From Lysobacteraceae bacterium (GTDB lineage: Bacteria > Pseudomonadota > Gammaproteobacteria > Nevskiales > Nevskiaceae), in NCBI GenBank assembly GCA_013823855.1, contig PNMW01000086.1:1-64000 (forward strand): a stretch of 64,000 bases of DNA. The letters are read 5' to 3'. Shown here one piece after another: positions 1 through 64,000 of this stretch; the first letter of the stretch is position 1, and every line of letters starts with the position of its first letter. Below the pieces are notes generated by a model. The model ran no database searches and was not told where the DNA came from. It saw only the letters and a list, made by a program, of their open reading frames with translations. The translations under genes and the position numbers were made by a program.

Positions 1-1427
1 TCCTGGCCGAGCAGGGTATCCAACCCCAGCGGCAGCCGTTCGATGAACTCCCAGGCGTGGGCACGACGGGCAGCTTCCTCGATCTTCTCGCGGGTCGCGC
101 CGGTCGAGCCGTAGGCGATGTTGTCGGCGATGCTGGCGTTGAACAGCACCACGCTCTGGTCGACCAGCGCGACCTGCCGGCGCAGATCGGACAGCTTGTA
201 GTCGCGGGCATCGAAGCCATCGAGCAGCACGCGGCCGGCGGCCGGATCGTAGAAGCGCGGGATCAGCGACAGCAGGGTCGACTTGCCGCTGCCGGAGCGG
301 CCGACGAAAGCGACCGTCGCGCCCGGCGCGACGTCGAGCGTCACGCCGTCCAGTGCTGCGCGGCCATCGGCCTCGTAGGCGAAGCGCACGTCGTCGAAAC
401 GCAGGCTGCCGCGGCTGCGTGCCAGCGGCCGGCTGCCGGTATCGGCCTCGACCGGGGTGTCGAGGAAGCGGAACAGATCGGCGCCGGCAACCAGGCCGCG
501 TTGCAGGCGTTCGCTGATCGAGGTCATCGCCGCCATCGGCGCACGAAGGCTCAGCATCGCGGCGATGAACGAAGCAAAGGTGCCTGCACTCACGGTCTCG
601 ATCATTCCCGGTGCCGTCGCCACGAACACCAGCATCGCCACCCCGACCGCGGCGATCATTTCCAGCGCGCTGTTCGAGGCCGCACCACTCGCCGTCATTT
701 TCAGACTTTGCCGGCGCAGGTAATCGTCCATGCGCCGGAAGGCGTCGAGCACATAGCTTTCGCCACCGTAGAGCTTGACGATGCGGCGGCCGGTGATCGC
801 TTCATCCGCGGAATGGGTGATGCCGGCCACCGAGCCCTGCACGCGCTGCGACAGCTTCCGGAAGCGGCGGTTGACCCAGGTGATCGAGAGGCTGACCAGC
901 GGGGCGATCGCCAACGTGAACAGCGCCAGCTTCCAGCTGGTCCAGAACATGAGGCCGAGCAGGCCGATGGCCGACAGGCCGTCCTTGATGATCGCGGTCA
1001 GCACGCCGGTGGCGCTGTCGGCGACCTGGTTGGCGTGATAGGTCAGCTTGGTCTGCAGATCGGCATTGCGGGATTTGTCGTGATGGGCGACCGGCACCAG
1101 CAGCAGGTGCTCGAACACCTCGCAGCGCAGCCGCGATACCACGCGCTGGCCGACTGCGGCGATGCCCCAGGCCGCACAGAAGCCGGCCACGCCGCGCAGC
1201 AGGAAGATGCCGAGGATCGCGAACGGCATCACCGCAATGACCTTCGGATCGCGCTCGACGAAGATCGAATCGATCAGCGGCTGGATCAGCCGCACGAAGG
1301 CCAGGTCGGTGCCGGCAAAGGTGACCATGCCGAGCATCGCCAGCAGGAACAGCCGCCAGTGCGGCGCGCCGTAGGCCAGCAGGCGGCGCCAGACGGCGGC
1401 AGGGCGATAAGGATCAGGGGCGGTCAT
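1..1427 (-). CDS. msbA: Lipid A export ABC transporter MsbA-type (3' end outside window)
   Basis: Fused permease/ATPase half-transporter that flips lipid A-core across the inner membrane (family knowledge). It starts with ATG at 1427 (MTAPDPYRPAAVWRRLLAYG) and runs off the left edge, giving about 475 residues. Several hydrophobic membrane segments fill residues 1-310, including the segments beginning FLLAMLGMV and LFTLAIAPL. The nucleotide-binding domain starts near residue 335; Walker A GRSGSGKS lies near residue 375 and a Q-loop VALVDQSVVLFN follows. The family is about 580 residues long, so the LSGGQ signature and Walker B lie outside the window. Long frames on the opposite strand here are antisense to this gene. 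Confidence 0.93.
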   Translation of the reverse strand, partial: MTAPDPYRPAAVWRRLLAYGAPHWRLFLLAMLGMVTFAGTDLAFVRLIQPLIDSIFVERDPKVIAVMPFAILGIFLLRGVAGFCAAWGIAAVGQRVVSRLRCEVFEHLLLVPVAHHDKSRNADLQTKLTYHANQVADSATGVLTAIIKDGLSAIGLLGLMFWTSWKLALFTLAIAPLVSLSITWVNRRFRKLSQRVQGSVAGITHSADEAITGRRIVKLYGGESYVLDAFRRMDDYLRRQSLKMTASGAASNSALEMIAAVGVAMLVFVATAPGMIETVSAGTFASFIAAMLSLRAPMAAMTSISERLQRGLVAGADLFRFLDTPVEADTGSRPLARSRGSLRFDDVRFAYEADGRAALDGVTLDVAPGATVAFVGRSGSGKSTLLSLIPRFYDPAAGRVLLDGFDARDYKLSDLRRQVALVDQSVVLFNASIADNIAYGSTGATREKIEEAARRAHAWEFIERLPLGLDTLLGQ

Positions 1428-1489
1428 GGCGAAATGGTAGCAGCCGGGTTGCGTCGTCTAAGATCGACCCGGTGCAGCGATCCTCGTGC

Positions 1490-1640
1490 AGAGAACGCAA
1501 GGACGCAGAAAAAGGCCAAAGCGATTTGCACAAAGGACACGAAGGAAAAGCGCTGCCGTGCCTTTGATTGTTCTTCGTGCTCTTTGTGTCCTTCGTGCGA
1601 AATGTAGTTGTCTGTTCTTTGCGTCTCGGTGTTCCCTGCG
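1490..1640. repeat. Dispersed intergenic hairpin repeat, copy 1
   Basis: Non-coding stretch between msbA and the HIT gene. It contains imperfect inverted arms: CAAAGGACACGAAG at 1531-1544 and CTTTGTGTCCTTCGTG near 1582-1597, with further CGCAAGGACGCAG and CTTTGCGTC tracts outside. Related sequence occurs near 15743, 18757 and 55945. It resembles widespread intergenic hairpin repeats of Proteobacteria. No transposase is linked to it. Confidence 0.6.
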
Positions 1641-1684
1641 TGAGCCCGCTTTTGGCGTCCGCCACCCCATCAAGCCTGAGCCCC

Positions 1685-2035
1685 ATGTCCAGCCCATCGA
1701 AAACCCTGTTCGAGAAGATCATCGCCCGCGAGATTCCCGCGACGATCGTCTTCGAGGACGACCTCTGCATCGCGATCCGCGACATCAATCCGGTCGCCCC
1801 GACGCACATCCTGCTGATCCCGAAAAAGCCGATGCCGCGCCTCTGCGACGCGGTGCCGGAGGATCAGGCCCTGCTCGGCCACCTGATGCTGACCGCCACC
1901 AGGATCGCCGACGCCGAAGGCTATGGCGATGCTTACCGGCTGGTGGTCAACAACGGTGCTGCCGCCGGACAGAGCGTGTTTCACTTGCACCTGCACATCG
2001 TCGCCGGCCGCCCACTGAAGTGGCCACCGGGGTGA
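1685..2035 (+). CDS. HIT family protein (HinT-like purine nucleoside phosphoramidase)
   Basis: A 116-residue histidine-triad protein. The motif HLHLHIVAG sits near the C-terminus with H100, H102 and H104, the signature of the HIT nucleotide hydrolase superfamily. The N-terminus (TLFEKIIAREIPATIVFEDD) is typical of HinT, and the length matches E. coli HinT (119 aa). Family members hydrolyse adenosine phosphoramidates in the cytoplasm. The ATG at 1685 is chosen because the upstream in-frame extension lies in a dispersed repeat and is not protein-like. A tandem repeat starts immediately after the stop codon. Confidence 0.93.
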   Translation: MSSPSKTLFEKIIAREIPATIVFEDDLCIAIRDINPVAPTHILLIPKKPMPRLCDAVPEDQALLGHLMLTATRIADAEGYGDAYRLVVNNGAAAGQSVFHLHLHIVAGRPLKWPPG

Positions 2036-2281
2036 GAAGCCACACGCTTGCGGAGCACTGCTCCGCGTGGCTTCGAACGCCCGCGAGGCACGAGCGGGCC
2101 GGGGCGCGGCCAGAAGCCATACGCTTGCGGAGTACTGCTCCGCGTGGCTTCGAACGCCGCCGAGGAACGAGCGGGCCGGGGCGCAGCCAGAAGCCACACG
2201 CTTGCGGAGCACTGCTCCGCGTGGCTTCGAACGCCGCCGAGGAACGAGTGGGCCGGGGCGCAGCCAGAAGCAGCACGCTTG
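2036..2281. repeat. 77-bp tandem repeat, three copies plus a partial fourth
   Basis: Units begin at 2036, 2113 and 2190 with an exact 77-bp period; a fourth, broken unit begins at 2267 and loses similarity after about 15 bases. Copies differ at only a few positions. Each unit carries an inverted repeat with inner stem CGGAGCA/TGCTCCG and outer arms GCCACACG/CGTGGC, then a GC-rich tail (CGAGCGGGCCGGGGCGC). It starts one base after the HIT stop codon. The remainder to 2371 holds GCCGGATCAATGAATCCGGC near 2321 and the ribosome binding site of the next gene. Confidence 0.85.
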
Positions 2282-2371
2282 CGATCGACAAGCGGGCTGC
2301 GGCATGAACGAACGAGATACGCCGGATCAATGAATCCGGCCAGTACCAGGGCTTGAGGAGGCCCGCATCCC

Positions 2372-3124
2372 ATGACGCCGATCCGCACTGCCCTGCTGGC
2401 CCTCTCACTGGCTGCTGCCCCCAGTCTTGTCTTCGCAGCCGACGCAGCACCCGCCGGCCTCAAGGACTGCCCGCCGTTCGAAACGCTGCGCCAGCTCGAG
2501 GCCGACAAGATCGCCGCCAAGCAGCTCAAGCCGCTCGACACGCCACCGACCCAGCCGGCGCTGCACCAGGAGCTGCTGGCGATGATGAAGCGTGACCAGG
2601 ACGCGCGCAGCAATGCTGCCGCCAGCGCCAAGGCCAACGGCGGCCGGCCGGATCAGCCGTTCATCCTGGCGATCTTCCAGGCCGATCAGGACAACAGCTC
2701 GCGGATGCGCGAACTGGTCGAAGCCGGCCAGTTCCCGAGTCCGAAGCAGGTCGGCCGCGACGGCATCCGGGCCGCCTGGCTGATCGCCGCCCATTCCGAA
2801 CGCGATCCGGAACTGCAGGGCAAGCTGCTGAAACTGCTCGAACCGCTGGCGAAAAGCGGCGATCTGGTACCGCAGGATTTCGCGCTGCTGTCCGACAAGA
2901 TCAGCGTCGCCAACGGCGAACCGCAGCGCTACGGCACGCAGTTCCGCGCGGTTGGCGGCATCAACCATCCGCAACCGATTGCCGACTTCGACAGCCTTGA
3001 AGCGCGCCGCGCCGACGCCGGCATGCTCACGATGCGCGAATACGGCTGCCTGCTGCAGCAGTTCCACGGCATTCCGGTGGATCTGACACCGCTGACCCCG
3101 GCCGCCACCACCCCCGCGAAGTAA
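2372..3124 (+). CDS. Secreted DUF6624-family protein
   Basis: A 250-residue protein with a clear signal peptide (residues 1-23, MTPIRTALLALSLAAAPSLV, cleavage near FAA-DA). The body carries the features I associate with DUF6624: LLAMMKRDQDAR, ADQDNSSRMRELV, GRDGIRAAWLIAAHS, and near the end VANGEPQRYGTQF. The family has no established function. An AGGAGG ribosome binding site lies about 12 bases before the ATG. It stands alone between the HIT gene and the thioesterase, 25 bases before the latter, so cotranscription with it is possible. Confidence 0.75.
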   Translation: MTPIRTALLALSLAAAPSLVFAADAAPAGLKDCPPFETLRQLEADKIAAKQLKPLDTPPTQPALHQELLAMMKRDQDARSNAAASAKANGGRPDQPFILAIFQADQDNSSRMRELVEAGQFPSPKQVGRDGIRAAWLIAAHSERDPELQGKLLKLLEPLAKSGDLVPQDFALLSDKISVANGEPQRYGTQFRAVGGINHPQPIADFDSLEARRADAGMLTMREYGCLLQQFHGIPVDLTPLTPAATTPAK

Positions 3125-3149
3125 GCCTGCCCGACCCCGTCCCGAGCCG

Positions 3150-3584
3150 ATGAGCATCCGCGCCACCTACCGCCACTTCCAGACCATGCCGACGCGCTGG
3201 AAGGACAACGACCGCTACGGTCACGTCAACAACGTCGAGTACTACTCGTACTTCGACACCGTGCTGAACTGCTATCTGATCGACGCGGGTGGCCTCGACA
3301 TCCACCACGGCACGGTGATCGGCTACATCGCCGAATCGAACTGCAAGTTCCTGCGCTCGGCGGCCTATCCGGACGTGCTCGAGGTCGGGCTGCGGGTCGG
3401 CAAGCTGGGCAATTCCTCGGTGCGCTACGAACTCGGCCTGTTCAAGCGCGGCGAGGACGCGCCGTGCGCCGAAGCCTGGATCGTCCACGTCTTCGTCGAT
3501 CGCGCCAGCAACCGCCCGCACGCCATTCCCGACGGTATCCGCGCCGCCCTCACCCGCATCCTGACCCCGCCCGCCACGCCATGA
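3150..3584 (+). CDS. Acyl-CoA thioesterase, 4-hydroxybenzoyl-CoA thioesterase/YbgC-like hot-dog family
   Basis: A 144-residue single hot-dog-fold protein. The segment RWKDNDRYGHVNNVEYYSYF is the classic 4HBT motif with a catalytic Asp and the GHVNN loop at residues 14-30. Such enzymes hydrolyse acyl-CoA thioesters in the cytoplasm; the acyl group cannot be told from sequence. The stop codon overlaps the ATG of the next gene (ATGA), indicating translational coupling with the Zn-alcohol dehydrogenase. Confidence 0.88.
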   Translation: MSIRATYRHFQTMPTRWKDNDRYGHVNNVEYYSYFDTVLNCYLIDAGGLDIHHGTVIGYIAESNCKFLRSAAYPDVLEVGLRVGKLGNSSVRYELGLFKRGEDAPCAEAWIVHVFVDRASNRPHAIPDGIRAALTRILTPPATP

Positions 3585-4720
3585 CGCTCAAGACCCGCGC
3601 CGCCGTCCTTCGCGAAATGGGCCTGCCGGCCCCGTATGCGCAATCGCAGCCGCTGTCGATCGAGACCATCGACCTCGCCCCGCCCGGCCCCGGCGAACTG
3701 CTGGTGAAGATGACCGCCGCCGGCCTCTGCCATTCGGACCTGAGCGTGATCGACGGCACCCGCCCGCGGGTGATGCCGATGGCGCTCGGCCACGAAGCCG
3801 CCGCCACGGTGATCGAGTGCGGCGCCGATGTCGCCGCGTTCAAGCCGGGTGACGACGTGGTGTTCTCGTTCGTGCCCGCCTGCGGCCACTGCCAACCCTG
3901 CGCCACCGGCCGCGCCGCGCTCTGCGAACCGGGGGCCAAGGCCAACGTCGCCGGCACCTTGCTGGCCGGCGCGCGCCGGCTGCAGTTCCCGGACGGCGGC
4001 GCGGCGATCAATCACCACCTGGGGGTCTCCGGCTTCGCCGAGTACGCGGTGGTGTCCGCCGCATCCGCCGTCAAGGTCCGCCCGGGATTGCCGCCGGAGA
4101 TCGCCGCCGTGTTCGGCTGCGCCGTGCTGACCGGCGTTGGCGCCGTGGTCAACACGGCGCGCGTGCCGCCGGGAGCGTCCGTCGCAGTCTTCGGCCTCGG
4201 TGGCGTCGGCCTTGCCGCGCTGCTCGGCGCCCGCGCTGCCGGCGCCGCGACGATCGTCGCGATCGACCTGCAGCCGTCGAAGCTGGAACTGGCGAAGTCG
4301 CTGGGAGCTACCCACATCATCGACGCCGGGACCTCGGCCGACGTTGTCGCCGACATCCGGGAGGCGACGCGTGGCGGCGCCGAATACTGCTTCGAGAGCG
4401 TCGGCAGCGAGCGCGTGCTGCAGCAGGCCTATGCCGCCACTGCCCGTGGCGGTACCACGGTGACGATGGGGCTGCCGCATCCGTCGAAGCAGTTCTCGAT
4501 CGCGGCGGTCAGCCTGACGGTCGAGGAACGGACCGTGAAAGGCAGCTACATGGGTTCCTGCGTGCCGAGCCGCGACCTGCCACGGTTCGTCGCGATGTAC
4601 GACGCCGGCCTGCTGCCGGTCGACCGGCTGCTGACCCACCGGCTGACGCTCGACGGCATCAACGAAGGCTTCGACGTGCTGGCGCGGGGAGAAGCGGTGC
4701 GGCAGGTGGTTCTGTTCTGA
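3581..4720 (+). CDS. Zinc-dependent alcohol dehydrogenase (MDR superfamily, class III-like)
   Basis: A 379-residue medium-chain dehydrogenase. The catalytic zinc ligands are visible as C50 (GLCHSD) and H71 (GHE). The structural zinc lobe is C101, C104, C107 and C115. The Rossmann motif GLGGVGLAALLGA follows, binding NAD(P). The C-terminal DGINEGFDVLARGEAVRQVV is typical of class III-like alcohol/formaldehyde dehydrogenases, although substrate is not predictable. The ATG at 3581 overlaps the thioesterase stop codon; an upstream start would extend into that gene. Coupling suggests both act on one acyl/alcohol pathway. Confidence 0.92.
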   Translation: MTLKTRAAVLREMGLPAPYAQSQPLSIETIDLAPPGPGELLVKMTAAGLCHSDLSVIDGTRPRVMPMALGHEAAATVIECGADVAAFKPGDDVVFSFVPACGHCQPCATGRAALCEPGAKANVAGTLLAGARRLQFPDGGAAINHHLGVSGFAEYAVVSAASAVKVRPGLPPEIAAVFGCAVLTGVGAVVNTARVPPGASVAVFGLGGVGLAALLGARAAGAATIVAIDLQPSKLELAKSLGATHIIDAGTSADVVADIREATRGGAEYCFESVGSERVLQQAYAATARGGTTVTMGLPHPSKQFSIAAVSLTVEERTVKGSYMGSCVPSRDLPRFVAMYDAGLLPVDRLLTHRLTLDGINEGFDVLARGEAVRQVVLF

Positions 4721-4876
4721 GCCTTCGGAGCACCGCGCGATTCCGGCCGAATCGAGCCTGCACGCTCAAGACCCGGGCTGGACCGCGAGTTCTCGCGGGA
4801 ACGAAATCCGAGCGTCGAGCAGCGGGGCAAGTAGAGATCAATCATTGCGCGGTCGGGAAGAATTCGACAGGCTCCA

Positions 4877-4901
4877 TCAGGTTTTCCATCGGGAAACCTG
4901 A
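4877..4901. repeat. Perfect 8-bp stem inverted repeat
   Basis: TCAGGTTT at 4877-4884 and AAACCTGA at 4894-4901, separated by nine bases. It lies 160 bases downstream of the dehydrogenase and just before a membrane-protein frame. No T-tract follows on the + strand, so it may be an operator or an RNA hairpin rather than an intrinsic terminator. Confidence 0.5.
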
Positions 4902-4944
4902 CAAGCGATTGGCCGGTTTTCTCCACTCAAGGCACGACGGTTCA

Positions 4945-5358
4945 GTGCAACCTACTAACTGGCTCAATTTTCTAAGCCCGCAATCGGTGGTTGTCGGGCT
5001 GCTTTCCAGCGTCGCGGTGATCGTCCCGGGCTACTTGACGCTGCTGCTGCACAAACCTCAACTCATCATCGACCTCGATGCACCCAAGATCATGATGATC
5101 TGCAGTGGCGTCACGCTTCCCATGTTGTTCACCCAGTTGCGCCTGTCTGCACGCGAGGCCAGCAGTCGGGGTTTGCCCGCGGGCGCCCGGGTCATGTGGA
5201 CCGCGCTGGCACGGACCTGGTTCGTATTGGTCGCAGCGTTGTCGATCTCGTATTTTTCCGGTGTCGGCTTCGAGAAGCACGTGGTGATCACTGCCGCGCT
5301 TCACGCATTGGTTTTGCGCGCCGGCCTGGGTTCCCGAAGCGGGGCGTCAACGCCCTGA
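4945..5358 (+). CDS. Hypothetical membrane protein
   Basis: About 137 residues from a GTG at 4945; an in-frame TTG at 4909 would add 12 residues and cannot be excluded. At least three hydrophobic segments are visible: VVVGLLSSVAVIVPGYLTLLL, IMMICSGVTLPMLF and TWFVLVAALSISYF. I do not recognise a family. Third-position GC is lower than in neighbouring genes, which could mean an acquired or weakly expressed gene. No convincing ribosome binding site precedes either start, so its reality is moderately supported. Confidence 0.5.
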   Translation: MQPTNWLNFLSPQSVVVGLLSSVAVIVPGYLTLLLHKPQLIIDLDAPKIMMICSGVTLPMLFTQLRLSAREASSRGLPAGARVMWTALARTWFVLVAALSISYFSGVGFEKHVVITAALHALVLRAGLGSRSGASTP

Positions 5359-5426
5359 TTGCGCACCCGGATCGCCAGGCAACCCAAGGGTTCCAGGCTC
5401 AGCGGCCGATCCCCTGAAAAGCCCGC

Positions 5427-5870
5427 TCAGCGTCGCCAGCGACGAATCGCCAGCACGCCGAGCACCGTCCCGATCAGCTCGCTGCCCGTCACCAGCCCGG
5501 CGGAGACGATGAAGGTCGTCCGGAACGCACCCGGCGGCACGCACATGACGTTGTCGGGCGACACCAGGATGTAGTGGTTGATCACCCCGAACAGCAGCGA
5601 CGCCAGCATCGATCCGGCATACAGCCAGGCAGCGAGCGTTCGCCGCCGGGTCCAGATCAGCACGGCGGCGAGCAGCGGCAGCATGACGATCACCAGGCCG
5701 ACAAACGCGGTCTGCAGCGGCGTCAGCGCCACCGGCACGGCCCTGTGGGCGCTGCCGTGCCAGAACGCGATCGCGCAGTGGAGCAGTGCGAAGCCGCCGA
5801 GCAACGCTGCCAGACGCCGCGCACCGCGCTGGGCAGCGCCGTTCACGTTGCCGATGTCATTGCCATGCAT
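5427..5870 (-). CDS. Hypothetical four-helix inner-membrane protein
   Basis: A 147-residue protein with four predicted membrane helices (LAALLGGFALLHCAIAF, AFVGLVIVMLPLLAAVLIW, WLYAGSMLASLLFGVINHYI, FIVSAGLVTGSELIGTVLGV). Histidines near the membrane face (HCAIAFWHGSAH, INHYI) could bind metal or haem, but this is speculation. It lies 72 bases downstream of the Rrf2 regulator on the same strand and is probably cotranscribed, so it may be a target or sensor partner of that regulator. No family recognised. Confidence 0.7.
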   Translation of the reverse strand: MHGNDIGNVNGAAQRGARRLAALLGGFALLHCAIAFWHGSAHRAVPVALTPLQTAFVGLVIVMLPLLAAVLIWTRRRTLAAWLYAGSMLASLLFGVINHYILVSPDNVMCVPPGAFRTTFIVSAGLVTGSELIGTVLGVLAIRRWRR

Positions 5871-5942
5871 GGTGCTGCTCCCCGGGCTGTGGTGATCCGT
5901 GATCGATGTGGCCTGCCGAACGGCCGGCGGCGATCGGCGCGT

Positions 5943-6524
5943 TCACGGCGCGCGTCGCCGTCGGGGCCGGGCACTGCTGCCGGCCGGCGGCGGGCCGGGG
6001 CTGTCGCCAGCGCGCGCCTTGACCCGGGCGTCCAGACGGTCGCCCAGCCAGAGCCTGACCTCGCCGTTCAGGCCGGCCGGCGCCTTGCGGGCGACCGTGC
6101 TGGCGAGGTCGGCGAGCGAGGTGGCTGCGAGTTCCGCGCGCATGCGCTGCTCGGCGCGCAGCATCACGGCGTGGATCGAGCAGATGCCCTGCGTCGACCA
6201 GGCCGGCGCCTTGCCGTCGAACAACGCGCAGCGACCGCGGATCTCCCGGCATTCGAACAGCGGCTTCAGGCCTTCGATCGCATCGACCACGTCGAGCACG
6301 CTGATCCGCGCCGCCGGCCGCGCCAGCCGGTAGCCGCCATGAATGCCGGCCGAGGCGCTGACGATCCCGGCCTTCTCGAGGCGCGGAAAGATCTTGGCGA
6401 CGAACGACGGCGACACGCCCTGCAGTTCGGCCAGATCGCGGCTGCTGGCTGCGGCCGCAGCCGGCTCGGCGAGCCAGAGCAGGCAGTGCAAGCCGTATTC
6501 AACGCTGCTTCCGAGATGAGCCAT
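5943..6524 (-). CDS. Rrf2-family transcriptional regulator
   Basis: A 193-residue regulator. The N-terminal winged helix (MAHLGSSVEYGLHCLLWLAE, then SSRDLAELQGVSPSFVAKIFPRL and GIHGGYRLAR) is typical of Rrf2 proteins. Three cysteines follow (CREIRGRC, then TQGICSIH), resembling the Fe-S ligand region of IscR/NsrR, but the second-to-third spacing is longer than in those proteins. Cluster binding is therefore an inference. The start MAHLGSSVEYGLH at 6524 is chosen over an upstream extension because it aligns with the family start. A perfect palindrome overlaps the start codon, suggesting autoregulation. The tail is proline/arginine-rich. Confidence 0.88.
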   Translation of the reverse strand: MAHLGSSVEYGLHCLLWLAEPAAAAASSRDLAELQGVSPSFVAKIFPRLEKAGIVSASAGIHGGYRLARPAARISVLDVVDAIEGLKPLFECREIRGRCALFDGKAPAWSTQGICSIHAVMLRAEQRMRAELAATSLADLASTVARKAPAGLNGEVRLWLGDRLDARVKARAGDSPGPPPAGSSARPRRRRAP

Positions 6525-6551
6525 AACGCGGACTTTAGGAGTCCGCGTTAT
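6523..6551. promoter_or_regulatory. Palindromic operator overlapping the Rrf2 gene start
   Basis: Perfect 12-bp arms ATAACGCGGACT (6523-6534) and AGTCCGCGTTAT (6540-6551) with spacer TTAGG. The core GACT-N5-AGTC with outer ATA/TAT resembles the IscR type 1 site architecture known from E. coli, but with two extra bases in each arm. It covers the ATG of the adjacent Rrf2 gene, so binding would block its own expression. Confidence 0.7.
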
Positions 6552-6673
6552 GGCGCGCAAGGCGGCTGCATGATGGTTCGACGACACGCCCCGCCGCATC
6601 CGGCGAGCCAGCGATCAGCGGCCGGCGGCCGGCGGCGCAGCCCAGCTCCGCACGATCGGCGGATCGGCTGGCG

Positions 6674-6868
6674 CTACGGATCGCCGTCGTCGGCGTTGGC
6701 GACTGGCAGGCCGGTGGCACTGCGCAGGAACTGCCGCTCGTAGTGGCGATTGCGGCGGCTGCGCTTGGCGTTGGCGCGCTTGTCCTGGCGCTTGTCGACG
6801 ACGATCTCGGCGAACTGGCCGAGATCGTCGAGCGTGGCGATGTCGGCCGGGGAGTTGCGGCGCGGCAC
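6674..6868 (-). CDS. Small basic hypothetical protein downstream of trxC
   Basis: A 64-residue frame with a GTG start at 6868, just after the trxC stop codon. The middle is strongly basic (DKRQDKRANAKRSRRNRHYE) and preceded by an acidic/hydrophobic segment (ATLDDLGQFAEIVV). Nearly every codon ends in G or C, as in real genes here. It has no ATG and no strong ribosome binding site, so coupling to trxC is likely if it is translated. No family recognised; nucleic-acid binding is only suggested by charge. Confidence 0.5.
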   Translation of the reverse strand: MPRRNSPADIATLDDLGQFAEIVVDKRQDKRANAKRSRRNRHYERQFLRSATGLPVANADDGDP

Positions 6869-6882
6869 GTCGGTGTCCGCGC

Positions 6883-7308
6883 TCAGGCGATCGCGCCGCG
6901 AATCCACTGCAGCAGCGCCGGCAGCGGCATCGCCCCGGACTGGCGGGCGATCTCGCGGCCGCCGCGGAAGGCGATCAGGGTCGGGATGCTGCGGATGCTG
7001 TAGCGCGCCGCCAGCGCGCCTTCGGCCTCGGTGTCGAGCTTGGCCAGCCGTGCCTGCGGCTCGATCGCGGCAGCGGCGCGCTCGAAGTTCGGCGCCATCG
7101 ACAGGCAGGGTCCGCACCAGGGGGCCCAGAAATCGACGATCAGCGGCAGCTCGCCACGGCTCAGCTGGGCGTCGAAGTTGGCCGCCGTCAGCACCAGCGG
7201 CCGGGCGATGAACAGCGGCGACTTGCAGCGGCCGCAGGTCGGCGCGTCGGCGAGACGTTCGTCGGGCACGCGATTGGCGGCATTGCAGCTCGGGCAGGCG
7301 ATCAGCAT
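6883..7308 (-). CDS. trxC: Thioredoxin 2 (TrxC) with N-terminal zinc motif
   Basis: A 141-residue protein. The N-terminus MLIACPSCNAANRVPDERL carries CPSC, and a second pair CGRC follows, forming the zinc finger characteristic of TrxC. The redox site WCGPC lies at residues 64-68, and the cis-proline region IRSIPTLIAF follows. Length matches E. coli TrxC (139 aa). It reduces protein disulfides in the cytoplasm, typically under oxidative stress. The start at 7308 puts the zinc motif at the N-terminus as in homologues. It sits upstream of the Rrf2 gene on the same strand. Confidence 0.95.
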   Translation of the reverse strand: MLIACPSCNAANRVPDERLADAPTCGRCKSPLFIARPLVLTAANFDAQLSRGELPLIVDFWAPWCGPCLSMAPNFERAAAAIEPQARLAKLDTEAEGALAARYSIRSIPTLIAFRGGREIARQSGAMPLPALLQWIRGAIA

Positions 7309-7615
7309 CGGCGCTCCAGAAAAACCGTCTGATCGCAAGCTGGGGCGATCGGCGCGGGATTATTGATCCGGCCACGAAACAGTGAAACGACGTGCAGCGC
7401 ATGAATCGACGCTGGCGTTCGTCCAGGAAGGCGCTCGTGGCCGGATCAATAATAAAATCGAACCGTTTATTGATCCGGCCTTGCGTCACTCGCAGGAAAG
7501 GGCGCCGATCGATCCAGCGGTCCCCTCGCGTTCTGCCATTCGATGTCCGGATCAACAAAGCCCCTCGCTGATCGCCATCGCCCTGATGGCGCCCGCGTCG
7601 CGCCGGGATCCCCGA
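7309..7615. other. Intergenic region with repeated TTATTGATCCGGCC elements
   Basis: No convincing gene. A 19-bp perfect inverted pair, ATTATTGATCCGGCCACGA at 7359-7377 and its reverse complement at 7435-7453, flanks 57 bases. A third copy of the core TTATTGATCCGGCC is at 7467-7480, and a diverged inverse copy (TCCGGATCAACAAAG) lies near 7546. A related GCCGGATCAATGA occurs near 2321. These could be operator or REP-like elements upstream of trxC. Confidence 0.6.
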
Positions 7616-8401
7616 TCAGATGCCCTGCCCGCCCGATACCTCGATCCGCTGGGCGTTGACCCAGCCGTTGGCCGGGCTCAGCAGGCTGGCGATCATCGGC
7701 CCGATGTCGCCCGGCAGGCCGACCCTCCCGAGCGCGGTCATGCCGGCGAACAACTGGTTGAACGCCGGGGTGTCGCGGACGGCGCCGCCGAAGAAGTCGG
7801 TCTCGATCGCGCCCGGTGCCACGGTGTTGACGGTGATGCCGCGGCTGCCGAGTTCCTTGGCGAGATAGACGGTCAGCACCTCGACCGCGCCCTTGACGGC
7901 CGCGTAGGCGGCCCAGCCGGGTGCCGAGACGCGGGTCAGTCCGGACGACAGATTAACGATGCGGCCGCCATCGGCGATCAGCGGCAGCAGCGCCTGGGTC
8001 AGGAAGAACACGCCCTTGAAGTGGACGTTGACCAGGGCGTCGAACTGCGCTTCGGTGGTGTCGGCGATCAGCGCGAAATCGCCGTGGCCGGCGTTGTTGA
8101 TCAGGTGGTCGATGCGATCGCGCTGCCAGTGGTCGCGCAGCGCGCTGCGCAGCCGTTCGACGAACGCCGGGAAGCTGGCCGCGACGCCGGTATCGAGCGG
8201 CAGCGCCACCGCCTTGGGGCCCAGCGTCTGGATCTCGGCGACCAGCGCCTCGGCCTCGTCGCTGCGCCGCTGGTAGGTGATCACCACATCGCCGCCGTTG
8301 CGGGCGATGTGCAGCGCGGCATTGCGGCCGAGGCCGCGGCTGCCGCCGGTGATCAGGCTGATCGTCACGGTCGTGGTGGCGGCGGTGCGGGGGGTGGACA
8401 T
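7616..8401 (-). CDS. Short-chain dehydrogenase/reductase (SDR)
   Basis: A 261-residue classical SDR. The cofactor motif TGGSRGLG is near residue 17, NNAG lies mid-protein (HLINNAGHGDF), and the catalytic serine and YxxxK motif are visible (NLSSG, YAAVK). The C-terminus NAQRIEVSGGQGI is typical. It is a cytoplasmic NAD(P)H-dependent oxidoreductase of unknown substrate. The start MSTPRTAATTTV at 8401 is preferred because the upstream extension is low-complexity and arginine-rich. It is divergent from an AraC-type regulator, an arrangement common for quinone/aldehyde-responsive SDR genes. Confidence 0.92.
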   Translation of the reverse strand: MSTPRTAATTTVTISLITGGSRGLGRNAALHIARNGGDVVITYQRRSDEAEALVAEIQTLGPKAVALPLDTGVAASFPAFVERLRSALRDHWQRDRIDHLINNAGHGDFALIADTTEAQFDALVNVHFKGVFFLTQALLPLIADGGRIVNLSSGLTRVSAPGWAAYAAVKGAVEVLTVYLAKELGSRGITVNTVAPGAIETDFFGGAVRDTPAFNQLFAGMTALGRVGLPGDIGPMIASLLSPANGWVNAQRIEVSGGQGI

Positions 8402-8615
8402 GGGGAATCTCCGGTCGAGCCGCGAACAGGGGTGTCCGCGGAAGGGGGTAGCGCTGGGGGGGGGCCGGCGTCGGCCGCAGTGCGGACGCCAAGTCTCAAC
8501 TGCCGGCACAGCATGCGAAGCCGGCCGCCGCACGTCGTTACCGGAAACTCGGCATGACTTGCCTGATTCTCCAAAGCTCGCGGATGGCGCGCCGTGACGC
8601 GATTACCATCGGCGC

Positions 8616-9530
8616 ATGTCGGAAACCCTGTGCCAGACCGTGCTGCGCCCGTTCGCTTCGTTGCCGGAGGCCCATGCCGGCGCGCAGGTGCTGACGCCGA
8701 TCGACGGCCTGAGCCTGATCCGGTCGGCCACGCCGAGCGGCATCGAGCATGCGATCTCCCGGCCGCTGGCTTGCCTGGTGCTCCAGGGTCGCAAGCAGGT
8801 GACCACCGGCGCCGACACCGTGGCCTTCGGCGCCGGCGATTCGCTGCTGATCAGCGCCGATCTGCCGACCAGCAGCCAGGTCACCGCGGCGCCCTACCTG
8901 TCGCTGGTCATCGACCTCGATTTCGCGCTGATCGCCGAACTGGTCGAGGAGATGCGCAGCGCCGGCGCCAATGGCCGCGACGCGGACGCGGCGGCCGCCG
9001 CCGTGGTGCGGGTCGCGCCGACCGATGCCGAAACCGCCGACGCCGCGCAGCGGCTGCTGCGCCTGCTCGACCGCCCGGAGTCGATTCCGGTGCTGCACGG
9101 CGCGCTGATGCGCGAGCTGCACTACTGGCTGCTCGCCGGCCGTCACGGCGCGGCGATCCGCCGCATTGGCGCGCCGGACAGCCAGGCCCGCCGGGTGGCA
9201 CGGGCCGTCGCGCTGCTGCGCCAGGACTACGCGCGACCGCTGCCGGTGGAACGGCTGGCCGCCGTGGCCGGCATGAGCCCGTCGTCATTCCATGCGCACT
9301 TCCGCGCCGTCACTTCGCTGTCGCCGCTGCAGTTCCAGAAGCAGCTGCGGCTGATCGAGGCGCGGCGCCTGATGGTCGCCCAGGGCATTCCCGCCAGCCG
9401 GGCGGCGTTCGTGGTCGGCTACGAAAGCGTGCCGCAGTTCACCCGCGAGTACCGCCGGCTGTTCGGCCTGCCACCGGGACAGGATGCCGATTCGATGCGC
9501 CAGGCGATGCGCGCCAGTGCCGCCGCCTGA
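8616..9530 (+). CDS. AraC-family transcriptional regulator (AraC_N type)
   Basis: A 304-residue regulator with an N-terminal cupin-like AraC_N region (GIEHAISRPLACLVLQGRKQ, DSLLISADLP) and a C-terminal pair of helix-turn-helices (LPVERLAAVAGMSPSSFHAHF and SRAAFVVGYESVPQFTREYR). It resembles YqhC-like regulators. It is divergent from the SDR gene across about 210 bases, so it probably controls that gene. The final segment PPGQDADSMRQAM is family-typical. Confidence 0.92.
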   Translation: MSETLCQTVLRPFASLPEAHAGAQVLTPIDGLSLIRSATPSGIEHAISRPLACLVLQGRKQVTTGADTVAFGAGDSLLISADLPTSSQVTAAPYLSLVIDLDFALIAELVEEMRSAGANGRDADAAAAAVVRVAPTDAETADAAQRLLRLLDRPESIPVLHGALMRELHYWLLAGRHGAAIRRIGAPDSQARRVARAVALLRQDYARPLPVERLAAVAGMSPSSFHAHFRAVTSLSPLQFQKQLRLIEARRLMVAQGIPASRAAFVVGYESVPQFTREYRRLFGLPPGQDADSMRQAMRASAAA

Positions 9531-9560
9531 TCGGCCGCCCAGCGGCTGAAGTCGCAGGCC

Positions 9561-9965
9561 ATGAACTATCCGCTGCACGCCGCCCGCCCGGGCGACCACC
9601 GCGACTGGCTGCGCCTGCGCGAGCAGCTCTGGGAAGGCGACGACCATGCCGACGAGATCGCCCGCTACTTCGCCGGCACACTCGAGGAACCGGTCGAGGT
9701 GCTGATCGCCCGCAGCCCGGACGGCGATGCCGTCGCCCATGTCGAGCTGTCGATCCGCGACGATGTCGACGGCCTGCGCGGCCAGCGCACCGCTTACATC
9801 GAGGGGCTGTACGTCGACGAAGCCCATCGCCACCGCGGGGTCGCGCTGTTGCTGCTGCGCGCCGCCGAGCAGTGGGCCCGCGACCAGGGCTGCGCGGCGT
9901 TTGCCTCGGATCGCGACGACCGGGTGATCATCGATCGCCGCTACGCCGCCGGCCACCGACCATGA
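9561..9965 (+). CDS. GNAT acetyltransferase, AAC(6')-I-like with shortened C-terminus
   Basis: A 134-residue GNAT protein. Its sequence resembles aminoglycoside 6'-N-acetyltransferases type I: DWLRLREQLW near the start, YIEGLYVDEAHRHRGVALLL as the acetyl-CoA loop, and AEQWARDQGCAAFASD before the end. In that family the protein continues with a segment ending in a GFxETERVVxF-like motif; here the frame ends at DRRYAAGHRP. The other forward frames do not restore it, so the gene may be truncated or the family member divergent. Function as a resistance enzyme is therefore uncertain. Confidence 0.78.
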   Translation: MNYPLHAARPGDHRDWLRLREQLWEGDDHADEIARYFAGTLEEPVEVLIARSPDGDAVAHVELSIRDDVDGLRGQRTAYIEGLYVDEAHRHRGVALLLLRAAEQWARDQGCAAFASDRDDRVIIDRRYAAGHRP

Positions 9966-10019
9966 CCGCCGCCACGATCCCGTAGGACGCCATTCCCGCA
10001 CCACAGCGCGAGGCCATTC

Positions 10020-10496
10020 ATGCACGAATACACCGCCAGCCTGCACTGGCAGCGCGACGGTCAGACCTTCACCGACAACCGCTACAGCCGCCAGCACCGG
10101 ATCCGCTTCGACGGCGGCGTGGAACTGCCGGCCTCGTCGTCACCGCTGGTCGTGCGCCTGCCGTGGTCGGATCCGGCGGCGGTCGATCCCGAGGAAATGT
10201 TCGTCGCCTCGCTGTCGAGCTGCCACATGCTGTGGTTCCTGTCGCTGGCGGCCGCCCAGGGCTACTGCATCGACCGCTACGACGACGCGGCGGTCGGCAC
10301 CATGGATCGCGACGAGCAGGGCCGGCTGGCGATGACCCGGGTGCTGCTGCGGCCGCAGGTCGTCTGCTCCGGCGACCGCCAGCCCGGCGAGGCCGCGCTG
10401 CTGGCGCTGCACGAGCACGCCCACCGGGAATGCTTCATCGCCAACTCGGTGCGCAGCGAGGTGATCTGCCAGCCACGCCACGCGGCGGCCGACTGA
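10020..10496 (+). CDS. OsmC-family peroxiredoxin-like protein
   Basis: A 158-residue OsmC/Ohr-fold protein. The two redox cysteines are C68 (SLSSCHMLWFL) and C138 (HRECFIANSV), the usual spacing for OsmC enzymes that reduce organic hydroperoxides. The N-terminus HEYTASLHWQRDGQTFTDNR is typical of the YhfA/OsmC-like branch. It ends just before a decayed peroxidase-related gene, and an Ohr protein lies 1.5 kb downstream, so this stretch is rich in peroxide defence genes. Confidence 0.9.
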   Translation: MHEYTASLHWQRDGQTFTDNRYSRQHRIRFDGGVELPASSSPLVVRLPWSDPAAVDPEEMFVASLSSCHMLWFLSLAAAQGYCIDRYDDAAVGTMDRDEQGRLAMTRVLLRPQVVCSGDRQPGEAALLALHEHAHRECFIANSVRSEVICQPRHAAAD

Positions 10497-10979
10497 TCGG
10501 CAGCAGCCTGCCGGACGCCATCCGCGCCGGCATCGCGGCGGTGAACGAGAAATCCGGCTTCGTCGCGGACGTGTCCCTGTTGCGGGCGCGACGGCCGGAC
10601 CCGTTCCGCGCCTTCTCGCCGATCACGATGCGCTGATGGCCAAGCCCGGCAGCCTGAGCAGGACCGGGCGGGGAATGATCGTGGCGCTGCCCGCAGCGCC
10701 AACCGGTGCACCGGTCGCGTGGTCGCGCGCGGCACGACCCTGCGGATGCGCGCCAAGGATCGGCAGCCGAGCGGGCAGATCGCCGTCGACTTCCGCCGCG
10801 CCGGCCTCAGCCCGCGCCAGCGGGCGATGCTCGACCTCGCGATGAAGGTCGCCAAGGCCGCGCAGGACATCGGCGACGAGGACGCCCGCGACATCGCCGC
10901 GTTCTTCGCGCCGTCGAACCGTCTGGCCGATGCCACGCGGCTGCGCCCGGACGACGATTGCCCAGGCCTCGGCCGCTGA
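10497..10979 (+). pseudogene. Decayed AhpD-like peroxidase-related enzyme
   Basis: Three reading frames together resemble one peroxidase-related (carboxymuconolactone decarboxylase fold) protein. The N-terminal part SLPDAIRAGIAAVNEKSGFV...RPDPFRAF is in frame 2 and stops near 10636. DALMAKPGSLSRTGRGMIV continues in frame 1 from about 10625. VVARGTTLRMRAKDRQ to SPRQRAMLDLAMKVAK and SNRLADATRLRPDD is in frame 3, ending at 10979. I recognise these blocks from intact family members. A CxxC-containing middle and a GFSDEDIW-like block before the C-terminus appear lost. At least two frameshifts and a deletion make it inactive. Confidence 0.75.
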
Positions 10980-10993
10980 ACGAAGCGCGCGGC

Positions 10994-11824
10994 TCAGGCC
11001 CGCTGCGCCTGCCGCCACTGGCGGGGCGACAGCCCGGTCTGCGCCTTGAATACCCGCGACAGCGCCGCTTCGCTGCCATAACCGACCTCGTCGGCGACCC
11101 TTTTCAGCGGCCGGCCGTGGCCGATCGCCTGCTGCGCCAGACGCAGCCGCCAGCGCTGCAGGTAGGCGCCGGGCGTGGCGCCGACGGCATCGTGAAAGGC
11201 GCGCGCGAAGGCACTGCGCGACATGCCGGCCCGGGCGGCAAGCGCGTCCAATGTCCAGTCCTGCGCGGGCGCGTCGTGGATCGCCACCAGCGCCAGACGC
11301 AGCCGTGGATGGGCCAGCCCGGCGAGCATGCCGACCTCGGCGCGGCCTTGCTCCATCAGCTGGCGCAGCACCTGGATCAGCACCACCTCGAACAGCCGGT
11401 CGAGCACCGCCTGGCGGCCGCAATGGCGCTGGAACGCTTCCTCGAACAGCAGGCCGAGCAGCGCCTCGCTGCCGTGCAGGGCGCTCAGCGGCAGGCAGGT
11501 GAAGGCCGGCAGCGCGCTGGCGATCGGGTTGCCGGCGCCGCCGCTGAACCGCAGCGACGCGCAGGTGAACTCGGCGCCGATCAGCGGATCGGTGATGAAG
11601 CGATGCGCCATCGGCTGCGGATAGAGCAGCAGGCTCGGCGCGTCGACCACCAGCGGCGCGCTGCCATCGCCATTGCGCACTTCGACCGGACCGCGGCGCA
11701 GCAGATGCAGCTGACCGGCGTCGCCGCTGCCGTCGAGATCGGTGATGCCGCACAGCGCGCCGGCCTGGAAGACCCGGGCGCTGACCGAGAAGTGTTCGAG
11801 CAAGGCAGCCAGTCTGTCGGTCAT
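10994..11824 (-). CDS. AraC-family transcriptional regulator (cupin_6 type)
   Basis: A 276-residue regulator with an N-terminal sensor region ([11 protein letters not shown]-like segment, [14 protein letters not shown]) and a C-terminal AraC DNA-binding domain: [21 protein letters not shown] and [20 protein letters not shown]. The start [14 protein letters not shown] at 11824 is preferred over a TTG six codons upstream because MTDRLAxLL is the usual family start. It diverges from the ohr gene 122 bases away, making regulation of ohr plausible. Confidence 0.9.
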
Positions 11825-11946
11825 ATCGATACGATCGATCAAATTTCAAAGACGATTTGTCACCTATCGTACTCGCAGCGCGCGCAAAGTACGTCCTGCC
11901 AGCCGGCGCATCTTTTCACCGCCGGCACTTACTCAGGAGATCCACC

Positions 11947-12375
11947 ATGTCCATCGCCAAAGTCCTCTACACCGCCGAAGCCACCGCCACCGGAGGCCGC
12001 GAAGGCCGCGCCGCCTCGTCCGACAACGTGCTGAACGTGCAGCTGTCGACGCCGCGCGAACTCGGCGGGGCCGGCGGCCCGGGCACCAACCCGGAGCAGC
12101 TGTTCGCCGCCGGCTATTCCGCCTGCTTCCTCGGCGCGCTGAAGTTCGTCGCCGGCAAGGCCAAGGTCGCGCTGCCGGCCGACACCACGATCACCGGCCG
12201 CGTCGGCATCGGCCAGATCCCGACCGGCTTCGGCATCGAGGCGGAACTGCGCATCCACGTCCCCGGCGTGCCGCGCGAGCAGGTGCAGACCCTGGTCGAT
12301 CAGGCCCACATCGTCTGCCCGTACTCGAACGCCACGCGCGGCAACATCGATGTCCGCCTGGTGATCGTCGACTGA
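11947..12375 (+). CDS. ohr: Organic hydroperoxide resistance protein Ohr
   Basis: A 142-residue Ohr peroxidase. The catalytic cysteines are C60 ([10 protein letters not shown]) and C124 ([11 protein letters not shown]), the positions expected for the family. The N-terminus [18 protein letters not shown] matches Ohr proteins. The enzyme reduces organic and fatty-acid hydroperoxides using lipoylated partners (family knowledge). The ATG at 11947 follows AGGAGATCCACC, a good ribosome binding site. The usual MarR-type OhrR is not adjacent; an AraC-type regulator is divergent instead. Confidence 0.96.
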
Positions 12376-12595
12376 GCGCCGCCGGCCGGCCGGGTCCGCG
12401 CGCGGCGCGAGCCTCGCCCCCCGCCGGCCCGCGTCAAGCCCATTCACGCCGGCGGATGCCCCCGCCGCCAGCGTCGGACACAAGTCGGCCCGCATTGGAA
12501 TATTCACCAACGTGGGTTCCGGCGCCGCCGGTAAGTGTCTAGCGTCCACCGCCGATGCCGACACAACAGAACACGGGCTTCGGGGGAGAGCGGAC

Positions 12596-13657
12596 ATGAA
12601 GGCAGCGGTCTATTACGGCGCGGGCGACATCCGTTGCACCGACATCGACGATGCCCGCCTGCAGGCGGATCACGAGATCCTGGTCCGGGTCACCGGCACC
12701 TCGATCTGCGGCTCGGATCTGCACCTGTACCGCGGCGCGCTCGACGCGATCATGGAAAAGGGCAAGTCGCAGACCGGCCACGAGCTGATCGGCGAAGTGC
12801 TGGAGGTCGGCCGCTCGGTCACCCGCTTCAAGCCGAAGGACCGGGTCAGCATGGGTTACTCGGTGTCCTGCGGGCGCTGCTTCATGTGCGCTGCCGGTCA
12901 GACCGCGCACTGCGAAACCACCCACAGCGCCGTCTACGGTTTCGGCATGCCGTTCGGCAACATCAATGGCACCCATGCCGAAGCGCTGGTGCTGCCACAT
13001 GCCGAAGGCCATGCGCTGCGCATTCCGGACGGCATTTCCGACGAGGCGGCGGTCACCCTGTCCTGCAACCTGCCGTCGGCGATCATCGCCAACCGCCTCG
13101 CCGCGATCGAGGTCGGCGAAACCGTGGCCCTGATCGGCTGCGGGCCGACCGGCCTGATGACCCTCGACATCGCGCTGCAACGTGGTCCGGGCCGCCTGGT
13201 GGTGCTCGACCGGCTGGAATACCGGCTCGACATCGCCCGCCGCCGCGGGGCGCTGGCGATCAACATCGATGACGCGGACTGGAAGGCGCGGGCACTGGCG
13301 GAAACCGGCGGACGCGGCTTCGACAAGGTGATCGAAGTGGTCGGCTCGCCGGAGTCGCTGCAGATGAGTCTCGACCTGGTGCGTGCCGGCGGCACGGTGG
13401 CCGCGATCGGGGTGTTCTGCGATTCGACCTTCAACCTCGATCTTGCCAACGTGTTCCTGCGCAACATCAGCCTGCACATGAACGGCTTCGCCTCGGTGCA
13501 GCCGTTCATGGCCGACGCGCTGCGGCTGATCGCCTCCGGCGTGGTCGAGCCGGAACGCTACTTCACGCACCGCTTCCCGCTGTCCCGCATCGACGACGCG
13601 TTCCGGACCTTCCACGACAAGCAGGACGGCGCGATGAAGATGCTGATCCGGCCCTGA
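12596..13657 (+). CDS. Zinc-dependent alcohol dehydrogenase (MDR superfamily)
   Basis: A 353-residue medium-chain dehydrogenase. Catalytic zinc ligands are seen in SICGSDLHLYRG and TGHELIGEV. The structural lobe is CGRCFMCAAGQTAHC, missing no cysteine. The NAD-binding motif is GCGPTGLMTLD. The C-terminus RIDDAFRTFHDKQDGAMKML is typical of threonine/sorbitol dehydrogenase-like enzymes; substrate is undetermined. A GGGGGAGAG ribosome binding site precedes the ATG at 12596. It is convergent with the MocR gene. Confidence 0.92.
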   Translation: MKAAVYYGAGDIRCTDIDDARLQADHEILVRVTGTSICGSDLHLYRGALDAIMEKGKSQTGHELIGEVLEVGRSVTRFKPKDRVSMGYSVSCGRCFMCAAGQTAHCETTHSAVYGFGMPFGNINGTHAEALVLPHAEGHALRIPDGISDEAAVTLSCNLPSAIIANRLAAIEVGETVALIGCGPTGLMTLDIALQRGPGRLVVLDRLEYRLDIARRRGALAINIDDADWKARALAETGGRGFDKVIEVVGSPESLQMSLDLVRAGGTVAAIGVFCDSTFNLDLANVFLRNISLHMNGFASVQPFMADALRLIASGVVEPERYFTHRFPLSRIDDAFRTFHDKQDGAMKMLIRP

Positions 13658-13685
13658 TCCGGGTCTCCGCCGGGAGGCACCCTGT

Positions 13686-15092
13686 CTACATCACGCCGGA
13701 GGCGACCTCCGGCAGCTGTTCCAGCGCGTCCTCGATGATTTCCAGCGACTGCCGGCATTCCTGCTGGGTCGACACGCCGCCGAGGCAGACCCGCACCGCT
13801 TCCGGCGCCGGCCCGGTCACCGTGAAGGCATCGGAAACCACCACGCCGACGCCGCTGGAACGCAGATGGGTGGAGAACTCGATGCGGTTCCACGGCGCCG
13901 GCACGCGCAGCCACAGATGGAAGGCTTCGGGGTTCGCCGAGTAGTCGGCACGGCGCAGCACCTCGGTGGCGATCCGCTGCCGGGCGCGGGATTCCTCCCG
14001 GATCGCATCGGTCGCCAGTTTCACGGTGCCGTCGTTGATCCACTGGGTCGCCAGGAAAGTGGTGATCGGCGAAGCCATGACGCAGGAGGTGCGCAGGCTC
14101 GACGACAGCCGCGCCGTGTAGCGGGTGTTCGGCGCCACCAGATAGCCGACCCGCAGGCCGGCGCCGACGCACTTGGCAAAGCCGGTGACGTGGAAGGTCA
14201 GCTCCGGCGCAAGCACCGCCAGCGGTGTCGGCGGCGCGCTGGGCAGGAAGCCGTAGGCGTCGTCCTCGATGATCGGCACCGAGTAGCGGCGGGCGATCTC
14301 GACGATCGCCTCGCGGCGCGCCTGCGACATCGTCGCGGTGGTCGGATTGAGCATGGTCGGATTGCAGTACAGCGCCTTCGGCAGCAGCGAGGCGCAGGCG
14401 GCGCCGAAGGCTTCCGGATCGATGCCCTGGTCATCGCAGGGCAGCCCCATCAGGCGGATGCCGAGCTGCGCGGCCAGGCCCTTGACGCCGGGATAGGTGA
14501 CCGCTTCGCAGCAGATGGTCTCGCCGGCACGCGCCAGCACACTGAACAGCGCCAGCAGCGCCGACTGCACGCCGGGCACCACCAGCACGCGGCTGCTCGG
14601 CACTTCCGGAATCCGTTCGCCGAGCCAGCGGGCGCCGGCGTCGCGATCGCACATCCCGCCGCCGAACTCCTGGTAGCGCAGCAGCGCGTGCAGGTCCGGC
14701 ACTTCGCGCAGGCCGCCGAGCCCGTTGCGCAGCATCTGGTGGATCGCCGAGGCCTGCGGCTCCGGCGGCATGTTCATGGTCATGTCGATCAGGCCGACGG
14801 CGGCCGGCGAGCGGACCACCGCCGACGCCGCCGGCGTCGCCGGCAGCACGAAAGTGCCGCGGCCGGCCTGGGAATCGATCAGCTTGCGGCGCTGCGCTTC
14901 GGCATAGCCGCGCGACACGGTGGTGAAGTTCAGGTCGAGATGCTTGGCCAGCGCGCGCAGCGGCGGCAGGCGCTGCTCGGCCGCCAGCCGGCCGGCGGCG
15001 ATGTCGTCGGCGATCGCATCGGCGATCGCCAGGTAAGCGGGCTTGGTGCTGGCGCGGATCATCGCGGCCCAGCGGTTCGGCGTCGTGCCCAT
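13686..15092 (-). CDS. MocR/PdxR-type regulator: GntR HTH fused to PLP aminotransferase domain
   Basis: A 468-residue MocR protein. Residues 1-75 form a GntR-type winged helix (LAIADAIADDIAAGRLAAEQRLPPLRALAKHLDLNFTTVSRGYAEA, shown in part). The rest is an aminotransferase class I fold with the PLP lysine in VTGFAKCVGAGLRVGYL and the Asp/Tyr site IIEDDAYGFL. MocR regulators bind direct repeats and sense amino-metabolites through PLP. It is divergent from the second nitG gene, and the intervening region carries TGATCGCA direct repeats also present before nitB, so it is a candidate regulator of the Nit1C genes. The start MGTTPNRWAAMIR is chosen for family fit. Confidence 0.92.
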   Translation of the reverse strand: MGTTPNRWAAMIRASTKPAYLAIADAIADDIAAGRLAAEQRLPPLRALAKHLDLNFTTVSRGYAEAQRRKLIDSQAGRGTFVLPATPAASAVVRSPAAVGLIDMTMNMPPEPQASAIHQMLRNGLGGLREVPDLHALLRYQEFGGGMCDRDAGARWLGERIPEVPSSRVLVVPGVQSALLALFSVLARAGETICCEAVTYPGVKGLAAQLGIRLMGLPCDDQGIDPEAFGAACASLLPKALYCNPTMLNPTTATMSQARREAIVEIARRYSVPIIEDDAYGFLPSAPPTPLAVLAPELTFHVTGFAKCVGAGLRVGYLVAPNTRYTARLSSSLRTSCVMASPITTFLATQWINDGTVKLATDAIREESRARQRIATEVLRRADYSANPEAFHLWLRVPAPWNRIEFSTHLRSSGVGVVVSDAFTVTGPAPEAVRVCLGGVSTQQECRQSLEIIEDALEQLPEVASGVM

Positions 15093-15294
15093 CGTTGGCA
15101 ACCCAGTCGTGCGGCGTCGCGCGTCGCCTGCACCGGGCGGGTGCAGCGCCGAACGCGGGACGGAATTCGGCGGGCCATCGCGACCGGGAAAGCGGCGCGA
15201 TGGCGAATCGGACCGCGACAGCGCCTGCTGCACTGCCCACCGCAACCACGGCGGCGGCAGGCAAATTTCGCGTCATTTCATCGGTCTGGCGCAA

Positions 15295-15313
15295 TGATCG
15301 CACGATGATCGCA
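15295..15313 (+). promoter_or_regulatory. Direct repeat TGATCGCA-N3-TGATCGCA upstream of second nitG
   Basis: TGATCGCA at 15295-15302 and again at 15306-15313, period 11 bp (one helical turn). The same pair occurs before nitB at 18129-18147. It lies 17 bases before a sigma-54-like promoter. MocR-family proteins recognise direct repeats, and a MocR gene is divergent here, so it is a likely binding site (inference). Confidence 0.7.
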
Positions 15314-15330
15314 GGCCAGAAAGCCGGCCT

Positions 15331-15346
15331 TGGCATATCGCTTGCG
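15331..15346 (+). promoter_or_regulatory. Sigma-54-like -24/-12 promoter of second nitG
   Basis: TGGCATATCGCTTGCG. The -24 GG and -12 GC are separated by ten bases as required for RpoN promoters (consensus TGGCACG-N4-TTGCW). The expected transcription start is near 15357, about 78 bases before the ATG. It is almost identical to the element before nitB. Confidence 0.65.
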
Positions 15347-15434
15347 CCGGCAGGCGCCGGCAGCCGCGAGGGATCGCGTCGTGACACCCGGCCGCCAGCG
15401 CCGCTGCCGCTGGCATTCCGACTGGAGACTGGAC

Positions 15435-15722
15435 ATGCCCGAAGTCCATTTCCGCGTGCGCTGGCCCGATCAGACGGCCAGCCGCTGCTATTCCCCATCG
15501 GCGACGATCCGCCACACGCTCGGTGCCGGTCTCAGCTTTCCGCTCGGGGAATTCGTCGAGATCAGCCGCGCTGCGCTGGAGAAGGGCAGCGAGCGGGTTC
15601 GCCGCAAGCACGGCTTCGCCTGCGGCCGCGCCGAGATGCAGATCGCGATCATCGAAAGCTTCGCGGCGCGCTACGCGAACCAGCCGGACGCCCGGGTGAC
15701 GATCGAGGCTTACGAGGACTGA
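15435..15722 (+). CDS. Second NitG paralogue (MSMEG_0570 family nitrogen starvation response protein)
   Basis: A 95-residue protein. It is clearly homologous to the nitG product at 22721: both start MPEV(H/R)F(R/E)VRWPD and share CYSPS(A/S)TIR, then S(Q/R)AAL..(G/A)SERVR(R/Q)(K/R)(H/Y)G(F/Y)AC. The family (MSMEG_0570-like) occurs in Nit1C clusters; its function is not established. This copy is separated from the core operon by the porin gene, has its own sigma-54-like promoter, and is divergent from the MocR gene. Start at 15435 matches the start of the paralogue. Confidence 0.88.
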   Translation: MPEVHFRVRWPDQTASRCYSPSATIRHTLGAGLSFPLGEFVEISRAALEKGSERVRRKHGFACGRAEMQIAIIESFAARYANQPDARVTIEAYED

Positions 15723-15742
15723 CGGGCAGTGGTCGACTCGAC

Positions 15743-15870
15743 CGCAAAGCGTCCTCACGCAAAGACGCCAGGACGCCACGAACAGCAAGTGCAAATCAGA
15801 AAAGCGGAGTCGCTGGGTTCTATTTTCTCTCGTCTTTCGCTTTCGCCGTGCCTTTGCGCCTTTTTGCGCG
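15743..15870. repeat. Dispersed intergenic hairpin repeat, copy 2
   Basis: Non-coding stretch containing ACGCAAAGACGCCAGGACGC on the left and TTTCGCCGTGCCTTTGCGCC on the right, an imperfect inverted pair related to the copies near 1490, 18757 and 55945. It lies between the second nitG and the porin terminator region. Confidence 0.55.
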
Positions 15871-15890
15871 AGACCGGCCGTTCACGAAGA

Positions 15891-15929
15891 CCGGACGCCT
15901 GCCGCGGCCGTTTCACGGCAGGCGTCCGG
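15891..15929. terminator. Strong GC hairpin between second nitG and porin
   Basis: Arms CCGGACGCCTGCCG (15891-15904) and CGGCAGGCGTCCGG (15916-15929) form a perfect 14-bp stem with an 11-base loop. It sits between two convergent genes and probably ends transcription of one or both. No T-tract follows on either strand, so termination may be inefficient or factor-assisted. Confidence 0.55.
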
Positions 15930-15994
15930 GTACCGCGACAACGCAGGTGCAGCGCGATGGTCGACGGACGGCTGACGTCGACCTCCCGCAGGCC

Positions 15995-17293
15995 TCAGAA
16001 CGAGATGAAGAAGCCGACGTTGTAGTTCGTCGTGTTGATGGTGTCGCCGCTGTTGGCCTTCGACTTCGCGTCGGTGAACTCGCTGGTCAGGGTCAGGTTG
16101 TCGAGCAGCTTGTGGTAGACCCCGATCGTGTACTTGCTGTTGGCCTTGAGCAGCGCGCCACCATCGGCATCGCCGTCGGTCGAGTTCAGGCGGCTGATGC
16201 CGTAGTTGGCACCGAACGTGGTCTTGTCCCAGGTGTAGGTCGCCTGGATGTAGCCGCCCTGGGAAACACGCGCCTTGCCGGTCGGCGAGAAGCCTTCGAT
16301 GAAGTACGAGTACGCGCCGAGCCCTTCGCCGTAGTAGTAGTGGCCGACCAGCGCCGCGCCGGCATAGGCGAGCTTGCCGGTGAAGTCGAAGCCGAGCGCG
16401 ACCGGGTTGGCGTCGGTCAGCGTGGCGCCGGCGCCGGCCACCGTCAGTTCCTGCTTCTGGTACAGGCCGTCGACCGAGGCGAAGCCGCTGATGCCCTTGG
16501 CATCGCCGAACCTGTACTTGACCTGAGCCTGGACCTGCGGCGCCGGCTTCGCCGAGGCCGAAGAACCGGCGCCGATGCCGGTCAGCGGAATCGCATCGAG
16601 CGGCTGGTAGACGCCGATCGTCGCGGTCAGGCCGTCGAAATTCGGCGTCGTGTAGCTGATCCCGGCGTTCGGCGTGGAGAACAGGTGGCCGAAGCCGATG
16701 GTGCCGAGCGTGGTGTTGGCCGGCGAGGTCGCGGTGCGCACGCTGGCGACGCCGACGGCAATCAGGGTGATGTCGTTGACGATCGCATCGAAGCCGAGCA
16801 GCGAGTAGTCGCGGCCGATCTTCAGCGTGCCGAGTTCGGCGGTGGAGAACGTCGCGTAGACCTGACGGGTATCGAGATTCGGGCTGCCGAGTGCGACGTT
16901 GCCGGCGCCGCTGCCGAGGTTCGGACCGTTGCCGAACGCGAAGTCGTTGTTGGCGACACCCGGGTAGAAGCCGTAGGCCACCGCCATGTCGACACCGGAG
17001 ACGGTGGTCTTCAGGCCCAGCACGATGCCGTTCGGCAGGTTGCCGGAGTTCAGCGACGAGGCCTTGCTCGAATTGCCGGCCGGGGCGCCGCACAGCAGGC
17101 TGCCCGCCACCACGCCCGGGTTCTTGTCGCAATTGGTGAACGTGTAGTTGGTGTTGACGTTGCCGGAGACGCTGAAGGTGACGCCATTGGTTTCCACGGC
17201 GAACGCCCGGGCGACACCGCTGCTGCCGAGGCCGGTGCCGAGGAACAGCAAGGCGACGCTGCCGCGCGCCAGGATGCGGATATTGCGGGTCAT
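15995..17293 (-). CDS. Gram-negative porin
   Basis: A 432-residue outer-membrane beta-barrel protein. The signal peptide covers residues 1-30 (MTRNIRILARGSVALLFLGT, cleavage near ARA-FA). Alternating strands such as FSVSGNVNTNYTF, SYFIEGFSPTG and GGYIQATYTWDKTTFGANYG follow, and the last residue is Phe (VGFFISF) as in porins. LGTLKIGRDYSLLGFDA is typical of trimeric general porins (Porin_4 type). A perfect sigma-54 consensus promoter lies 93 bases upstream, so expression is probably nitrogen- or substrate-controlled together with the Nit1C genes next door. Substrate is unknown. Confidence 0.9.
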   Translation of the reverse strand: MTRNIRILARGSVALLFLGTGLGSSGVARAFAVETNGVTFSVSGNVNTNYTFTNCDKNPGVVAGSLLCGAPAGNSSKASSLNSGNLPNGIVLGLKTTVSGVDMAVAYGFYPGVANNDFAFGNGPNLGSGAGNVALGSPNLDTRQVYATFSTAELGTLKIGRDYSLLGFDAIVNDITLIAVGVASVRTATSPANTTLGTIGFGHLFSTPNAGISYTTPNFDGLTATIGVYQPLDAIPLTGIGAGSSASAKPAPQVQAQVKYRFGDAKGISGFASVDGLYQKQELTVAGAGATLTDANPVALGFDFTGKLAYAGAALVGHYYYGEGLGAYSYFIEGFSPTGKARVSQGGYIQATYTWDKTTFGANYGISRLNSTDGDADGGALLKANSKYTIGVYHKLLDNLTLTSEFTDAKSKANSGDTINTTNYNVGFFISF

Positions 17294-17385
17294 GTGCTTC
17301 TACTCCCTTGAGGTATGAGCGATCGGAGGCCGCGTGAACGGCGTGGGAACCGGCCGTGATGGCGGCTGGATTCGGCGATCGCCCG

Positions 17386-17401
17386 AGCAACCGACGTGCC
17401 A
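17386..17401 (-). promoter_or_regulatory. Sigma-54 promoter of the porin gene (full consensus)
   Basis: Minus-strand sequence TGGCACGTCGGTTGCT matches the RpoN consensus TGGCACG-N4-TTGCW at every defined position. The transcription start should be near 17374, about 80 bases before the porin ATG. An AT-rich tract with TTGATCGTATTTTAATTGCA lies immediately upstream. Confidence 0.85.
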
Positions 17402-18128
17402 ACTGTTGCAATTAAAATACGATCAATTACTGAGATTGTTTCGCAAACTGTTGCCGATCAAGGGAAACATCCACGCCACATTTTTCTGTTGCCTTATCTG
17501 CCGATCGCCTGGCATTCGCACTCGGTAGGCGTCCCGATCAGGCTTCGGAATAACGGGATGATCCACGAAAATCAGAATAATCAGCTAAGTTCGTTTGATT
17601 TTTCGTTAGAAGATCGCCGCCGCCAGCCGCGACACCACGCGAGGCGATCCTCCGACTGGCGGCGCGCCTGGCATCCGAGCCGGCATGCGATCACAGGCCG
17701 CAGTACTGCCATTCGCACTGAAATCGACCATCGCAACAGCGTCGACGATCGGAATTCAGGCCTACATTCGATACAAACCAATCACTTGAGCGGATTGTTT
17801 CGTTCTGGTGCACCGGGACTCGCCCGACGGATCCCGGGGCGGCACCACGGATTGCAGGACGTCGTGCGCGGAGAGCGGCCGTCTTCGACCATCACGCTCT
17901 CGACCCAGCCGCCACGACCGAACAGGTAGCACTGGCAGGTGGCACGCGCGGCGAGCATCGAAATCATCGCCACGCACTGTTCTCGCGCACGTTTCCGTGC
18001 CAGATGCCCTGCTTTCAGGCGCCGGCACCGCAATGTCGGCCCGCCGCCCTGCGATCACGACAGGGCTGTTGAACGGCGGCGGGCTCAGGGCCGGACAAAT
18101 GTCCTGATAAACCAACAGTTTCCATAAT

Positions 18129-18147
18129 TGATCGCATTTTGATCGCA
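18129..18147 (+). promoter_or_regulatory. Direct repeat TGATCGCA-N3-TGATCGCA upstream of nitB
   Basis: TGATCGCA at 18129-18136 and at 18140-18147, spacer TTT, same 11-bp period as the pair at 15295-15313. It lies 16 bases before the sigma-54-like promoter of nitB and between the inverted arms GTTTCCA and TGGAAAC. Likely an operator for the operon's regulator. Confidence 0.7.
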
Positions 18148-18163
18148 TTTTTGGTGGAAACGA

Positions 18164-18179
18164 TGGCATACGGCTTGCG
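18164..18179 (+). promoter_or_regulatory. Sigma-54-like -24/-12 promoter of the nit operon
   Basis: TGGCATACGGCTTGCG with GG and GC ten bases apart, differing by two bases from the element before the second nitG. The expected start is near 18190, about 58 bases before the nitB ATG, which has the ribosome binding site AAAGGAG. Confidence 0.65.
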
Positions 18180-18247
18180 ATGACGCTGGCGTGCCGCCGA
18201 GTCGGCGCAGCGCACACCGTCCCCCGATTCCAAAGGAGCGAAAGCCA

Positions 18248-18727
18248 ATGCCAGCAGTCACCACCACCCCGACCAAGAAGGGCGACTTCTTCGTCGATTA
18301 CGAAGAGAAGGTCTTTGAGGATGTGAAGGCCAAGCCGGGCGAGAAGGCGCTGGTCACCTTCCACACGGTGGCCTTCGAAGGCTCGATCGGCCTGGTCAAC
18401 ATCCTTCAGGCCAAGCGCCTGCAGCGAAAGGGCTTCGAGACCTCGATCCTGCTCTACGGTCCGGGCGTCACGCTGGGCATCCAGCGCGGCTTCCCGACCA
18501 TCGGCGACGAAGCCTTCCCGGGCGCGCAGAACTTCTCCGGCCAGCTCAATGCCTTCATGGCCGAAGGCGGCAAGGTCTACTGCTGCCGCTTCGCGCTGCA
18601 GATGCTCTACGGCCACGGCGAACACTCGCTGCTGCCCGGCATCCGCCCGATCAACCCGCTCGACGTGCTCGACCTGTGCCTGCTGCACCGCGAAGGCGCG
18701 TTCGTGATCCACACCTGGACGGTCTGA
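18248..18727 (+). CDS. nitB: NitB: MSMEG_0572/Sll0783 family nitrogen starvation response protein
   Basis: A 159-residue cytoplasmic protein, the usual first structural gene of Nit1C clusters. Recognisable blocks are [33 protein letters not shown] and [20 protein letters not shown]. The fold resembles DsrE-like proteins, but its biochemical role is not established. The cysteine pair [10 protein letters not shown] is conserved-looking. The ATG follows AAAGGAG. It is followed by a 192-base gap to nitC that holds a dispersed repeat. Homologues are induced by nitrogen starvation in cyanobacteria and mycobacteria (family naming). Confidence 0.92.
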
Positions 18728-18756
18728 AAAGCAGCCCGCAACCCGACATCAACGGT

Positions 18757-18857
18757 GAAACACAAAGGCGCAAAGGCGAAGGAAAGGATGCGAAGCAGGG
18801 ACAGGAAAGCTGTTCTGCGCGTCCTTTCCTGGCTGTCCTTTGCGCCTTTGCACTGAA
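18757..18857. repeat. Dispersed intergenic hairpin repeat, copy 3, inside the nit operon
   Basis: Between nitB and nitC. Left tract CACAAAGGCGCAAAGGCGAA and right tract CCTTTGCGCCTTTG form an imperfect long inverted pair with GGACAGGAAAG/CTTTCCTGGCTGTCC inside. It could form a large mRNA hairpin that protects or attenuates the nit transcript. Confidence 0.65.
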
Positions 18858-18919
18858 CTTTCGATGCTGCTTTTCCGCTCCTCAGGCCGCCACTGATCCT
18901 GCCTATCCGGAACCCCGTC

Positions 18920-19957
18920 ATGCCCGCCCAGAACATCGTCAGAGTCGCCGCCGCCCAGTTGAACCCGGTGCTCGACTCCGCCACCGGCACCGTCGACAAG
19001 GTGCTGAAAGCGATTGCCGACGCCGCCCGCGAGGGCGCGCAGCTGATCGTGTTTCCGGAAACCGTGGTGCCGTACTACCCCTATTTTTCGTTCGTCATGC
19101 CCGCCGTCTCGATGGGCGCGACGCACCTGAAGCTGTATGAACACTCGCCGAGCATTCCCGGGCCGGTGACCGATGCCATCGGCGCCGCGGCGAAGGCCGC
19201 CGGCATCGTCGTGGTGCTCGGGCTGAACGAGCGCGACCACGGCACCTTGTACAACGCCCAGGTGGTGTTCGACGCCGACGGCTCGATCATTCTCAAGCGC
19301 CGCAAGATCACCCCGACCTACCACGAGCGGATGATCTGGGGCATGGGTGACGGCTCCGGCCTGAAGGTGGTCGACAGCGCCGTCGGCCGGATCGGCGCGC
19401 TGGCCTGCTGGGAGCACTACAACCCGCTGGCCCGCTACGCACTGATGGCCCAGCACGAGGAGATCCACTGCTCGCAGTTTCCGGGCTCGCTGGTCGGCCC
19501 GATCTTCGCCGACCAGATGGAAGTGACGATGCGTCACCACGCGCTGGAATCCGGCTGCTTCGTGGTCAATGCCACGGCCTGGCTGACCCCCGAGCAGAAG
19601 CGGCAGCAGGCACCGAGCCCGGAGCTGGAAAAAGCCTTCGCCGGCGGCTGCTACACCGCGATCATCACGCCTGAAGGCCGCCACGTGGTCGAGCCGCTGC
19701 GCGATGGCGAAGGCCTGCTCGTCGCCGACTGCGACCTGAACCTGATCACCAAGCGCAAGCGGATGATGGATTCGGTCGGCCACTACGCGCGCCCGGAGCT
19801 GCTGAGCCTGGTGCTCGATGCCCGCGCCACGGCGCCGGTGTCCGGGCTGCCGCCCGCAAGTGGGGCGCCGGTGCCCGCTGACATCGCCAGCCCCGACCCC
19901 ACGATCTCCGACCGCGTCGTCGCCCTGCCCGACACGCGCAAGGCCGCGTTGCGCTGA
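18920..19957 (+). CDS. nitC: NitC: Nit6803-type nitrilase of the Nit1C cluster
   Basis: A 345-residue carbon-nitrogen hydrolase. The catalytic triad is visible: E47 ([11 protein letters not shown]), K129 ([11 protein letters not shown]) and C163 ([10 protein letters not shown]). The protein belongs to the branch 1 nitrilases that hydrolyse nitriles to acids and ammonia; in cyanotrophic pseudomonads the Nit1C nitrilase is implicated in cyanide assimilation. The last 45 residues ([20 protein letters not shown], then [15 protein letters not shown]) form a flexible proline/alanine-rich tail. It is followed by nitD after 29 bases. Confidence 0.95.
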
Positions 19958-19986
19958 TCCCTGTCGTTCTCGTTCCGGAGCCGCCC

Positions 19987-21111
19987 ATGGAAGCCGTCAA
20001 CACCTCGCAACTGCTGACCGAACTGCAATCGCAGGGCCTGCGTCTGGCCGACGACACGGCGGGAGCGCCGAGCCGCCGAGGCGGCGCCGGCCCGAGCGAC
20101 CACAAGGCGGTGACCATCGATGGCCGCGCGATCATGGTGCCGGTGCACTCGGCGGATGCCCGCGCCTCCGCATTCGAGATCGGCCTGCCGCGCGCCGACG
20201 GCAGTGCCACGCTCAAGCGCCATGCGATCCCGATCAGGGAGATCTCGTTTCCGAAGCAGCCGCGCTTCTACCGGATGCAGACCTTCGACGGCGTGCCGTA
20301 CTGGAAGATCGCCACCCTGCACGGCGCCGACGTGCTGGCCACCACCGTGCTGCAGACCTGCGTGCGCTACGGCCGGCGCAGCACCTCCTGCCAGTTCTGC
20401 GCGATCGGCGAATCGCTGAAGGGCGAGCGCACCATCAACCGCAAGACGCCGGCGCAGCTCGGCGAAGTGGCGCGCGCCGCGATGCTGCTCGACGGCATCC
20501 AGCACATGGTGATGACCACCGGCACGCCGAACTTCACCGACCGGGGTGCCGAAATCCTCTGCGAGAGCGCCTTCGGCGTGAAGGCGGCAACGGTCAACCA
20601 CGCCGGCTTCGCCGCCGGCCTGCCGATCCAGGGCCAGTGCGAGCCGCCAGATGACCCGCGCTGGTACCTGCGGATGAAGAACGCCGGCATCGACGCCCTG
20701 GGCATGCACATCGAAGCGGTGTCGCAGTCGGTGCGCGAGCGGATCATGCCGGGCAAGGCGACGGTGACTGTCGATCACTATCTGACCGCCTTCGAGCAGG
20801 CGGTCGCGGTGTTCGGCCGCGGCCAGGTATCGACCTACATCCTGTATGGCCTCGGCGATACCCGCGACGCGGTGCTGACCATGAGCGAGAAGCTGATCGC
20901 GCTCGGCGTCTACCCGTTCGTGGTGCCGTTCGTGCCGATCGCCGGCACGCCGCTGGAGAACCAGCGCTCGCCGGACGCCGCCGAGATGCGCGCGCTGCTC
21001 GAACCGCTCGGCAGGATGCTGGTCGCCGGCGGGCTCAGGTCGGCCGAGATCAAGGCCGGCTGCGGCAAGTGCGGCGCCTGCTCGTCGCTGTCCGCATACG
21101 AGAAGGCGTAG
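19987..21111 (+). CDS. nitD: NitD: MSMEG_0568 family radical SAM protein
   Basis: A 374-residue radical SAM enzyme. The probable Fe-S ligands are C125, C135 and C138 (TCVRYGRRSTSCQFCAIG), a C-x9-C-x2-C arrangement rather than the usual C-x3-C-x2-C. A biotin synthase-like TIM barrel follows (GIDALGMHIEAVSQSVRERI, YILYGLGDTRDAV). A second cysteine cluster CGKCGAC is near the C-terminus and could bind another cluster. The reaction is unknown; the conserved partnership with nitrilase suggests it makes or modifies a nitrogen compound or cofactor. Only 3 bases separate it from nitE. Confidence 0.93.
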   Translation: MEAVNTSQLLTELQSQGLRLADDTAGAPSRRGGAGPSDHKAVTIDGRAIMVPVHSADARASAFEIGLPRADGSATLKRHAIPIREISFPKQPRFYRMQTFDGVPYWKIATLHGADVLATTVLQTCVRYGRRSTSCQFCAIGESLKGERTINRKTPAQLGEVARAAMLLDGIQHMVMTTGTPNFTDRGAEILCESAFGVKAATVNHAGFAAGLPIQGQCEPPDDPRWYLRMKNAGIDALGMHIEAVSQSVRERIMPGKATVTVDHYLTAFEQAVAVFGRGQVSTYILYGLGDTRDAVLTMSEKLIALGVYPFVVPFVPIAGTPLENQRSPDAAEMRALLEPLGRMLVAGGLRSAEIKAGCGKCGACSSLSAYEKA

Positions 21112-21114
21112 GCG

Positions 21115-21693
21115 ATGCGCGCCGCCGACTGGATTCCCGCCTGCGCTGCCAGCGCCGCCATCGACCGCTACCGCCCGGCCGAATACCGCGTCAAGCTCGC
21201 CACCGAAGCCTGGGAGCTGCGCGAAGCGCGGAGCTTGCGCCGTGCGGTGTTCTGCGCCGAGCAGCGGCTGTTCGCGTTCACCGACAGCGACGACATCGAC
21301 GACGGCGCCGGTGCGCTGACCCTGGTCGCCGTGTCCTGCATCCACAGCATGTCCGAGGACGTGGTCGGCACGGTCCGCGTGCACACGCTCGGTGACGGCG
21401 TCTGGCAAGGCTCGCGGCTCGCGGTGCGCCGCGACTATCGCGGCCAGGCCTGGCTCGGCAGCGAGCTGATCCATCTCGCGGTCAGCCTCGCCCATGCCCG
21501 CGGCGCGCAGCGCTTCCTGGCCCACGTGCAGCAGCAGAACGTGGCGCTGTTCGAGCGCCTGCACTGGCGTGCTCTGGAAGCGATCGAACTCAGGGGCCGC
21601 CCGCACCTGCGGATGGAAGCGGATCTCGCCCATTACCCGCCTTGCGACAGTGTGGAGCGCGGCTTCATCACCACCCTGCGGAGTGCTGCGTGA
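21115..21693 (+). CDS. nitE: NitE: MSMEG_0567/Sll0786 family GNAT N-acetyltransferase
   Basis: A 192-residue GNAT-fold protein. The acetyl-CoA loop region is RLAVRRDYRGQAWLGSELIH, preceded by the strand GTVRVHTLGDGVWQGS. The N-terminus contains RSLRRAVFCAEQRLF. In some genomes this domain is fused to the PurM-like domain; here the two are separate genes. Its stop codon overlaps the GTG of nitF (GTGA), implying coupled translation and probably a shared complex or pathway. Acceptor substrate unknown. Confidence 0.9.
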   Translation: MRAADWIPACAASAAIDRYRPAEYRVKLATEAWELREARSLRRAVFCAEQRLFAFTDSDDIDDGAGALTLVAVSCIHSMSEDVVGTVRVHTLGDGVWQGSRLAVRRDYRGQAWLGSELIHLAVSLAHARGAQRFLAHVQQQNVALFERLHWRALEAIELRGRPHLRMEADLAHYPPCDSVERGFITTLRSAA

Positions 21694-22694
21694 CCGCCTC
21701 GCTCGCCGAGCTGATCGCCGCCCTGCACAGCAGCCGCGGCATCGCCCACAAGCGCGACATCGGCGCAGTGGTCGCCGCGCTCGGCATCGGCGGCGACAGC
21801 ACGATCAAGGTCGGCGACGACTGCGCGGCGATTCCCGACCCGTCCGGCGACGGCTGGCTGCTGCTGGCGATCGAAGGCTTCCTGACCGAGTTCGTCGAGC
21901 GCGAGCCGCGCTTCGCCGGCTGGTGCGGGGTGATGGTCAATGTCTCGGACATCTACGCGATGGGCGGTCGGCCGATCGCCGTGGTCGATGCGATCTGGAG
22001 CCGCGATGCGCTGCACGGCAAGGTGATTCTCGACGGCATGGCCGACGCGGCGCGCGTCTACGGCGTGCCGGTGGTCGGCGGTCACGCCAATGCCCGTGCC
22101 GGCAGCGAGCAGCTGTCGGTGGCGATCCTCGGCCGCGCCAGGGCGCTGCTGTCGAGCTTCGAAGCCAGGCCCGGCGACGTGCTGATCGCCGCCACCGACC
22201 TGCGCGGCGGCTATCGCGCGCACTTCTCGAACTGGGACGCCGCCAGCGGCAGCGATCCCGAACGCTTGCGCGGTGATCTGGACATCCTGCCGACGCTCGC
22301 CGAGGACCGGCTCTGCTGCGCGGCCAAGGACATCAGCAATGCCGGCCTGCTCGGCACCCTGCTGATGCTGCTGGAATGCTCGAACGTCGGCGCGGAAATC
22401 GATCTCGATCAGGTGCCGATGCCGGCCGATGCCGATCCGGCGCGCTGGCTGCTGCACACCTTCCCGAGCTACGGCTTCCTGCTCGCGGTACGGCCCAGCA
22501 AGGTCGACGAGGTGCTGGCGCGCTTCCACGCCCGCGACCTGTCGGCGTCGGCGATCGGCCGCTGCACCGCAGACCGGCAACTGCACCTGACCGACAACGG
22601 CGAACGCGCGCTGGCCTGGGATTTCCACCAGCAGCCGCTGACCGGCTGCGCGCCGTCGCTGCCGCCGGCAGCCCGGCACCGGCGCGCCGCCTGA
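21690..22694 (+). CDS. nitF: NitF: Sll0787 family AIR synthase (PurM)-like protein
   Basis: A 334-residue PurM-superfamily ATP-binding protein. Motifs are VGDDCAAIPDP at the N-terminus, VMVNVSDIYAMGGRP, VVGGHANARAG and AKDISNAGLLGT, typical of AIR synthase/SelD/ThiL-like proteins that phosphorylate or activate carbonyl or amide groups. The GTG start at 21690 overlaps the nitE stop codon and the protein aligns from TASLAELIAAL. In other genomes it can be fused to the acetyltransferase. Substrate unknown. Confidence 0.9.
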   Translation: MTASLAELIAALHSSRGIAHKRDIGAVVAALGIGGDSTIKVGDDCAAIPDPSGDGWLLLAIEGFLTEFVEREPRFAGWCGVMVNVSDIYAMGGRPIAVVDAIWSRDALHGKVILDGMADAARVYGVPVVGGHANARAGSEQLSVAILGRARALLSSFEARPGDVLIAATDLRGGYRAHFSNWDAASGSDPERLRGDLDILPTLAEDRLCCAAKDISNAGLLGTLLMLLECSNVGAEIDLDQVPMPADADPARWLLHTFPSYGFLLAVRPSKVDEVLARFHARDLSASAIGRCTADRQLHLTDNGERALAWDFHQQPLTGCAPSLPPAARHRRAA

Positions 22695-22720
22695 CCACGC
22701 CACCCGACACGAAATCTCCC

Positions 22721-23005
22721 ATGCCCGAAGTCCGCTTCGAAGTCCGCTGGCCCGACGACACGACGACGCTCTGCTACTCGCCGTCGTCGACGATCCGCGA
22801 TGCCTTCACGCCCGGCCAGCCTTATCCGGTCGCCGACTTCGTGCGCCGCAGCCAGGCGGCGCTGAACCTGGCGAGCGAGCGGGTGCGGCAGCGCTACGGC
22901 TATGCCTGTTCGAGCGCGGCGCAACAGCTGTCCGACATCGAACGGCGCGCCAGCCACTACGCCGCCGATCCCCTCGCCACGGTCACCGTCGTCCGCTTCA
23001 GCTGA
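22721..23005 (+). CDS. nitG: NitG: MSMEG_0570 family nitrogen starvation response protein
   Basis: A 94-residue protein with the same layout as the paralogue at 15435: MPEVRFEVRWPDDTTTLCYS, SSTIRDAFTPGQPYPVADFV, then ASERVRQRYGYACSSAAQQL. It has no recognised catalytic motif. It sits between nitF (27-base gap) and nitH (35-base gap) in the same operon. The two paralogues differ mainly in the middle and C-terminal third, suggesting non-identical partners. Confidence 0.9.
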   Translation: MPEVRFEVRWPDDTTTLCYSPSSTIRDAFTPGQPYPVADFVRRSQAALNLASERVRQRYGYACSSAAQQLSDIERRASHYAADPLATVTVVRFS

Positions 23006-23040
23006 CCGCCGCAAACACCGCCCGCCTCACGAAGGACCGA

Positions 23041-24342
23041 ATGAACGCCATGACCCGCGCGCTTCCCCCCAACCACTATCCCGTGATCATCGTCGGCGGC
23101 GGCCAGGCCGGCCTGTCGGCAAGCTGGCATCTGAAGCAGCGCGGCATCGCCCACGTGGTGTTCGAGAAGCAGCGCATCGCGCATGAATGGCGCGAGCACC
23201 GCTGGGACTCGTTCTGCCTGGTGACGCCGAACTGGCAGTGCACCCTGCCCGGCTTCCCGTATGCGGGCGGCGATCCGTACGGCTTCATGCTGAAGGACGA
23301 GATCGTCCGGTACATCGAAGCTTTCGTCGCCAGCTTCGAGCCACCGGTGCTGGAAGGCGTGGCCGTCACCCGCGTCAGCCAGAACGACGGCGGCGGCTAT
23401 ACGGTGATCACCTCGATCGGCGAATACACGGCCCAGGAAGTGATCATCGCCAGCGGCGCCTATCAGGTGCCGGTCAAGCCGGCCTGCGCCGAACGCCTGC
23501 CGCCGACGCTGCTGCAGATGCACGCGCCTCAGTACCGCAATCCCGATTCGCTGCCGCCCGGCGCGGTGCTGATCGTCGGCACCGGCCAGAGCGGCTGCCA
23601 GATCGCCGAGGACCTGCATCTGGCCGGCCGCAAGGTGCATCTGTGCGTCGGCGGTGCGCCGCGCGCGCCGCGTCGCTATCGCGGCAAGGACGCGGTCGAA
23701 TGGCTGCAGCAGATGGGCTACTACGACATCGCCATCGACGAGCACCCGAACAAGGATCGCGTGCGCTCGAAATCCAACCATTACCTGACCGGCCGCGACG
23801 GCGGCCGCGAGATCGACCTGCGCAAGTTCGCATCCGAAGGCATGGAACTGTACGGCCGGCTCGACGACATCCGCGGCAGCACCGTCACCGTGAAGCCGGA
23901 TCTGGAGAAGAATCTCGACAGCGCCGACGCGACCCTGGAATCGATCAAGGACAGCATCGACGCCTACATCGCCCGCGCCGGCATCGACGCCCCGGCCGAG
24001 CCGCGCTATGTGCCGGTCTGGAAGCCGGCCGCCGAGCGCACGGCTTTCGACTTCGCCGCCGCCGGGATCAGCGCCGTGATCTGGTGCATCGGCTACAAGG
24101 CCGACTTCCGCTGGATCGAGGTGCCGGTGTTCGACGGCCGCGGCTATCCGGGTCACGACCGCGGCATCACCACGGTGCCCGGCCTGTACTTCATCGGCCT
24201 GCCGTGGCTGTACACCTGGGGCTCCGGCCGCTTCTCCGGCGTGGCACGCGATGCCCAGCACATCGTCGAGCGGATCGCCTCGCGGCTGCACAGCGCGCCG
24301 CGGGCGATGGCCGGCCTGAATGCGCTGGCGCTGGGCAGCTGA
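23041..24342 (+). CDS. nitH: NitH: MSMEG_0569 family flavin-dependent oxidoreductase
   Basis: A 433-residue flavoprotein monooxygenase-like enzyme. The FAD motif [15 protein letters not shown] is at residues 15-30, and a second dinucleotide motif [17 protein letters not shown] lies near residue 180. The C-terminal [20 protein letters not shown] is family-specific. It resembles N-hydroxylating/Baeyer-Villiger-type FMOs, so it probably oxygenates a nitrogen compound in the Nit1C pathway (inference). It ends the operon; a tetraloop hairpin follows. Confidence 0.93.
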
Positions 24343-24351
24343 AACTGGTGA

Positions 24352-24369
24352 TGCCGGCGAAAGCCGGCA
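24352..24369. terminator. GAAA-tetraloop hairpin after nitH
   Basis: TGCCGGC-GAAA-GCCGGCA, a perfect 7-bp stem with a stable tetraloop, ten bases after the nitH stop codon and before the convergent hydrolase gene. There is no T-tract, so it may act as an mRNA 3' stabiliser; it resembles common dispersed GCCGGCGAAAGCCGGC-type repeats. Confidence 0.5.
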
Positions 24370-24386
24370 CCACCGGAGCGACGCCG

Positions 24387-25310
24387 CTAGCGACCTTGCA
24401 GCCGCTCGTGAAAGCGCAGCACCGCATCCAGCACCGCCTCCGGCGCCTCGGTCTGCGGGTAGTGCCCGACCTCAGGCAGCAGGGTCACGTCCGGGTTCGG
24501 GATCAGTTCGCGGAAGCGCTCGACCATGTGCGCGCCCGAGATCGGATCGCGCGCGCCATCGATCAGGTGCAGCGGCACCACGGTGCGCTGCAGGGCGCCG
24601 ACCCAGCGGTCGCGGTTGGCGCGGCGTTCGAGGATGTAGCGGATCAGCCGGTGCAGGCGGCGATGGCCGTTGTCGTGCGCCAGCAGCGCCCAGTACACCT
24701 GCAGCTCTTCGGCCGAGGGTTTGCTCTGCGGCCCGAACACCAGCGCGAAGTTCGGCATGAAGCGCTTTTCGCTGATCGTCGCGGCGACCAGCGGCCCGAG
24801 CCGCGACAGCAGCAGCTTCTGGGCGCGCGAGGCGCGATGGGTTTCCGGAAACAGGCCGCCGTTGAGCAGCACGCAGGAGGCGATTTCCAGCGAGCGATCG
24901 CCGATCGCGCGGCGTTCGCCGTCGCGGGCCAGCAGTTCCTGGGCCACGGTGTCACCGACATCGTGGGCCAGCAGGTGCACGCGGCGGACGCCGCGATCGC
25001 GCAGCAGCGCTTCGGCGATGTCGGCCTGGGTGCCGATCGGATAATCCTGTCCGGCCGGCTTCGCCGAAAAGCCGTAGCCGAGCATGTCGAAGGCCAGCAC
25101 ATGGCCGAAGCGCGCGACCAGCCCGTCCCAGATCGGATACCAGTCGTTTGATGCGGTCGGGAAGCCGTGCAGGCACAGCAGCGAGGTGTCCTGATCGATC
25201 GCCGCACCGGCTTCGCGAACGAAGATCGGCTGGCCGCGATGCCTGAACGGCAGCCCGTCCGCGCGCCACCGGGCGAGCGCGGCCAGGCTCAGGGCCGCGG
25301 TGCGGCTCAC
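24387..25310 (-). CDS. MEST-like alpha/beta hydrolase
   Basis: A 307-residue alpha/beta hydrolase. The oxyanion region is LCLHGFPTASNDWYPIWDG, and the nucleophile elbow is LLAHDVGDTVAQELLAR, with Asp at the nucleophile position as in epoxide hydrolases and haloalkane dehalogenases. GGLFPETHRASRAQKLLLSR and RDRWVGAL are features I associate with the MEST/PEG1 branch. The acid and histidine are in DGARDPIS and EVGHYPQTE. Substrate unknown. Its ATG overlaps the stop codon of the upstream aldolase, so the two are cotranslated. Confidence 0.88.
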   Translation of the reverse strand: MSRTAALSLAALARWRADGLPFRHRGQPIFVREAGAAIDQDTSLLCLHGFPTASNDWYPIWDGLVARFGHVLAFDMLGYGFSAKPAGQDYPIGTQADIAEALLRDRGVRRVHLLAHDVGDTVAQELLARDGERRAIGDRSLEIASCVLLNGGLFPETHRASRAQKLLLSRLGPLVAATISEKRFMPNFALVFGPQSKPSAEELQVYWALLAHDNGHRRLHRLIRYILERRANRDRWVGALQRTVVPLHLIDGARDPISGAHMVERFRELIPNPDVTLLPEVGHYPQTEAPEAVLDAVLRFHERLQGR

Positions 25311-26095
25311 GTGCGGTAGCTGGGATCGACCCGGTCGAGCTTGCGCAGCATCGCCGGCCAGACGAAAGCCGCACCCTGGCCGCGCGTCGCCTCCTTCAGC
25401 TGGCGCATGCCGCCGTCGAGGATGTCCTGGGGAATCATCAGCAGGTTGTCGACATTGGCGCCGCCCGCGCCCATCGCCCGCACCTGGATATTGCAGGCGC
25501 TCTCGAACACGTACATCGCGACCCAGGCTTCGGCGACCGTGCTGCCGACGGTCAGCAGGCCGTGGTTCTTCAGCATCAGATAGGTGTTGCTGCCGAGATC
25601 GCGCACCAGCCGCGGCTTTTCGTCTTCAAGCAAAGCCACGCCTTCGTAGTCGTGATAGCCGAGGTTCGACATCACGAAAATCGACTGCTGCGAGATCGGC
25701 AGCAGGCCTTCCTTGCGCGCCGATACCGCAACGCCATTGGCCGAATGCACATGCAGCACGCAGTGGGCGTCCTCGCGGGCGGCATGGACGGCCGAGTGGA
25801 TCACGAAGCCGGCCGGGTTGATCGGGTACGGCGATTCCAGCACCTGCCGTCCTTCGAGATCGACCTTGACCAGACTCGACGCGGTGATCTCGTCGAACAG
25901 GAAGCCGTAGGGGTTGATCAGGAAGTGGTGCTCCGGCCCCGGCACGCGGGCGGAGATGTGGGTGAACACCAGGTCCGACCAGCCGAACATCGCGACCAGC
26001 CGGTAGGCGGCGGCGAGGTCGACCCTGAGCTGCCATTCCTCCGGCGACACCTTGCTGCGCACTTCTGGGATGACAAGTTTCTCGGGGGCGGTCAT
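25307..26095 (-). CDS. Class II aldolase/adducin family protein
   Basis: A 262-residue class II aldolase-fold protein. Zinc-ligand histidines are seen in HCVLHVHSANG and the later LMLKNHGLLTVG; the N-terminal FGWSDLVFTHISARVPG is typical. The family includes fuculose-phosphate aldolases and many uncharacterised proteins; FLINPYGFLFDEITASSLVK matches the latter branch. The start MTAPEKLVIPEVR at 26095 is chosen for family fit. It is the first gene of a two-gene unit with the hydrolase and lies after a terminator for the upstream aminotransferase gene. Confidence 0.9.
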   Translation of the reverse strand: MTAPEKLVIPEVRSKVSPEEWQLRVDLAAAYRLVAMFGWSDLVFTHISARVPGPEHHFLINPYGFLFDEITASSLVKVDLEGRQVLESPYPINPAGFVIHSAVHAAREDAHCVLHVHSANGVAVSARKEGLLPISQQSIFVMSNLGYHDYEGVALLEDEKPRLVRDLGSNTYLMLKNHGLLTVGSTVAEAWVAMYVFESACNIQVRAMGAGGANVDNLLMIPQDILDGGMRQLKEATRGQGAAFVWPAMLRKLDRVDPSYRT

Positions 26096-26149
26096 GGCGG
26101 TCTCCTGCGTGCGGTGTCGTTGTGTCGAGGACGATGCCACAGCCCACGA

Positions 26150-26187
26150 AAAACGGGCAGCCCGGTGATCCCCGGACGGCCCGTTTT
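26150..26187 (-). terminator. Intrinsic terminator after the aminotransferase gene
   Basis: Reading on the minus strand, the stem AAAACGGGC / GCCCGTTTT with inner CCGG pairing is followed by a short T-tract. It separates the class V aminotransferase gene from the aldolase-hydrolase unit. Confidence 0.75.
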
Positions 26188-26234
26188 CATGCGGCCTGCC
26201 GCCGATCGGCGCGCAGGCCGACCGAGCGACTGCC

Positions 26235-27452
26235 TCAGACCGCTGCGCCGACCTTCCGCAGCGTCGACCGGGTGCGGCCGCTGACCTTGGCCAGCGCGTT
26301 CAGCAGCAGTTCGACATGGCGCTCGCTGCAGCTCTGGCCCATCAGCCCGATGCGCCAGACCTTGCCGGCGAAATCGCCGAGGCCGGCGCCGATCTCCACA
26401 CCGTGATCGTTCAGCAGCTGACCGCGACCGGCGGCATCGTCGACACCGTCCGGAATCCATACCGAATTCAGCTGCGGCAGGCGCTCGCCCTTCGGCACCA
26501 CGTACTTGAAGCCGAGATCCTCGAGACCTTCGGCGAGCAGCGCATAGATGCGGGCATGACGCGCCCAGCTGGTCTCCAGGCCCTCCTCGTGCAGCATCCG
26601 CAGCGCTTCGTGCAGGCCGAACAGCGCGTTGACCGGGGCGGTGTGGTGATAGGTGCGGCGCGCCGTGGCATTGCCGCCGCTGCCCCAGTAGCTCATCACC
26701 AGCGCCAGATCCTGGAACCACGACACCACCGGCACCTTGCGGTTCCGGACCCGGTCGACCGCCGCCGCCGAATAGCTCACCGGCGACAAGCCCGGCGGTG
26801 CCGACAGGCACTTCTGGGTCGCCGAATACACGGCGTCGATGCCCCAGGCATCGACTTCCAGCGGCACGCCGGCCAGCGAGGTCACCGCGTCGCAGAGCGA
26901 CAGCGCGCCGTGGGCGCGGGCGAGCGCGGCAATGGCCTTCGCGTCGGTCAAGGCACCGGTCGAGGTTTCCGCCTGCACGAAGGCGACGACCTTGGCGCCG
27001 GGATGGGCCTTCAGCGCGGCTTCGACATCGGACGGATCGACCGCGCGGCCCCAGGGCGTGTTCACCTTGACCACCGTGGCGCCGGCCCGCTCGGCCATCG
27101 AGCAGATGCGGCCGCCGAACACGCCATTGACGGCGACGATGATGGTGTCGCCGGGCTCGACCAGGTTGACGACGCTGGTTTCCATGCCGATCGACCCCGG
27201 CGCGGAAATCGCGAAGGTCAGATCGTTCGCGGTGCGGAAGGTGGCGCGCAGCAGCAGCTTGATCTCGTCCATCAGGCGGACGAACTCCGGATCGAGATGG
27301 CCGATGGTGCCCTGCGCCGCCGCCGCCAGCACCCGCGGATGGACATCCGACGGCCCCGGGCCCATCAGCACCCGCTTCGGCGCGGTGAAACCACCGATGC
27401 CGGCCAGGCTGGTGGCGAGAAGATTCGCTGCGGGAGTGGTTGGGGTCTGCAT
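26235..27452 (-). CDS. Class V aminotransferase (alanine-glyoxylate/serine-glyoxylate type)
   Basis: A 405-residue PLP enzyme. LMGPGPSDVHPRVL at the N-terminus is the signature of alanine/serine-glyoxylate aminotransferases. The PLP lysine is in YSATQKCLSAPPGLSP, and the Asp binding the pyridine nitrogen lies in LCDAVTSLAG. Further family blocks are FVQAETSTGAL and GGNATARRTYHHTAPVNAL. It transfers amino groups to glyoxylate, linking glyoxylate and amino-acid metabolism. The start at 27452 gives the family length; upstream in-frame sequence is not conserved-looking. Confidence 0.94.
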   Translation of the reverse strand: MQTPTTPAANLLATSLAGIGGFTAPKRVLMGPGPSDVHPRVLAAAAQGTIGHLDPEFVRLMDEIKLLLRATFRTANDLTFAISAPGSIGMETSVVNLVEPGDTIIVAVNGVFGGRICSMAERAGATVVKVNTPWGRAVDPSDVEAALKAHPGAKVVAFVQAETSTGALTDAKAIAALARAHGALSLCDAVTSLAGVPLEVDAWGIDAVYSATQKCLSAPPGLSPVSYSAAAVDRVRNRKVPVVSWFQDLALVMSYWGSGGNATARRTYHHTAPVNALFGLHEALRMLHEEGLETSWARHARIYALLAEGLEDLGFKYVVPKGERLPQLNSVWIPDGVDDAAGRGQLLNDHGVEIGAGLGDFAGKVWRIGLMGQSCSERHVELLLNALAKVSGRTRSTLRKVGAAV

Positions 27453-27745
27453 CGGATGACCTGCCGGTTGGAGTGGGGGCTGACTGCACGGCTTGAGGCT
27501 TGCCACGCCCGGCGTGTCGCGCGTCTCGACTCGACCGCTCCGGGGTGCGTCTGAATATGCTTTTATTAGCCGAAACAAGCCGCTATGGCCGATTTCGGTC
27601 GCGCAGTACACTGCTTCGAGCAAGGTTCCGTCAAGGCATTTGCGACTGCCGGACACTTCGGGCTCCTGCTGGCGGCAGCCGATGAGCGCTTGGAAAGACG
27701 CCGCCATTGCGGCATCGTCGTGGCACATTTCCGCCCGGATCACCC

Positions 27746-28483
27746 ATGCCCAAAGCTGCCCCGTACTTCACGCCCGCCAGCCTGCAGTTCCTGCGTGATC
27801 TGGCTGCCAACAACAGCCGCGAGTGGTTCACCGCCCACAAGCCGGCCTACGAGCAGCATGTGAAGCTGCCGTTCCTGCGCCTGATCGGCGACCTCGACGC
27901 GCCGCTGAAGGCAATCAGCGCGCACTACGTGGCCAATCCGAAGCCGGTCGGCGGTTCGATGTTCCGCATCCACCGCGACACCCGCTTCGCCGCCGACAAG
28001 ACGCCGTACAAGCCCTGGGCCGGCGCCAGCTTCTACCACCAGGCCACCCGCGCCGTGACCCGCGGCGGCGACGCCGACCAGGGCACCATGGGCCGCCTCG
28101 ATGCGCCCGGCTTCTACCTGCACATCAAGCCCGGCGACAGCTTCTGCGGCGGCGGCATCTGGCACCCGCAGCCGGAAACCCTGAAGCGGATCCGCGCCTA
28201 TCTGGTCAACAACCCGGCGAGCTGGAAAGCGGCGACGCGCTCCGCCGGGTTCCGCAAGACCTTCGGCGCGCTCGGCGGCGACAGCGCCAAGCGCGTGCCG
28301 CTCGGCTACGACGCCGCCCACGAACTGATCGACGACATCAAGCGCAAGGACTACATCGCCTCGGCATCGCTCGACGACGACACGCTGCTGGCGCCGGATC
28401 TGCTGAAGCGCGTCATCAAGCATTACGAACAGGTCGGCCCGCTGGTCGACTGGCTGTGCGGGGCGCTGGATCTGGACTACTAG
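27746..28483 (+). CDS. DUF2461 domain-containing protein
   Basis: A 245-residue protein. The family markers are YFTPASLQFLRDLAANNSRE, WFTAHKPAYEQH, RIHRDTRFAADKTPYKPW and GGGIWHPQPETLKRIR. DUF2461 proteins are widespread in bacteria and fungi and have no established activity. The start at 27746 is chosen for family fit and lies in a 290-base divergent region shared with the aminotransferase gene. It ends 250 bases before the CRISPR-Cas operon. Confidence 0.92.
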   Translation: MPKAAPYFTPASLQFLRDLAANNSREWFTAHKPAYEQHVKLPFLRLIGDLDAPLKAISAHYVANPKPVGGSMFRIHRDTRFAADKTPYKPWAGASFYHQATRAVTRGGDADQGTMGRLDAPGFYLHIKPGDSFCGGGIWHPQPETLKRIRAYLVNNPASWKAATRSAGFRKTFGALGGDSAKRVPLGYDAAHELIDDIKRKDYIASASLDDDTLLAPDLLKRVIKHYEQVGPLVDWLCGALDLDY

Positions 28484-28735
28484 GAAAGGCCCGATCGGCA
28501 GCGAGGATTGGAGGGCGTAAAGGATGCGCAGCTTCAAAACATGCTCCGACCCGACGGCGGAGGTCGACCATGCTTGGTGACTGTGGACCAATCGCGCAGC
28601 GAACGACGTTGCCGCCTGTCCCATGCGCGCTGACCGGCGACCCTGAATCGCAGCCATGATCCAATCACGGAAACAACCCTCGTGACCTCTTACACACGCG
28701 GCTGAAGCCACCTCAGCCAGTGGAGCGAATCGACC

Positions 28736-31075
28736 ATGGATGCGTCAGCTCAGCTGCAAACTGCCGAACCCTCCCGCGAACTCCCAGTCGCGCGTTACAC
28801 AACGGCCGGTGGCCAACTGGTGCCACAGCCGCTGCACATGCACCTGCACGGCGTCGCGGCACGCGCCCGTTCGTTCGCCGAGCCATTCGGCGCATCGGCG
28901 CTCGGCCACCTCGGTGGCTTGTGGCATGACCTCGGCAAGTACGCACCCGACTGGCAGCGCTTCATTCGCGAAGCCTGTGGTGCGGACAGGCCGAACGCCG
29001 AGGATGCACATCTCGAAAACGACCACCCGCGCCGGAAAGGACCCGATCACTCCGCTGCCGGCGCGCTGCACGCCCTGGCATCGCTCGGTCCGATCGGACC
29101 GGTCCTGGCCCAGATCATTGCCGCGCATCACAGCGGGCTCTACAACGGCTTCGATCTGCAGCAGCGACTGACCCAACCCGAAGCGCCTGACCATCTGTCG
29201 CGTGCGCTGGCCGGGGGCATCGACATGACGATTCTCGATGCGCATCGGGGCCAGGTTCCCGCGTTCACGCTCGCCGCCTGCACCGACATCACGCCCGGCA
29301 GCTACGCACTCTGGGTCCGCATGCTGTTCTCCTGCCTGATCGATGCCGACCGACTCGACAGCGAAGCTTTCGGTAACGATGCAAAGGCCAGTCGACTCCG
29401 TGAAGGCTTCCCGACGCCGGGCAGACTGCTTCCGGATTTCAATAAGTACATGGCCCGCTTCGCCCCCGATACGCCGGTCAAACGATTGCGCGCGGAAGTA
29501 CTGGCGGATTGCCGTCGCGTCGCTCGCGATGCGCAGGGACTGTTCACGTTGACGGTACCAACCGGTGGCGGCAAGACACTGGCCAGTCTCGCGTTCGCGC
29601 TTGAACACGCCGCGCGTCACGGCCTGAAGCGCGTCATCTACGTGATTCCGTACACCAGCATCATCGAGCAGACCGCCGACGTCTTCCGCGGCATCTCGCC
29701 GGCGTTTGCCGACGCTGTGATCGAACATCACAGCAACGCCGAAGACAGTGACGACGGACCGAAAAGTGAGCGCCAGGGCGAGCGGCTGAAGCTCGCGACC
29801 GAGAACTGGGACGTGCCGGTGATCGTCACCACCAGCGTGCAGTTCTTCGAATCGCTGTTCGCGGCGAAGACCGGCCGTTGCCGCAAGCTGCACAACGTCT
29901 GCGAAAGCGTGGTGGTACTCGACGAAGCCCAGTTGCTGCCGCCGCCATTCCTGCAGCCGATTGTCGACGTGCTGAATCTGCTGACCCGTCATTACAAGAC
30001 CACCGTGGTGCTATCGACAGCCACTCAGCCGGCGCTCGCCAGCACCGCGCGGTTCGGCAGCCGCTTCCGGGGGCTCGATACGCCACGCGAGATCGTTGCC
30101 GATGTCGATCGGCTCTATCGCGACTTGAAGCGCGTCGAAGTCCATCTGCCCGCCGATTCCGCTCAGTGCTCAAGCTGGGCCGATATCGCCGCACGGATGT
30201 CGGCGGACGAAGACGCGCTGGCCATCGTCAGCCGCCGCGCCGATGCCCGAGCGCTGTGGCAGCTTCTGCCGTCCGGCGCCATCCATCTGTCAGCGTTGAT
30301 GTGCGGCGCTCATCGATCGGTTGTGATCGCCCGGATCAAGCATGCGCTGAGCGCGCGCCGTGCCGATCCCGACCTGCCACCGGTTCGCGTTGTGGCGACG
30401 CCCCTGGTCGAATGTGGCGTCGACATCGATCTGCCGGTGGTCTATCGCCAGTTTGCCGGGCTCGATTCGATTGCCCAGGCCGCCGGCCGCTGCAATCGCG
30501 AGGGCCATCTCGAAAAAGGGCACGTGCACGTCTTCATCGGCGAGCAAGACGCCCCGCGCGGCAGCCTACGGATGGCCGAAAGCGCAGCGAGAGAAGTGCT
30601 GCATGGCCACCAGGGCGACGCCCTCGACCGTCGATTGTTCGAGCCGTACTTCGCCCTGTTCTATAACGCTCAGGATCGCGACGCGAAAAAGATTGTCGAG
30701 AAGCTCGAAGTCGATGCCAGCACCGGCTACGTCAAGCACCTGCGCGACGCCGCCGATGACTTCAAGCTGATCGACAACGACGAGACCGGTTACCAGAGCG
30801 TCTACGTTCCGTACAAGCAATGTGAGGGTGATGAGGCCTTCGAGAAGCTGATCACATTGTTGCGCCGCGATGGCCCCGAACGATGGTTGTTGCGCAAGCT
30901 CCAGCGCTATACGGTCAGCCTGCCTCCGCACGAGTTCCAAGCGATGCGCGATCGACGCGACATCGAGGAAGTGCTGCCCGGATTCTGGGTCGTCCGATCG
31001 GCGGCGCAGTACAGCGGCACGCTGGGCTTGCTGGTTGACCGACGCGCACTCGATGCATCGAGTCTCGCTCACTGA
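28736..31075 (+). CDS. cas3: Cas3, type I-C: HD nuclease fused to superfamily 2 helicase
   Basis: A 779-residue effector nuclease-helicase. The HD domain is at residues 35-240, with H64-D65 in GLWHDLGKYAPDW and DHSAAGA. Helicase motifs follow: Walker A TVPTGGGKTLASL near residue 275, DEAQLLPPPF near 395, and STATQPAL after it. RNA-guided Cascade recruits Cas3 to degrade target DNA. The order cas3-cas5-cas8c-cas7-cas4-cas1-cas2 and absence of cas6 are diagnostic for type I-C. The first gene of the operon; upstream 250 bases hold a short hairpin GGCTGA/TCAGCC and presumably the promoter. Confidence 0.96.
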   Translation: MDASAQLQTAEPSRELPVARYTTAGGQLVPQPLHMHLHGVAARARSFAEPFGASALGHLGGLWHDLGKYAPDWQRFIREACGADRPNAEDAHLENDHPRRKGPDHSAAGALHALASLGPIGPVLAQIIAAHHSGLYNGFDLQQRLTQPEAPDHLSRALAGGIDMTILDAHRGQVPAFTLAACTDITPGSYALWVRMLFSCLIDADRLDSEAFGNDAKASRLREGFPTPGRLLPDFNKYMARFAPDTPVKRLRAEVLADCRRVARDAQGLFTLTVPTGGGKTLASLAFALEHAARHGLKRVIYVIPYTSIIEQTADVFRGISPAFADAVIEHHSNAEDSDDGPKSERQGERLKLATENWDVPVIVTTSVQFFESLFAAKTGRCRKLHNVCESVVVLDEAQLLPPPFLQPIVDVLNLLTRHYKTTVVLSTATQPALASTARFGSRFRGLDTPREIVADVDRLYRDLKRVEVHLPADSAQCSSWADIAARMSADEDALAIVSRRADARALWQLLPSGAIHLSALMCGAHRSVVIARIKHALSARRADPDLPPVRVVATPLVECGVDIDLPVVYRQFAGLDSIAQAAGRCNREGHLEKGHVHVFIGEQDAPRGSLRMAESAAREVLHGHQGDALDRRLFEPYFALFYNAQDRDAKKIVEKLEVDASTGYVKHLRDAADDFKLIDNDETGYQSVYVPYKQCEGDEAFEKLITLLRRDGPERWLLRKLQRYTVSLPPHEFQAMRDRRDIEEVLPGFWVVRSAAQYSGTLGLLVDRRALDASSLAH

Positions 31076-31101
31076 ATCCTGTTTCCAGACAAGGAATCGT
31101 C

Positions 31102-31761
31102 ATGTTCTGTCTTGAAGTCAGTGGCAAGTTCGCCTCGTTCAATCGACCGGAAATGAAGGTCGAGCGCGTTTCCTATGACGTGATCACGCCATCCGCCGCG
31201 CGCGCCGTGTTCGAGGCCATCCTGTGGAAGCCGGCAATCCGCTGGCAGGTCGAGCGCATCGAGGTACTGAGCCCGGTCAAGTGGATCAGCCTGCGGCGCA
31301 ACGAAGTCGGCCACCGGATCGCCGAGCGCAATATCGACACCGCGATGCGCGAAGGTCATGGGCAGCTTGGCCTGTATGTCGACGAGGACCGCCAGCAGCG
31401 CGCCGGGTTGTTCCTGCGCGATGTGCGCTACCGCCTGCATGCACGCTTCGTGATGACGGAGAAAGCCAAGGCCGATGACACGCCGGCCAAGTTCGCATCG
31501 ATGTTCAAGCGCCGCGCGCTGGCCGGCCAATGCGTGAACCAGCCCTACCTCGGCTGCCGAGAATTCGCCGCCCGTTTTCGCCTGATCGAAGATCCAGGCC
31601 TGGAGCAGGCACCGCAAGACTGGACCGGCGACCTCGGCTTCATGCTCTACGACCTCGACTACACCGACGCCGAATCACCTCGCCCGCTGTTCTTCCGCGC
31701 CAAGATCGAACACGGTGTGGTGCAGGTCCCGCCGCGCGAATCCAGCGAGGTACGCGGATGA
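31102..31761 (+). CDS. cas5c: Cas5c (Cas5d), the crRNA-processing subunit of type I-C
   Basis: A 219-residue RAMP-fold protein. The start FCLEVSGKFASFNRPEMKVE and VSYDVITPSAARAVFEAILW are typical Cas5d signatures. In type I-C this protein cuts the CRISPR repeat in place of Cas6 and stays bound to the 5' handle. Its stop codon overlaps the cas8c start (ATGA). The 26-base gap from cas3 carries the AAGGAATC ribosome binding region. Confidence 0.96.
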   Translation: MFCLEVSGKFASFNRPEMKVERVSYDVITPSAARAVFEAILWKPAIRWQVERIEVLSPVKWISLRRNEVGHRIAERNIDTAMREGHGQLGLYVDEDRQQRAGLFLRDVRYRLHARFVMTEKAKADDTPAKFASMFKRRALAGQCVNQPYLGCREFAARFRLIEDPGLEQAPQDWTGDLGFMLYDLDYTDAESPRPLFFRAKIEHGVVQVPPRESSEVRG

Positions 31762-33524
31762 TCCTGCAAAGCCTGATCACGCTGTACGACCGCCGAGCCA
31801 AGCTCGGTGCCGACGAAGACAGCGGCCCAGCGCCGGTCGGCTTCGAATGGAAGGCGATTCCGTTCGTGATCGTCCTCGATCGCAACGGCGGTTTCGTGAG
31901 CCTGCAGGACACGCGGCGGATCGATGGCAAGAAGCTGATCGCCAGCAGCGAAATGGTGCCTGCGGGCGTCAAGAAGACCTCCGGCATCGCCGCGAATCTG
32001 CTCTGGGACACTGCCGAATACGTGCTCGGGGTTGAAACCGAACTCAAGAACAAGGCCGCCAAGCCGGAACGCATTCGCGAGCAACACGTCGCCTTTCGTG
32101 CACGCCTCGACGAACTGCCGGAGTCAGTCCAGACGGACGAGGGCGTCGCCGCCGTGCTCGCCTTTCTTGGCAAGGTGGAGGAACGCGACAAGCTGCGTGC
32201 ATCGCCCGACTGGCAAACGCTGCGCACCACCAATCCGCTGATGAGCTTCCGCCTTCAACACGATAGCGAACTGGTCTGTCAGCGCGCGGCATTCCGGAGC
32301 TGGTGGCTGGCCCAGGTTGGCGGCGAGGAAGCGGACGGCACCTGTCTGGTCACAGGCGAGGCCGCCGTGATCGAGCGCCTGCATCCAGCGATCAAAAACG
32401 TCTGGGGCGCGCAGAGTTCCGGGGCCAATCTGGTGTCGTTCAACCTTGACGCCTTCGAGTCCTATGGCAAGGCGCAAGGTGCCAACGCACCAATCGGCAA
32501 GCCGGCGGCGGCCAAGTACACGACGGCGCTGAACGATCTGCTGAAAGACGAGCGCCACCGCATCCAGGTCGGCGATGCATCGACGGTGTTCTGGGCCGAG
32601 GAAGTCGAACACCCGATCGAATCCGCCTTCGCAGCGCTGTTCGGCGTGAAGAAGAAGGACGACCCGACGCAATCGATCGAATACATCAAGCGCGTTTTCG
32701 ATTCCGTTCGCGCCGGCAACCTCATTCAGCAAGCGCCAGCCTCGCGTTTTCATGTCCTGGCCCTGGCCCCGAATGCTGCGCGCTTGTCCGTTCGCTTCTG
32801 GTACACCGAAACGGTGGAGAACCTTTCTCCCCGATTCAAGCAGCACTTGATCGACCTCGACATCGTCCGTCCGAAGTTCGAATTGGAAACTCCGAATCTG
32901 TTCCGCCTGCTGCTGTCCTGCGCGCTGCTGCGCAAGGCAGAAAACATCCCGCCGAACCTCGGCGGCGAAGTCATGCAGGCGGTGCTCGCCGACCGGCCGT
33001 ATCCGCAAACCCTGTTCGCTGCCGCACTTCGCCGTTGCCGCGCCGAACAGGATGTCGACTACGCCCGCGCCGCGATCCTCAAGGCCTGCCTCAACCGATC
33101 CAAGCGCAGCCGCCCGGATGGCGGCAAGGAGCTGACCGTGGCACTCGATCCCGACAACAACACTCCGGCCTATCTGCTCGGTCAGCTGTTCATGATCCTC
33201 GAACGGATTCAGGAAGAAGCGATGGGCGACATCAACCGCACGATCCGCGATACCTACTGGGGCGCGGCGCAAGCCAATCCGCAACGAACGTTTCCGAAGC
33301 TGGTCGAGCTGGCGCTGAAGCATCTGAAAAAAATGCGCCGCGAAAAAGGCGGACGTGCCGTCAATCTGGAAAAACTGCTGAACGACCGAGTCGGACGACT
33401 TGGTGTGAGCAATCCATTCCCGACCAGCCTTCGCCACGACGAGCAGGGCACTTTCATCGTCGGCTACTACCATCAGCGCCAAAGCGACACCACTTACAAG
33501 ACCGCAGGGAGCAAGGAATCATGA
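31758..33524 (+). CDS. cas8c: Cas8c (Csd1), large subunit of the type I-C Cascade
   Basis: A 588-residue Csd1-family protein. [20 protein letters not shown] and [20 protein letters not shown] are the usual N-terminus; [20 protein letters not shown] and [20 protein letters not shown] (mid-protein) are family blocks. It recognises the PAM and, in type I-C, its 3' part also encodes an internally translated small subunit (Cas11c, family knowledge); candidate internal starts were not resolved. It overlaps both neighbours by ATGA. The in-frame upstream extension lies inside cas5c and was excluded. Confidence 0.96.
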
Positions 33525-34405
33525 GTCTGGAAAACCGTTACGACTTCGTGCTGCTGTTCGAGGTCACCAATGGCAACCCGAATGGCGACCCGGACGCCGG
33601 CAACCTGCCGCGGCTCGATGACGAAACCGGCTGCGGGCTGGTCACGGATGTCAGCCTGAAGCGCAAGATTCGCAACTTCGTCGGCATGGTCAAAGGCGAA
33701 CAACCGCCGTACGAAATCTATGTCAAAGAACGCGCGGTGCTGAATCTCCAGCACGTGCGCGCCTACGAGGCGATCGGTGCTGGCGACCTGCTCAAGGGCG
33801 ACGACAAGAAGCGCAAGGGCGGCGACAAAGCCGGCGAAGCCAAGGCCTGGATGTGCAAGAACTTCTTCGACGTCCGCACCTTCGGCGCGGTGATGTCTAC
33901 AGGCGTCAACTGCGGCCAGGTACGCGGCCCGGTGCAGCTGACTTTCGCCCGCTCCTACGACCCGATCATGTCGCAGGAACATTCGATCACCCGCATGGCG
34001 GTGGCCACCGAAGCCGAAGCCGAGAAGCAGGACGGCGACAACCGCACCATGGGCCGCAAGCACACCGTGCCTTATGGACTGTATGTCGCGCACGGTTTCG
34101 TCTCGGCTTTTCTGGCCGATCAGACCGGCTTCTCCGACGACGATCTGCAACTGCTCTGGCAGTCCCTGGAGCATATGTTCGAGCACGATCGCTCAGCCGC
34201 GCGCGGCGAAATGGCAACCCGCGGCCTGTACGTGTTCAAGCATGAATCGAAGCTCGGTAATGCTCATGCGCACAGCCTGTTCGAGCGCATCGACGCCAAG
34301 CTTCGCGACGGTGCGATCGCACCGCGTTCGATCAAGGACTATGTGATCAGCATCGACGAGACCGCGCTGCCGAGCGGCGTCCAGTTGCTGCGCATGGTCG
34401 GCTGA
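33521..34405 (+). CDS. cas7: Cas7 (Csd2), type I-C Cascade backbone
   Basis: A 294-residue RAMP protein forming the crRNA-binding filament. [20 protein letters not shown] at the N-terminus, [13 protein letters not shown], and [20 protein letters not shown] are Csd2 signatures. The overlapping ATGA with cas8c indicates coupled translation. An 82-base gap follows before the embedded HicB/HicA pair, where cas4 normally follows directly. Confidence 0.96.
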
Positions 34406-34487
34406 GAAATATCCGTGATGCCGGCAGCGTCGCCACACTGAAACCATGCGGCAATATCCAGCCACCAAGTAAAGCATCGAGGTCAGC

Positions 34488-34697
34488 ATGGCTACTGAAA
34501 TTCTGTTTGTCGTCGAAGAAGCCATTGAAGGAGGCTTCGTGGGACATGCCGCTGGCGCAGCGATCTTCGTCGAGGCCGACGGCCTGCCTGCCCTGCACGC
34601 TCAGGTTCGCGATGCAGTGGCCTGCCATTTCGAGCCCGACGAGGCTCCCAAATTGATCCGCCTGCATTTCGTCCGGGATGAAGTCATCGCGGCATGA
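34488..34697 (+). CDS. hicB: HicB-like antitoxin embedded in the cas operon
   Basis: A 69-residue protein of the short HicB-like type (partial RNase H fold): EILFVVEEAIEGGFVGHAAG, then DGLPALHAQVRDAVACHF. It lacks an obvious DNA-binding domain. Its stop codon overlaps the ATG of the HicA toxin gene (ATGA). Antitoxin-first order is the reverse of classical hicAB. Such short proteins are often mis-annotated as dehydrogenase fragments. Confidence 0.82.
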   Translation: MATEILFVVEEAIEGGFVGHAAGAAIFVEADGLPALHAQVRDAVACHFEPDEAPKLIRLHFVRDEVIAA

Positions 34698-34933
34698 AGC
34701 TGCCGCGCGATCTCGGCGGCGCGGAATTGGCAAAAGCGTTATCCCGCGTCGGCTATGGCATCACCCGCCAGACCGGTAGCCATACTCGCCTGACGCATCC
34801 GGGGTCGTCTCAGCATCACATCACCATACCGGCGCATACGCCGTTGAAGCCCGGAACCTTCAGCGCCATCCCCGCCGAGATCGCGGGCAAGCAGGGCTTC
34901 AACCGCGATGAGTTGCTGGATCGGCTGCTCTGA
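34694..34933 (+). CDS. hicA: HicA-like toxin (mRNA interferase) embedded in the cas operon
   Basis: A 79-residue double-stranded-RNA-binding-fold toxin. GAELAKALSRVGYGITRQTG is followed by SHTRLTH with the catalytic histidine H30, then TIPAHTPLKPGTFSAIPAEI, the classic HicA pattern. HicA cleaves mRNA and arrests growth until bound by HicB. Only two bases separate its stop codon from the GTG of cas4, so the pair is an integral part of the cas transcript, not a nearby insertion. Confidence 0.9.
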   Translation: MKLPRDLGGAELAKALSRVGYGITRQTGSHTRLTHPGSSQHHITIPAHTPLKPGTFSAIPAEIAGKQGFNRDELLDRLL

Positions 34934-34935
34934 CC

Positions 34936-35559
34936 GTGACAGCGGAAACGCCCGAGCTGGTCGCCATCTCCGCGCTCCAGCACTGGAGCTACTGCCCGCG
35001 CCAGTGCGCGCTGATCCATGTCGAGCAGGTGTTCGCCGACAACCTCCACACGGCGCGCGGCAATGCCGTGCACGCGCTGGTCGACGAACCGGGGGCGGCG
35101 CGCGAAGGGACGATCCGCACCGAGCGCGCGATGCCGCTCTGGAACGACCAGCTCGGCCTGATCGGCAAGGCCGATCTGGTGGAGTTCGCGCGCGACGGCT
35201 CGGCTTACCCGGTCGAGTACAAGCACGGCCCCAAGCGCCAGCGCGCGCATGACGATCTGCAGCTCGCCGCACAGGCCCTGTGCCTCGAAGAGATGACCGG
35301 CAAACCGGTGCCATTCGGCGCGATCTTCCATTTCAGTTCGAGACGCCGGCGCGAAGTCGCGATCACATCCCGCCTGCGCGAAGACGTGGCCTCCGCCGCC
35401 CGCGCGGTCCGCAGTCTGCTCCAGAGCACCCGGCTTCCAGCCCCGGCCCATGATGCCCGCTGCAGGCAATGCTCGCTGATCGATCTCTGCCAGCCAGCCG
35501 CCGTCGCGGCCCAGACACGCTACCGGCGCTTGCTGTCCGATCTCTACGATCCGCAATGA
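34936..35559 (+). CDS. cas4: Cas4 exonuclease, type I-C
   Basis: A 207-residue RecB-like nuclease with an Fe-S cluster. The N-terminal cysteine lies in HWSYCPRQCALIH, and the three C-terminal ligands in CRQCSLIDLC. Nuclease residues are in GLIGKADLVEF and YPVEYKHGPK. Cas4 trims prespacers and sets PAM-dependent integration with Cas1-Cas2. The GTG start at 34936 follows hicA by two bases; the stop codon overlaps cas1 (ATGA). Confidence 0.95.
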   Translation: MTAETPELVAISALQHWSYCPRQCALIHVEQVFADNLHTARGNAVHALVDEPGAAREGTIRTERAMPLWNDQLGLIGKADLVEFARDGSAYPVEYKHGPKRQRAHDDLQLAAQALCLEEMTGKPVPFGAIFHFSSRRRREVAITSRLREDVASAARAVRSLLQSTRLPAPAHDARCRQCSLIDLCQPAAVAAQTRYRRLLSDLYDPQ

Positions 35560-36599
35560 GCACCGCCTACACCTTGCTGAACACCCTGTACGTGACCACC
35601 ACGGGCAGCTATCTGCATCTGGACAACGACACTGTCCGCATCGAAATCGAACGCGAAACCCGTCTGCGAGTACCGCTGCATCACCTCGGCGGCATCGTCT
35701 GCACCGGCGATGTGCTGATCTCGCCGGCGCTGATCGGACGCTGCGCGACCGAAGGCATCGGCATGACCCTGCTCGATCGCAATGGCCGTTTCCGGGCGCG
35801 CATCGAAGGCCCGGTGAGCGGCAACGTGCTGTTGCGTCGGGCCCAGTTCGAAGCATCGGCCGACCCGGCCCGGGCGTTCGCCATCGCCCGTCCCTGCGTG
35901 GCGGGAAAACTGCGCAACAGCCGCGCAGTCCTGCAGCGCGGCGCCCGCGAAGCCAAGACCGATGATGACCGCACCGTGCTCGACGCCGCCGTCACGAAAC
36001 TCGACGCCAGCCTGCGCGCCGTCTCGGTTGCCGACGACCTCAACGGCCTGCGCGGAATCGAAGGCGAAGCCGCCCGCACCTACTTCACGGCGGTCAATCA
36101 CCTGCTGCGCGCCGACCAGCGCGCGACCTTTGCGTTGGACGGCCGCAGCCGCCGTCCGCCAAGGGATCGTCTGAACGCCTTGCTGTCGTTCCTGTACACG
36201 CTGCTGACCCACGATTGCCGAAGCGCCCTGGAAACGGTCGGCCTTGATCCGCAGTTCGGATTTCTGCATGTGCTGCGCCCCGGCCGCCCGGCACTGGCTC
36301 TCGATCTCATCGAAGAGTTCCGCGCGGTGCTCGCCGATCGTCTGGCGTTCACGCTGATCAATCGCGGCCAGCTCAAAGCCAGTGATTTCCGCATCACCGA
36401 AGGCGGAGCCGTGTTGATGGACAACGCGGCCCGCCGCGCCGTCAGCATCGCCTGGCAGGAAAAGAAGCAGGAGAAGTTGACGCACCCGCTGCTGGAAGCC
36501 GAGGTTCCCATCGGTCTGCTGCCACAACTGCAAGCCAGGCTTCTGGCCAGAACCTTGCGCGGCGATACCGACGCCTACCTGCCATTCATCGCACGCTGA
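35556..36599 (+). CDS. cas1: Cas1 integrase, type I-C
   Basis: A 347-residue Cas1. Catalytic metal ligands are placed at E171 (IEGEAARTYF), H238 (FLHVLRPGRP) and D250 (LALDLIEEFR). The N-terminal beta domain (TLYVTTTGSYLHLDNDTVRI) is typical for type I-C. It inserts new spacers with Cas2 at the leader end of the array. The start at 35556 overlaps the cas4 stop codon. Confidence 0.97.
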   Translation: MSTAYTLLNTLYVTTTGSYLHLDNDTVRIEIERETRLRVPLHHLGGIVCTGDVLISPALIGRCATEGIGMTLLDRNGRFRARIEGPVSGNVLLRRAQFEASADPARAFAIARPCVAGKLRNSRAVLQRGAREAKTDDDRTVLDAAVTKLDASLRAVSVADDLNGLRGIEGEAARTYFTAVNHLLRADQRATFALDGRSRRPPRDRLNALLSFLYTLLTHDCRSALETVGLDPQFGFLHVLRPGRPALALDLIEEFRAVLADRLAFTLINRGQLKASDFRITEGGAVLMDNAARRAVSIAWQEKKQEKLTHPLLEAEVPIGLLPQLQARLLARTLRGDTDAYLPFIAR

Positions 36600-36620
36600 T
36601 CGCCGCGCCTGCCGACACCC

Positions 36621-36911
36621 ATGCTCGTCATCGTCTGCTACGACGTCGTCACTGAAACCCGCGAGGGACGGCGCCGTCTGCGTCAGGTCGCACGGGCCTG
36701 CGAAGCGGTGGGTCAGCGCGTCCAGAAGTCGGTCTTTGAATGTCAGGTCGATGCAATGAAGTTCGAAGCGCTCGAGCGCAAACTGCTGGACATCATCGCT
36801 CCTGAAGAAGACTGCCTGCGCTTCTACCGATTGACCGAACCGATCGACCTGCACGTCAAGCAGCACGGCAAGTTCAAATCAATCGATTTCGACGGTCCTC
36901 TCGTGATCTGA
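36621..36911 (+). CDS. cas2: Cas2, type I-C
   Basis: A 96-residue ferredoxin-fold protein: [20 protein letters not shown] with the conserved Asp in YDV, and [13 protein letters not shown]. It bridges Cas1 dimers in the integration complex. Last gene of the operon, 190 bases before the first CRISPR repeat. Confidence 0.97.
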
Positions 36912-37101
36912 CCCCAAGGACGATGCGCGAACCCATAGCGACGCCCGAAAGCCGGGACTTTCGCGCAGCCCGCAAAGCTCGGCCGCATGGGGTTTTCGAC
37001 GTTGCTATTACGACATCGGAGCGGCAAACTCCCGCCCGCCATGACCGGTTCGCGGCTTTTTCGATTTTTCTTTCTATTTTTCAAAGCGATATCGCAGTGG
37101 C
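36912..37101 (+). promoter_or_regulatory. CRISPR leader
   Basis: The 190 bases between cas2 and the first repeat. The last 60 are AT-rich with runs such as TTTTTCGATTTTTCTTTC, unlike the GC-rich surroundings. It should contain the array promoter and Cas1-Cas2 integration signals. The leader end is assigned here because the degenerate repeats are at the far end (44.5 kb). Confidence 0.85.
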
Positions 37102-40100
37102 GTCGCCTGCTCTGACTGGAGCAGGCGCGGATTGAAACATCGCCGAGAAGGTCGCAGTCCCGGCCGACATGCGTCGCCTGCTCTGACTGGAGCAGGCGCG
37201 GATTGAAACATCGCCTGCACCGCCGCGCCGCTCAGTTGCCGCAGCGTCGCCTGCTCTGACTGGAGCAGGCGCGGATTGAAACTTCGAGGCAGCCGACGAT
37301 CTCGACGACCCGCCGGTCGCCTGCTCTGACTGGAGCAGGCGCGGATTGAAACAAAGCCGGGGTCGAGGTTGGTTTCGTTGATCCGGGTCGCCTGCTCTGA
37401 CTGGAGCAGGCGCGGATTGAAACCAGGTGGCGATGTACCGCGAGTACCGCCGCGTGAGTGTCGCCTGCTCTGACTGGAGCAGGCGCGGATTGAAACAGCG
37501 GCAACCGCCTGCGCGTGCCGAACGATGCCGCGTCGCCTGCTCTGACTGGAGCAGGCGCGGATTGAAACTACGAATCAGGAAGCGGATGCCGATGGAGCTG
37601 GCGTCGCCTGCTCTGACTGGAGCAGGCGCGGATTGAAACTCGATCCTGATCGCTGCCGCCGCTCCGGCGTCGGGTCGCCTGCTCTGACTGGAGCAGGCGC
37701 GGATTGAAACGGCGTCGGTGACTTCGCGAGTACCAGCGGACGGGTGTCGCCTGCTCTGACTGGAGCAGGCGCGGATTGAAACAGAGTTTGTACGCGCCCA
37801 ATCGGCGAAATTAAGCGCGTCGCCTGCTCTGACTGGAGCAGGCGCGGATTGAAACGTACGTGGCCACGGCGCGCTCCAGCGTCCAGGTGACGCGGTCGCC
37901 TGCTCTGACTGGAGCAGGCGCGGATTGAAACACTGCGGTACCGAACACATCGCACTGCATGGCCTGTCGCCTGCTCTGACTGGAGCAGGCGCGGATTGAA
38001 ACAAGGCACTCAAGATCGGCGACCTGGTGCGCGGTCGTCGCCTGCTCTGACTGGAGCAGGCGCGGATTGAAACAAGTGCGACACAGGGCATTGGTTCAAG
38101 ATCGACGGTCGCCTGCTCTGACTGGAGCAGGCGCGGATTGAAACACAGCCGGATGTACCCGCGCACCAGCGAGACGGCCCTGTCGCCTGCTCTGACTGGA
38201 GCAGGCGCGGATTGAAACCGTATCGGTGTCGACGGTGATGGCTGGGTTATCGACGGTCGCCTGCTCTGACTGGAGCAGGCGCGGATTGAAACCTGAGCCG
38301 GTCGACATCGCGGCCCGGCAGTCGGTCGTCGCCTGCTCTGACTGGAGCAGGCGCGGATTGAAACCAGCAGACTGCCATGCCCGCCAGCGTCTGGAGCCGG
38401 TCGCCTGCTCTGACTGGAGCAGGCGCGGATTGAAACCGCTGGCATCGACGAGCTAGCCCTGCCGGACCTGTCGCCTGCTCTGACTGGAGCAGGCGCGGAT
38501 TGAAACCTCAACGATGCCGACCTGCAGCAGATCCGCGATCGTCGCCTGCTCTGACTGGAGCAGGCGCGGATTGAAACCTTTAGCGGGTCGATCTGGCCCA
38601 TCGGGATGCCGCGCGTCGCCTGCTCTGACTGGAGCAGGCGCGGATTGAAACTAGTTCACGCAGGCGGACTTCGTCGGCTTCGGCTGTCGCCTGCTCTGAC
38701 TGGAGCAGGCGCGGATTGAAACATTCGGTGGTCCGGTGCTGATGCGGAGCTGAAAAAGTCGCCTGCTCTGACTGGAGCAGGCGCGGATTGAAACATGAGT
38801 GACAAGATGCGGGAGGCGTTTGAAGCGTGTCGCCTGCTCTGACTGGAGCAGGCGCGGATTGAAACCTTCCTGCCGCACGAAAAAAAGCAGGTCGTCGAAA
38901 TGTCGCCTGCTCTGACTGGAGCAGGCGCGGATTGAAACGCCCGCGGCATGGCCAAAGCCCGCGCGCTGTAATGTCGCCTGCTCTGACTGGAGCAGGCGCG
39001 GATTGAAACGTACTGCTGGTCATCGCTGAGCCACCACAGGAGCCGTCGCCTGCTCTGACTGGAGCAGGCGCGGATTGAAACTTCAGTGTGGTCGGCAGCA
39101 GCGTGATCGCCCTACGTCGCCTGCTCTGACTGGAGCAGGCGCGGATTGAAACCAGAGATCAAGAAACTGTCGACACTCCGCTCCTTGTGTCGCCTGCTCT
39201 GACTGGAGCAGGCGCGGATTGAAACTCCAAGCTGACGGGCGAATGGTGGGAGAGCCCGGTCGCCTGCTCTGACTGGAGCAGGCGCGGATTGAAACTGCAC
39301 TCGTATGCCTCGTTGTTGGTGAACGCAGTGTCGCCTGCTCTGACTGGAGCAGGCGCGGATTGAAACGGAGCCTGAGGCGCTGAGACCGTGGCTGCGGCCG
39401 TGTCGCCTGCTCTGACTGGAGCAGGCGCGGATTGAAACCCGAACCGCAATATCGGCACTGCCGGCCGCGCCGGTCGCCTGCTCTGACTGGAGCAGGCGCG
39501 GATTGAAACATCTCCGGCGTTGCCCTGCTCGGTTTCGCCCTGGTCGCCTGCTCTGACTGGAGCAGGCGCGGATTGAAACAGGTCGTGTACCGCGACACGC
39601 TCGGCGGATCGGGTCGCCTGCTCTGACTGGAGCAGGCGCGGATTGAAACGGGAGTGGTCACACCCTGCGGCTGGTCGTCGGCCCGTCGCCTGCTCTGACT
39701 GGAGCAGGCGCGGATTGAAACAACACCGCCCGAGGGCCGGGCTTCACCGCGCCGGGCGTCGCCTGCTCTGACTGGAGCAGGCGCGGATTGAAACCGAACG
39801 CCGCAGGCGGCGGCGTCTCCGCGTCGTCGTCGCCTGCTCTGACTGGAGCAGGCGCGGATTGAAACCGCGAGGCGGTGACCATCATCACCGGCAAGCTGGT
39901 CGCCTGCTCTGACTGGAGCAGGCGCGGATTGAAACCCACTGTACGAAGAAGGCGGTTACGCGGTGGCCGAGTCGCCTGCTCTGACTGGAGCAGGCGCGGA
40001 TTGAAACCGCGTTGACGTCTACGTCAAGCTGCCCGGCCAACGTCGCCTGCTCTGACTGGAGCAGGCGCGGATTGAAACTCCCTGTCCATGGTCGAGTACG

Positions 40101-43100
40101 GCGAAGACGCCGGTCGCCTGCTCTGACTGGAGCAGGCGCGGATTGAAACGACGTCTTTCGCGGTGTCGTGCATGCCTTCCTCCGTCGCCTGCTCTGACTG
40201 GAGCAGGCGCGGATTGAAACCCATGATGCAGCCATCAACTCGGCTGTCGCCTCCAGTCGCCTGCTCTGACTGGAGCAGGCGCGGATTGAAACCGTCGGGG
40301 ATATGCACGCCAACGGCTCCGCGCTCGTCGCCTGCTCTGACTGGAGCAGGCGCGGATTGAAACTCAATCTGATCGAACGGGCCGTGCTCCGATTGGAAGT
40401 CGCCTGCTCTGACTGGAGCAGGCGCGGATTGAAACGACGAGAACGACCGCAAGATCGCCCCGCTGGCCGGTCGCCTGCTCTGACTGGAGCAGGCGCGGAT
40501 TGAAACAGCGCGCTTGAAGTTCCTGCCGGTGCGCGGTTTCGTCGCCTGCTCTGACTGGAGCAGGCGCGGATTGAAACAATCGGATCGCACAGACCAGATC
40601 GTCAGCCGAGGTCGCCTGCTCTGACTGGAGCAGGCGCGGATTGAAACAAGTACGGCGTCCGGCTCGCGAACTGCGTCGGGGTGTCGCCTGCTCTGACTGG
40701 AGCAGGCGCGGATTGAAACCCGATCTGGGCTTCGGCCTTGCCAAATGCAGATCGTCGCCTGCTCTGACTGGAGCAGGCGCGGATTGAAACAATGATGCGG
40801 GTCACTATCAGCCGGTCGGCTTCGGTCGCCTGCTCTGACTGGAGCAGGCGCGGATTGAAACACGGCCAACCGTACGCAGAACTACAACCTTACCTGTCGC
40901 CTGCTCTGACTGGAGCAGGCGCGGATTGAAACACGTCGAAGCTGCCGGGCGGGCTCGGCAATCAGGTCGCCTGCTCTGACTGGAGCAGGCGCGGATTGAA
41001 ACGGCATGCCGATCAGGAATGCCTTGTCCCCGAGCGCGTCGCCTGCTCTGACTGGAGCAGGCGCGGATTGAAACCCGGTCGCGATGACGTACGACGCCGC
41101 GCTTGAGGCGTCGCCTGCTCTGACTGGAGCAGGCGCGGATTGAAACGAAATCCACTGCATCGACTGCCTGGCTTTTTCGCGTCGCCTGCTCTGACTGGAG
41201 CAGGCGCGGATTGAAACACAAACATGGTCATGTCGTCCGGCCCGTTCGAAGTGTCGCCTGCTCTGACTGGAGCAGGCGCGGATTGAAACAGGATGCCGGA
41301 GGACTACGACGATGAGTATGGATGTCGCCTGCTCTGACTGGAGCAGGCGCGGATTGAAACCCAGTCGGGTCGTGCAGGAACTGCCGCGGATTGGTCGCCT
41401 GCTCTGACTGGAGCAGGCGCGGATTGAAACGGCTGGCTGAAGTGGGCCGAGAAGCAGGGCCTGATGTCGCCTGCTCTGACTGGAGCAGGCGCGGATTGAA
41501 ACACGCATGAAACTTGTCGGTGTCGGCCGTCTAGGCGTCGCCTGCTCTGACTGGAGCAGGCGCGGATTGAAACGTCGACCAGGAACGCGGTGCCCCGGAA
41601 CGTGGCCGTCGCCTGCTCTGACTGGAGCAGGCGCGGATTGAAACAAGGATTCGGCTCACAAATTACCTGGCCGATGTCGTCGCCTGCTCTGACTGGAGCA
41701 GGCGCGGATTGAAACAGCATGTCGCGAATCTCGTAGCCGTTTTCGATCTGTCGCCTGCTCTGACTGGAGCAGGCGCGGATTGAAACACCGCACGCGGGCG
41801 CGAGATCCCGGTGGGCGAGAGTCGCCTGCTCTGACTGGAGCAGGCGCGGATTGAAACTGAAGGCAGCGGCGGAACTGCGAGCGGCAACCGGTCGCCTGCT
41901 CTGACTGGAGCAGGCGCGGATTGAAACGTCATGCTCAATCTCCGTTTGTGGCCTACGGTGGGTCGCCTGCTCTGACTGGAGCAGGCGCGGATTGAAACCG
42001 CTATCGCCTGCCGCACGACCTTCGCCGTGCGGGTCGCCTGCTCTGACTGGAGCAGGCGCGGATTGAAACGCCTGCGCGTCGGTAATGATCTTGTAGAGGT
42101 CGGTCGCCTGCTCTGACTGGAGCAGGCGCGGATTGAAACGCCATGTCGCGCAGTTCGACGTTGCCCTCTTTGCGTCGCCTGCTCTGACTGGAGCAGGCGC
42201 GGATTGAAACACTTCACGCGCCCGGCCGGTGCTGAACATCGTCGGTCGCCTGCTCTGACTGGAGCAGGCGCGGATTGAAACAGCACGATCGAGGTGACGG
42301 CGCAGAGCCGCAACCGTCGCCTGCTCTGACTGGAGCAGGCGCGGATTGAAACCTGAACTGCCTCGGCCTGGGTCTTGGCTTTGAGGGTCGCCTGCTCTGA
42401 CTGGAGCAGGCGCGGATTGAAACAAGAAGCGTCTCGCCGACCGCGGACTGACCCAGCGCGTCGCCTGCTCTGACTGGAGCAGGCGCGGATTGAAACTTTG
42501 GCCAGCTCGGTAATTTCTTCGGGCATGTCTGTCGCCTGCTCTGACTGGAGCAGGCGCGGATTGAAACAAGATGTTCCGCAGCAACAACAAAGTCGTCGCC
42601 CGTCGCCTGCTCTGACTGGAGCAGGCGCGGATTGAAACCTGCTGCTGTCGCTGACCGGCTGCGGCGCTGACCGGTCGCCTGCTCTGACTGGAGCAGGCGC
42701 GGATTGAAACATCCAGCAGGTCGGCCGCGCCCTGCGCCCGGTCTGTCGCCTGCTCTGACTGGAGCAGGCGCGGATTGAAACGGCGGTCTTGACTTCGAAT
42801 GACATGGTTTTGGTCGTCGCCTGCTCTGACTGGAGCAGGCGCGGATTGAAACGCATCGACCCCGCGCTGACCTTCGTCGTCGCCGCGTCGCCTGCTCTGA
42901 CTGGAGCAGGCGCGGATTGAAACCGTCAGCTTCCGGATCGTCTCCGCCTGCTCATCGGTCGCCTGCTCTGACTGGAGCAGGCGCGGATTGAAACTGCTGG
43001 TCCCGCTGCCGGCCGGTTGGGGTCTTGAGGTCGCCTGCTCTGACTGGAGCAGGCGCGGATTGAAACCGAAGCCTGTCGGCACCACTGCGAGGCCGCGACC

Positions 43101-44624
43101 GTCGCCTGCTCTGACTGGAGCAGGCGCGGATTGAAACAGCTGCCAATACCGGACCGACCTTGCCGTTCCGCGTCGCCTGCTCTGACTGGAGCAGGCGCGG
43201 ATTGAAACCGCAGTACCGCAGACGCGGGTGCACCGATTGGTAGTCGCCTGCTCTGACTGGAGCAGGCGCGGATTGAAACACCCCCGGCGCGCTGAAAGAC
43301 GCCGCCGTCGCCGGTCGCCTGCTCTGACTGGAGCAGGCGCGGATTGAAACTTCACTGGCACGTTCAACTGCAAGTCGAGGTAGGTCGCCTGCTCTGACTG
43401 GAGCAGGCGCGGATTGAAACATCCGCCGCCGCCCCGGCCAGAAGCGCGGCGTCTGTCGCCTGCTCTGACTGGAGCAGGCGCGGATTGAAACCGGCGTTCG
43501 GCACCAACCAGCCTGGCATCGACCTGTCGCCTGCTCTGACTGGAGCAGGCGCGGATTGAAACGCGTACGACTGCCGCGTGGTCAACGGCCTGCTGAGTCG
43601 CCTGCTCTGACTGGAGCAGGCGCGGATTGAAACATCAGCTCGGCCGCAGAAGACGGCCGTCTGGTGCGTCGCCTGCTCTGACTGGAGCAGGCGCGGATTG
43701 AAACCAGTGTCGTCTTGGTCATAGCACTCGTTCAGATGTCGCCTGCTCTGACTGGAGCAGGCGCGGATTGAAACGGCATGCGCGTCGGCGAACTGAGCCT
43801 AGCGCTGGGTCGCCTGCTCTGACTGGAGCAGGCGCGGATTGAAACATAATCCACGACCGCGTCGCGACGATCAGATTCGGTCGCCTGCTCTGACTGGAGC
43901 AGGCGCGGATTGAAACATCTTGGCCTCAGAATTTTATGCAGGGAAGCACGTCGCCTGCTCTGACTGGAGCAGGCGCGGATTGAAACGACCAGTGTCGAGA
44001 AGATCGGCGATGGACCTGGCCGTCGCCTGCTCTGACTGGAGCAGGCGCGGATTGAAACTGGACGATATGCGTGTGCGCCCGGAAACTGTCGGGTCGCCTG
44101 CTCTGACTGGAGCAGGCGCGGATTGAAACTCATGTCACGAAAACGCCGAACTTGCAGCTTCTGTCGCCTGCTCTGACTGGAGCAGGCGCGGATTGAAACA
44201 GGGTCAATGACCCGGCCGAACTCGTCCGGGACGCGTCGCCTGCTCTGACTGGAGCAGGCGCGGATTGAAACGACGCGGACCCGCGCCTTCGCGAGGTCGA
44301 CCGCGTCGCCTGCTCTGACTGGAGCAGGCGCGGATTGAAACACTTCCTTGGCCAGCGCGCGGCCACCGCCGTCCGGTCGCCTGCTCTGACTGGAGCAGGC
44401 GCGGATTGAAACCCGGTGGAAGTGGCGCTGAACAGCAAGTACGAGGTCGCCTGCTCTGACTGGAGCAGGCGCGGATTGAAACAACGCTGTGAAGTCGTAC
44501 TGCATCCGTGCTGTCGGTCGCCCGCTCTGACTGGAGCTGGCGCGGATTGAAACACTGCCGAGCTGATGCCTCCGACGCTCGATTGCCGTCGCCTGCTCTG
44601 ACTGGAGCAGGCGCAGATTGAAAC
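37102..44624 (+). CRISPR. Type I-C CRISPR array, about 106 repeats and 105 spacers
   Basis: A 37-base repeat begins GTCGCCTGCTC and ends GCGGATTGAAAC, with an 8-bp stem GCCTGCTC/GAGCAGGC around TGACTG. ATTGAAAC is the usual type I-C 3' end. First repeat is 37102-37138. I counted 106 copies line by line; mean spacer length is about 34 bases. The last two repeats (44517-44553 and 44588-44624) are mutated, as expected for the leader-distal end, and all others look identical. Spacers show no repeated sequence that I noticed. Long frames on either strand here are artefacts of the repeats. Confidence 0.98.
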
Positions 44625-44780
44625 GAATTCAGAGTGCCCAGCGGCCACTGCGATGTCCGCAGTGTTCCAGACCAAACGAGCGGACTTCGATCACGACGAC
44701 TTCAAGGGTAGCCGACACGGTCGCGTGGCTCGTTTTCTTTCCTCCTCGCGTGCAGTGAATGGTTGAGACAGTAAAAAGAA

Positions 44781-44800
44781 GACCCCGCCGAAACGGGGTC
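44781..44800 (-). terminator. Intrinsic terminator of the DUF5666 gene
   Basis: Stem GACCCCG / CGGGGTC with a six-base loop; on the minus strand it is followed by TTCTTTTTAC. It lies about 107 bases after the stop codon of the DUF5666 lipoprotein gene and separates it from the CRISPR array. Confidence 0.85.
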
Positions 44801-44906
44801 AACAACCGACCATTTTCGTGCTGCGTCCCGGCGTTATCGCCGAGGACATCGCTGTCGATCAGACGCGACTCGGACCGGGCCCGATCAGCAGCGGCTTGAT
44901 CGCGTT

Positions 44907-46388
44907 TCAGTCCTCCAGCTCGAAGCGGGTGCCGGCGACCGCGTTGCCGGCACCGACCGTGCCCTTCACTTCGATCCGCTGGCCCACGGTGAGGCCGTTC
45001 CAGAACTGATCGGCGGTGAGCGCGTTGTCGTCGCGATCGCCGTAGTAGCGGGCGTTGTCGGACGGGGTGACGACGTAGCCGTTGATGCTCAGCTGACGGC
45101 TGCCCGGCGCGTCGACAAAGGCGCTGACGCGGCCTTCGACCTCGAACTCGCCGACCCGGTTGTCGTCGTCCGAGTCGTCCTCGAACGCGACCTTGGTCGC
45201 GTAGATGCGACCGGCTTCGACGCGGGTCGACAGGAACTTCACTTCGACGTAATCGCCGATGCGCAGGTCGGCCAGCGTGGCGTCGCTGTCGTCGCGGTCG
45301 AGCACCGTGGCGCTGTCGACGAAGTAGCCGGTGCCGCCGAGGTCGAAGGTGCCGGCAGCGACATCGACTGCCGACAGCGCGCCCTTCACTTCGCCGTCGG
45401 CGCGGCCATCGCCGCCACGGCCGTGCTTGACCTTCACTTCGCGGGCGATGATCAGGTTGGCGTCGGTGGCATCGAAACGGCCTTCGACTTCAATGCGGGC
45501 ACCGTCAATCAGCGTGCCGCGAACGCGGGCACTGACGTAGGACACGCGATAGCCGAGCGCGGTGAAGGTCTGGGTCCCGGTGTCGAGATCGGACACCGGA
45601 CCTTCCACTTCCACTTCGCTGCCACGGTTGCCTTCGTTGCGCTTCACTTCGACGCGGCTGGCGGTCAGCGTGCTGCCGTTCAGGGTGCCGTTGATTTCGA
45701 CGCGGATGTCGTTGGCCAAGGTGCCTTCGACGCTGGCGGCCGAGTAGTCGACCAGCAGGGTGCCGATGGTGAACGTGCGGGCCACAGTGTCGAGGCCGAC
45801 GATGTCGCCGTACAGCTCGATGCCGGTGTAGCCCGGCTGGCCGGCGCGCAGGCGCTTGCGTTCGATGCGGGTGGCGAGGATCGCACCCGATTCCTGACGT
45901 GCGCCAGACACTTCGACGTAGTTGCCGACCACGAGGTCGGCCAGGGTCAGGCTCGAATAGCTGTCGTCGCTGTTGTCGTCGTAAAGACGGGTCAGCGCGT
46001 CCACCAGGATCGTCTGGCCGGCGACGGTCAAGGTCGAGTTCAGCAGGTCGATGCTGCTGATCGAGCTTTCAACTTCGATGCGGATATCGGCGGCCGTCGC
46101 CGTGAAGCTGGTCAGCCCGGCGGTCTGGCGTGCCGTACTGGCGACGATCACATCACCGGGCTGCACGTCGGCCATCGTGCCGGTCTTGCCGTTGACGGTG
46201 ACCGGGCCGCTGATGGTCATCGCGGCGCCGCCGACGGTCAGTGCGCCAGTACTGCCGGACACCACACCGCTGATCGATGCAGCGGCGGGTGCTGCGGGGT
46301 TGCTGGCGGTGCCACCGCCGCCGCAGGCCGCGATCAAGGTACTGCTCGCAAGGCTCATGGCGACAGCCAGCGCGTGGGTCTTGTTCAT
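44907..46388 (-). CDS. DUF5666 lipoprotein with tandem repeats of the domain
   Basis: A 493-residue lipoprotein. The lipobox LIAAC places the modified cysteine at residue 22, followed by GGGG. The rest is a series of about 70-residue beta-rich modules, each with the pattern GxVSxxDxxxxTFTxxGxxVxx and ending in IRVEVNG or RIEVEG-like strands, typical of DUF5666. Segments such as FEDDSDDDNRVGEFEVEG are acidic. It is predicted to be anchored in the outer membrane or periplasm; function unknown. Start at 46388 is chosen to give the signal peptide. Confidence 0.87.
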   Translation of the reverse strand: MNKTHALAVAMSLASSTLIAACGGGGTASNPAAPAAASISGVVSGSTGALTVGGAAMTISGPVTVNGKTGTMADVQPGDVIVASTARQTAGLTSFTATAADIRIEVESSISSIDLLNSTLTVAGQTILVDALTRLYDDNSDDSYSSLTLADLVVGNYVEVSGARQESGAILATRIERKRLRAGQPGYTGIELYGDIVGLDTVARTFTIGTLLVDYSAASVEGTLANDIRVEINGTLNGSTLTASRVEVKRNEGNRGSEVEVEGPVSDLDTGTQTFTALGYRVSYVSARVRGTLIDGARIEVEGRFDATDANLIIAREVKVKHGRGGDGRADGEVKGALSAVDVAAGTFDLGGTGYFVDSATVLDRDDSDATLADLRIGDYVEVKFLSTRVEAGRIYATKVAFEDDSDDDNRVGEFEVEGRVSAFVDAPGSRQLSINGYVVTPSDNARYYGDRDDNALTADQFWNGLTVGQRIEVKGTVGAGNAVAGTRFELED

Positions 46389-46490
46389 CTTGTTTCTCCT
46401 CATGGGGGTGCTGGGGAACAGGGCATCGCAGCGTGCGACGTCGCGGCTTGCCGAAACCTGTCTGCCGAGTGAACGAAGCAGCAACGCGTT

Positions 46491-46796
46491 TTATTCCCCG
46501 ACCAGCGGCGGAGTTTGTTGCGCCAGCATGACGACGGCAGCACGGCCGCTGAATTGACGGTCGACTGCAGCGATAACACGCCGCGCATCGTCGGCGTTCA
46601 CCCGCATTTCGAAGCGCACGCGCGGGCGCCGGCCACGTACCTGCTCGCGTCGATTTCGATAAGGCGCCGAGCCGCCGACCAGCTCGACGGCGGTCTCATA
46701 CCAACCGTCGGGCAGGCCGGCATCGGCGAGCAGATCGGCCAGCCGCTCGGCGCTTTCCGGCTCCGCGACGAGGATCAGCAGCACCTCGGCGCTCAT
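46491..46796 (-). CDS. DUF3240 family protein of heavy-metal efflux operon
   Basis: A 101-residue protein with a PII-like ferredoxin fold (MSAEVLLILVAEPESAERLA, then RRPRVRFEMRVNADDARRVI). DUF3240 genes typically follow CzcA-type pumps, as here. Its ATG overlaps the czcA stop codon. It may regulate or sense pump activity or metal, but this is not established. A frame reading through from inside czcA in the same phase is an artefact. Confidence 0.85.
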   Translation of the reverse strand: MSAEVLLILVAEPESAERLADLLADAGLPDGWYETAVELVGGSAPYRNRREQVRGRRPRVRFEMRVNADDARRVIAAVDRQFSGRAAVVMLAQQTPPLVGE

Positions 46797-49700
46797 GCCG
46801 GCACCCCGTTCGGCACGGCCGCCGTGGCGAAGGCGTGGCGGCGATAGAGGATCGGCAGCAGGATCAGGGTCAGCAGCGTCGAGCTGAGCAGGCCGCCGAT
46901 CACCACGATCGCCAGCGGCCGCTGGATTTCCGATCCCGGGCCGGTCGCGAACAGCAGCGGCACCAGGCCCAGGGCGGCGATCGCCGCGGTCATCACCACC
47001 GGCCGCAACCGCCGGGCGGCACCCTGCACCACCGCCTCGCCGATGCTCAGACCATCGGCCTTCAGCTGGTTGAAGCAGGTCACCAGCACGATGCCGTTCA
47101 GCACCGCGATGCCGAGCAGCGCGATGAAGCCGACCGAGGCCGGCACCGACAGGTACTCGCCGGAGACACCCAGCGCGAACACGCCGCCGATCATCGCGAA
47201 CGGAATGTTCAGCAGCACCAGCGTGGCCTGGCGCAGCGAGCCGAAGGTCGACAGCAGCAGCAGGAAGATCAGCGCGATGGCGATCGGCACCACGATCGAC
47301 AGCCGCTGCGCCGCGCGCTGCTGGTTCTCGAACTCCCCACCCCAGCTCAGGGTATAGCCGGCTTCGAGCGTCACCGCTGCGGCGACCCTGGCCTTGGCTT
47401 CCTCGACGAAGCCGACCAGATCGCGACCGCGGACATTGGCGATCACCACGACATTGCGGTTGCCAAGCTCGCGGCTGATCTGCACCGGGCCCTCGACCCG
47501 TTCGAGCTTCGCCAGCGCCGACAGCGGCACCGTGCCGCCGTCCGGCAGCGCCAGCGGCAGCTGATCGAGCAGCGACGGCGTGAGGCGCAGGCGGTCCGGG
47601 CCTTTCAGGGTCAGCGCCAGCCGGCGGCCGTCGCGATGGATGGTGCCGATCCGCGCGCCTTCGATCTGCGCCCGCAGCAGGGTTTCCAGCACATCGACCG
47701 ACAGGCCGTAACGGCCGGCAGCGGCGAGGTCGACGGCGATCCGCAGGTACTGCACGCCGCTGTTGGCGGTGTAGTAGACGTCCTCCGCGCCGTTCAGGCC
47801 GCGCAGCTCGGTGGCGATCGCTTCGGCCTTGGCGTTGAGCTGGCCGAGATCCGGGCCGAACAGCCGGATCGCGACATCGCCGCGAACGCCGAGGATCATT
47901 TCCGACACGCGCATCTGGATCGGCTGGGTGAAGGCGTAGGCGATACCCGGGAAATCGGCGAGCACCTTGCGGATCTCGTCGGCCAGCACCTCCTTGTCGG
48001 GGTTGCGCCATTCCTTGCCCGGCTTGAGCGCCAGGAAGGTATCGGTCTGGTTCAGGCCCATCGGGTCGAGGCCGATCTCGTCGGCGCCGGCGCGGGCCAC
48101 CACCATCGCCACCTCCGGCACCCGCGCCAGCAGCGCCTTCTGGAACTGCACGTCGAGCGCCAGCGAGGCTTCGAGGCCCACCGACGGCAGCTTTTCAAGC
48201 TGCACGATCAGGCTGCCCTCGTCCATCGTCGGCAGGAAGGTCTTGCCGATCCGCGTGTAGACGACACCGGCGGCGGCCAGGCCGATCAGCGCCGTGGCGA
48301 TCACGTATTGCGGCCGGGCCAGCGCCCGCGCCAGCAGCGGCGCGTAAAGTGCTGCCAGCTTGCGGACGATCCACGGCTCGGCGTGTTCGCCGTCGTGCAG
48401 CAGCTTCGCCGCCAGCACCGGGATCACCGTCAGCGACAGCAGCAGTGACGAGGCCAGCGCGAAGACGATGGTCAGCGCCACCGGCGCGAACAGCTTGCCT
48501 TCCAGCCCCTGCAGGGTCAGCAGCGGCAGGAACACCAGGATGATGATGACGATGCCGACGCCGATCGGCCCGGCCACCTCGCGCACCGCGCGGGCGATCA
48601 CGAACGCGCGCGGCCGCGACGGATCCGGCACGGCGAGCCGGGCGACGATGTTCTCGACCACCACCACCGCGGCGTCGACCAGCATGCCGATCGCGATCGC
48701 CAGCCCGCCGAGACTCATCAGGTTGGCGCTGACCCCGAACAGCCGCATCAGCAGGAAGGTGCACAGCGCCGACAGCGGCAGGATCAGCGCCACCGCGACA
48801 GCGGCGCGCAGGTTGCCGAGAAAGGCGACCAGCAGCGCCAGCACCAGCAGCACCGCCTCGACCAGCGATTTCGACACGGTATCGACCGCGCGGGTGACCA
48901 GATCGCCGCGGTCGTAAAAAATGTCGATGCGCACGCCGGCGGGCAGGCTCGGCTGCAGCGCGTCGAGCCGGGCGCGCACCCCGGCGACCACCTCGCGGGC
49001 ATTGGCGCCGCGCAGGCCGAGCACCAGGCCTTCGACGGTCTCGCCGCCGCCGTTGCGGGTCACGCCGCCGTAGCGGGTGATCGCGCCCATCCGCACCTCG
49101 GCGATGTCGCCGACCCGCACCACCTCACCGCCGGCGGTGCGCTGGACGACCACGGCGCGGATGTCGTCGAGCGTGCGCAGGCTGCCCTCGGTGCGCACCA
49201 GCAGGGTTTCCTCGCCTTCGGCCATGCGGCCGGCGCCGTCGTTGCGATTGTTCGCTTCCAGCGCCCGCTGCAGCGCTTCGAAGCCGATGCCGCGCGCCGC
49301 CAGCGCCTGCGGCGATGGCACCACCTCGAAGCTTTCGACATGGCCGCCGAGCGCGTTGACATCGGCGACGCCGGGCACCGTGCGCAGCGCCGGGCGGATC
49401 GTCCAGTCGAGCAGGCGACGCCGTTCGGCCAGGCTGGCGGTGTCGCTCTCGATGGTGAACATGAACATCTCGCCGAGCGGCGTGGTCAGCGGAGCCACGC
49501 CGCCGGAGACGCCGGCCGGCAGATCGGCCATCACGCCACTCAGGCGTTCGGCGACCTGGTTGCGCGCCCAGTAGATGTCGGTGCCCTCATTGAAATCGAC
49601 GGTGATGTCGGCGAGGCCGTACTTGCTGGTCGAGCGCAGCATCGACTGCTTCGGCAGGCCGAGCATCTCGACCTCGATCGGCGCGGTGATCCGCGATTCG

Positions 49701-49879
49701 ATCTCTTCCGGGGTCATGCCCGGCGCCTTCAGGATGATCTTGACCTGCGGACTGGAGACGTCCGGAAAGGCGTCGACCGGCAGCGCCAGCCAGGCCAGCA
49801 CGCCGGCCGCCGCCAGCGCCAGGGCCAGCAGCAGCACCGCCAGCGGGCGGATCAGCGCGAATTCGATCAGCCGGTTCAT
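46793..49879 (-). CDS. czcA: Heavy-metal efflux RND pump, CzcA family
   Basis: A 1028-residue inner-membrane RND protein with 12 membrane helices and two large periplasmic loops. The start MNRLIEFALIRPLAVLLLAL and PVDAFPDVSSPQVKI are CzcA/CusA-like. In helix 4 the metal-proton relay reads AIAIGMLVDAAVVVVEN: the second Asp is present but the first Asp of the Zn/Co pumps (DFG) is replaced by hydrophobic residues. This points to another HME subgroup; substrate metal is undetermined. It is cotranscribed with czcB and czcC upstream and a DUF3240 gene downstream. Confidence 0.93.
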   Translation of the reverse strand: MNRLIEFALIRPLAVLLLALALAAAGVLAWLALPVDAFPDVSSPQVKIILKAPGMTPEEIESRITAPIEVEMLGLPKQSMLRSTSKYGLADITVDFNEGTDIYWARNQVAERLSGVMADLPAGVSGGVAPLTTPLGEMFMFTIESDTASLAERRRLLDWTIRPALRTVPGVADVNALGGHVESFEVVPSPQALAARGIGFEALQRALEANNRNDGAGRMAEGEETLLVRTEGSLRTLDDIRAVVVQRTAGGEVVRVGDIAEVRMGAITRYGGVTRNGGGETVEGLVLGLRGANAREVVAGVRARLDALQPSLPAGVRIDIFYDRGDLVTRAVDTVSKSLVEAVLLVLALLVAFLGNLRAAVAVALILPLSALCTFLLMRLFGVSANLMSLGGLAIAIGMLVDAAVVVVENIVARLAVPDPSRPRAFVIARAVREVAGPIGVGIVIIILVFLPLLTLQGLEGKLFAPVALTIVFALASSLLLSLTVIPVLAAKLLHDGEHAEPWIVRKLAALYAPLLARALARPQYVIATALIGLAAAGVVYTRIGKTFLPTMDEGSLIVQLEKLPSVGLEASLALDVQFQKALLARVPEVAMVVARAGADEIGLDPMGLNQTDTFLALKPGKEWRNPDKEVLADEIRKVLADFPGIAYAFTQPIQMRVSEMILGVRGDVAIRLFGPDLGQLNAKAEAIATELRGLNGAEDVYYTANSGVQYLRIAVDLAAAGRYGLSVDVLETLLRAQIEGARIGTIHRDGRRLALTLKGPDRLRLTPSLLDQLPLALPDGGTVPLSALAKLERVEGPVQISRELGNRNVVVIANVRGRDLVGFVEEAKARVAAAVTLEAGYTLSWGGEFENQQRAAQRLSIVVPIAIALIFLLLLSTFGSLRQATLVLLNIPFAMIGGVFALGVSGEYLSVPASVGFIALLGIAVLNGIVLVTCFNQLKADGLSIGEAVVQGAARRLRPVVMTAAIAALGLVPLLFATGPGSEIQRPLAIVVIGGLLSSTLLTLILLPILYRRHAFATAAVPNGVPA

Positions 49880-50961
49880 TGGCCACCGCCGCGGCCGGCG
49901 AACGCCGCCTTGATCGCGATCACGGCACTGACGGCCACGCGGTCATCGGCGCGCAGGCCGCCGCTGACGATGCAGCGCCCCTCGTCGCGGCCGTTGACGG
50001 TGACCGGCACGGCGCGGAAGCCGCCGGCGCTGCGCGCATAGACCCGGGCGCCGGCGGCATCGCTGACCAGCGCCGCCGCCGGCAGCGACCAGCCGTCGAC
50101 AGCGGCGGCGCGCTGCTCGACCTCGACGACCTGTCCCGGACGCAGGACGCTTCCGGCCGCATCAAGCTCGGCACGCACCTGCACGCTCTGGGTGCCGCCG
50201 CCGGCATCGACGCCGATGGCGCTGATCCGCGCCGCGGCCTGGGTGTTCCGCACCGACAGCCGATCGCCGATCTTGAGCCGCGCCGCGACCTCGACCGGCA
50301 CCTGCACCTCGAGCAGCAGGCGCTCGAGGCTGGCGATCCGGAACAGCAGGCCGCCGGCCTCGACGCGCTCGCCGACCCCGGCCGAACGCGCCAGCACCAC
50401 GCCGGCCTGCGCCGCGCGCAGGCTCAGCACGGCGCTGACCGCGCCATCGCCGGCCGCCGCACCGGCCAGCGTCAGCCGTTGCGAGGACTCGGCCAGCTGC
50501 GCGGCGGCGACCTCGTGCCGGCTGCGGGTCTCGGTCATCCGCCGGGCGGCGATGATGCCGTCGGCAAGCAGCGCGGCATCGCGATCGCGATCGGCGCGGG
50601 CCAGGCGCTCGGCGGCCTGCAGCTGGACATGGCTGGCCTTCAGGCTGCCGAGTTCGGCGCTGAACAGGGTCGCCAGCGGCTGGCCGACGCGCACCGTGTC
50701 GCCGATGCCGACCAGCAGGGTTTCGACAGTGCCCGGCAGCGGCGCGACGACGGCCCGTTCGGCCGCTGCCGGCAGGCCGACCCGGGCCGGGAAATGCAGC
50801 GTCCCGGCGTCGGCCGCCGCCTGCGGCGCTTCCAGCCGGACGCCGAGCGCGGCGATCTGCGCCGCAGTCATCGTCAGCTCCTCGGTGCCGGCGGCACCAG
50901 CCGTCGAGGCCCACAGCAGCGCAGCTCCCGCCATCCATCGATACGACCGGCACGGCATCAC
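49876..50961 (-). CDS. czcB: RND periplasmic adaptor (CzcB-like membrane fusion protein)
   Basis: A 361-residue adaptor. A signal peptide (MPCRSYRWMAGAALLWAST) leads to biotinyl-lipoyl-type halves (VVAPLPGTVETLLVGIGDTV and RAAQAGVVLARSAGVGERVE) around an alpha-helical hairpin (residues 105-165). A beta-barrel domain follows. There is no metal-binding HxH N-terminus as in some CzcB proteins. Start and stop codons overlap both neighbours (ATGA-type), showing translational coupling with czcA and czcC. Confidence 0.9.
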   Translation of the reverse strand: MMPCRSYRWMAGAALLWASTAGAAGTEELTMTAAQIAALGVRLEAPQAAADAGTLHFPARVGLPAAAERAVVAPLPGTVETLLVGIGDTVRVGQPLATLFSAELGSLKASHVQLQAAERLARADRDRDAALLADGIIAARRMTETRSRHEVAAAQLAESSQRLTLAGAAAGDGAVSAVLSLRAAQAGVVLARSAGVGERVEAGGLLFRIASLERLLLEVQVPVEVAARLKIGDRLSVRNTQAAARISAIGVDAGGGTQSVQVRAELDAAGSVLRPGQVVEVEQRAAAVDGWSLPAAALVSDAAGARVYARSAGGFRAVPVTVNGRDEGRCIVSGGLRADDRVAVSAVIAIKAAFAGRGGGQ

Positions 50962-52232
50962 GGCATCACTCCCTGGATCTGGTTCAGCCGGGCGATGGCC
51001 CGACCGTGTTCAAGTTCGGCGGCGGCGGCATCACCGAGCACGCCGCGCGCGCGGGTTTCGGTCAGCAGCCGCTCGGCCAGCCCGATCTCGCCGGCGGCGA
51101 AGGCTTTCGCCGCATTGGCCAGCTCGCGGTCGGCCAGCGCGGCGCGCTGGCGCAGGCGCTCGCGCGCCTCGGCGGCGGCGCCCAGCTCGTGCTCGGCTTC
51201 GTGATGCAGGTACTGGTAGCGGCGCTCGGCCAGTGCCAGGTCGCTTTCCGCCTGGGCCGCCGCGATGGCGGCCGCCGCTTCCGGCGCCCGCGACGCGGCG
51301 CTGACACCGAGCGGAATGCTCAGGCCGATGCCGATGCTGGCGACGTTGCCGTTGTCCGGCCCACCGAGTTCGTTGCGGGCGCCGAGCGTCAGCCTCGGAT
51401 TGCCGCCGCGGCTGCGGCGGGCGAAATCGGTTTCGGCGCGGGCCCGGGCCAGCTGCGCAGCCAGCGGCGCCAGCAGCGGGTTGACGCCGTCGCCGCGCGC
51501 GGCGGCCGTCGCTTCGACGATCGCCGCCGGCAGGCGATCCAGCCCGGTCAGCAGCCGGTAGCTCAGCTCGGCATGGACGAGGACGATCTCGGCGTCCTGC
51601 CGGCGCGCTTCGCGGTCGAGCCGCCAGTCGGCGGCCGGAAGGGCGTCGGCGGCGGCCTGCTCGCCGACCTCGATGCGCCGCCGGACCGCCGCTTCCAGCG
51701 CCTGCGCGGCGGCCAGCGCCGCTTCCGCCTGATCGACACGGACCCGGGCCAGCGCCACCGCCCAGACCGCTTCGCGGACCTCGCCGGCCACCCGCAGCGC
51801 GCGGCTCGGCGCTTCGGCATCGCGCTGCGCCTGGCTGCCGGCGGCCAGCCGCGCGGCGGCGTCGCGCTGGCCGAGCCGCCAGATCGGCAGTTCGAGACCG
51901 CCTTCGGCTTCGCGGATGCCGCTGCGGCCGAGTGGGCCGCTGTCCTGCCAGCGCAGGCCGATCGCGACATCACCGGCGAGCAGGCTGCCTGCCCGCGCCG
52001 TCAGCACCCCGGCCTCGGCGTCACGGGCGTCGATGACCGCCTTGCCCGGATCGCGGCCCAGCGCTGCTGCCACGACGGCCGACAGCGGCAGCGCCGGATC
52101 GACCGCGAGCGTCGCCTCGCCGACCGCCTCCGCAGGACCGGGCTCGGCCGTCGCCGCGACCGGCCAGGTCGACAGCAGCAGCGCCAGCGCCCCGGCGCCC
52201 GCCAGCCGGCGGCCGATCGCGGCGATCATCAT
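50958..52232 (-). CDS. czcC: TolC-family outer-membrane factor (CzcC-like)
   Basis: A 424-residue outer-membrane efflux channel. The signal peptide is MMIAAIGRRLAGAGALALLL, cleaved near ATA-EP. Two repeated helical hairpins carry long Ala/Glu/Arg-rich coils (RVDQAEAALAAAQALEAAVR, EHELGAAAEARERLRQRAAL), typical of OEP/TolC proteins. The start at 52232 is chosen for the signal peptide; an in-frame ATG at 52286 would add 18 residues. It is first in the czcCBA-DUF3240 operon and divergent from the two-component system. Confidence 0.88.
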   Translation of the reverse strand: MMIAAIGRRLAGAGALALLLSTWPVAATAEPGPAEAVGEATLAVDPALPLSAVVAAALGRDPGKAVIDARDAEAGVLTARAGSLLAGDVAIGLRWQDSGPLGRSGIREAEGGLELPIWRLGQRDAAARLAAGSQAQRDAEAPSRALRVAGEVREAVWAVALARVRVDQAEAALAAAQALEAAVRRRIEVGEQAAADALPAADWRLDREARRQDAEIVLVHAELSYRLLTGLDRLPAAIVEATAAARGDGVNPLLAPLAAQLARARAETDFARRSRGGNPRLTLGARNELGGPDNGNVASIGIGLSIPLGVSAASRAPEAAAAIAAAQAESDLALAERRYQYLHHEAEHELGAAAEARERLRQRAALADRELANAAKAFAAGEIGLAERLLTETRARGVLGDAAAAELEHGRAIARLNQIQGVMP

Positions 52233-52517
52233 CGGGCGCCACGATCCCGCTCGACGACGGTCGGGGCTCGATCCGGAAACACGCATGACGACAGGCCGGC
52301 AATGGAAGAGGACTCACCCTAGCCCCGGCGCCTGTCCTGCCCCTTGACGGTCGATGAACAGCCGTTAATGAAGCGGACACCTTGCCGCCATCCGTCACCG
52401 ACCACAGTGTCGGCGCTGTCCCCCCGAATCGCCATTCCGGCGACGCCCGCCGAGCCGCCATCCGGCTTCATACTCGGTACCCGCATCGCCGCCGCATCCT
52501 ACCGACCGAGCCTCACC

Positions 52518-53225
52518 ATGCGTTTCCTGCTGATCGAAGACGATGTGCAGATGGCCGGTTATCTGGTCAAGGCACTGCGCGAAGCCGGCCACATCGCCGA
52601 TCACGCCGCCAACGGCCGCGACGGGCTGTTCCTGGCGTCGAGCGAAACCTATGACGCGCTGATCGTCGATCGCCTGCTGCCGCTGATGGACGGCCTGGCG
52701 GTGATCGGCGTGCTGCGCGCCACCGGGCGCCAGACGCCGGTGATGATCCTGTCGGCACTCGACGACGTCGACGAACGCATCCGCGGCCTGCGCGCCGGCG
52801 GCGACGACTATCTGGTCAAGCCGTTCGTGTTCCAGGAACTGCTCGCCCGGCTCGAGGCGATCGTCCGCCGCGCCCAGCCGAGCCATGCCGGCAGCGTCAC
52901 GGTCACCCGGCTGCGAGTCGACAATCTCGAGCTGGATCCGCTGTCGCGCCAGGTCCGTCGCGCCGGCCAGCTGATCGAGCTGAAGCCGCAGGAGTTCCGC
53001 CTGCTGGAATTCCTGATGCGCCACGCCGGCCAGGTGGTGACCCGGACGATGATCCTGGAATCGGTCTGGGACTATCACTTCGACCCGCAGACCAATGTCA
53101 TCGACGTCCACGTCTCGCGGCTGCGCGCCAAGATCGACCGCGACCACGCCCGGGCGCTGATCCACACGGTGCGCGGCGCCGGCTATTGCCTGCGCGAGCC
53201 GGAAGCCAGCGGGCTGGGCGTCTGA
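52518..53225 (+). CDS. OmpR-family response regulator
   Basis: A 235-residue regulator with a receiver domain (phosphorylated Asp D51 in ALIVDRLLPLMDG; conserved Lys in DDYLVKPF) and a winged-helix effector domain (LKPQEFRLLEFLMRHAGQVV, then NVIDVHVSRLRAKID). It resembles CzcR/CopR metal-responsive regulators. It is divergent from czcC by 285 bases and likely controls that operon. The cognate kinase follows 13 bases later. Confidence 0.94.
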   Translation: MRFLLIEDDVQMAGYLVKALREAGHIADHAANGRDGLFLASSETYDALIVDRLLPLMDGLAVIGVLRATGRQTPVMILSALDDVDERIRGLRAGGDDYLVKPFVFQELLARLEAIVRRAQPSHAGSVTVTRLRVDNLELDPLSRQVRRAGQLIELKPQEFRLLEFLMRHAGQVVTRTMILESVWDYHFDPQTNVIDVHVSRLRAKIDRDHARALIHTVRGAGYCLREPEASGLGV

Positions 53226-53238
53226 GCCGCCGCCGGAC

Positions 53239-54624
53239 ATGAGTTTCCGGACCTCGCGGTGGCTGCGTTCGCTATCGGCGCGGGTGGTGCTGCTGAACAC
53301 GGTGATCACCGTCGGCCTTTCGGGGCTGATGATCCTGGTGCTGTGCTGGCTCGCCGAAGGCTTCATGCAGGATCACCTCGACGACACCGTGCTCGACGAG
53401 ATCCGCATCCTCGAAGCCGAATTCGGCGTCGACGGGCGCCGCGGCGTGCAGCAGCTGATCAGCCGTCGCCTTGCCGAAAACGCCGACGGTCGCCAGGCCT
53501 ACCTGCTGCTCGACGCCGACGGCCGCCGGCTGGCCGGCAATCTGGCCGCGATCCCGGCGAAGTCTCCTTCGCGCGCCGACTGGTACGAGCAGCCGACCCT
53601 GCATCAGCCGGTCGATGCCAGCTTGCGCCTGCGCCGGCTCACACTCGCTGACGACAGCACGCTGGTGGTCGGCTTCGATGATCACGAGATCACCGCTTTT
53701 GTCGATGCGCTGCAGCGCGCCGCCGGCCTCGGCTTCGCGGCGACCCTGCTGCTCGGCCTGGTGGCCGGGGCGCTGTCGAGCCAGCTGACTCTGGGCCATC
53801 TCGACATCATCAACCGCACCGCGACGCGGATCATCGAAGGCGATCTCGGTCACCGGGTGCCGCTGCGCGGCAGCAACGACGAGTTCGACCGCCTGAGCGC
53901 CACGCTGAACGAGATGCTCGACCGCATCGGCGAGCTGATGGAATCGGTCAAGCGCGCCACCGAAAGCATCGCCCACGATCTGCGCACGCCGCTGGCCCGG
54001 ATGCGCAACCGTATCGAGGTGGCCAGGTTCGCCGCGCCGGTCGATCCGGCCGGCCAGCAGGAACTGCTCGACGCGCTGTGCCAGGAAGTCGACCGGGTGC
54101 TGACCGTCTTCGCCTCGCTGCTGCGCCTGGCGACCATCGAGTCCGGCGTGCTGCGCAGCGGCTTCCAGCGCGTCGACCTGCGGCCGCTGGTCGACGACGC
54201 GATCAGCCTTTACGAAGCGCTGGCCAGCGAGCGCGAGATCGGCGTGTCGCTGACGATCGCGGGGGCCGCGGCCGACGGCTGCATCGTCGACGGCGACCGC
54301 GACCTGCTGTTCCAGGCGATCTGCAACCTGCTCGACAACGCGGTGAAGTTCTCGCCGGATGGCGGCGATATCGGCGTCGAACTGGCGCTGGCGGACCGGG
54401 TGGTCCGCATCTGCATCGACGACCGTGGTCCGGGCGTGCCGGTCGAGCATCGGGAGCGGGTCTTCGACCGTCTGGTCCGCCTCGACCACAGCCGCGCCAG
54501 TCCGGGCTTCGGGCTGGGCCTGAGCCTGGTGCGGGCGATCGCCCGCCTGCACCGCGGCGACTGCCACCTGCAGGACGGTGCGCCCGGCACCCGAGCGCTG
54601 CTGGAACTGCCGCAGGCAAGCTGA
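53239..54624 (+). CDS. Sensor histidine kinase, partner of the adjacent response regulator
   Basis: A 461-residue kinase with two membrane helices (VITVGLSGLMILVLCWLA near residue 25 and LGFAATLLLGLVAGALSS near 170) around a periplasmic domain, then a HAMP region. The phosphoacceptor is H246 (ESIAHDLRTPLARMR). ATP-binding boxes are N (NLLDNAVKFSPDG), G1 (DDRGPGVP) and G2 (GFGLGLSLVRAI). No metal-binding His cluster is obvious in the periplasmic part. Proximity to czcCBA suggests metal sensing. Confidence 0.93.
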   Translation: MSFRTSRWLRSLSARVVLLNTVITVGLSGLMILVLCWLAEGFMQDHLDDTVLDEIRILEAEFGVDGRRGVQQLISRRLAENADGRQAYLLLDADGRRLAGNLAAIPAKSPSRADWYEQPTLHQPVDASLRLRRLTLADDSTLVVGFDDHEITAFVDALQRAAGLGFAATLLLGLVAGALSSQLTLGHLDIINRTATRIIEGDLGHRVPLRGSNDEFDRLSATLNEMLDRIGELMESVKRATESIAHDLRTPLARMRNRIEVARFAAPVDPAGQQELLDALCQEVDRVLTVFASLLRLATIESGVLRSGFQRVDLRPLVDDAISLYEALASEREIGVSLTIAGAAADGCIVDGDRDLLFQAICNLLDNAVKFSPDGGDIGVELALADRVVRICIDDRGPGVPVEHRERVFDRLVRLDHSRASPGFGLGLSLVRAIARLHRGDCHLQDGAPGTRALLELPQAS

Positions 54625-54633
54625 GCCTGGGGC

Positions 54634-55911
54634 TCAGCCGCGGCCGTCGCGATCCAGCCGCAGGCGCAGCAGGTCCGCCGAGCGGCGCCAGACCCAGACC
54701 ACGATGGCCATGGTGATGCCGCTGCCGATCAGCACCGAGCGGGTGGCCCCGAAGATCGACGCCGAGGTGCCGGCCTGGAAGGCGCCGAGTTCGTTCGACG
54801 AACTGATGAAGATGCTGTTGACCGACAGCACCCGGCCGCGCAGGTGATCCGGCGGCATCATCTGCAGGATGGTGCCGCGGATCACCACGCTGATCGAATC
54901 GAAGGCCCCGCTCGCGCACAGTGCTGCGGCCGACAGCCACAGATGGCGCGATACGCCGAACACCAGGATCGACAGGCCGAAGCCGGCGACCGCGATCAGC
55001 AGGTTGCGCCAGGCATGCTTCATCGGCGGGTAACGGGTCAGCACCAGCACGGTGACCAGCGCGCCGATCGCCGGCGCCGCGCGCAGGATGCCGAGGCCCT
55101 GGGCGCCGATCTGCAGCACGTCCTCGGCGAACACCGGCAGGATCGCGACGACTCCGCCGAACAGCACCGAGAATAGGTCGAGCGAGATCGAGTACAGGAT
55201 GATCTTCGACTGCCAGACGAACTTGAGCCCTTCACCCAGGCTCTGCCAGACCGTTTCGCCGGTGCTGGCATCGGCCGGCGGCCGCGGCCTGATCCGGAAA
55301 TACATCACCGACTGCAGCACCAGCAGCCCGCAGACCACGGTCAGGCTGGTGGTCAGCCCGGCGCCGGCGTAGAGAAAGCCGCCGATCATCGGCCCGAGGA
55401 TCGCCCCGGCCTGCCAGGCGGTGCTGCTCCAGGCGCTGGCGTTCGCGTAATCGCTGCGCGGCACCAGGAAGGCCTTCAGCGAACTGACCGCCGGGGTCAG
55501 GAAGCCGCGCGCCAGCCCGAACGCGGCGACCACGCCGTAGCAGCCGGCCAGCAGGGCGGTCTGGCTCAAGCCCGCGCGCACCGACGGCAGGGTCAGCCAG
55601 GTCAGGAACAGCGAGCCGGACAGGATGAAGGCGAGCGCCAGCAGCATGATCCGGCGCTTGTCGTGACGATCGGCGACATGGCCGCCGTACAGCGCCACGG
55701 CGATGAACGGCAGCGCTTCGGCGAGTCCGAGCAGGCCGAGCACCAGCGGGTCGCGGGTGATCAGGTACAGCTCGTAGGCGATGGCGATTTCCTGGATCGT
55801 GATCGCGATCGTGAACAGGAGACTGCCGCCGATCAGGTTGCGGAATTCGGGGTAGCGGAGTGCCGCGAAGGCGTCGGTGGACGCCGGAGTTGAGGCTGTT
55901 GGATCGGACAC
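54634..55911 (-). CDS. MFS transporter (EntS/MFS_3-like)
   Basis: A 425-residue transporter with about 12 membrane helices. AALRYPEFRNLIGGSLLFTI at the N-terminus, GGHVADRHDKRRIMLLALAF as the loop 2-3 motif, and PPDHLRGRVLSVNSIFISSS are typical of the MFS_3/EntS branch exporting siderophores or drugs. The GTG at 55911 is preferred because upstream in-frame sequence enters a dispersed repeat. It is convergent with the kinase gene. Substrate unknown. Confidence 0.88.
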   Translation of the reverse strand: MSDPTASTPASTDAFAALRYPEFRNLIGGSLLFTIAITIQEIAIAYELYLITRDPLVLGLLGLAEALPFIAVALYGGHVADRHDKRRIMLLALAFILSGSLFLTWLTLPSVRAGLSQTALLAGCYGVVAAFGLARGFLTPAVSSLKAFLVPRSDYANASAWSSTAWQAGAILGPMIGGFLYAGAGLTTSLTVVCGLLVLQSVMYFRIRPRPPADASTGETVWQSLGEGLKFVWQSKIILYSISLDLFSVLFGGVVAILPVFAEDVLQIGAQGLGILRAAPAIGALVTVLVLTRYPPMKHAWRNLLIAVAGFGLSILVFGVSRHLWLSAAALCASGAFDSISVVIRGTILQMMPPDHLRGRVLSVNSIFISSSNELGAFQAGTSASIFGATRSVLIGSGITMAIVVWVWRRSADLLRLRLDRDGRG

Positions 55912-55944
55912 GAATTGACTTGATGCCTCAGTTTGCAAGTGCAG

Positions 55945-56058
55945 CGAAGCTGTTTCGCACGAAGCACACGAAGACCACAAAGAAAGATGGCGAACACTCC
56001 GGTATCCGCCGCGTTTCTTCGTGACCTTTGCGTGTTTCGCACGAAATGTTCTGCCTTC
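55945..56058. repeat. Dispersed intergenic hairpin repeat, copy 4
   Basis: Between the MFS gene and rsmI. Left tract TTTCGCACGAAGCACACGAA and right tract TTCTTCGTGACCTTTGCGTG with a terminal TTTCGCACGAAATG form imperfect inverted arms. It is related to the copies near 1490, 15743 and 18757. Confidence 0.6.
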
Positions 56059-56080
56059 GTTTCAACACGTTACGGTCGGC

Positions 56081-56965
56081 TTATTCGGATTCGGATTCGG
56101 CGTCGCCGGCCAGCTTCAGCGCCAGTTGATACAGCGGCTTCTTCGCCGCACCGGTGATCTCGGCGGCCAGCCGCGCGGCGCGCGAGGCCGGCAGTTCGGC
56201 GAGCAGCAGCCGCAGCACGCGTTCGGCCTCGCGGTCGTCGGCCCGTTCCGGCGCGCCCTCGATCACCAGCACGAACTCGCCACGGCCGCGGTTGGGATCG
56301 TCGCGCTGCCAGTCGCGCAGTGCGCCGGCCGGCAGGGTGATGCTCTGCTCGAAACGCTTGGTCAGCTCGCGGGCGATGCAGACCCGGCGTTCCGGTCCGA
56401 GCACGGCGACCAGATCGTCGAGGCTGTCCTCGATCCGGTGCGTCGATTCGTACCAGATCGCGGTGCGCGGCTCGTCCTTCAGCGCCTCGAACGCGGCCCG
56501 GCGGGCCGCCGACCTGGCCGGCAGGAAGCCGGCGAACATGAAGCGGTCGGTGGCCAGCCCGGAGATCGACAGCGCCGCGATCGCCGCGCAGGGCCCGGGC
56601 ACGGCGTACACCGGACGACCGGCCAGCCGGGCGGCGCGGACCAGTGCATAGCCGGGGTCGGAAATCAGCGGCGTGCCGGCATCCGACACCAGCGCCAGCG
56701 TCGCGCCGCCGGCCAGTTCGGCGATCAGGCCGTCGGCGACCTTCGACTCGTTGTGATCGTGCAGCGCCACCAGCCCGCCCGGCGGCGTGCGGATGCCGAA
56801 GTGCGCCAGCAGGCCGGAGGTGTTGCGGGTGTCCTCGGCGGCGATCCGCTGCACGCCCGACAGCACCGCCTGGGCCCGTGGCGAAAGATCGCCGAGATTG
56901 CCGATCGGGGTCGCCACCACGTACAGCGCGCCGGCTTCGAGGCCGGCTTCGACAGGGAGGGTCAC
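56081..56965 (-). CDS. rsmI: 16S rRNA (cytidine(1402)-2'-O)-methyltransferase RsmI
   Basis: A 294-residue tetrapyrrole-methylase-fold enzyme. LYVVATPIGNLGDLSPRA is the diagnostic N-terminus, and AEDTRNTSGLLAHFGI, LVSDAGTPLISDPGYALV and FMFAGFLPARSAAR follow. It methylates C1402 of 16S rRNA with SAM. The GTG at 56965 gives the family start; an upstream extension to 57067 overlaps the divergent lpoA gene and is unlikely. Its divergence from lpoA matches the E. coli yraL-yraM arrangement. Confidence 0.94.
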   Translation of the reverse strand: MTLPVEAGLEAGALYVVATPIGNLGDLSPRAQAVLSGVQRIAAEDTRNTSGLLAHFGIRTPPGGLVALHDHNESKVADGLIAELAGGATLALVSDAGTPLISDPGYALVRAARLAGRPVYAVPGPCAAIAALSISGLATDRFMFAGFLPARSAARRAAFEALKDEPRTAIWYESTHRIEDSLDDLVAVLGPERRVCIARELTKRFEQSITLPAGALRDWQRDDPNRGRGEFVLVIEGAPERADDREAERVLRLLLAELPASRAARLAAEITGAAKKPLYQLALKLAGDAESESE

Positions 56966-57018
56966 GGACGGAAAAGCGCGAGGGTCAACGGCGGAAAGGC
57001 CATGCCATACTTTACTTG

Positions 57019-59040
57019 ATGACTCCGAACACCCCTGCCCGCGCCGCCTCCCGCATGCGCCATCCATCGACCTGCAAGGCTGCCGTCGCGCTGTCGTCCG
57101 TCCTTTTCCTGATCGCCTGCTCGTCGACCGGCACGCCGATCGTCAGCCGCTACCCGGGCGGCAGCGGCGCCGGCAGTCCGGCACCGGCCACCGCGGCGCC
57201 GAGCGGCAACGCCCTGGTCGACCAGGCCGAAGCCCTGCTCGCCCGTGGCGACGCCGCCGCCGCATCACGGGTGTTCATGGCGGCAGCGGCGGCCGCACCG
57301 CCGTCCAGTCCGCAGGCCAACGACTTCCGCCTGCGCGCCGCAGCGGCGGCGCTGGCCGCCGACGATCCGGTCCGCGCCGACCTGCTGCTGGACCAGATTC
57401 CCGCGCCGCCGGGCAATCAGGCCGGCGATGCCCAGCAGCAGGGCCGTTACCGGCTGCTGCGCGCCCAGACCGCGCTGGCCCGCAATGATCCGCAGCGCGC
57501 GCTGCGCCTGCTGCCGCAGGGCGATCCCGGCGGCGATCCGCAAACCGCCGAGCAGGTGCTGCTGGTCCGTGCCCAGGCGCTGGCGCGCAGCAACGATCCG
57601 GTGGCGGCGGTCGCCTCGCTGGTCAATCGCGAGCGCTACCTGAGCGGCATCGTGTCGCTGAACCAGAACCGCGATCTGCTGTGGAACCTGCTGCAGGGCG
57701 CCACGCTCGATACCGCGACGATCAATCGCGCCCTCGCCGCAACGCCGATCACCCGCGGCTGGGTGGAACTGGCGGGCCTCGCACGCCGCCAGGCGTCGCC
57801 CGGCGATTTCGACGGCTGGCGCAAGCGCTATCCGCGCCATCCGGGTGAGGAACGGCTGGCCGCCTTGTTCGTGCAGCCGGCCACCGCGGGTGGTCATGGC
57901 GATGCCGGATGGGTCCCCGGCGCTGACAGCAGCACGCTGCCGATGGCCGGGCAATTCGACCCGATGCAGGCTGCAGCACCGGCAGCCGGCGCCGGCAGCG
58001 TCGCGCTGCTGCTGCCGCAGACCGGCGCGCTGGCCAGCCTCGCCGACGCGCTGCGCGCCGGCTACGAACATGCGGCCCGCGCCGCCGGCGAGCCGGCGCC
58101 CCGTCTCTACGACACCGGCAGCTACGCCCAGGCGGTCGCCGACGGCGCCGGCGTGGTCGTCGGCCCGCTGCTGAAGGAGGCGCTGACCACGGTCGCGGCG
58201 TCGCCATCGGTGCCGGTTCCGGTGCTCGGCCTGAACTACCTCGACGGCACGCGCAGCGTGCCGGCCGGCCTGTTCCAGTTCGGTCTGGCGCCGGAAGACG
58301 AGGCCCGCGCCGCCGCCGAGGATGCCTACGCCCGCGGCCTGACCCGGGCGCTGACCATGGTGCCGGCCACCGACCAGGGCAATCGCGTGCAGGCCGCGTT
58401 CGCTGCCCGCTTCCGCGAACTGGGCGGCACGGTCGTCGATTCCGGCCGCTACTCCGGCGAGCCGCAGGCCTGGTCCGATCCGGTCAAGCGGCTGCTGCGC
58501 TATGTCGCGATCAACGACAAGAAGGCCGCCGCCGAAGCCCGTGCCAAGGCCGGTCCGGACATCGATCCGCAGCGCCGCAACGATTTCGACTTCGTGTTCA
58601 TCAACGGCCGCGCCTCGCAGGCCCGGGTGCTGTGGCCGCTGTTCCGCTACTACCACGCCGATCGCACGCCGGTGTACGCGACGGCGGCGGTCAACGAGTC
58701 GGCCGGCGATGGCGATCTGGCCGGCATCCGCTTCTGCGACGCGCCCTGGCTGATCGATGCCGGCGGCCCGCTGCAGGCGCTGAACGCCGAAGCCCTGAAC
58801 GGCCGCAGCCGCGAAGCCGCCCGCTTCTTCGCGTTCGGCGCCGACGCCCAGGTGCTGGCCAGCCGGATGGCGCACAACGCGCTGCACGCGGGCGATCTGG
58901 TGAACGGCGCCACCGGCGCGCTCGGCGTCGAGACCGGCGGCGCGATCCGCCGCAGACTGGTCTGCGCACGGATGACCAATGGCGGCGATCCGGTGCTGAT
59001 GCCGCCGCCCGATGCCAGCGTGCCGATCGCCGCGCCGTGA
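57019..59040 (+). CDS. lpoA: Penicillin-binding protein activator LpoA
   Basis: A 673-residue outer-membrane lipoprotein. The lipobox LIAC places the lipidated cysteine at residue 34 from this start (or 22 from an internal ATG at 57055). An N-terminal TPR-like helical region (residues 45-300) precedes a periplasmic-binding-protein-like LppC domain (VALLLPQTGALASLADALRA, then FDFVFINGRASQARVLWPLF). In E. coli LpoA activates PBP1A. The stop codon overlaps the yraN GTG. Confidence 0.93.
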   Translation: MTPNTPARAASRMRHPSTCKAAVALSSVLFLIACSSTGTPIVSRYPGGSGAGSPAPATAAPSGNALVDQAEALLARGDAAAASRVFMAAAAAAPPSSPQANDFRLRAAAAALAADDPVRADLLLDQIPAPPGNQAGDAQQQGRYRLLRAQTALARNDPQRALRLLPQGDPGGDPQTAEQVLLVRAQALARSNDPVAAVASLVNRERYLSGIVSLNQNRDLLWNLLQGATLDTATINRALAATPITRGWVELAGLARRQASPGDFDGWRKRYPRHPGEERLAALFVQPATAGGHGDAGWVPGADSSTLPMAGQFDPMQAAAPAAGAGSVALLLPQTGALASLADALRAGYEHAARAAGEPAPRLYDTGSYAQAVADGAGVVVGPLLKEALTTVAASPSVPVPVLGLNYLDGTRSVPAGLFQFGLAPEDEARAAAEDAYARGLTRALTMVPATDQGNRVQAAFAARFRELGGTVVDSGRYSGEPQAWSDPVKRLLRYVAINDKKAAAEARAKAGPDIDPQRRNDFDFVFINGRASQARVLWPLFRYYHADRTPVYATAAVNESAGDGDLAGIRFCDAPWLIDAGGPLQALNAEALNGRSREAARFFAFGADAQVLASRMAHNALHAGDLVNGATGALGVETGGAIRRRLVCARMTNGGDPVLMPPPDASVPIAAP

Positions 59041-59384
59041 GCTGGCTGCGCGGCGTCGATGCGGAAACGCGGGCGCTGCGTCATCTCGAAGGGCGCGGCC
59101 TGACGCTGCTGGTGCGCAACTGGCGCTGCAAGGGCGGCGAGCTGGATCTGGTCATGCGTGATGGCGAGGCACTCGCGGTGGTCGAGGTGCGCGCCCGCGC
59201 GCGCAGCGACTACGGCAGCGCGCTGGAATCGGTCGATGCCCGCAAGCGCGGCCGGCTGATCCACGCCACCCAGCTGTTCCTGGCCGCCCATCCCGAACAC
59301 GGGCAGCGCGAGGTGCGCTTCGACGTGGTCACCGTCGATGGCAGCGCGCTGCGCTGGCTGAAGGCGGCATTCGATGGCGGCTGA
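59037..59384 (+). CDS. yraN: YraN family protein (UPF0102, restriction-endonuclease fold)
   Basis: A 115-residue protein with the nuclease-like core GGELDLVMRDGEALAVVEVR, containing the E-x-D and E-V-R residues of the fold, and RARSDYGSALESVDARKRGR. Function is not established. The GTG at 59037 overlaps the lpoA stop codon (GTGA), as in yraM-yraN clusters. The ATG of the next gene lies inside its last codons. Confidence 0.92.
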   Translation: MSWLRGVDAETRALRHLEGRGLTLLVRNWRCKGGELDLVMRDGEALAVVEVRARARSDYGSALESVDARKRGRLIHATQLFLAAHPEHGQREVRFDVVTVDGSALRWLKAAFDGG

Positions 59385-60771
59385 ACTCGCCCCGGCCGTG
59401 CTGCGCCGGCTGCACGATGCGCTGCCGTACGAACGCCTGCTGCTCGATCCGGCGGAACGGCTCGCCTACGGCTACGACAACAGCCGCCGGGTGGCGATGC
59501 CGGACGCGGTGGCGCTCGCCGAATCGGTCGACGAGGTGCAGGCGCTGATCGATCTCTGCCGCGACCACGGCCTGCCGCTGGTCGCCCGTGGCCGTGGCAC
59601 CAACACCACCGGCGCCACGGTGCCGATCGAGGGCGGCGTGGTGCTGTCGCTGGAGCGGATGAACCGGGTGCTGCGGGTGTCGCCGGGCGACCGCCTGCTC
59701 GAATGCGAGGCCGGCGCGCTCAATGGCGACGTGCAGCGCGAAGCGGCGAAGCACGGCCTGTTCTGGGCGCCGGACCCGACCAGCGCGGTGTACTCGACGG
59801 TCGGCGGCAATCTCGCCTGCGGCGCCGGCGGGCCGCACGCGGTGAAGTACGGCACGGCACGCGACAACGTGCTCGGCCTGCGCGCGATCGCCGGCAATGG
59901 CACCCCGATTCGCAGCGGCTGCTACACCACCAAGGGCGTCGTCGGCTACGACCTGACGCGGCTGTTGATCGGCTCCGAAGGCACCTTGGCGGTGATCACC
60001 CGGGCGGCACTGAAGCTGCTGCCGAAGCCGGAGACCACGCGCACCCTGCGCGCCGCCTATCGCGATGTCGAAGCCGCCGCCGCCGCCGTGGCGCGGCTGA
60101 TGGCGCAGCCGGAAACGCCGAGCAGCCTGGAGTTCCTCGACGGCGACGCCGTGCAGCTGGCGCAGGCCCATCGTGACTGCGGCCTGCCGGCCGATTGCGG
60201 CGCGCTGCTGCTGATCGAATGCGATGGCAGCCAGGCCGGTATCGCGGCGGTGGTCGCGGCGATCAGCGCGGCCGCTGCCGGCGACGGCCTGATCGACCTG
60301 CGCGCCGCCCGCTCGGAAGCCGAGGCCGACGACCTGTGGGCGGCTCGCAAGGCGCTGTCGCCGGCCTTGCGCAAGCTGGCGCCGAAGAAGGTCAACGAGG
60401 ATGTCGCGGTGCCGGTGACCCGCCTGCCGGAGTTGATCCGTGGCGTCGGCGTGCTGTCGAAGCGGCACGGCATCCGCATCGTCTGTTTCGGCCATGCCGG
60501 CAATGGCAACATCCACGTCAACCTGCTGGCCAATCCGGATGATCCGGCTCAGATGACGGCGATCGAAGCCTGCCTGCACGCGGTGTTCCGGCTGGTGCTG
60601 AGCCTCGAAGGCACGCTGTCCGGCGAGCACGGTGTCGGCATCGACAAGCGCGCCTTCGTGGCCTGGGAAATCGACGCGCCGACGCTGTCGGTGATGCACG
60701 CGGTCAAGCGCAGCTTCGATCCGGCCGGCATCCTCAATCCGGGCAAGGCGCTGCCGGCCGCGCCGAACTGA
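59374..60771 (+). CDS. FAD-linked oxidase, GlcD/D-lactate dehydrogenase-like
   Basis: A 465-residue VAO/PCMH flavoprotein. The FAD pyrophosphate loop is LPLVARGRGTNTTGATVPIE (residues 65-90), with DPTSAVYSTVGGNLACGAGG following. The C-terminal metal and substrate region is VCFGHAGNGNIHVNLLA and LSGEHGVGIDKR. It oxidises a D-2-hydroxyacid such as glycolate, D-lactate or D-2-hydroxyglutarate; which is not clear because GlcE/GlcF partners are absent. It overlaps yraN by 11 bases. Confidence 0.92.
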   Translation: MAAELAPAVLRRLHDALPYERLLLDPAERLAYGYDNSRRVAMPDAVALAESVDEVQALIDLCRDHGLPLVARGRGTNTTGATVPIEGGVVLSLERMNRVLRVSPGDRLLECEAGALNGDVQREAAKHGLFWAPDPTSAVYSTVGGNLACGAGGPHAVKYGTARDNVLGLRAIAGNGTPIRSGCYTTKGVVGYDLTRLLIGSEGTLAVITRAALKLLPKPETTRTLRAAYRDVEAAAAAVARLMAQPETPSSLEFLDGDAVQLAQAHRDCGLPADCGALLLIECDGSQAGIAAVVAAISAAAAGDGLIDLRAARSEAEADDLWAARKALSPALRKLAPKKVNEDVAVPVTRLPELIRGVGVLSKRHGIRIVCFGHAGNGNIHVNLLANPDDPAQMTAIEACLHAVFRLVLSLEGTLSGEHGVGIDKRAFVAWEIDAPTLSVMHAVKRSFDPAGILNPGKALPAAPN

Positions 60772-60782
60772 CGAGACAGACG

Positions 60783-61316
60783 ATGGCAGCAAGCCTCAGG
60801 GATCTGATGAATGCGCCGATGCGCGCCGGCCGGCTCGACTGGATCGGCCTGCGCCCGGCCCGGCGCGAAACGCTGCTTGCGGTCGAAAGCGCGCAGGTCG
60901 AGATCGGCGGCGGCCTGGCCGGCGATCACTACAGCGGCCCGGCGGATGCCAAGCGGATGGTGTCGATGATCCAGGCCGAGCATCTGGCGGCGGTCGCCGG
61001 CATCCTCGGGCTGCATGCCGTGACGCCGTTCATGACCCGCCGCAACCTGGTGATCTCCGGCCTGAACCTGCTGGCGCTGAAGGGCCGGACGTTCACCATC
61101 GGCGACGCGCTGTTCGCGTTCACCGGCCCCTGCGCGCCGTGCTCGCGGATGGACGAGAACCTGGGCCCGGGCGGCTTCCAGGCGATGCGCGGCCACGGCG
61201 GCATCATCACCCGGGTGCTGAAACCGGGCACCATCCGGGTCGGCGACGCCGTCGTGGTGCTCGACCTGCCGCAGCAGCAGTCCCTGTCACTGCTGACCTA
61301 CCCGGACGAGGAATGA
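60783..61316 (+). CDS. MOSC domain-containing protein
   Basis: A 177-residue MOSC-domain protein. WIGLRPARRETLLAVESAQV starts the beta-strand region, and GLAGDHYSGPADAKRMVSMI, TRRNLVISGLNLLALKG and TGPCAPCSRMDENLG are domain signatures, with Cys in CAPC likely the functional residue. MOSC domains handle sulfur carried by molybdenum cofactor. It sits in a short-spaced + strand run with the neighbouring genes. Confidence 0.9.
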   Translation: MAASLRDLMNAPMRAGRLDWIGLRPARRETLLAVESAQVEIGGGLAGDHYSGPADAKRMVSMIQAEHLAAVAGILGLHAVTPFMTRRNLVISGLNLLALKGRTFTIGDALFAFTGPCAPCSRMDENLGPGGFQAMRGHGGIITRVLKPGTIRVGDAVVVLDLPQQQSLSLLTYPDEE

Positions 61317-61319
61317 CCG

Positions 61320-61727
61320 ATGGCCTATGTCGATGGATACGTGTTGCCGGTACCGGTGGCGAGACTCGCCGAATACCGCAAGCTGGCCCGCAAGGCCGGC
61401 AAGATCTGGCTGGAGTGCGGCGCGCTGGCCTACACCGAATGCGTCGCCGACGACGTCAAGCCCGGCAAGCTGACCTCGTTCCCGCAGAGCGTGAAGCTGA
61501 AGGCCGACGAGACGGTGATCTTCGCGTGGATCGTCTACCCGTCCCGCAAGGTCCGCGACACGGTCAACGCCAAGGTGATGAGCGACCCGAGGCTGGCCAG
61601 CCTCGCCGATCCGAAGAACCATCCGTTCGACGGCAAGCGGATGTTCTGGGGCGGCTTCAAGCCGATCGTCGAACTGCGCGCCGAACCCGAGCCGCCCACC
61701 GCCCCAAGCGCCCCGCATGAGCGCTGA
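61320..61727 (+). CDS. DUF1428 domain-containing protein
   Basis: A 135-residue ferredoxin-like protein: MAYVDGYVLPVPVARLAEYR at the start, WLECGALAYTECVADDVKPG, and KRMFWGGFKPIVEL at the end are DUF1428 hallmarks. Function unknown. Its ATG follows the MOSC stop codon by three bases, and its end overlaps the asparaginase start by 11 bases, so the three genes form an operon. Confidence 0.92.
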   Translation: MAYVDGYVLPVPVARLAEYRKLARKAGKIWLECGALAYTECVADDVKPGKLTSFPQSVKLKADETVIFAWIVYPSRKVRDTVNAKVMSDPRLASLADPKNHPFDGKRMFWGGFKPIVELRAEPEPPTAPSAPHER

Positions 61728-62685
61728 CCGGGCCGATCCCGCGCGGATCCGCTTCGCGCTGCACGGCGGCGCCGGCGAGCTGCCCGACGACGCCGGCCCG
61801 CAGGACGCCCAGCGAACTGCACTGCACGACATCGCCAGCGCCGCGGTGGCGCTGCTGCAGGCCGGCGGCAGCGCGCTCGATGCCGTCACCCTGGCGGTCG
61901 AGCGGCTGGAACAGTGCCCGCTGTTCAACGCCGGCGTCGGCGCGGTGCTGAACCGCGACGGCCTGCCCGAGCTGGACGCGGCGATTGCCCGTGGCGAGGA
62001 CCGCGGCACCGGCGCGGTGGCCGGTGTTTCACGCGTCGCCAGTCCGATCCGGCTGGCCCGCGCCGTGATGGAGCGCAGCCCGCATGTGCTGTTCAGCGCC
62101 GACGGCGCCGAGGCGCTGGCCCGGGAACTCGGCCTGCCGATGGTCGATCCGCAGGCGTTCGTCATTCCGCTGCGGCTGGAACAGCTGGCGGCGGCGAAGC
62201 GCAGCGGCAGCATCGCGCTCGACCATGTCGACGACGACGCATCAGCAGCCGACGCCGCCTTCGGCACCGTCGGCGCCGTCGCCCGCGACCGCCGCGGCCA
62301 TCTGGCCGCAGCGACTTCGACCGGCGGCCTGACCAACAAGCTGCCGGGCCGGATCGGCGATACCGCGGTGTTCGGCGCTGGCACCTTCGCCGACGACAGC
62401 AGCTGCGCGGTGTCGTGCACCGGCACCGGCGAAGCGTTCATCCGCGCCGCCTTCGGGCAGGCGGTGCACGGCCGGATGATCTGGGGAGGCCAGTCGCTGG
62501 CCGACGCCTGCCGCGACTCGCTCGCCGAGGTACGGCGGCTCGGCGGCGTCGGCGGCTGCATCGCCATCGACCGGGACGGCACGATCTGCCTGCCATTCAA
62601 TTCGGGGGTGCTGTTCCGGGCCTGGGCCGCTGCCGACGCCGTGATCCAGCTCGCAATCCGTCGCGAGACGCCCGCTGAAGTCTGA
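61717..62685 (+). CDS. iaaA: Isoaspartyl peptidase/L-asparaginase (Ntn hydrolase)
   Basis: A 322-residue Ntn-hydrolase precursor. FALHGGAGELPDD is the N-terminal motif; CPLFNAGVGAVLNRDGLPEL the substrate region; autocleavage should release the nucleophile T184 in FGTVGAVARDRRG. TSTGGLTNKLPGRIGDTAVF follows. It hydrolyses isoaspartyl dipeptides and asparagine in damaged-protein or cyanophycin turnover. The end is not followed by a visible terminator. Confidence 0.94.
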   Translation: MSADRADPARIRFALHGGAGELPDDAGPQDAQRTALHDIASAAVALLQAGGSALDAVTLAVERLEQCPLFNAGVGAVLNRDGLPELDAAIARGEDRGTGAVAGVSRVASPIRLARAVMERSPHVLFSADGAEALARELGLPMVDPQAFVIPLRLEQLAAAKRSGSIALDHVDDDASAADAAFGTVGAVARDRRGHLAAATSTGGLTNKLPGRIGDTAVFGAGTFADDSSCAVSCTGTGEAFIRAAFGQAVHGRMIWGGQSLADACRDSLAEVRRLGGVGGCIAIDRDGTICLPFNSGVLFRAWAAADAVIQLAIRRETPAEV

Positions 62686-62838
62686 TTCCAGCCCTTGCCG
62701 TGGCCCGGTTCATGCACCGATGCTCACTGCTCGTGGACGACGACACGGCAGTAGCGAGCGGTCTCGCGCTTCCCGCGACGTCGCCATAACCCCATCGCTT
62801 CATCAGCCATCCGGCAGGCCATTGCCAAGGAGCAGGAC

Positions 62839-63141
62839 ATGCACTCATCGATCAAAACCCTCTTCATCGCCGTCGGCTCGCTGGTCATCGCCGCCGGCTG
62901 CGCGGGCAAGAACGCCGAACCGGTCACGGTCCTCGACACGGATACCGGTCAGGAAGTGGTGATGACCAGCAAGCAGGCAGCGGATGCCGATGCGCGCGTC
63001 TGCACCAAGGAGAACGTCGTCGGCACCCGCTTCCCGGTGACCCAGTGCACGACCCAGGCCGAACGCGATGCGCGTCGGCGCCAGGCACAGGAGGATCACG
63101 ATTCCCGGCAGCGCAGGACGTCGATCCGCCCCAATTCCTGA
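62839..63141 (+). CDS. Small hypothetical lipoprotein
   Basis: A 100-residue protein with a lipoprotein signal (MHSSIKTLFIAVGSLVIAAG, lipidated C21). The mature part holds a cysteine pair CTKENVVGTRFPVTQCTT, a pattern seen in many small proteobacterial secreted proteins, then an Arg/Gln-rich tail (ERDARRRQAQEDHDSRQRR). Function unknown. An AAGGAG ribosome binding site precedes the ATG. It is convergent with the cyclase gene. Confidence 0.82.
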   Translation: MHSSIKTLFIAVGSLVIAAGCAGKNAEPVTVLDTDTGQEVVMTSKQAADADARVCTKENVVGTRFPVTQCTTQAERDARRRQAQEDHDSRQRRTSIRPNS

Positions 63142-63144
63142 GGC

Positions 63145-64000
63145 TCAGCCGGCCGGCAGCAGATACAGGCTGACGGGCTCGGCGAAGCCCTTGATCGCCA
63201 GCGGCACGCGGCTTTCCAGCCGGCTGTCGACCGCCAGTTCGGCGGTTCGCGCGGCAATCAGGATTTCCTGGTCGAGCGCCTGCTCGCAGAGCCGTGAGGC
63301 CAGGTTCACCGCCGGTCCGACCGCGGTGTATTCCAGCCGCGTGGCGCTGCCGATGATGCCGACGGTGACGAAGCCGCTGGCCACCCCGACACCGATGCCG
63401 AGCCGGTGCCCGTCGTGGCTCCAGCGGCGGGTCACCTCGCTGGCGGCGTCACGGACACCGTGGGCGATGCGCACCCCGATCGCGGCGTGGTCGGCGATCG
63501 GCAGCGGCGCACCGACCAGGATCAGGATGCCGTCGCCGGCGTAGTCCTTGATGGTGCCGCCGAACTCGGCAACCACGCGGCCAACGGCATCGTAGTAGTC
63601 GCGCAGCACCTCGATGACCCGCGAGCTGGGATGCGCCTCGGCGTAGGCGGTGAAGCCGCGCAGGTCGCAGACCACGACGGTGATCTCGAGAAAATTCTGC
63701 TCCATCGCCTGCTTCATGCCTCGCCGCCGGACCAGTTCGGCGACCTGCGACGACAGGAAGCGCGACATGAACTGGCCGCGCTGACCCTGCAGCACGTGGT
63801 ACTGGGTGGCGCCGATCAGCAGGATCATTTCGCCGATCAGCACGGTGACCGCCGCGACCGATTCCGGCAGCACGAAGCTGGTCATGAAGAACGGCATCGA
63901 CACCGCCACGCCAACCACCCGTACCCGCTCCGGGCGATCCGGCTGCCGGCGCAGCAGCAGCAGGATCGAGATCAGGCCGGTCAGCCCCGAGAACAGGATC
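63145..64000 (-). CDS. Class III adenylate/guanylate cyclase with membrane N-terminus (5' end outside window)
   Basis: The C-terminal part of a class III nucleotide cyclase; the frame is still open at the right edge, and the upstream sequence is hydrophobic (ILFSGLTGLISILLLL, then FVLPESVAAVTVLIGEMILL), so it is a membrane-anchored enzyme. The catalytic domain contains ITVVVCDLRGFTAYAEAHPS with the first metal Asp, DYAGDGILILVGAP with the second, and AVGPAVNLASRLCEQA. It makes cAMP or cGMP; specificity cannot be assigned here. Confidence 0.9.
   Translation of the reverse strand, partial: ILFSGLTGLISILLLLRRQPDRPERVRVVGVAVSMPFFMTSFVLPESVAAVTVLIGEMILLIGATQYHVLQGQRGQFMSRFLSSQVAELVRRRGMKQAMEQNFLEITVVVCDLRGFTAYAEAHPSSRVIEVLRDYYDAVGRVVAEFGGTIKDYAGDGILILVGAPLPIADHAAIGVRIAHGVRDAASEVTRRWSHDGHRLGIGVGVASGFVTVGIIGSATRLEYTAVGPAVNLASRLCEQALDQEILIAARTAELAVDSRLESRVPLAIKGFAEPVSLYLLPAG

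Follow-up and report, generated by a model that had tools for sequence, protein, structure and literature searches.

Phased direct repeats beside sigma-54 promoters of Nit1C genes as candidate operators of a MocR-type regulator

The Nit1C locus and its composite promoters

The window, a stretch of 64,000 nucleotides from a member of the Nevskiaceae, harbors a Nit1C cluster comprising all seven families nitB–H in order, together with an orphan nitG, a porin-like gene whose product had no match in Pfam or NCBIfam, and a gene for a MocR-type regulator (Table 1). Upstream of orphan nitG and nitB we found the direct repeat TGATCGCA-N3-TGATCGCA, followed after 17 and 16 bp, respectively, by a TGGCATA-N2-GCTTGCG element, corroborating the matched layout and the two-base difference between the promoters that an earlier sequence-only reading had described. 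Scored against the sigma-54 promoter consensus, these elements carry GG and GC at the canonical spacing in TGGCAY-N5-TTGC, and the genome encodes RpoN (PF04552, 192.1 bits). A dispersed repeat common to two intergenic stretches was not borne out on comparison.

Table 1 Features of the Nit1C locus (window coordinates)
Feature	Position	Strand	Basis or remark
mocR-type regulator, GntR HTH and aminotransferase domain	13686..15245	-	Pfam PF00392 (GntR), PF00155 (Aminotran_1_2)
Perfect NtrC-type palindrome TGCACCGGGCGGGTGCA	15129..15145	+	202 bp upstream of -24 of nitG; sole perfect one in window
Direct repeat, predicted (probable) MocR operator, orphan nitG promoter	15295..15313	+	Sequence
Sigma-54 -24/-12 element TGGCATATCGCTTGC, orphan nitG	15331..15345	+	17 bp after repeat; conserved
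Orphan nitG (MSMEG_0570 family)	15435..15722	+	TIGR04042, 103.9 bits (cut-off 79.85)
Porin-like outer-membrane protein gene, 432 aa	15995..17293	-	Name read from sequence; in place in close Nevskia relatives
Sigma-54 -24/-12 element TGGCACGTCGGTTGC, porin-like gene	17387..17401	-	Sequence, conserved
Degenerate direct repeat (TTGATCGTATTTTAATTGCA minus first T), porin promoter	17407..17425	-	5 bp from -24, one helical turn nearer
Weak NtrC-like sequence, nitB	17973..17989	+	191 bp upstream of -24; score 13/18
Direct repeat, predicted (probable) MocR operator, nitB (Nit1C operon) promoter	18129..18147	+	Sequence, conserved
Sigma-54 -24/-12 element TGGCATACGGCTTGC, nitB	18164..18178	+	16 bp after repeat; conserved
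nitB (MSMEG_0572/Sll0783 family)	18248..18727	+	TIGR04044, 264.5 bits
nitC, nitrilase (Nit6803 family)	18920..19957	+	TIGR04048, 550.1 bits
nitD, radical SAM protein	19987..21111	+	TIGR04043
nitE, N-acetyltransferase	21115..21693	+	TIGR04045
nitF, AIR-synthase-like protein	21690..22694	+	TIGR04049
nitG of cluster	22718..23005	+	TIGR04042, 122.6 bits
nitH, flavin-dependent oxidoreductase	23041..24342	+	TIGR04046, 669.1 bits

Searching the whole genome (3,869,381 bases, 3.87 Mb; 88% complete), as the sequence-only reading had suggested, yielded two exact repeats, namely those before orphan nitG and nitB, and three sites for a relaxed composite pattern. Allowing two mismatches added two further repeats, both without a sigma-54 site (score ≥8) within 100 bp downstream, and the reversed control pattern of the repeat had no match genome-wide. 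The third relaxed site, absent from the earlier reading, precedes the porin-like gene on the minus strand, with TTGATCGTATTTTAATTGCA located 5 bp from TGGCACGTCGGTTGC. A regulon outside the nit locus in this genome was rejected, as all three sites fall within it. Within the window, the repeat alone at three mismatches gave four matches versus a shuffle mean of 1.5, a marginal excess reached by 5 of 100 shuffles, and the sigma-54 element alone (one mismatch) gave eight matches versus 9.3 by chance, i.e. no excess. The strength of the signal is that of the exact, composite and conserved form of the site, not of its single elements.

Conservation and phasing across nitB loci

We compared the upstream regions in the 80 loci whose NitB is closest to that of the window (best 80 of at least 415, no Pseudomonas among them). 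A divergent MocR-type gene adjoins nitB in 65 of these best 80 loci; among these 65, a sigma-54 site is present in 62 and a strong repeat in 50, the repeat being found in 8 of 1890 segments of control DNA. The sigma-54 score reached at least 9/10 in 68 of the 80, and nine of the ten loci without MocR were devoid of both elements, the tenth ending 140 bp upstream. The thresholds (sigma-54 9/10, repeat 17.5, NtrC 14) were set after seeing the data. Among the 15 of 65 divergent-MocR loci that missed the repeat threshold in the same best-80 set, eight are Nevskiaceae-like with one good half-site, in line with several members of the same-family genera Solimonas, Hydrocarboniphaga and Sinimarinibacterium that keep only one half-site well; three have inverted half-sites, an arrangement seen in three Oxalobacteraceae-type loci; L066 and L100 fall just short, and L073 and L065 make up the remainder. 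No sigma-54 site was found at the alphaproteobacterial MocR loci L134, L144–L146 and L065, and inspection of the DNA upstream in L138 by eye revealed neither repeat nor sigma-54 element. The composite layout is widespread among nitB loci: the motif that the sequence-only reading expected before nitB orthologues occurs in close relatives and in many members of the Gamma- and Betaproteobacteria, and in Alphaproteobacteria it takes a variant form.

For orphan nitG, at most one half-site base of the repeat was changed in all eight further aligned rows, two of which (L153 and L025) are apparently one record. The strict composite pattern matched 16 times in 9 of 146 relative genomes, always before nitB or orphan nitG. 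Across 369 class-level genomes it had no match beyond the window's own genome; the corresponding NitB search recovered, apart from the NitB of the window, three full-length and three weak matches, and none of these three further genomes with full NitB contains the strict composite. Nevskia genomes with the gene order of the window keep the nitB and porin repeats, which there do not adjoin mocR.

The half-sites end 5–39 bp upstream of the -24 element without overlapping it, the value of 5 being that of the porin promoter, and they keep an approximately 11-bp lattice relative to -24. Leaving out redundant loci, sigma-54 scores below 9 and sites too near the end of a stretch, the gaps peak at 16/17 and 27/28 bp (36 loci) or at 38–40 and 51–52 bp (21 loci).

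The MocR-type regulator and candidate sigma-54 activators

Both Pfam domains expected of the MocR regulator that had been recognized in the window were found. Its reading frame opens with a TTG codon, whose residue was entered as M, and homology suggests that the true start lies near 15092. The best NCBIfam model is EhuR with 438.8 bits, under the cut-off of 480, which places the protein outside the EhuR/EnuR ectoine regulators as defined by that model. The PLP-binding lysine is retained in 70 of 71 aligned MocR rows, the remaining row having a gap. Rows with a leucine in the HTH mostly go with TGAT half-sites at 11 bp, and rows with a glutamine mostly with TGA(A/C) half-sites at 12 bp or inverted; this match between MocR type and half-site counts as one event, because it has one origin on the tree.

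Sigma-54 promoters require an ATPase partner, and the genome encodes ntrC (TIGR01818, 688.8 bits; cut-off 558.6). Using the NtrC consensus TGCACC-N5-GGTGCA, we detected the palindrome upstream of orphan nitG, with counterparts at 201–204 bp in loci L025, L150 and L151, not in L023, L024 and L149. Two other positions in the stretch match the score of the weak nitB site, which alone is not significant; similar sequences occur at 190–193 bp in six of seven further Nevskia records. The porin promoter showed no good NtrC site. For Pseudomonas, the NtrC consensus is given as GCACCA-N3-TGGTGC (PMC12977541; this and the papers below are cited from parts of their text). Neither the perfect palindrome nor NtrC as probable ATPase partner figured in the sequence-only reading.

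Position-dependent enrichment was assessed on 85 loci, i.e. the 80 nearest plus L133, L135, L136, L143 and L147, the plasmid loci L134 and L144–L146 having been excluded beforehand as they had no sigma-54 site. Removal of one locus that was too short, 12 without a sigma-54 site and seven redundant ones left 65. NtrC-like sites 115–225 bp upstream of -24, an interval chosen post hoc after a first scan had shown the site positions, were present in 28 of 65 loci versus 6.8 ± 2.4 in shuffles, and in 0 and 3 of 65 loci for the flanking intervals; shuffles and flanking intervals were scored at identical thresholds, with N treated as A before shuffling. Across whole upstream regions the signal was slight (8 of 92 regions with p≤0.05, 4.6 expected), so that single-sequence statistics are too weak to identify NtrC and only the position-dependent enrichment is convincing.

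We also scanned the DNA retrieved around the 80 loci (best 80 of at least 415) with the NitA of L143 and 11 activator proteins encoded by the genome itself, leaving out L010, L017 and L018, and found no sigma-54 (AAA+) activator; two matches span the PAS region only. The own genome has 13 strong activator (EBP) matches and one weaker one, none located in the window. A sigma-54 activator gene lies beside nitB in L143, and the Acinetobacter NitA-type locus with its local activator retains the promoter and has no repeat. The NitA arrangement is present on an Acinetobacter plasmid and is reported for Pseudomonas (PMC11049912, in part). NitA is indeed absent from the window, as noted before; calling it the usual regulator did not hold, since MocR adjoins nitB in most of the best 80 of at least 415 loci, near which the absence of any detected AAA+ activator led us to reject NitA as the missing regulator.

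Proposed regulation and relation to known systems

We consider it probable, at roughly 70%, that NtrC drives sigma-54 transcription of the Nit1C genes and is gated by a dedicated MocR protein on the repeats. The repeats would be the operator of an EhuR-like MocR-type regulator with a retained PLP-binding lysine, on the upstream side of the sigma-54 promoters. Polymerase with sigma-54 would wait at -24/-12, and upon nitrogen limitation NtrC bound 115–225 bp upstream would supply the ATPase. MocR on the 11-bp-phased half-sites, between enhancer and polymerase, would add a substrate signal, which may be cyanide or a nitrile, as such or as an adduct with PLP. Here, this module would control three transcription units: the nit operon, orphan nitG and the porin-like gene. 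The proposal of a new candidate operator for Nit1C genes, probably MocR-bound and combined with sigma-54 promoters, is supported.

Alternatively, a sigma-54 activator encoded elsewhere might use the same repeats as its upstream activating site, given that such a promoter requires an EBP and the genome offers more than a dozen matches. EBP sites rarely lie so near to -24, NtrC-like sites already occupy the normal enhancer distance, the repeat co-occurs with MocR and is missing from a NitA-type locus, and the fetched stretches of the best 80 of at least 415 loci revealed no AAA+ activator, making this very unlikely. We give practically no credence to chance or recent duplication: the repeat alone is marginally above chance in the window at three mismatches, yet the exact repeat is unique genome-wide to these promoters and the layout is conserved across classes. 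The earlier claim of selection rather than recent duplication also stands, as spacers and flanks are unrelated and each repeat and promoter is conserved separately in close relatives, which rules out promoter duplication.

Control of mocR only, with the nearness to sigma-54 promoters a by-product of divergent gene order, would fit the position of the repeat within the mocR–nitB intergenic region in most of the 80 loci (best 80 of at least 415) and the frequent autoregulation among MocR proteins (PMC5320631, in part). It is very unlikely, given that the phasing is tied to -24; autoregulation alone was rejected because the Nevskia nitB and porin repeats persist with mocR elsewhere. We regard it as possible, without expecting it, that MocR simply represses an NtrC/sigma-54 promoter and is released when cyanide or a nitrile is present, by analogy to HutC at hutU. 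HutC, of the GntR family, protects DNA overlapping the sigma-54 site and represses (PMC12977541, in part), and in strain CECT5344 the cio MocR is a negative regulator (PMC8567248, in part). A co-activator or architectural factor is nevertheless more likely, because the half-sites, which stay clear of -24, are helically phased with it, and occlusion would not need phasing.

A more detailed version of the co-activator reading, offered tentatively, is that PLP-dependent MocR acts as a ligand-gated architectural co-activator: by bending or stiffening the DNA, it would let NtrC reach the polymerase only in the presence of cyanide (as PLP adduct) or nitrile. MocR would then take the usual place of IHF in an AND gate that responds to cyanide together with nitrogen hunger, and that is replaced in Pseudomonas and Acinetobacter by the single activator NitA. 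The idea builds on DNA bending by MocR proteins and on the function of IHF at sigma-54 promoters; a literature search on MocR and bending returned no description for MocR, its match concerning another regulator.

At genes for cyanide and nitrile assimilation, the layout appears to link general signaling of nitrogen hunger with a dedicated sensor protein of the vitamin-B6 type. It provides candidate regulatory sites, a likely regulator and an ATPase partner for proteobacterial Nit1C clusters, makes the signal answered by Nit1C accessible to a test that needs a single purified protein and a single promoter, and offers a predicted example of sigma-54 promoters with a MocR protein. Literature searches, covering few subscription papers, turned up no description of MocR with sigma-54/RpoN or of Nit1C with NtrC in the excerpts examined.

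Known systems share individual traits with this arrangement, as far as the cited excerpts go. EnuR/EhuR/EutR of ectoine use are the nearest named model for the window MocR, with the PLP lysine alike and a consensus half-site ATTGT for EnuR/EutR (PMC8739950) that (A)TTGATYGCA resembles; they differ in their inverted repeat, sigma-70 promoter and repressor action, and the window MocR scores under the model cut-off (PMC8739950, PMC5320631). MpaR of Pseudomonas aeruginosa, also MocR-type, is required for a cyanide response and proposed to sense a PLP–cyanide adduct, whereas its promoters are putative -35/-10 ones, its site is a short palindrome and its target is ccoN4, not Nit1C (PMC10790758). The MocR regulators TauR and GabR have direct-repeat operators and reported activation, and genes for MocR regulators commonly lie divergent to their neighbors; a sigma-54/NtrC link was not found in the part of that text examined (PMC5320631). 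The nit1C genes of Pseudomonas CECT5344 encode the same enzymes under a sigma-54-type regulator, with the dedicated activator NitA in the place of MocR (PMC11049912) and, in Acinetobacter, a promoter without the repeat. HutC belongs to a different subfamily, represses from a palindrome overlapping the sigma-54 element and responds to urocanate; at hutU of Pseudomonas, a local substrate-responsive GntR regulator is likewise found alongside NtrC and sigma-54, at an operon for use of a nitrogen source (PMC12977541).

Composite sites in the nit locus and in close relatives

The sequence-only reading had placed a direct repeat and a sigma-54 element before both the orphan nitG and nitB, and their positions and spacers were recovered exactly as claimed. 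In a genome-wide pattern search the exact repeat occurred only at these two places in the 3.87-Mb genome; two further places matched when two mismatches were permitted, neither with a sigma-54 site within 100 bp downstream. A relaxed search for the composite, the repeat followed by a −24/−12 element, yielded three sites in the genome, every one inside the nit locus. The third lies on the minus strand facing the porin-like gene, where a degenerate repeat TTGATCGTATTTTAATTGCA is just 5 bp from TGGCACGTCGGTTGC, one helical turn closer to the −24 element than the nitG and nitB repeats, and this site is kept in relatives. The neighbouring genes comprise all seven Nit1C families, each over its own NCBIfam cut-off, and the extra nitG copy has a separate promoter of its own. 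The nitB–nitC gap spans ~190 bp; a dispersed repeat common to this gap and 15740–15880 was rejected, with no stretch of 20 nt or more shared between them.

Repeats, promoters and neighbouring features of the nit locus (window positions)
Feature	Position	Spacer to sigma-54 element
Direct repeat before orphan nitG	15295–15313	17 bp
Sigma-54 element of orphan nitG	15331–15345	
Extra (orphan) nitG copy	15435–15722	
Porin-like gene	15995–17293	
Direct repeat before nitB	18129–18147	16 bp
Sigma-54 element of nitB	18164–18178	
nitB–nitC gap	18728–18919	

The window groups in the genus containing the named Nevskia records, and the gene order mocR (−), nitG (+), porin (−), nitB (+) is common to the relatives' loci L149, L150, L151, L153/L025, L023 and L024; the record of L152 begins within this block. 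Loci L154–L156, assigned to the same genus, have mocR and nitB, and the orphan nitG and porin gave no match there. In the upstream alignments of nitG, nitB and the porin gene, the repeat and the sigma-54 element form conserved islands amid variable DNA. The check for the composite before nitB orthologues of relatives yielded 16 strict matches in 9 of 146 relative genomes, all preceding nitB or an orphan nitG by position, with zero matches of the reversed control pattern in the relative genomes listed. Across 369 class-level genomes the strict composite matched only at the window's own two sites; three other class-level genomes with a full NitB gave no strict match. In Nevskia, additional conserved blocks lie just upstream of the repeats, AAACCAACARTYT at nitB, a TCAATTCATC-like block at nitG and a GAAACAAT-like block at the porin gene, which may belong to the mocR promoter or form a third box in inverted orientation.

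MocR genes and sigma-54 sites at nitB loci beyond the genus

The wider sample comprised the best 80 of at least 415 nitB relatives, with Pseudomonas absent from these 80. A MocR-type gene was divergent beside nitB at 65 of these loci, elsewhere in the stretch at five and not seen in the fetched stretch at ten. A sigma-54 site (score ≥9 of 10) was present at 62/65, 5/5 and 1/10 of these loci, respectively, and a strong direct repeat at 50/65, 4/5 and 1/10; among 1890 random segments of the same loci, 8 exceeded the repeat threshold. The sole MocR-less locus carrying the elements, L091, has a stretch ending 140 bp upstream; the other nine (recorded as five cyanobacteria, three Bacteroidota and one Rhodospirillales assembly) showed neither repeat nor sigma-54 site. 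Fifteen divergent-MocR loci fell below the repeat threshold. Eight are Nevskiaceae-like and keep a single good half-site (L026, L027, L034–L036, L042, L056, L057), and in three of Oxalobacteraceae type the half-sites are inverted (L064, L070, L079); L066 and L100 missed it by a small margin, and the remaining two are L073 and L065.

On plasmids, a gene annotated as 'PLP-dependent aminotransferase family protein' adjoins nitB at eight of the nine loci examined. At the ninth, L143 (Acinetobacter), a divergent sigma-54 activator adjoins nitB and replaces MocR; a sigma-54 site is present and the upstream region holds no significant repeat. Klebsiella accounts for 374 of the 515 plasmid records with a NitB relative, and the single Klebsiella stretch examined, L136, contains MocR, repeats, an NtrC-like site and a sigma-54 promoter. 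Both L136 and L133 carry a half-site at the usual place plus a pair with 12-bp spacing ~176 bp before the −24, possibly a separate mocR operator. At L028, two MocR genes sharing 68% and 60% identity with that of the window lie upstream of nitB in opposite directions. The MocR of L046, filed as Frankia sp. RB7, is nested inside Bradyrhizobium on the tree, and the record is probably misnamed or contaminated rather than evidence of transfer; that of L062, from a Verrucomicrobiaceae assembly, falls with Nevskiaceae and has a similar promoter, reflecting either mis-binning or horizontal transfer.

At five alphaproteobacterial loci with MocR adjoining nitB, L134 (Sagittula), L144 (Agrobacterium), L145 (Acetobacter), L146 (Komagataeibacter) and L065 (Lichenifustis), no sigma-54 site was found in the upstream stretch examined, and TTGTATG- or TGAATG-like half-sites were seen by eye. 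This suggests that the sigma factor was swapped and MocR retained; if real, MocR pairs there with another sigma factor, so that the MocR site and the sigma-54 promoter would be separable modules.

The MocR protein and the placement of its probable half-sites

The window's MocR combines a GntR helix-turn-helix (HTH) with an aminotransferase domain. Its top NCBIfam model is EhuR, and it is not filed as such because its 438.8 bits are under the cut-off of 480. The PLP lysine is present in 70 of 71 aligned MocR rows, the remaining row having a gap. The half-site (A)TTGATYGCA of the Nit1C repeats resembles the EnuR/EutR operator half-site ATTGT given in the accessible part of PMC8739950. Where the HTH carries Leu (motif P-L-R), position 4 of the good half-sites is T and the period mostly 11 bp; with Gln, position 4 is mostly A or C, and the period is 12 bp or the half-sites are inverted. 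Counted over pairs scoring ≥17 and sorted by an Asn/Asp column near the Leu/Gln, Asn rows gave 59 T and 3 G at position 4 and Asp rows 36 A, 16 C and 8 T, four of these eight T coming from two Ferrovum rows, both with Leu. The Gln group includes betaproteobacterial Oxalobacteraceae, yet forms a single clade on the tree (support 100/99), so the match between HTH and half-site amounts to one correlated change, not many.

At non-redundant loci, good half-sites of the first MocR type (36 loci) cluster at 16/17 and 27/28 from the −24, counted from the half-site's last base, and those of the second type (21 loci) at 38–40 and 51–52, weakly at 28. Together with the distance of 5 at the porin gene, these fit a regular spacing of roughly one turn of DNA.

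The likely ATPase partner and the proposed role of MocR

Sigma-54 polymerase requires an AAA+ activator. At the best 80 of at least 415 nitB loci, no such activator was found within the fetched DNA (up to 8 kb per side); the sole two activator-query matches came from NitA as query and were limited to its PAS region. NtrC sites were scored against the consensus TGCACC-N5-GGTGCA. Scanning whole upstream regions gave only a slight signal, 8 of 92 at p ≤ 0.05 versus 4.6 expected. In the distance plot, high-scoring NtrC-like sites concentrate 120–225 bp upstream of the −24. Sites scoring ≥14 of 18 lie 115–225 bp upstream at 28 of 65 non-redundant loci, a count that somewhat overstates the evidence because this interval was picked on the same data; dinucleotide shuffles gave 6.8 ± 2.4 loci (maximum 14), and the flanking intervals held 0/65 (shuffles 4.9) and 3/65 (shuffles 4.1). 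The nitG promoter has the sole perfect NtrC palindrome in the 64 kb, 202 bp upstream of the −24, with counterparts at 201–204 bp in three relatives and none in three others whose fetched upstream region reaches this distance. A weak NtrC-like site lies 191 bp upstream at nitB, similarly placed in 6 of 7 further records, and none was found at the porin promoter. The genome encodes both NtrC and RpoN. The enrichment and placement of the upstream sites, the absence of an activator from the fetched stretches and the encoded NtrC and RpoN make NtrC the likely ATPase partner, with these predicted sites lending best support for nitG and for the family overall; its action at the nitB and porin promoters of this genome is uncertain.

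We favour a mechanism in which NtrC and sigma-54 would drive the Nit1C promoters, gated by MocR as a co-activator or architectural factor. The main rival makes MocR a repressor of the NtrC/sigma-54 promoter, and the cio MocR of Pseudomonas strain CECT5344 acts negatively in the cyanide response, according to the accessible part of PMC8567248. From the half-site lattice and its lack of overlap with the −24 we infer an interaction depending on the face of the helix, which these distances suggest over simple blocking. By analogy, the ligand of the window's MocR may be cyanide or a hydroxynitrile because of the role of Nit1C in Pseudomonas (PMC11049912, in part); for MpaR, a MocR protein in the cyanide response, a PLP–cyanide adduct was proposed by the authors (PMC10790758, in part).

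The main text of a large MocR regulon study (PMC5320631) mentions neither nitrilase nor nitrogen starvation nor sigma54, and a 2025 sigma-54 regulon study (PMC12316311) mentions none of nitrilase, MSMEG and MocR. The combination of MocR with sigma-54 is not described in the accessible parts of PMC11049912, PMC5333837, PMC10107442, PMC11160463 and PMC9249168; within these parts, PMC9249168 has an engineered rpoN gene driven by a MocR promoter, and PMC10107442 reports that sigma-70 or RpoN consensus elements were not found in MocR-controlled promoters. In the searchable literature, which covers few subscription papers, no publication on Nit1C with NtrC was found. The sequence-only reading had expected MocR-like sites with sigma-54 promoters to be unusual: the composite is seen widely, and the combination is without description in the searched literature, with MocR binding predicted from the DNA.

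Local GntR-family control on top of NtrC/sigma-54 is of a known kind, as HutC, in the accessible part of PMC12977541, is a GntR-family regulator acting at an NtrC/sigma-54 promoter, like that proposed for MocR at Nit1C. New would be a MocR protein in that role, with phased repeats as its putative operators and with conservation across Alpha-, Beta- and Gammaproteobacteria.
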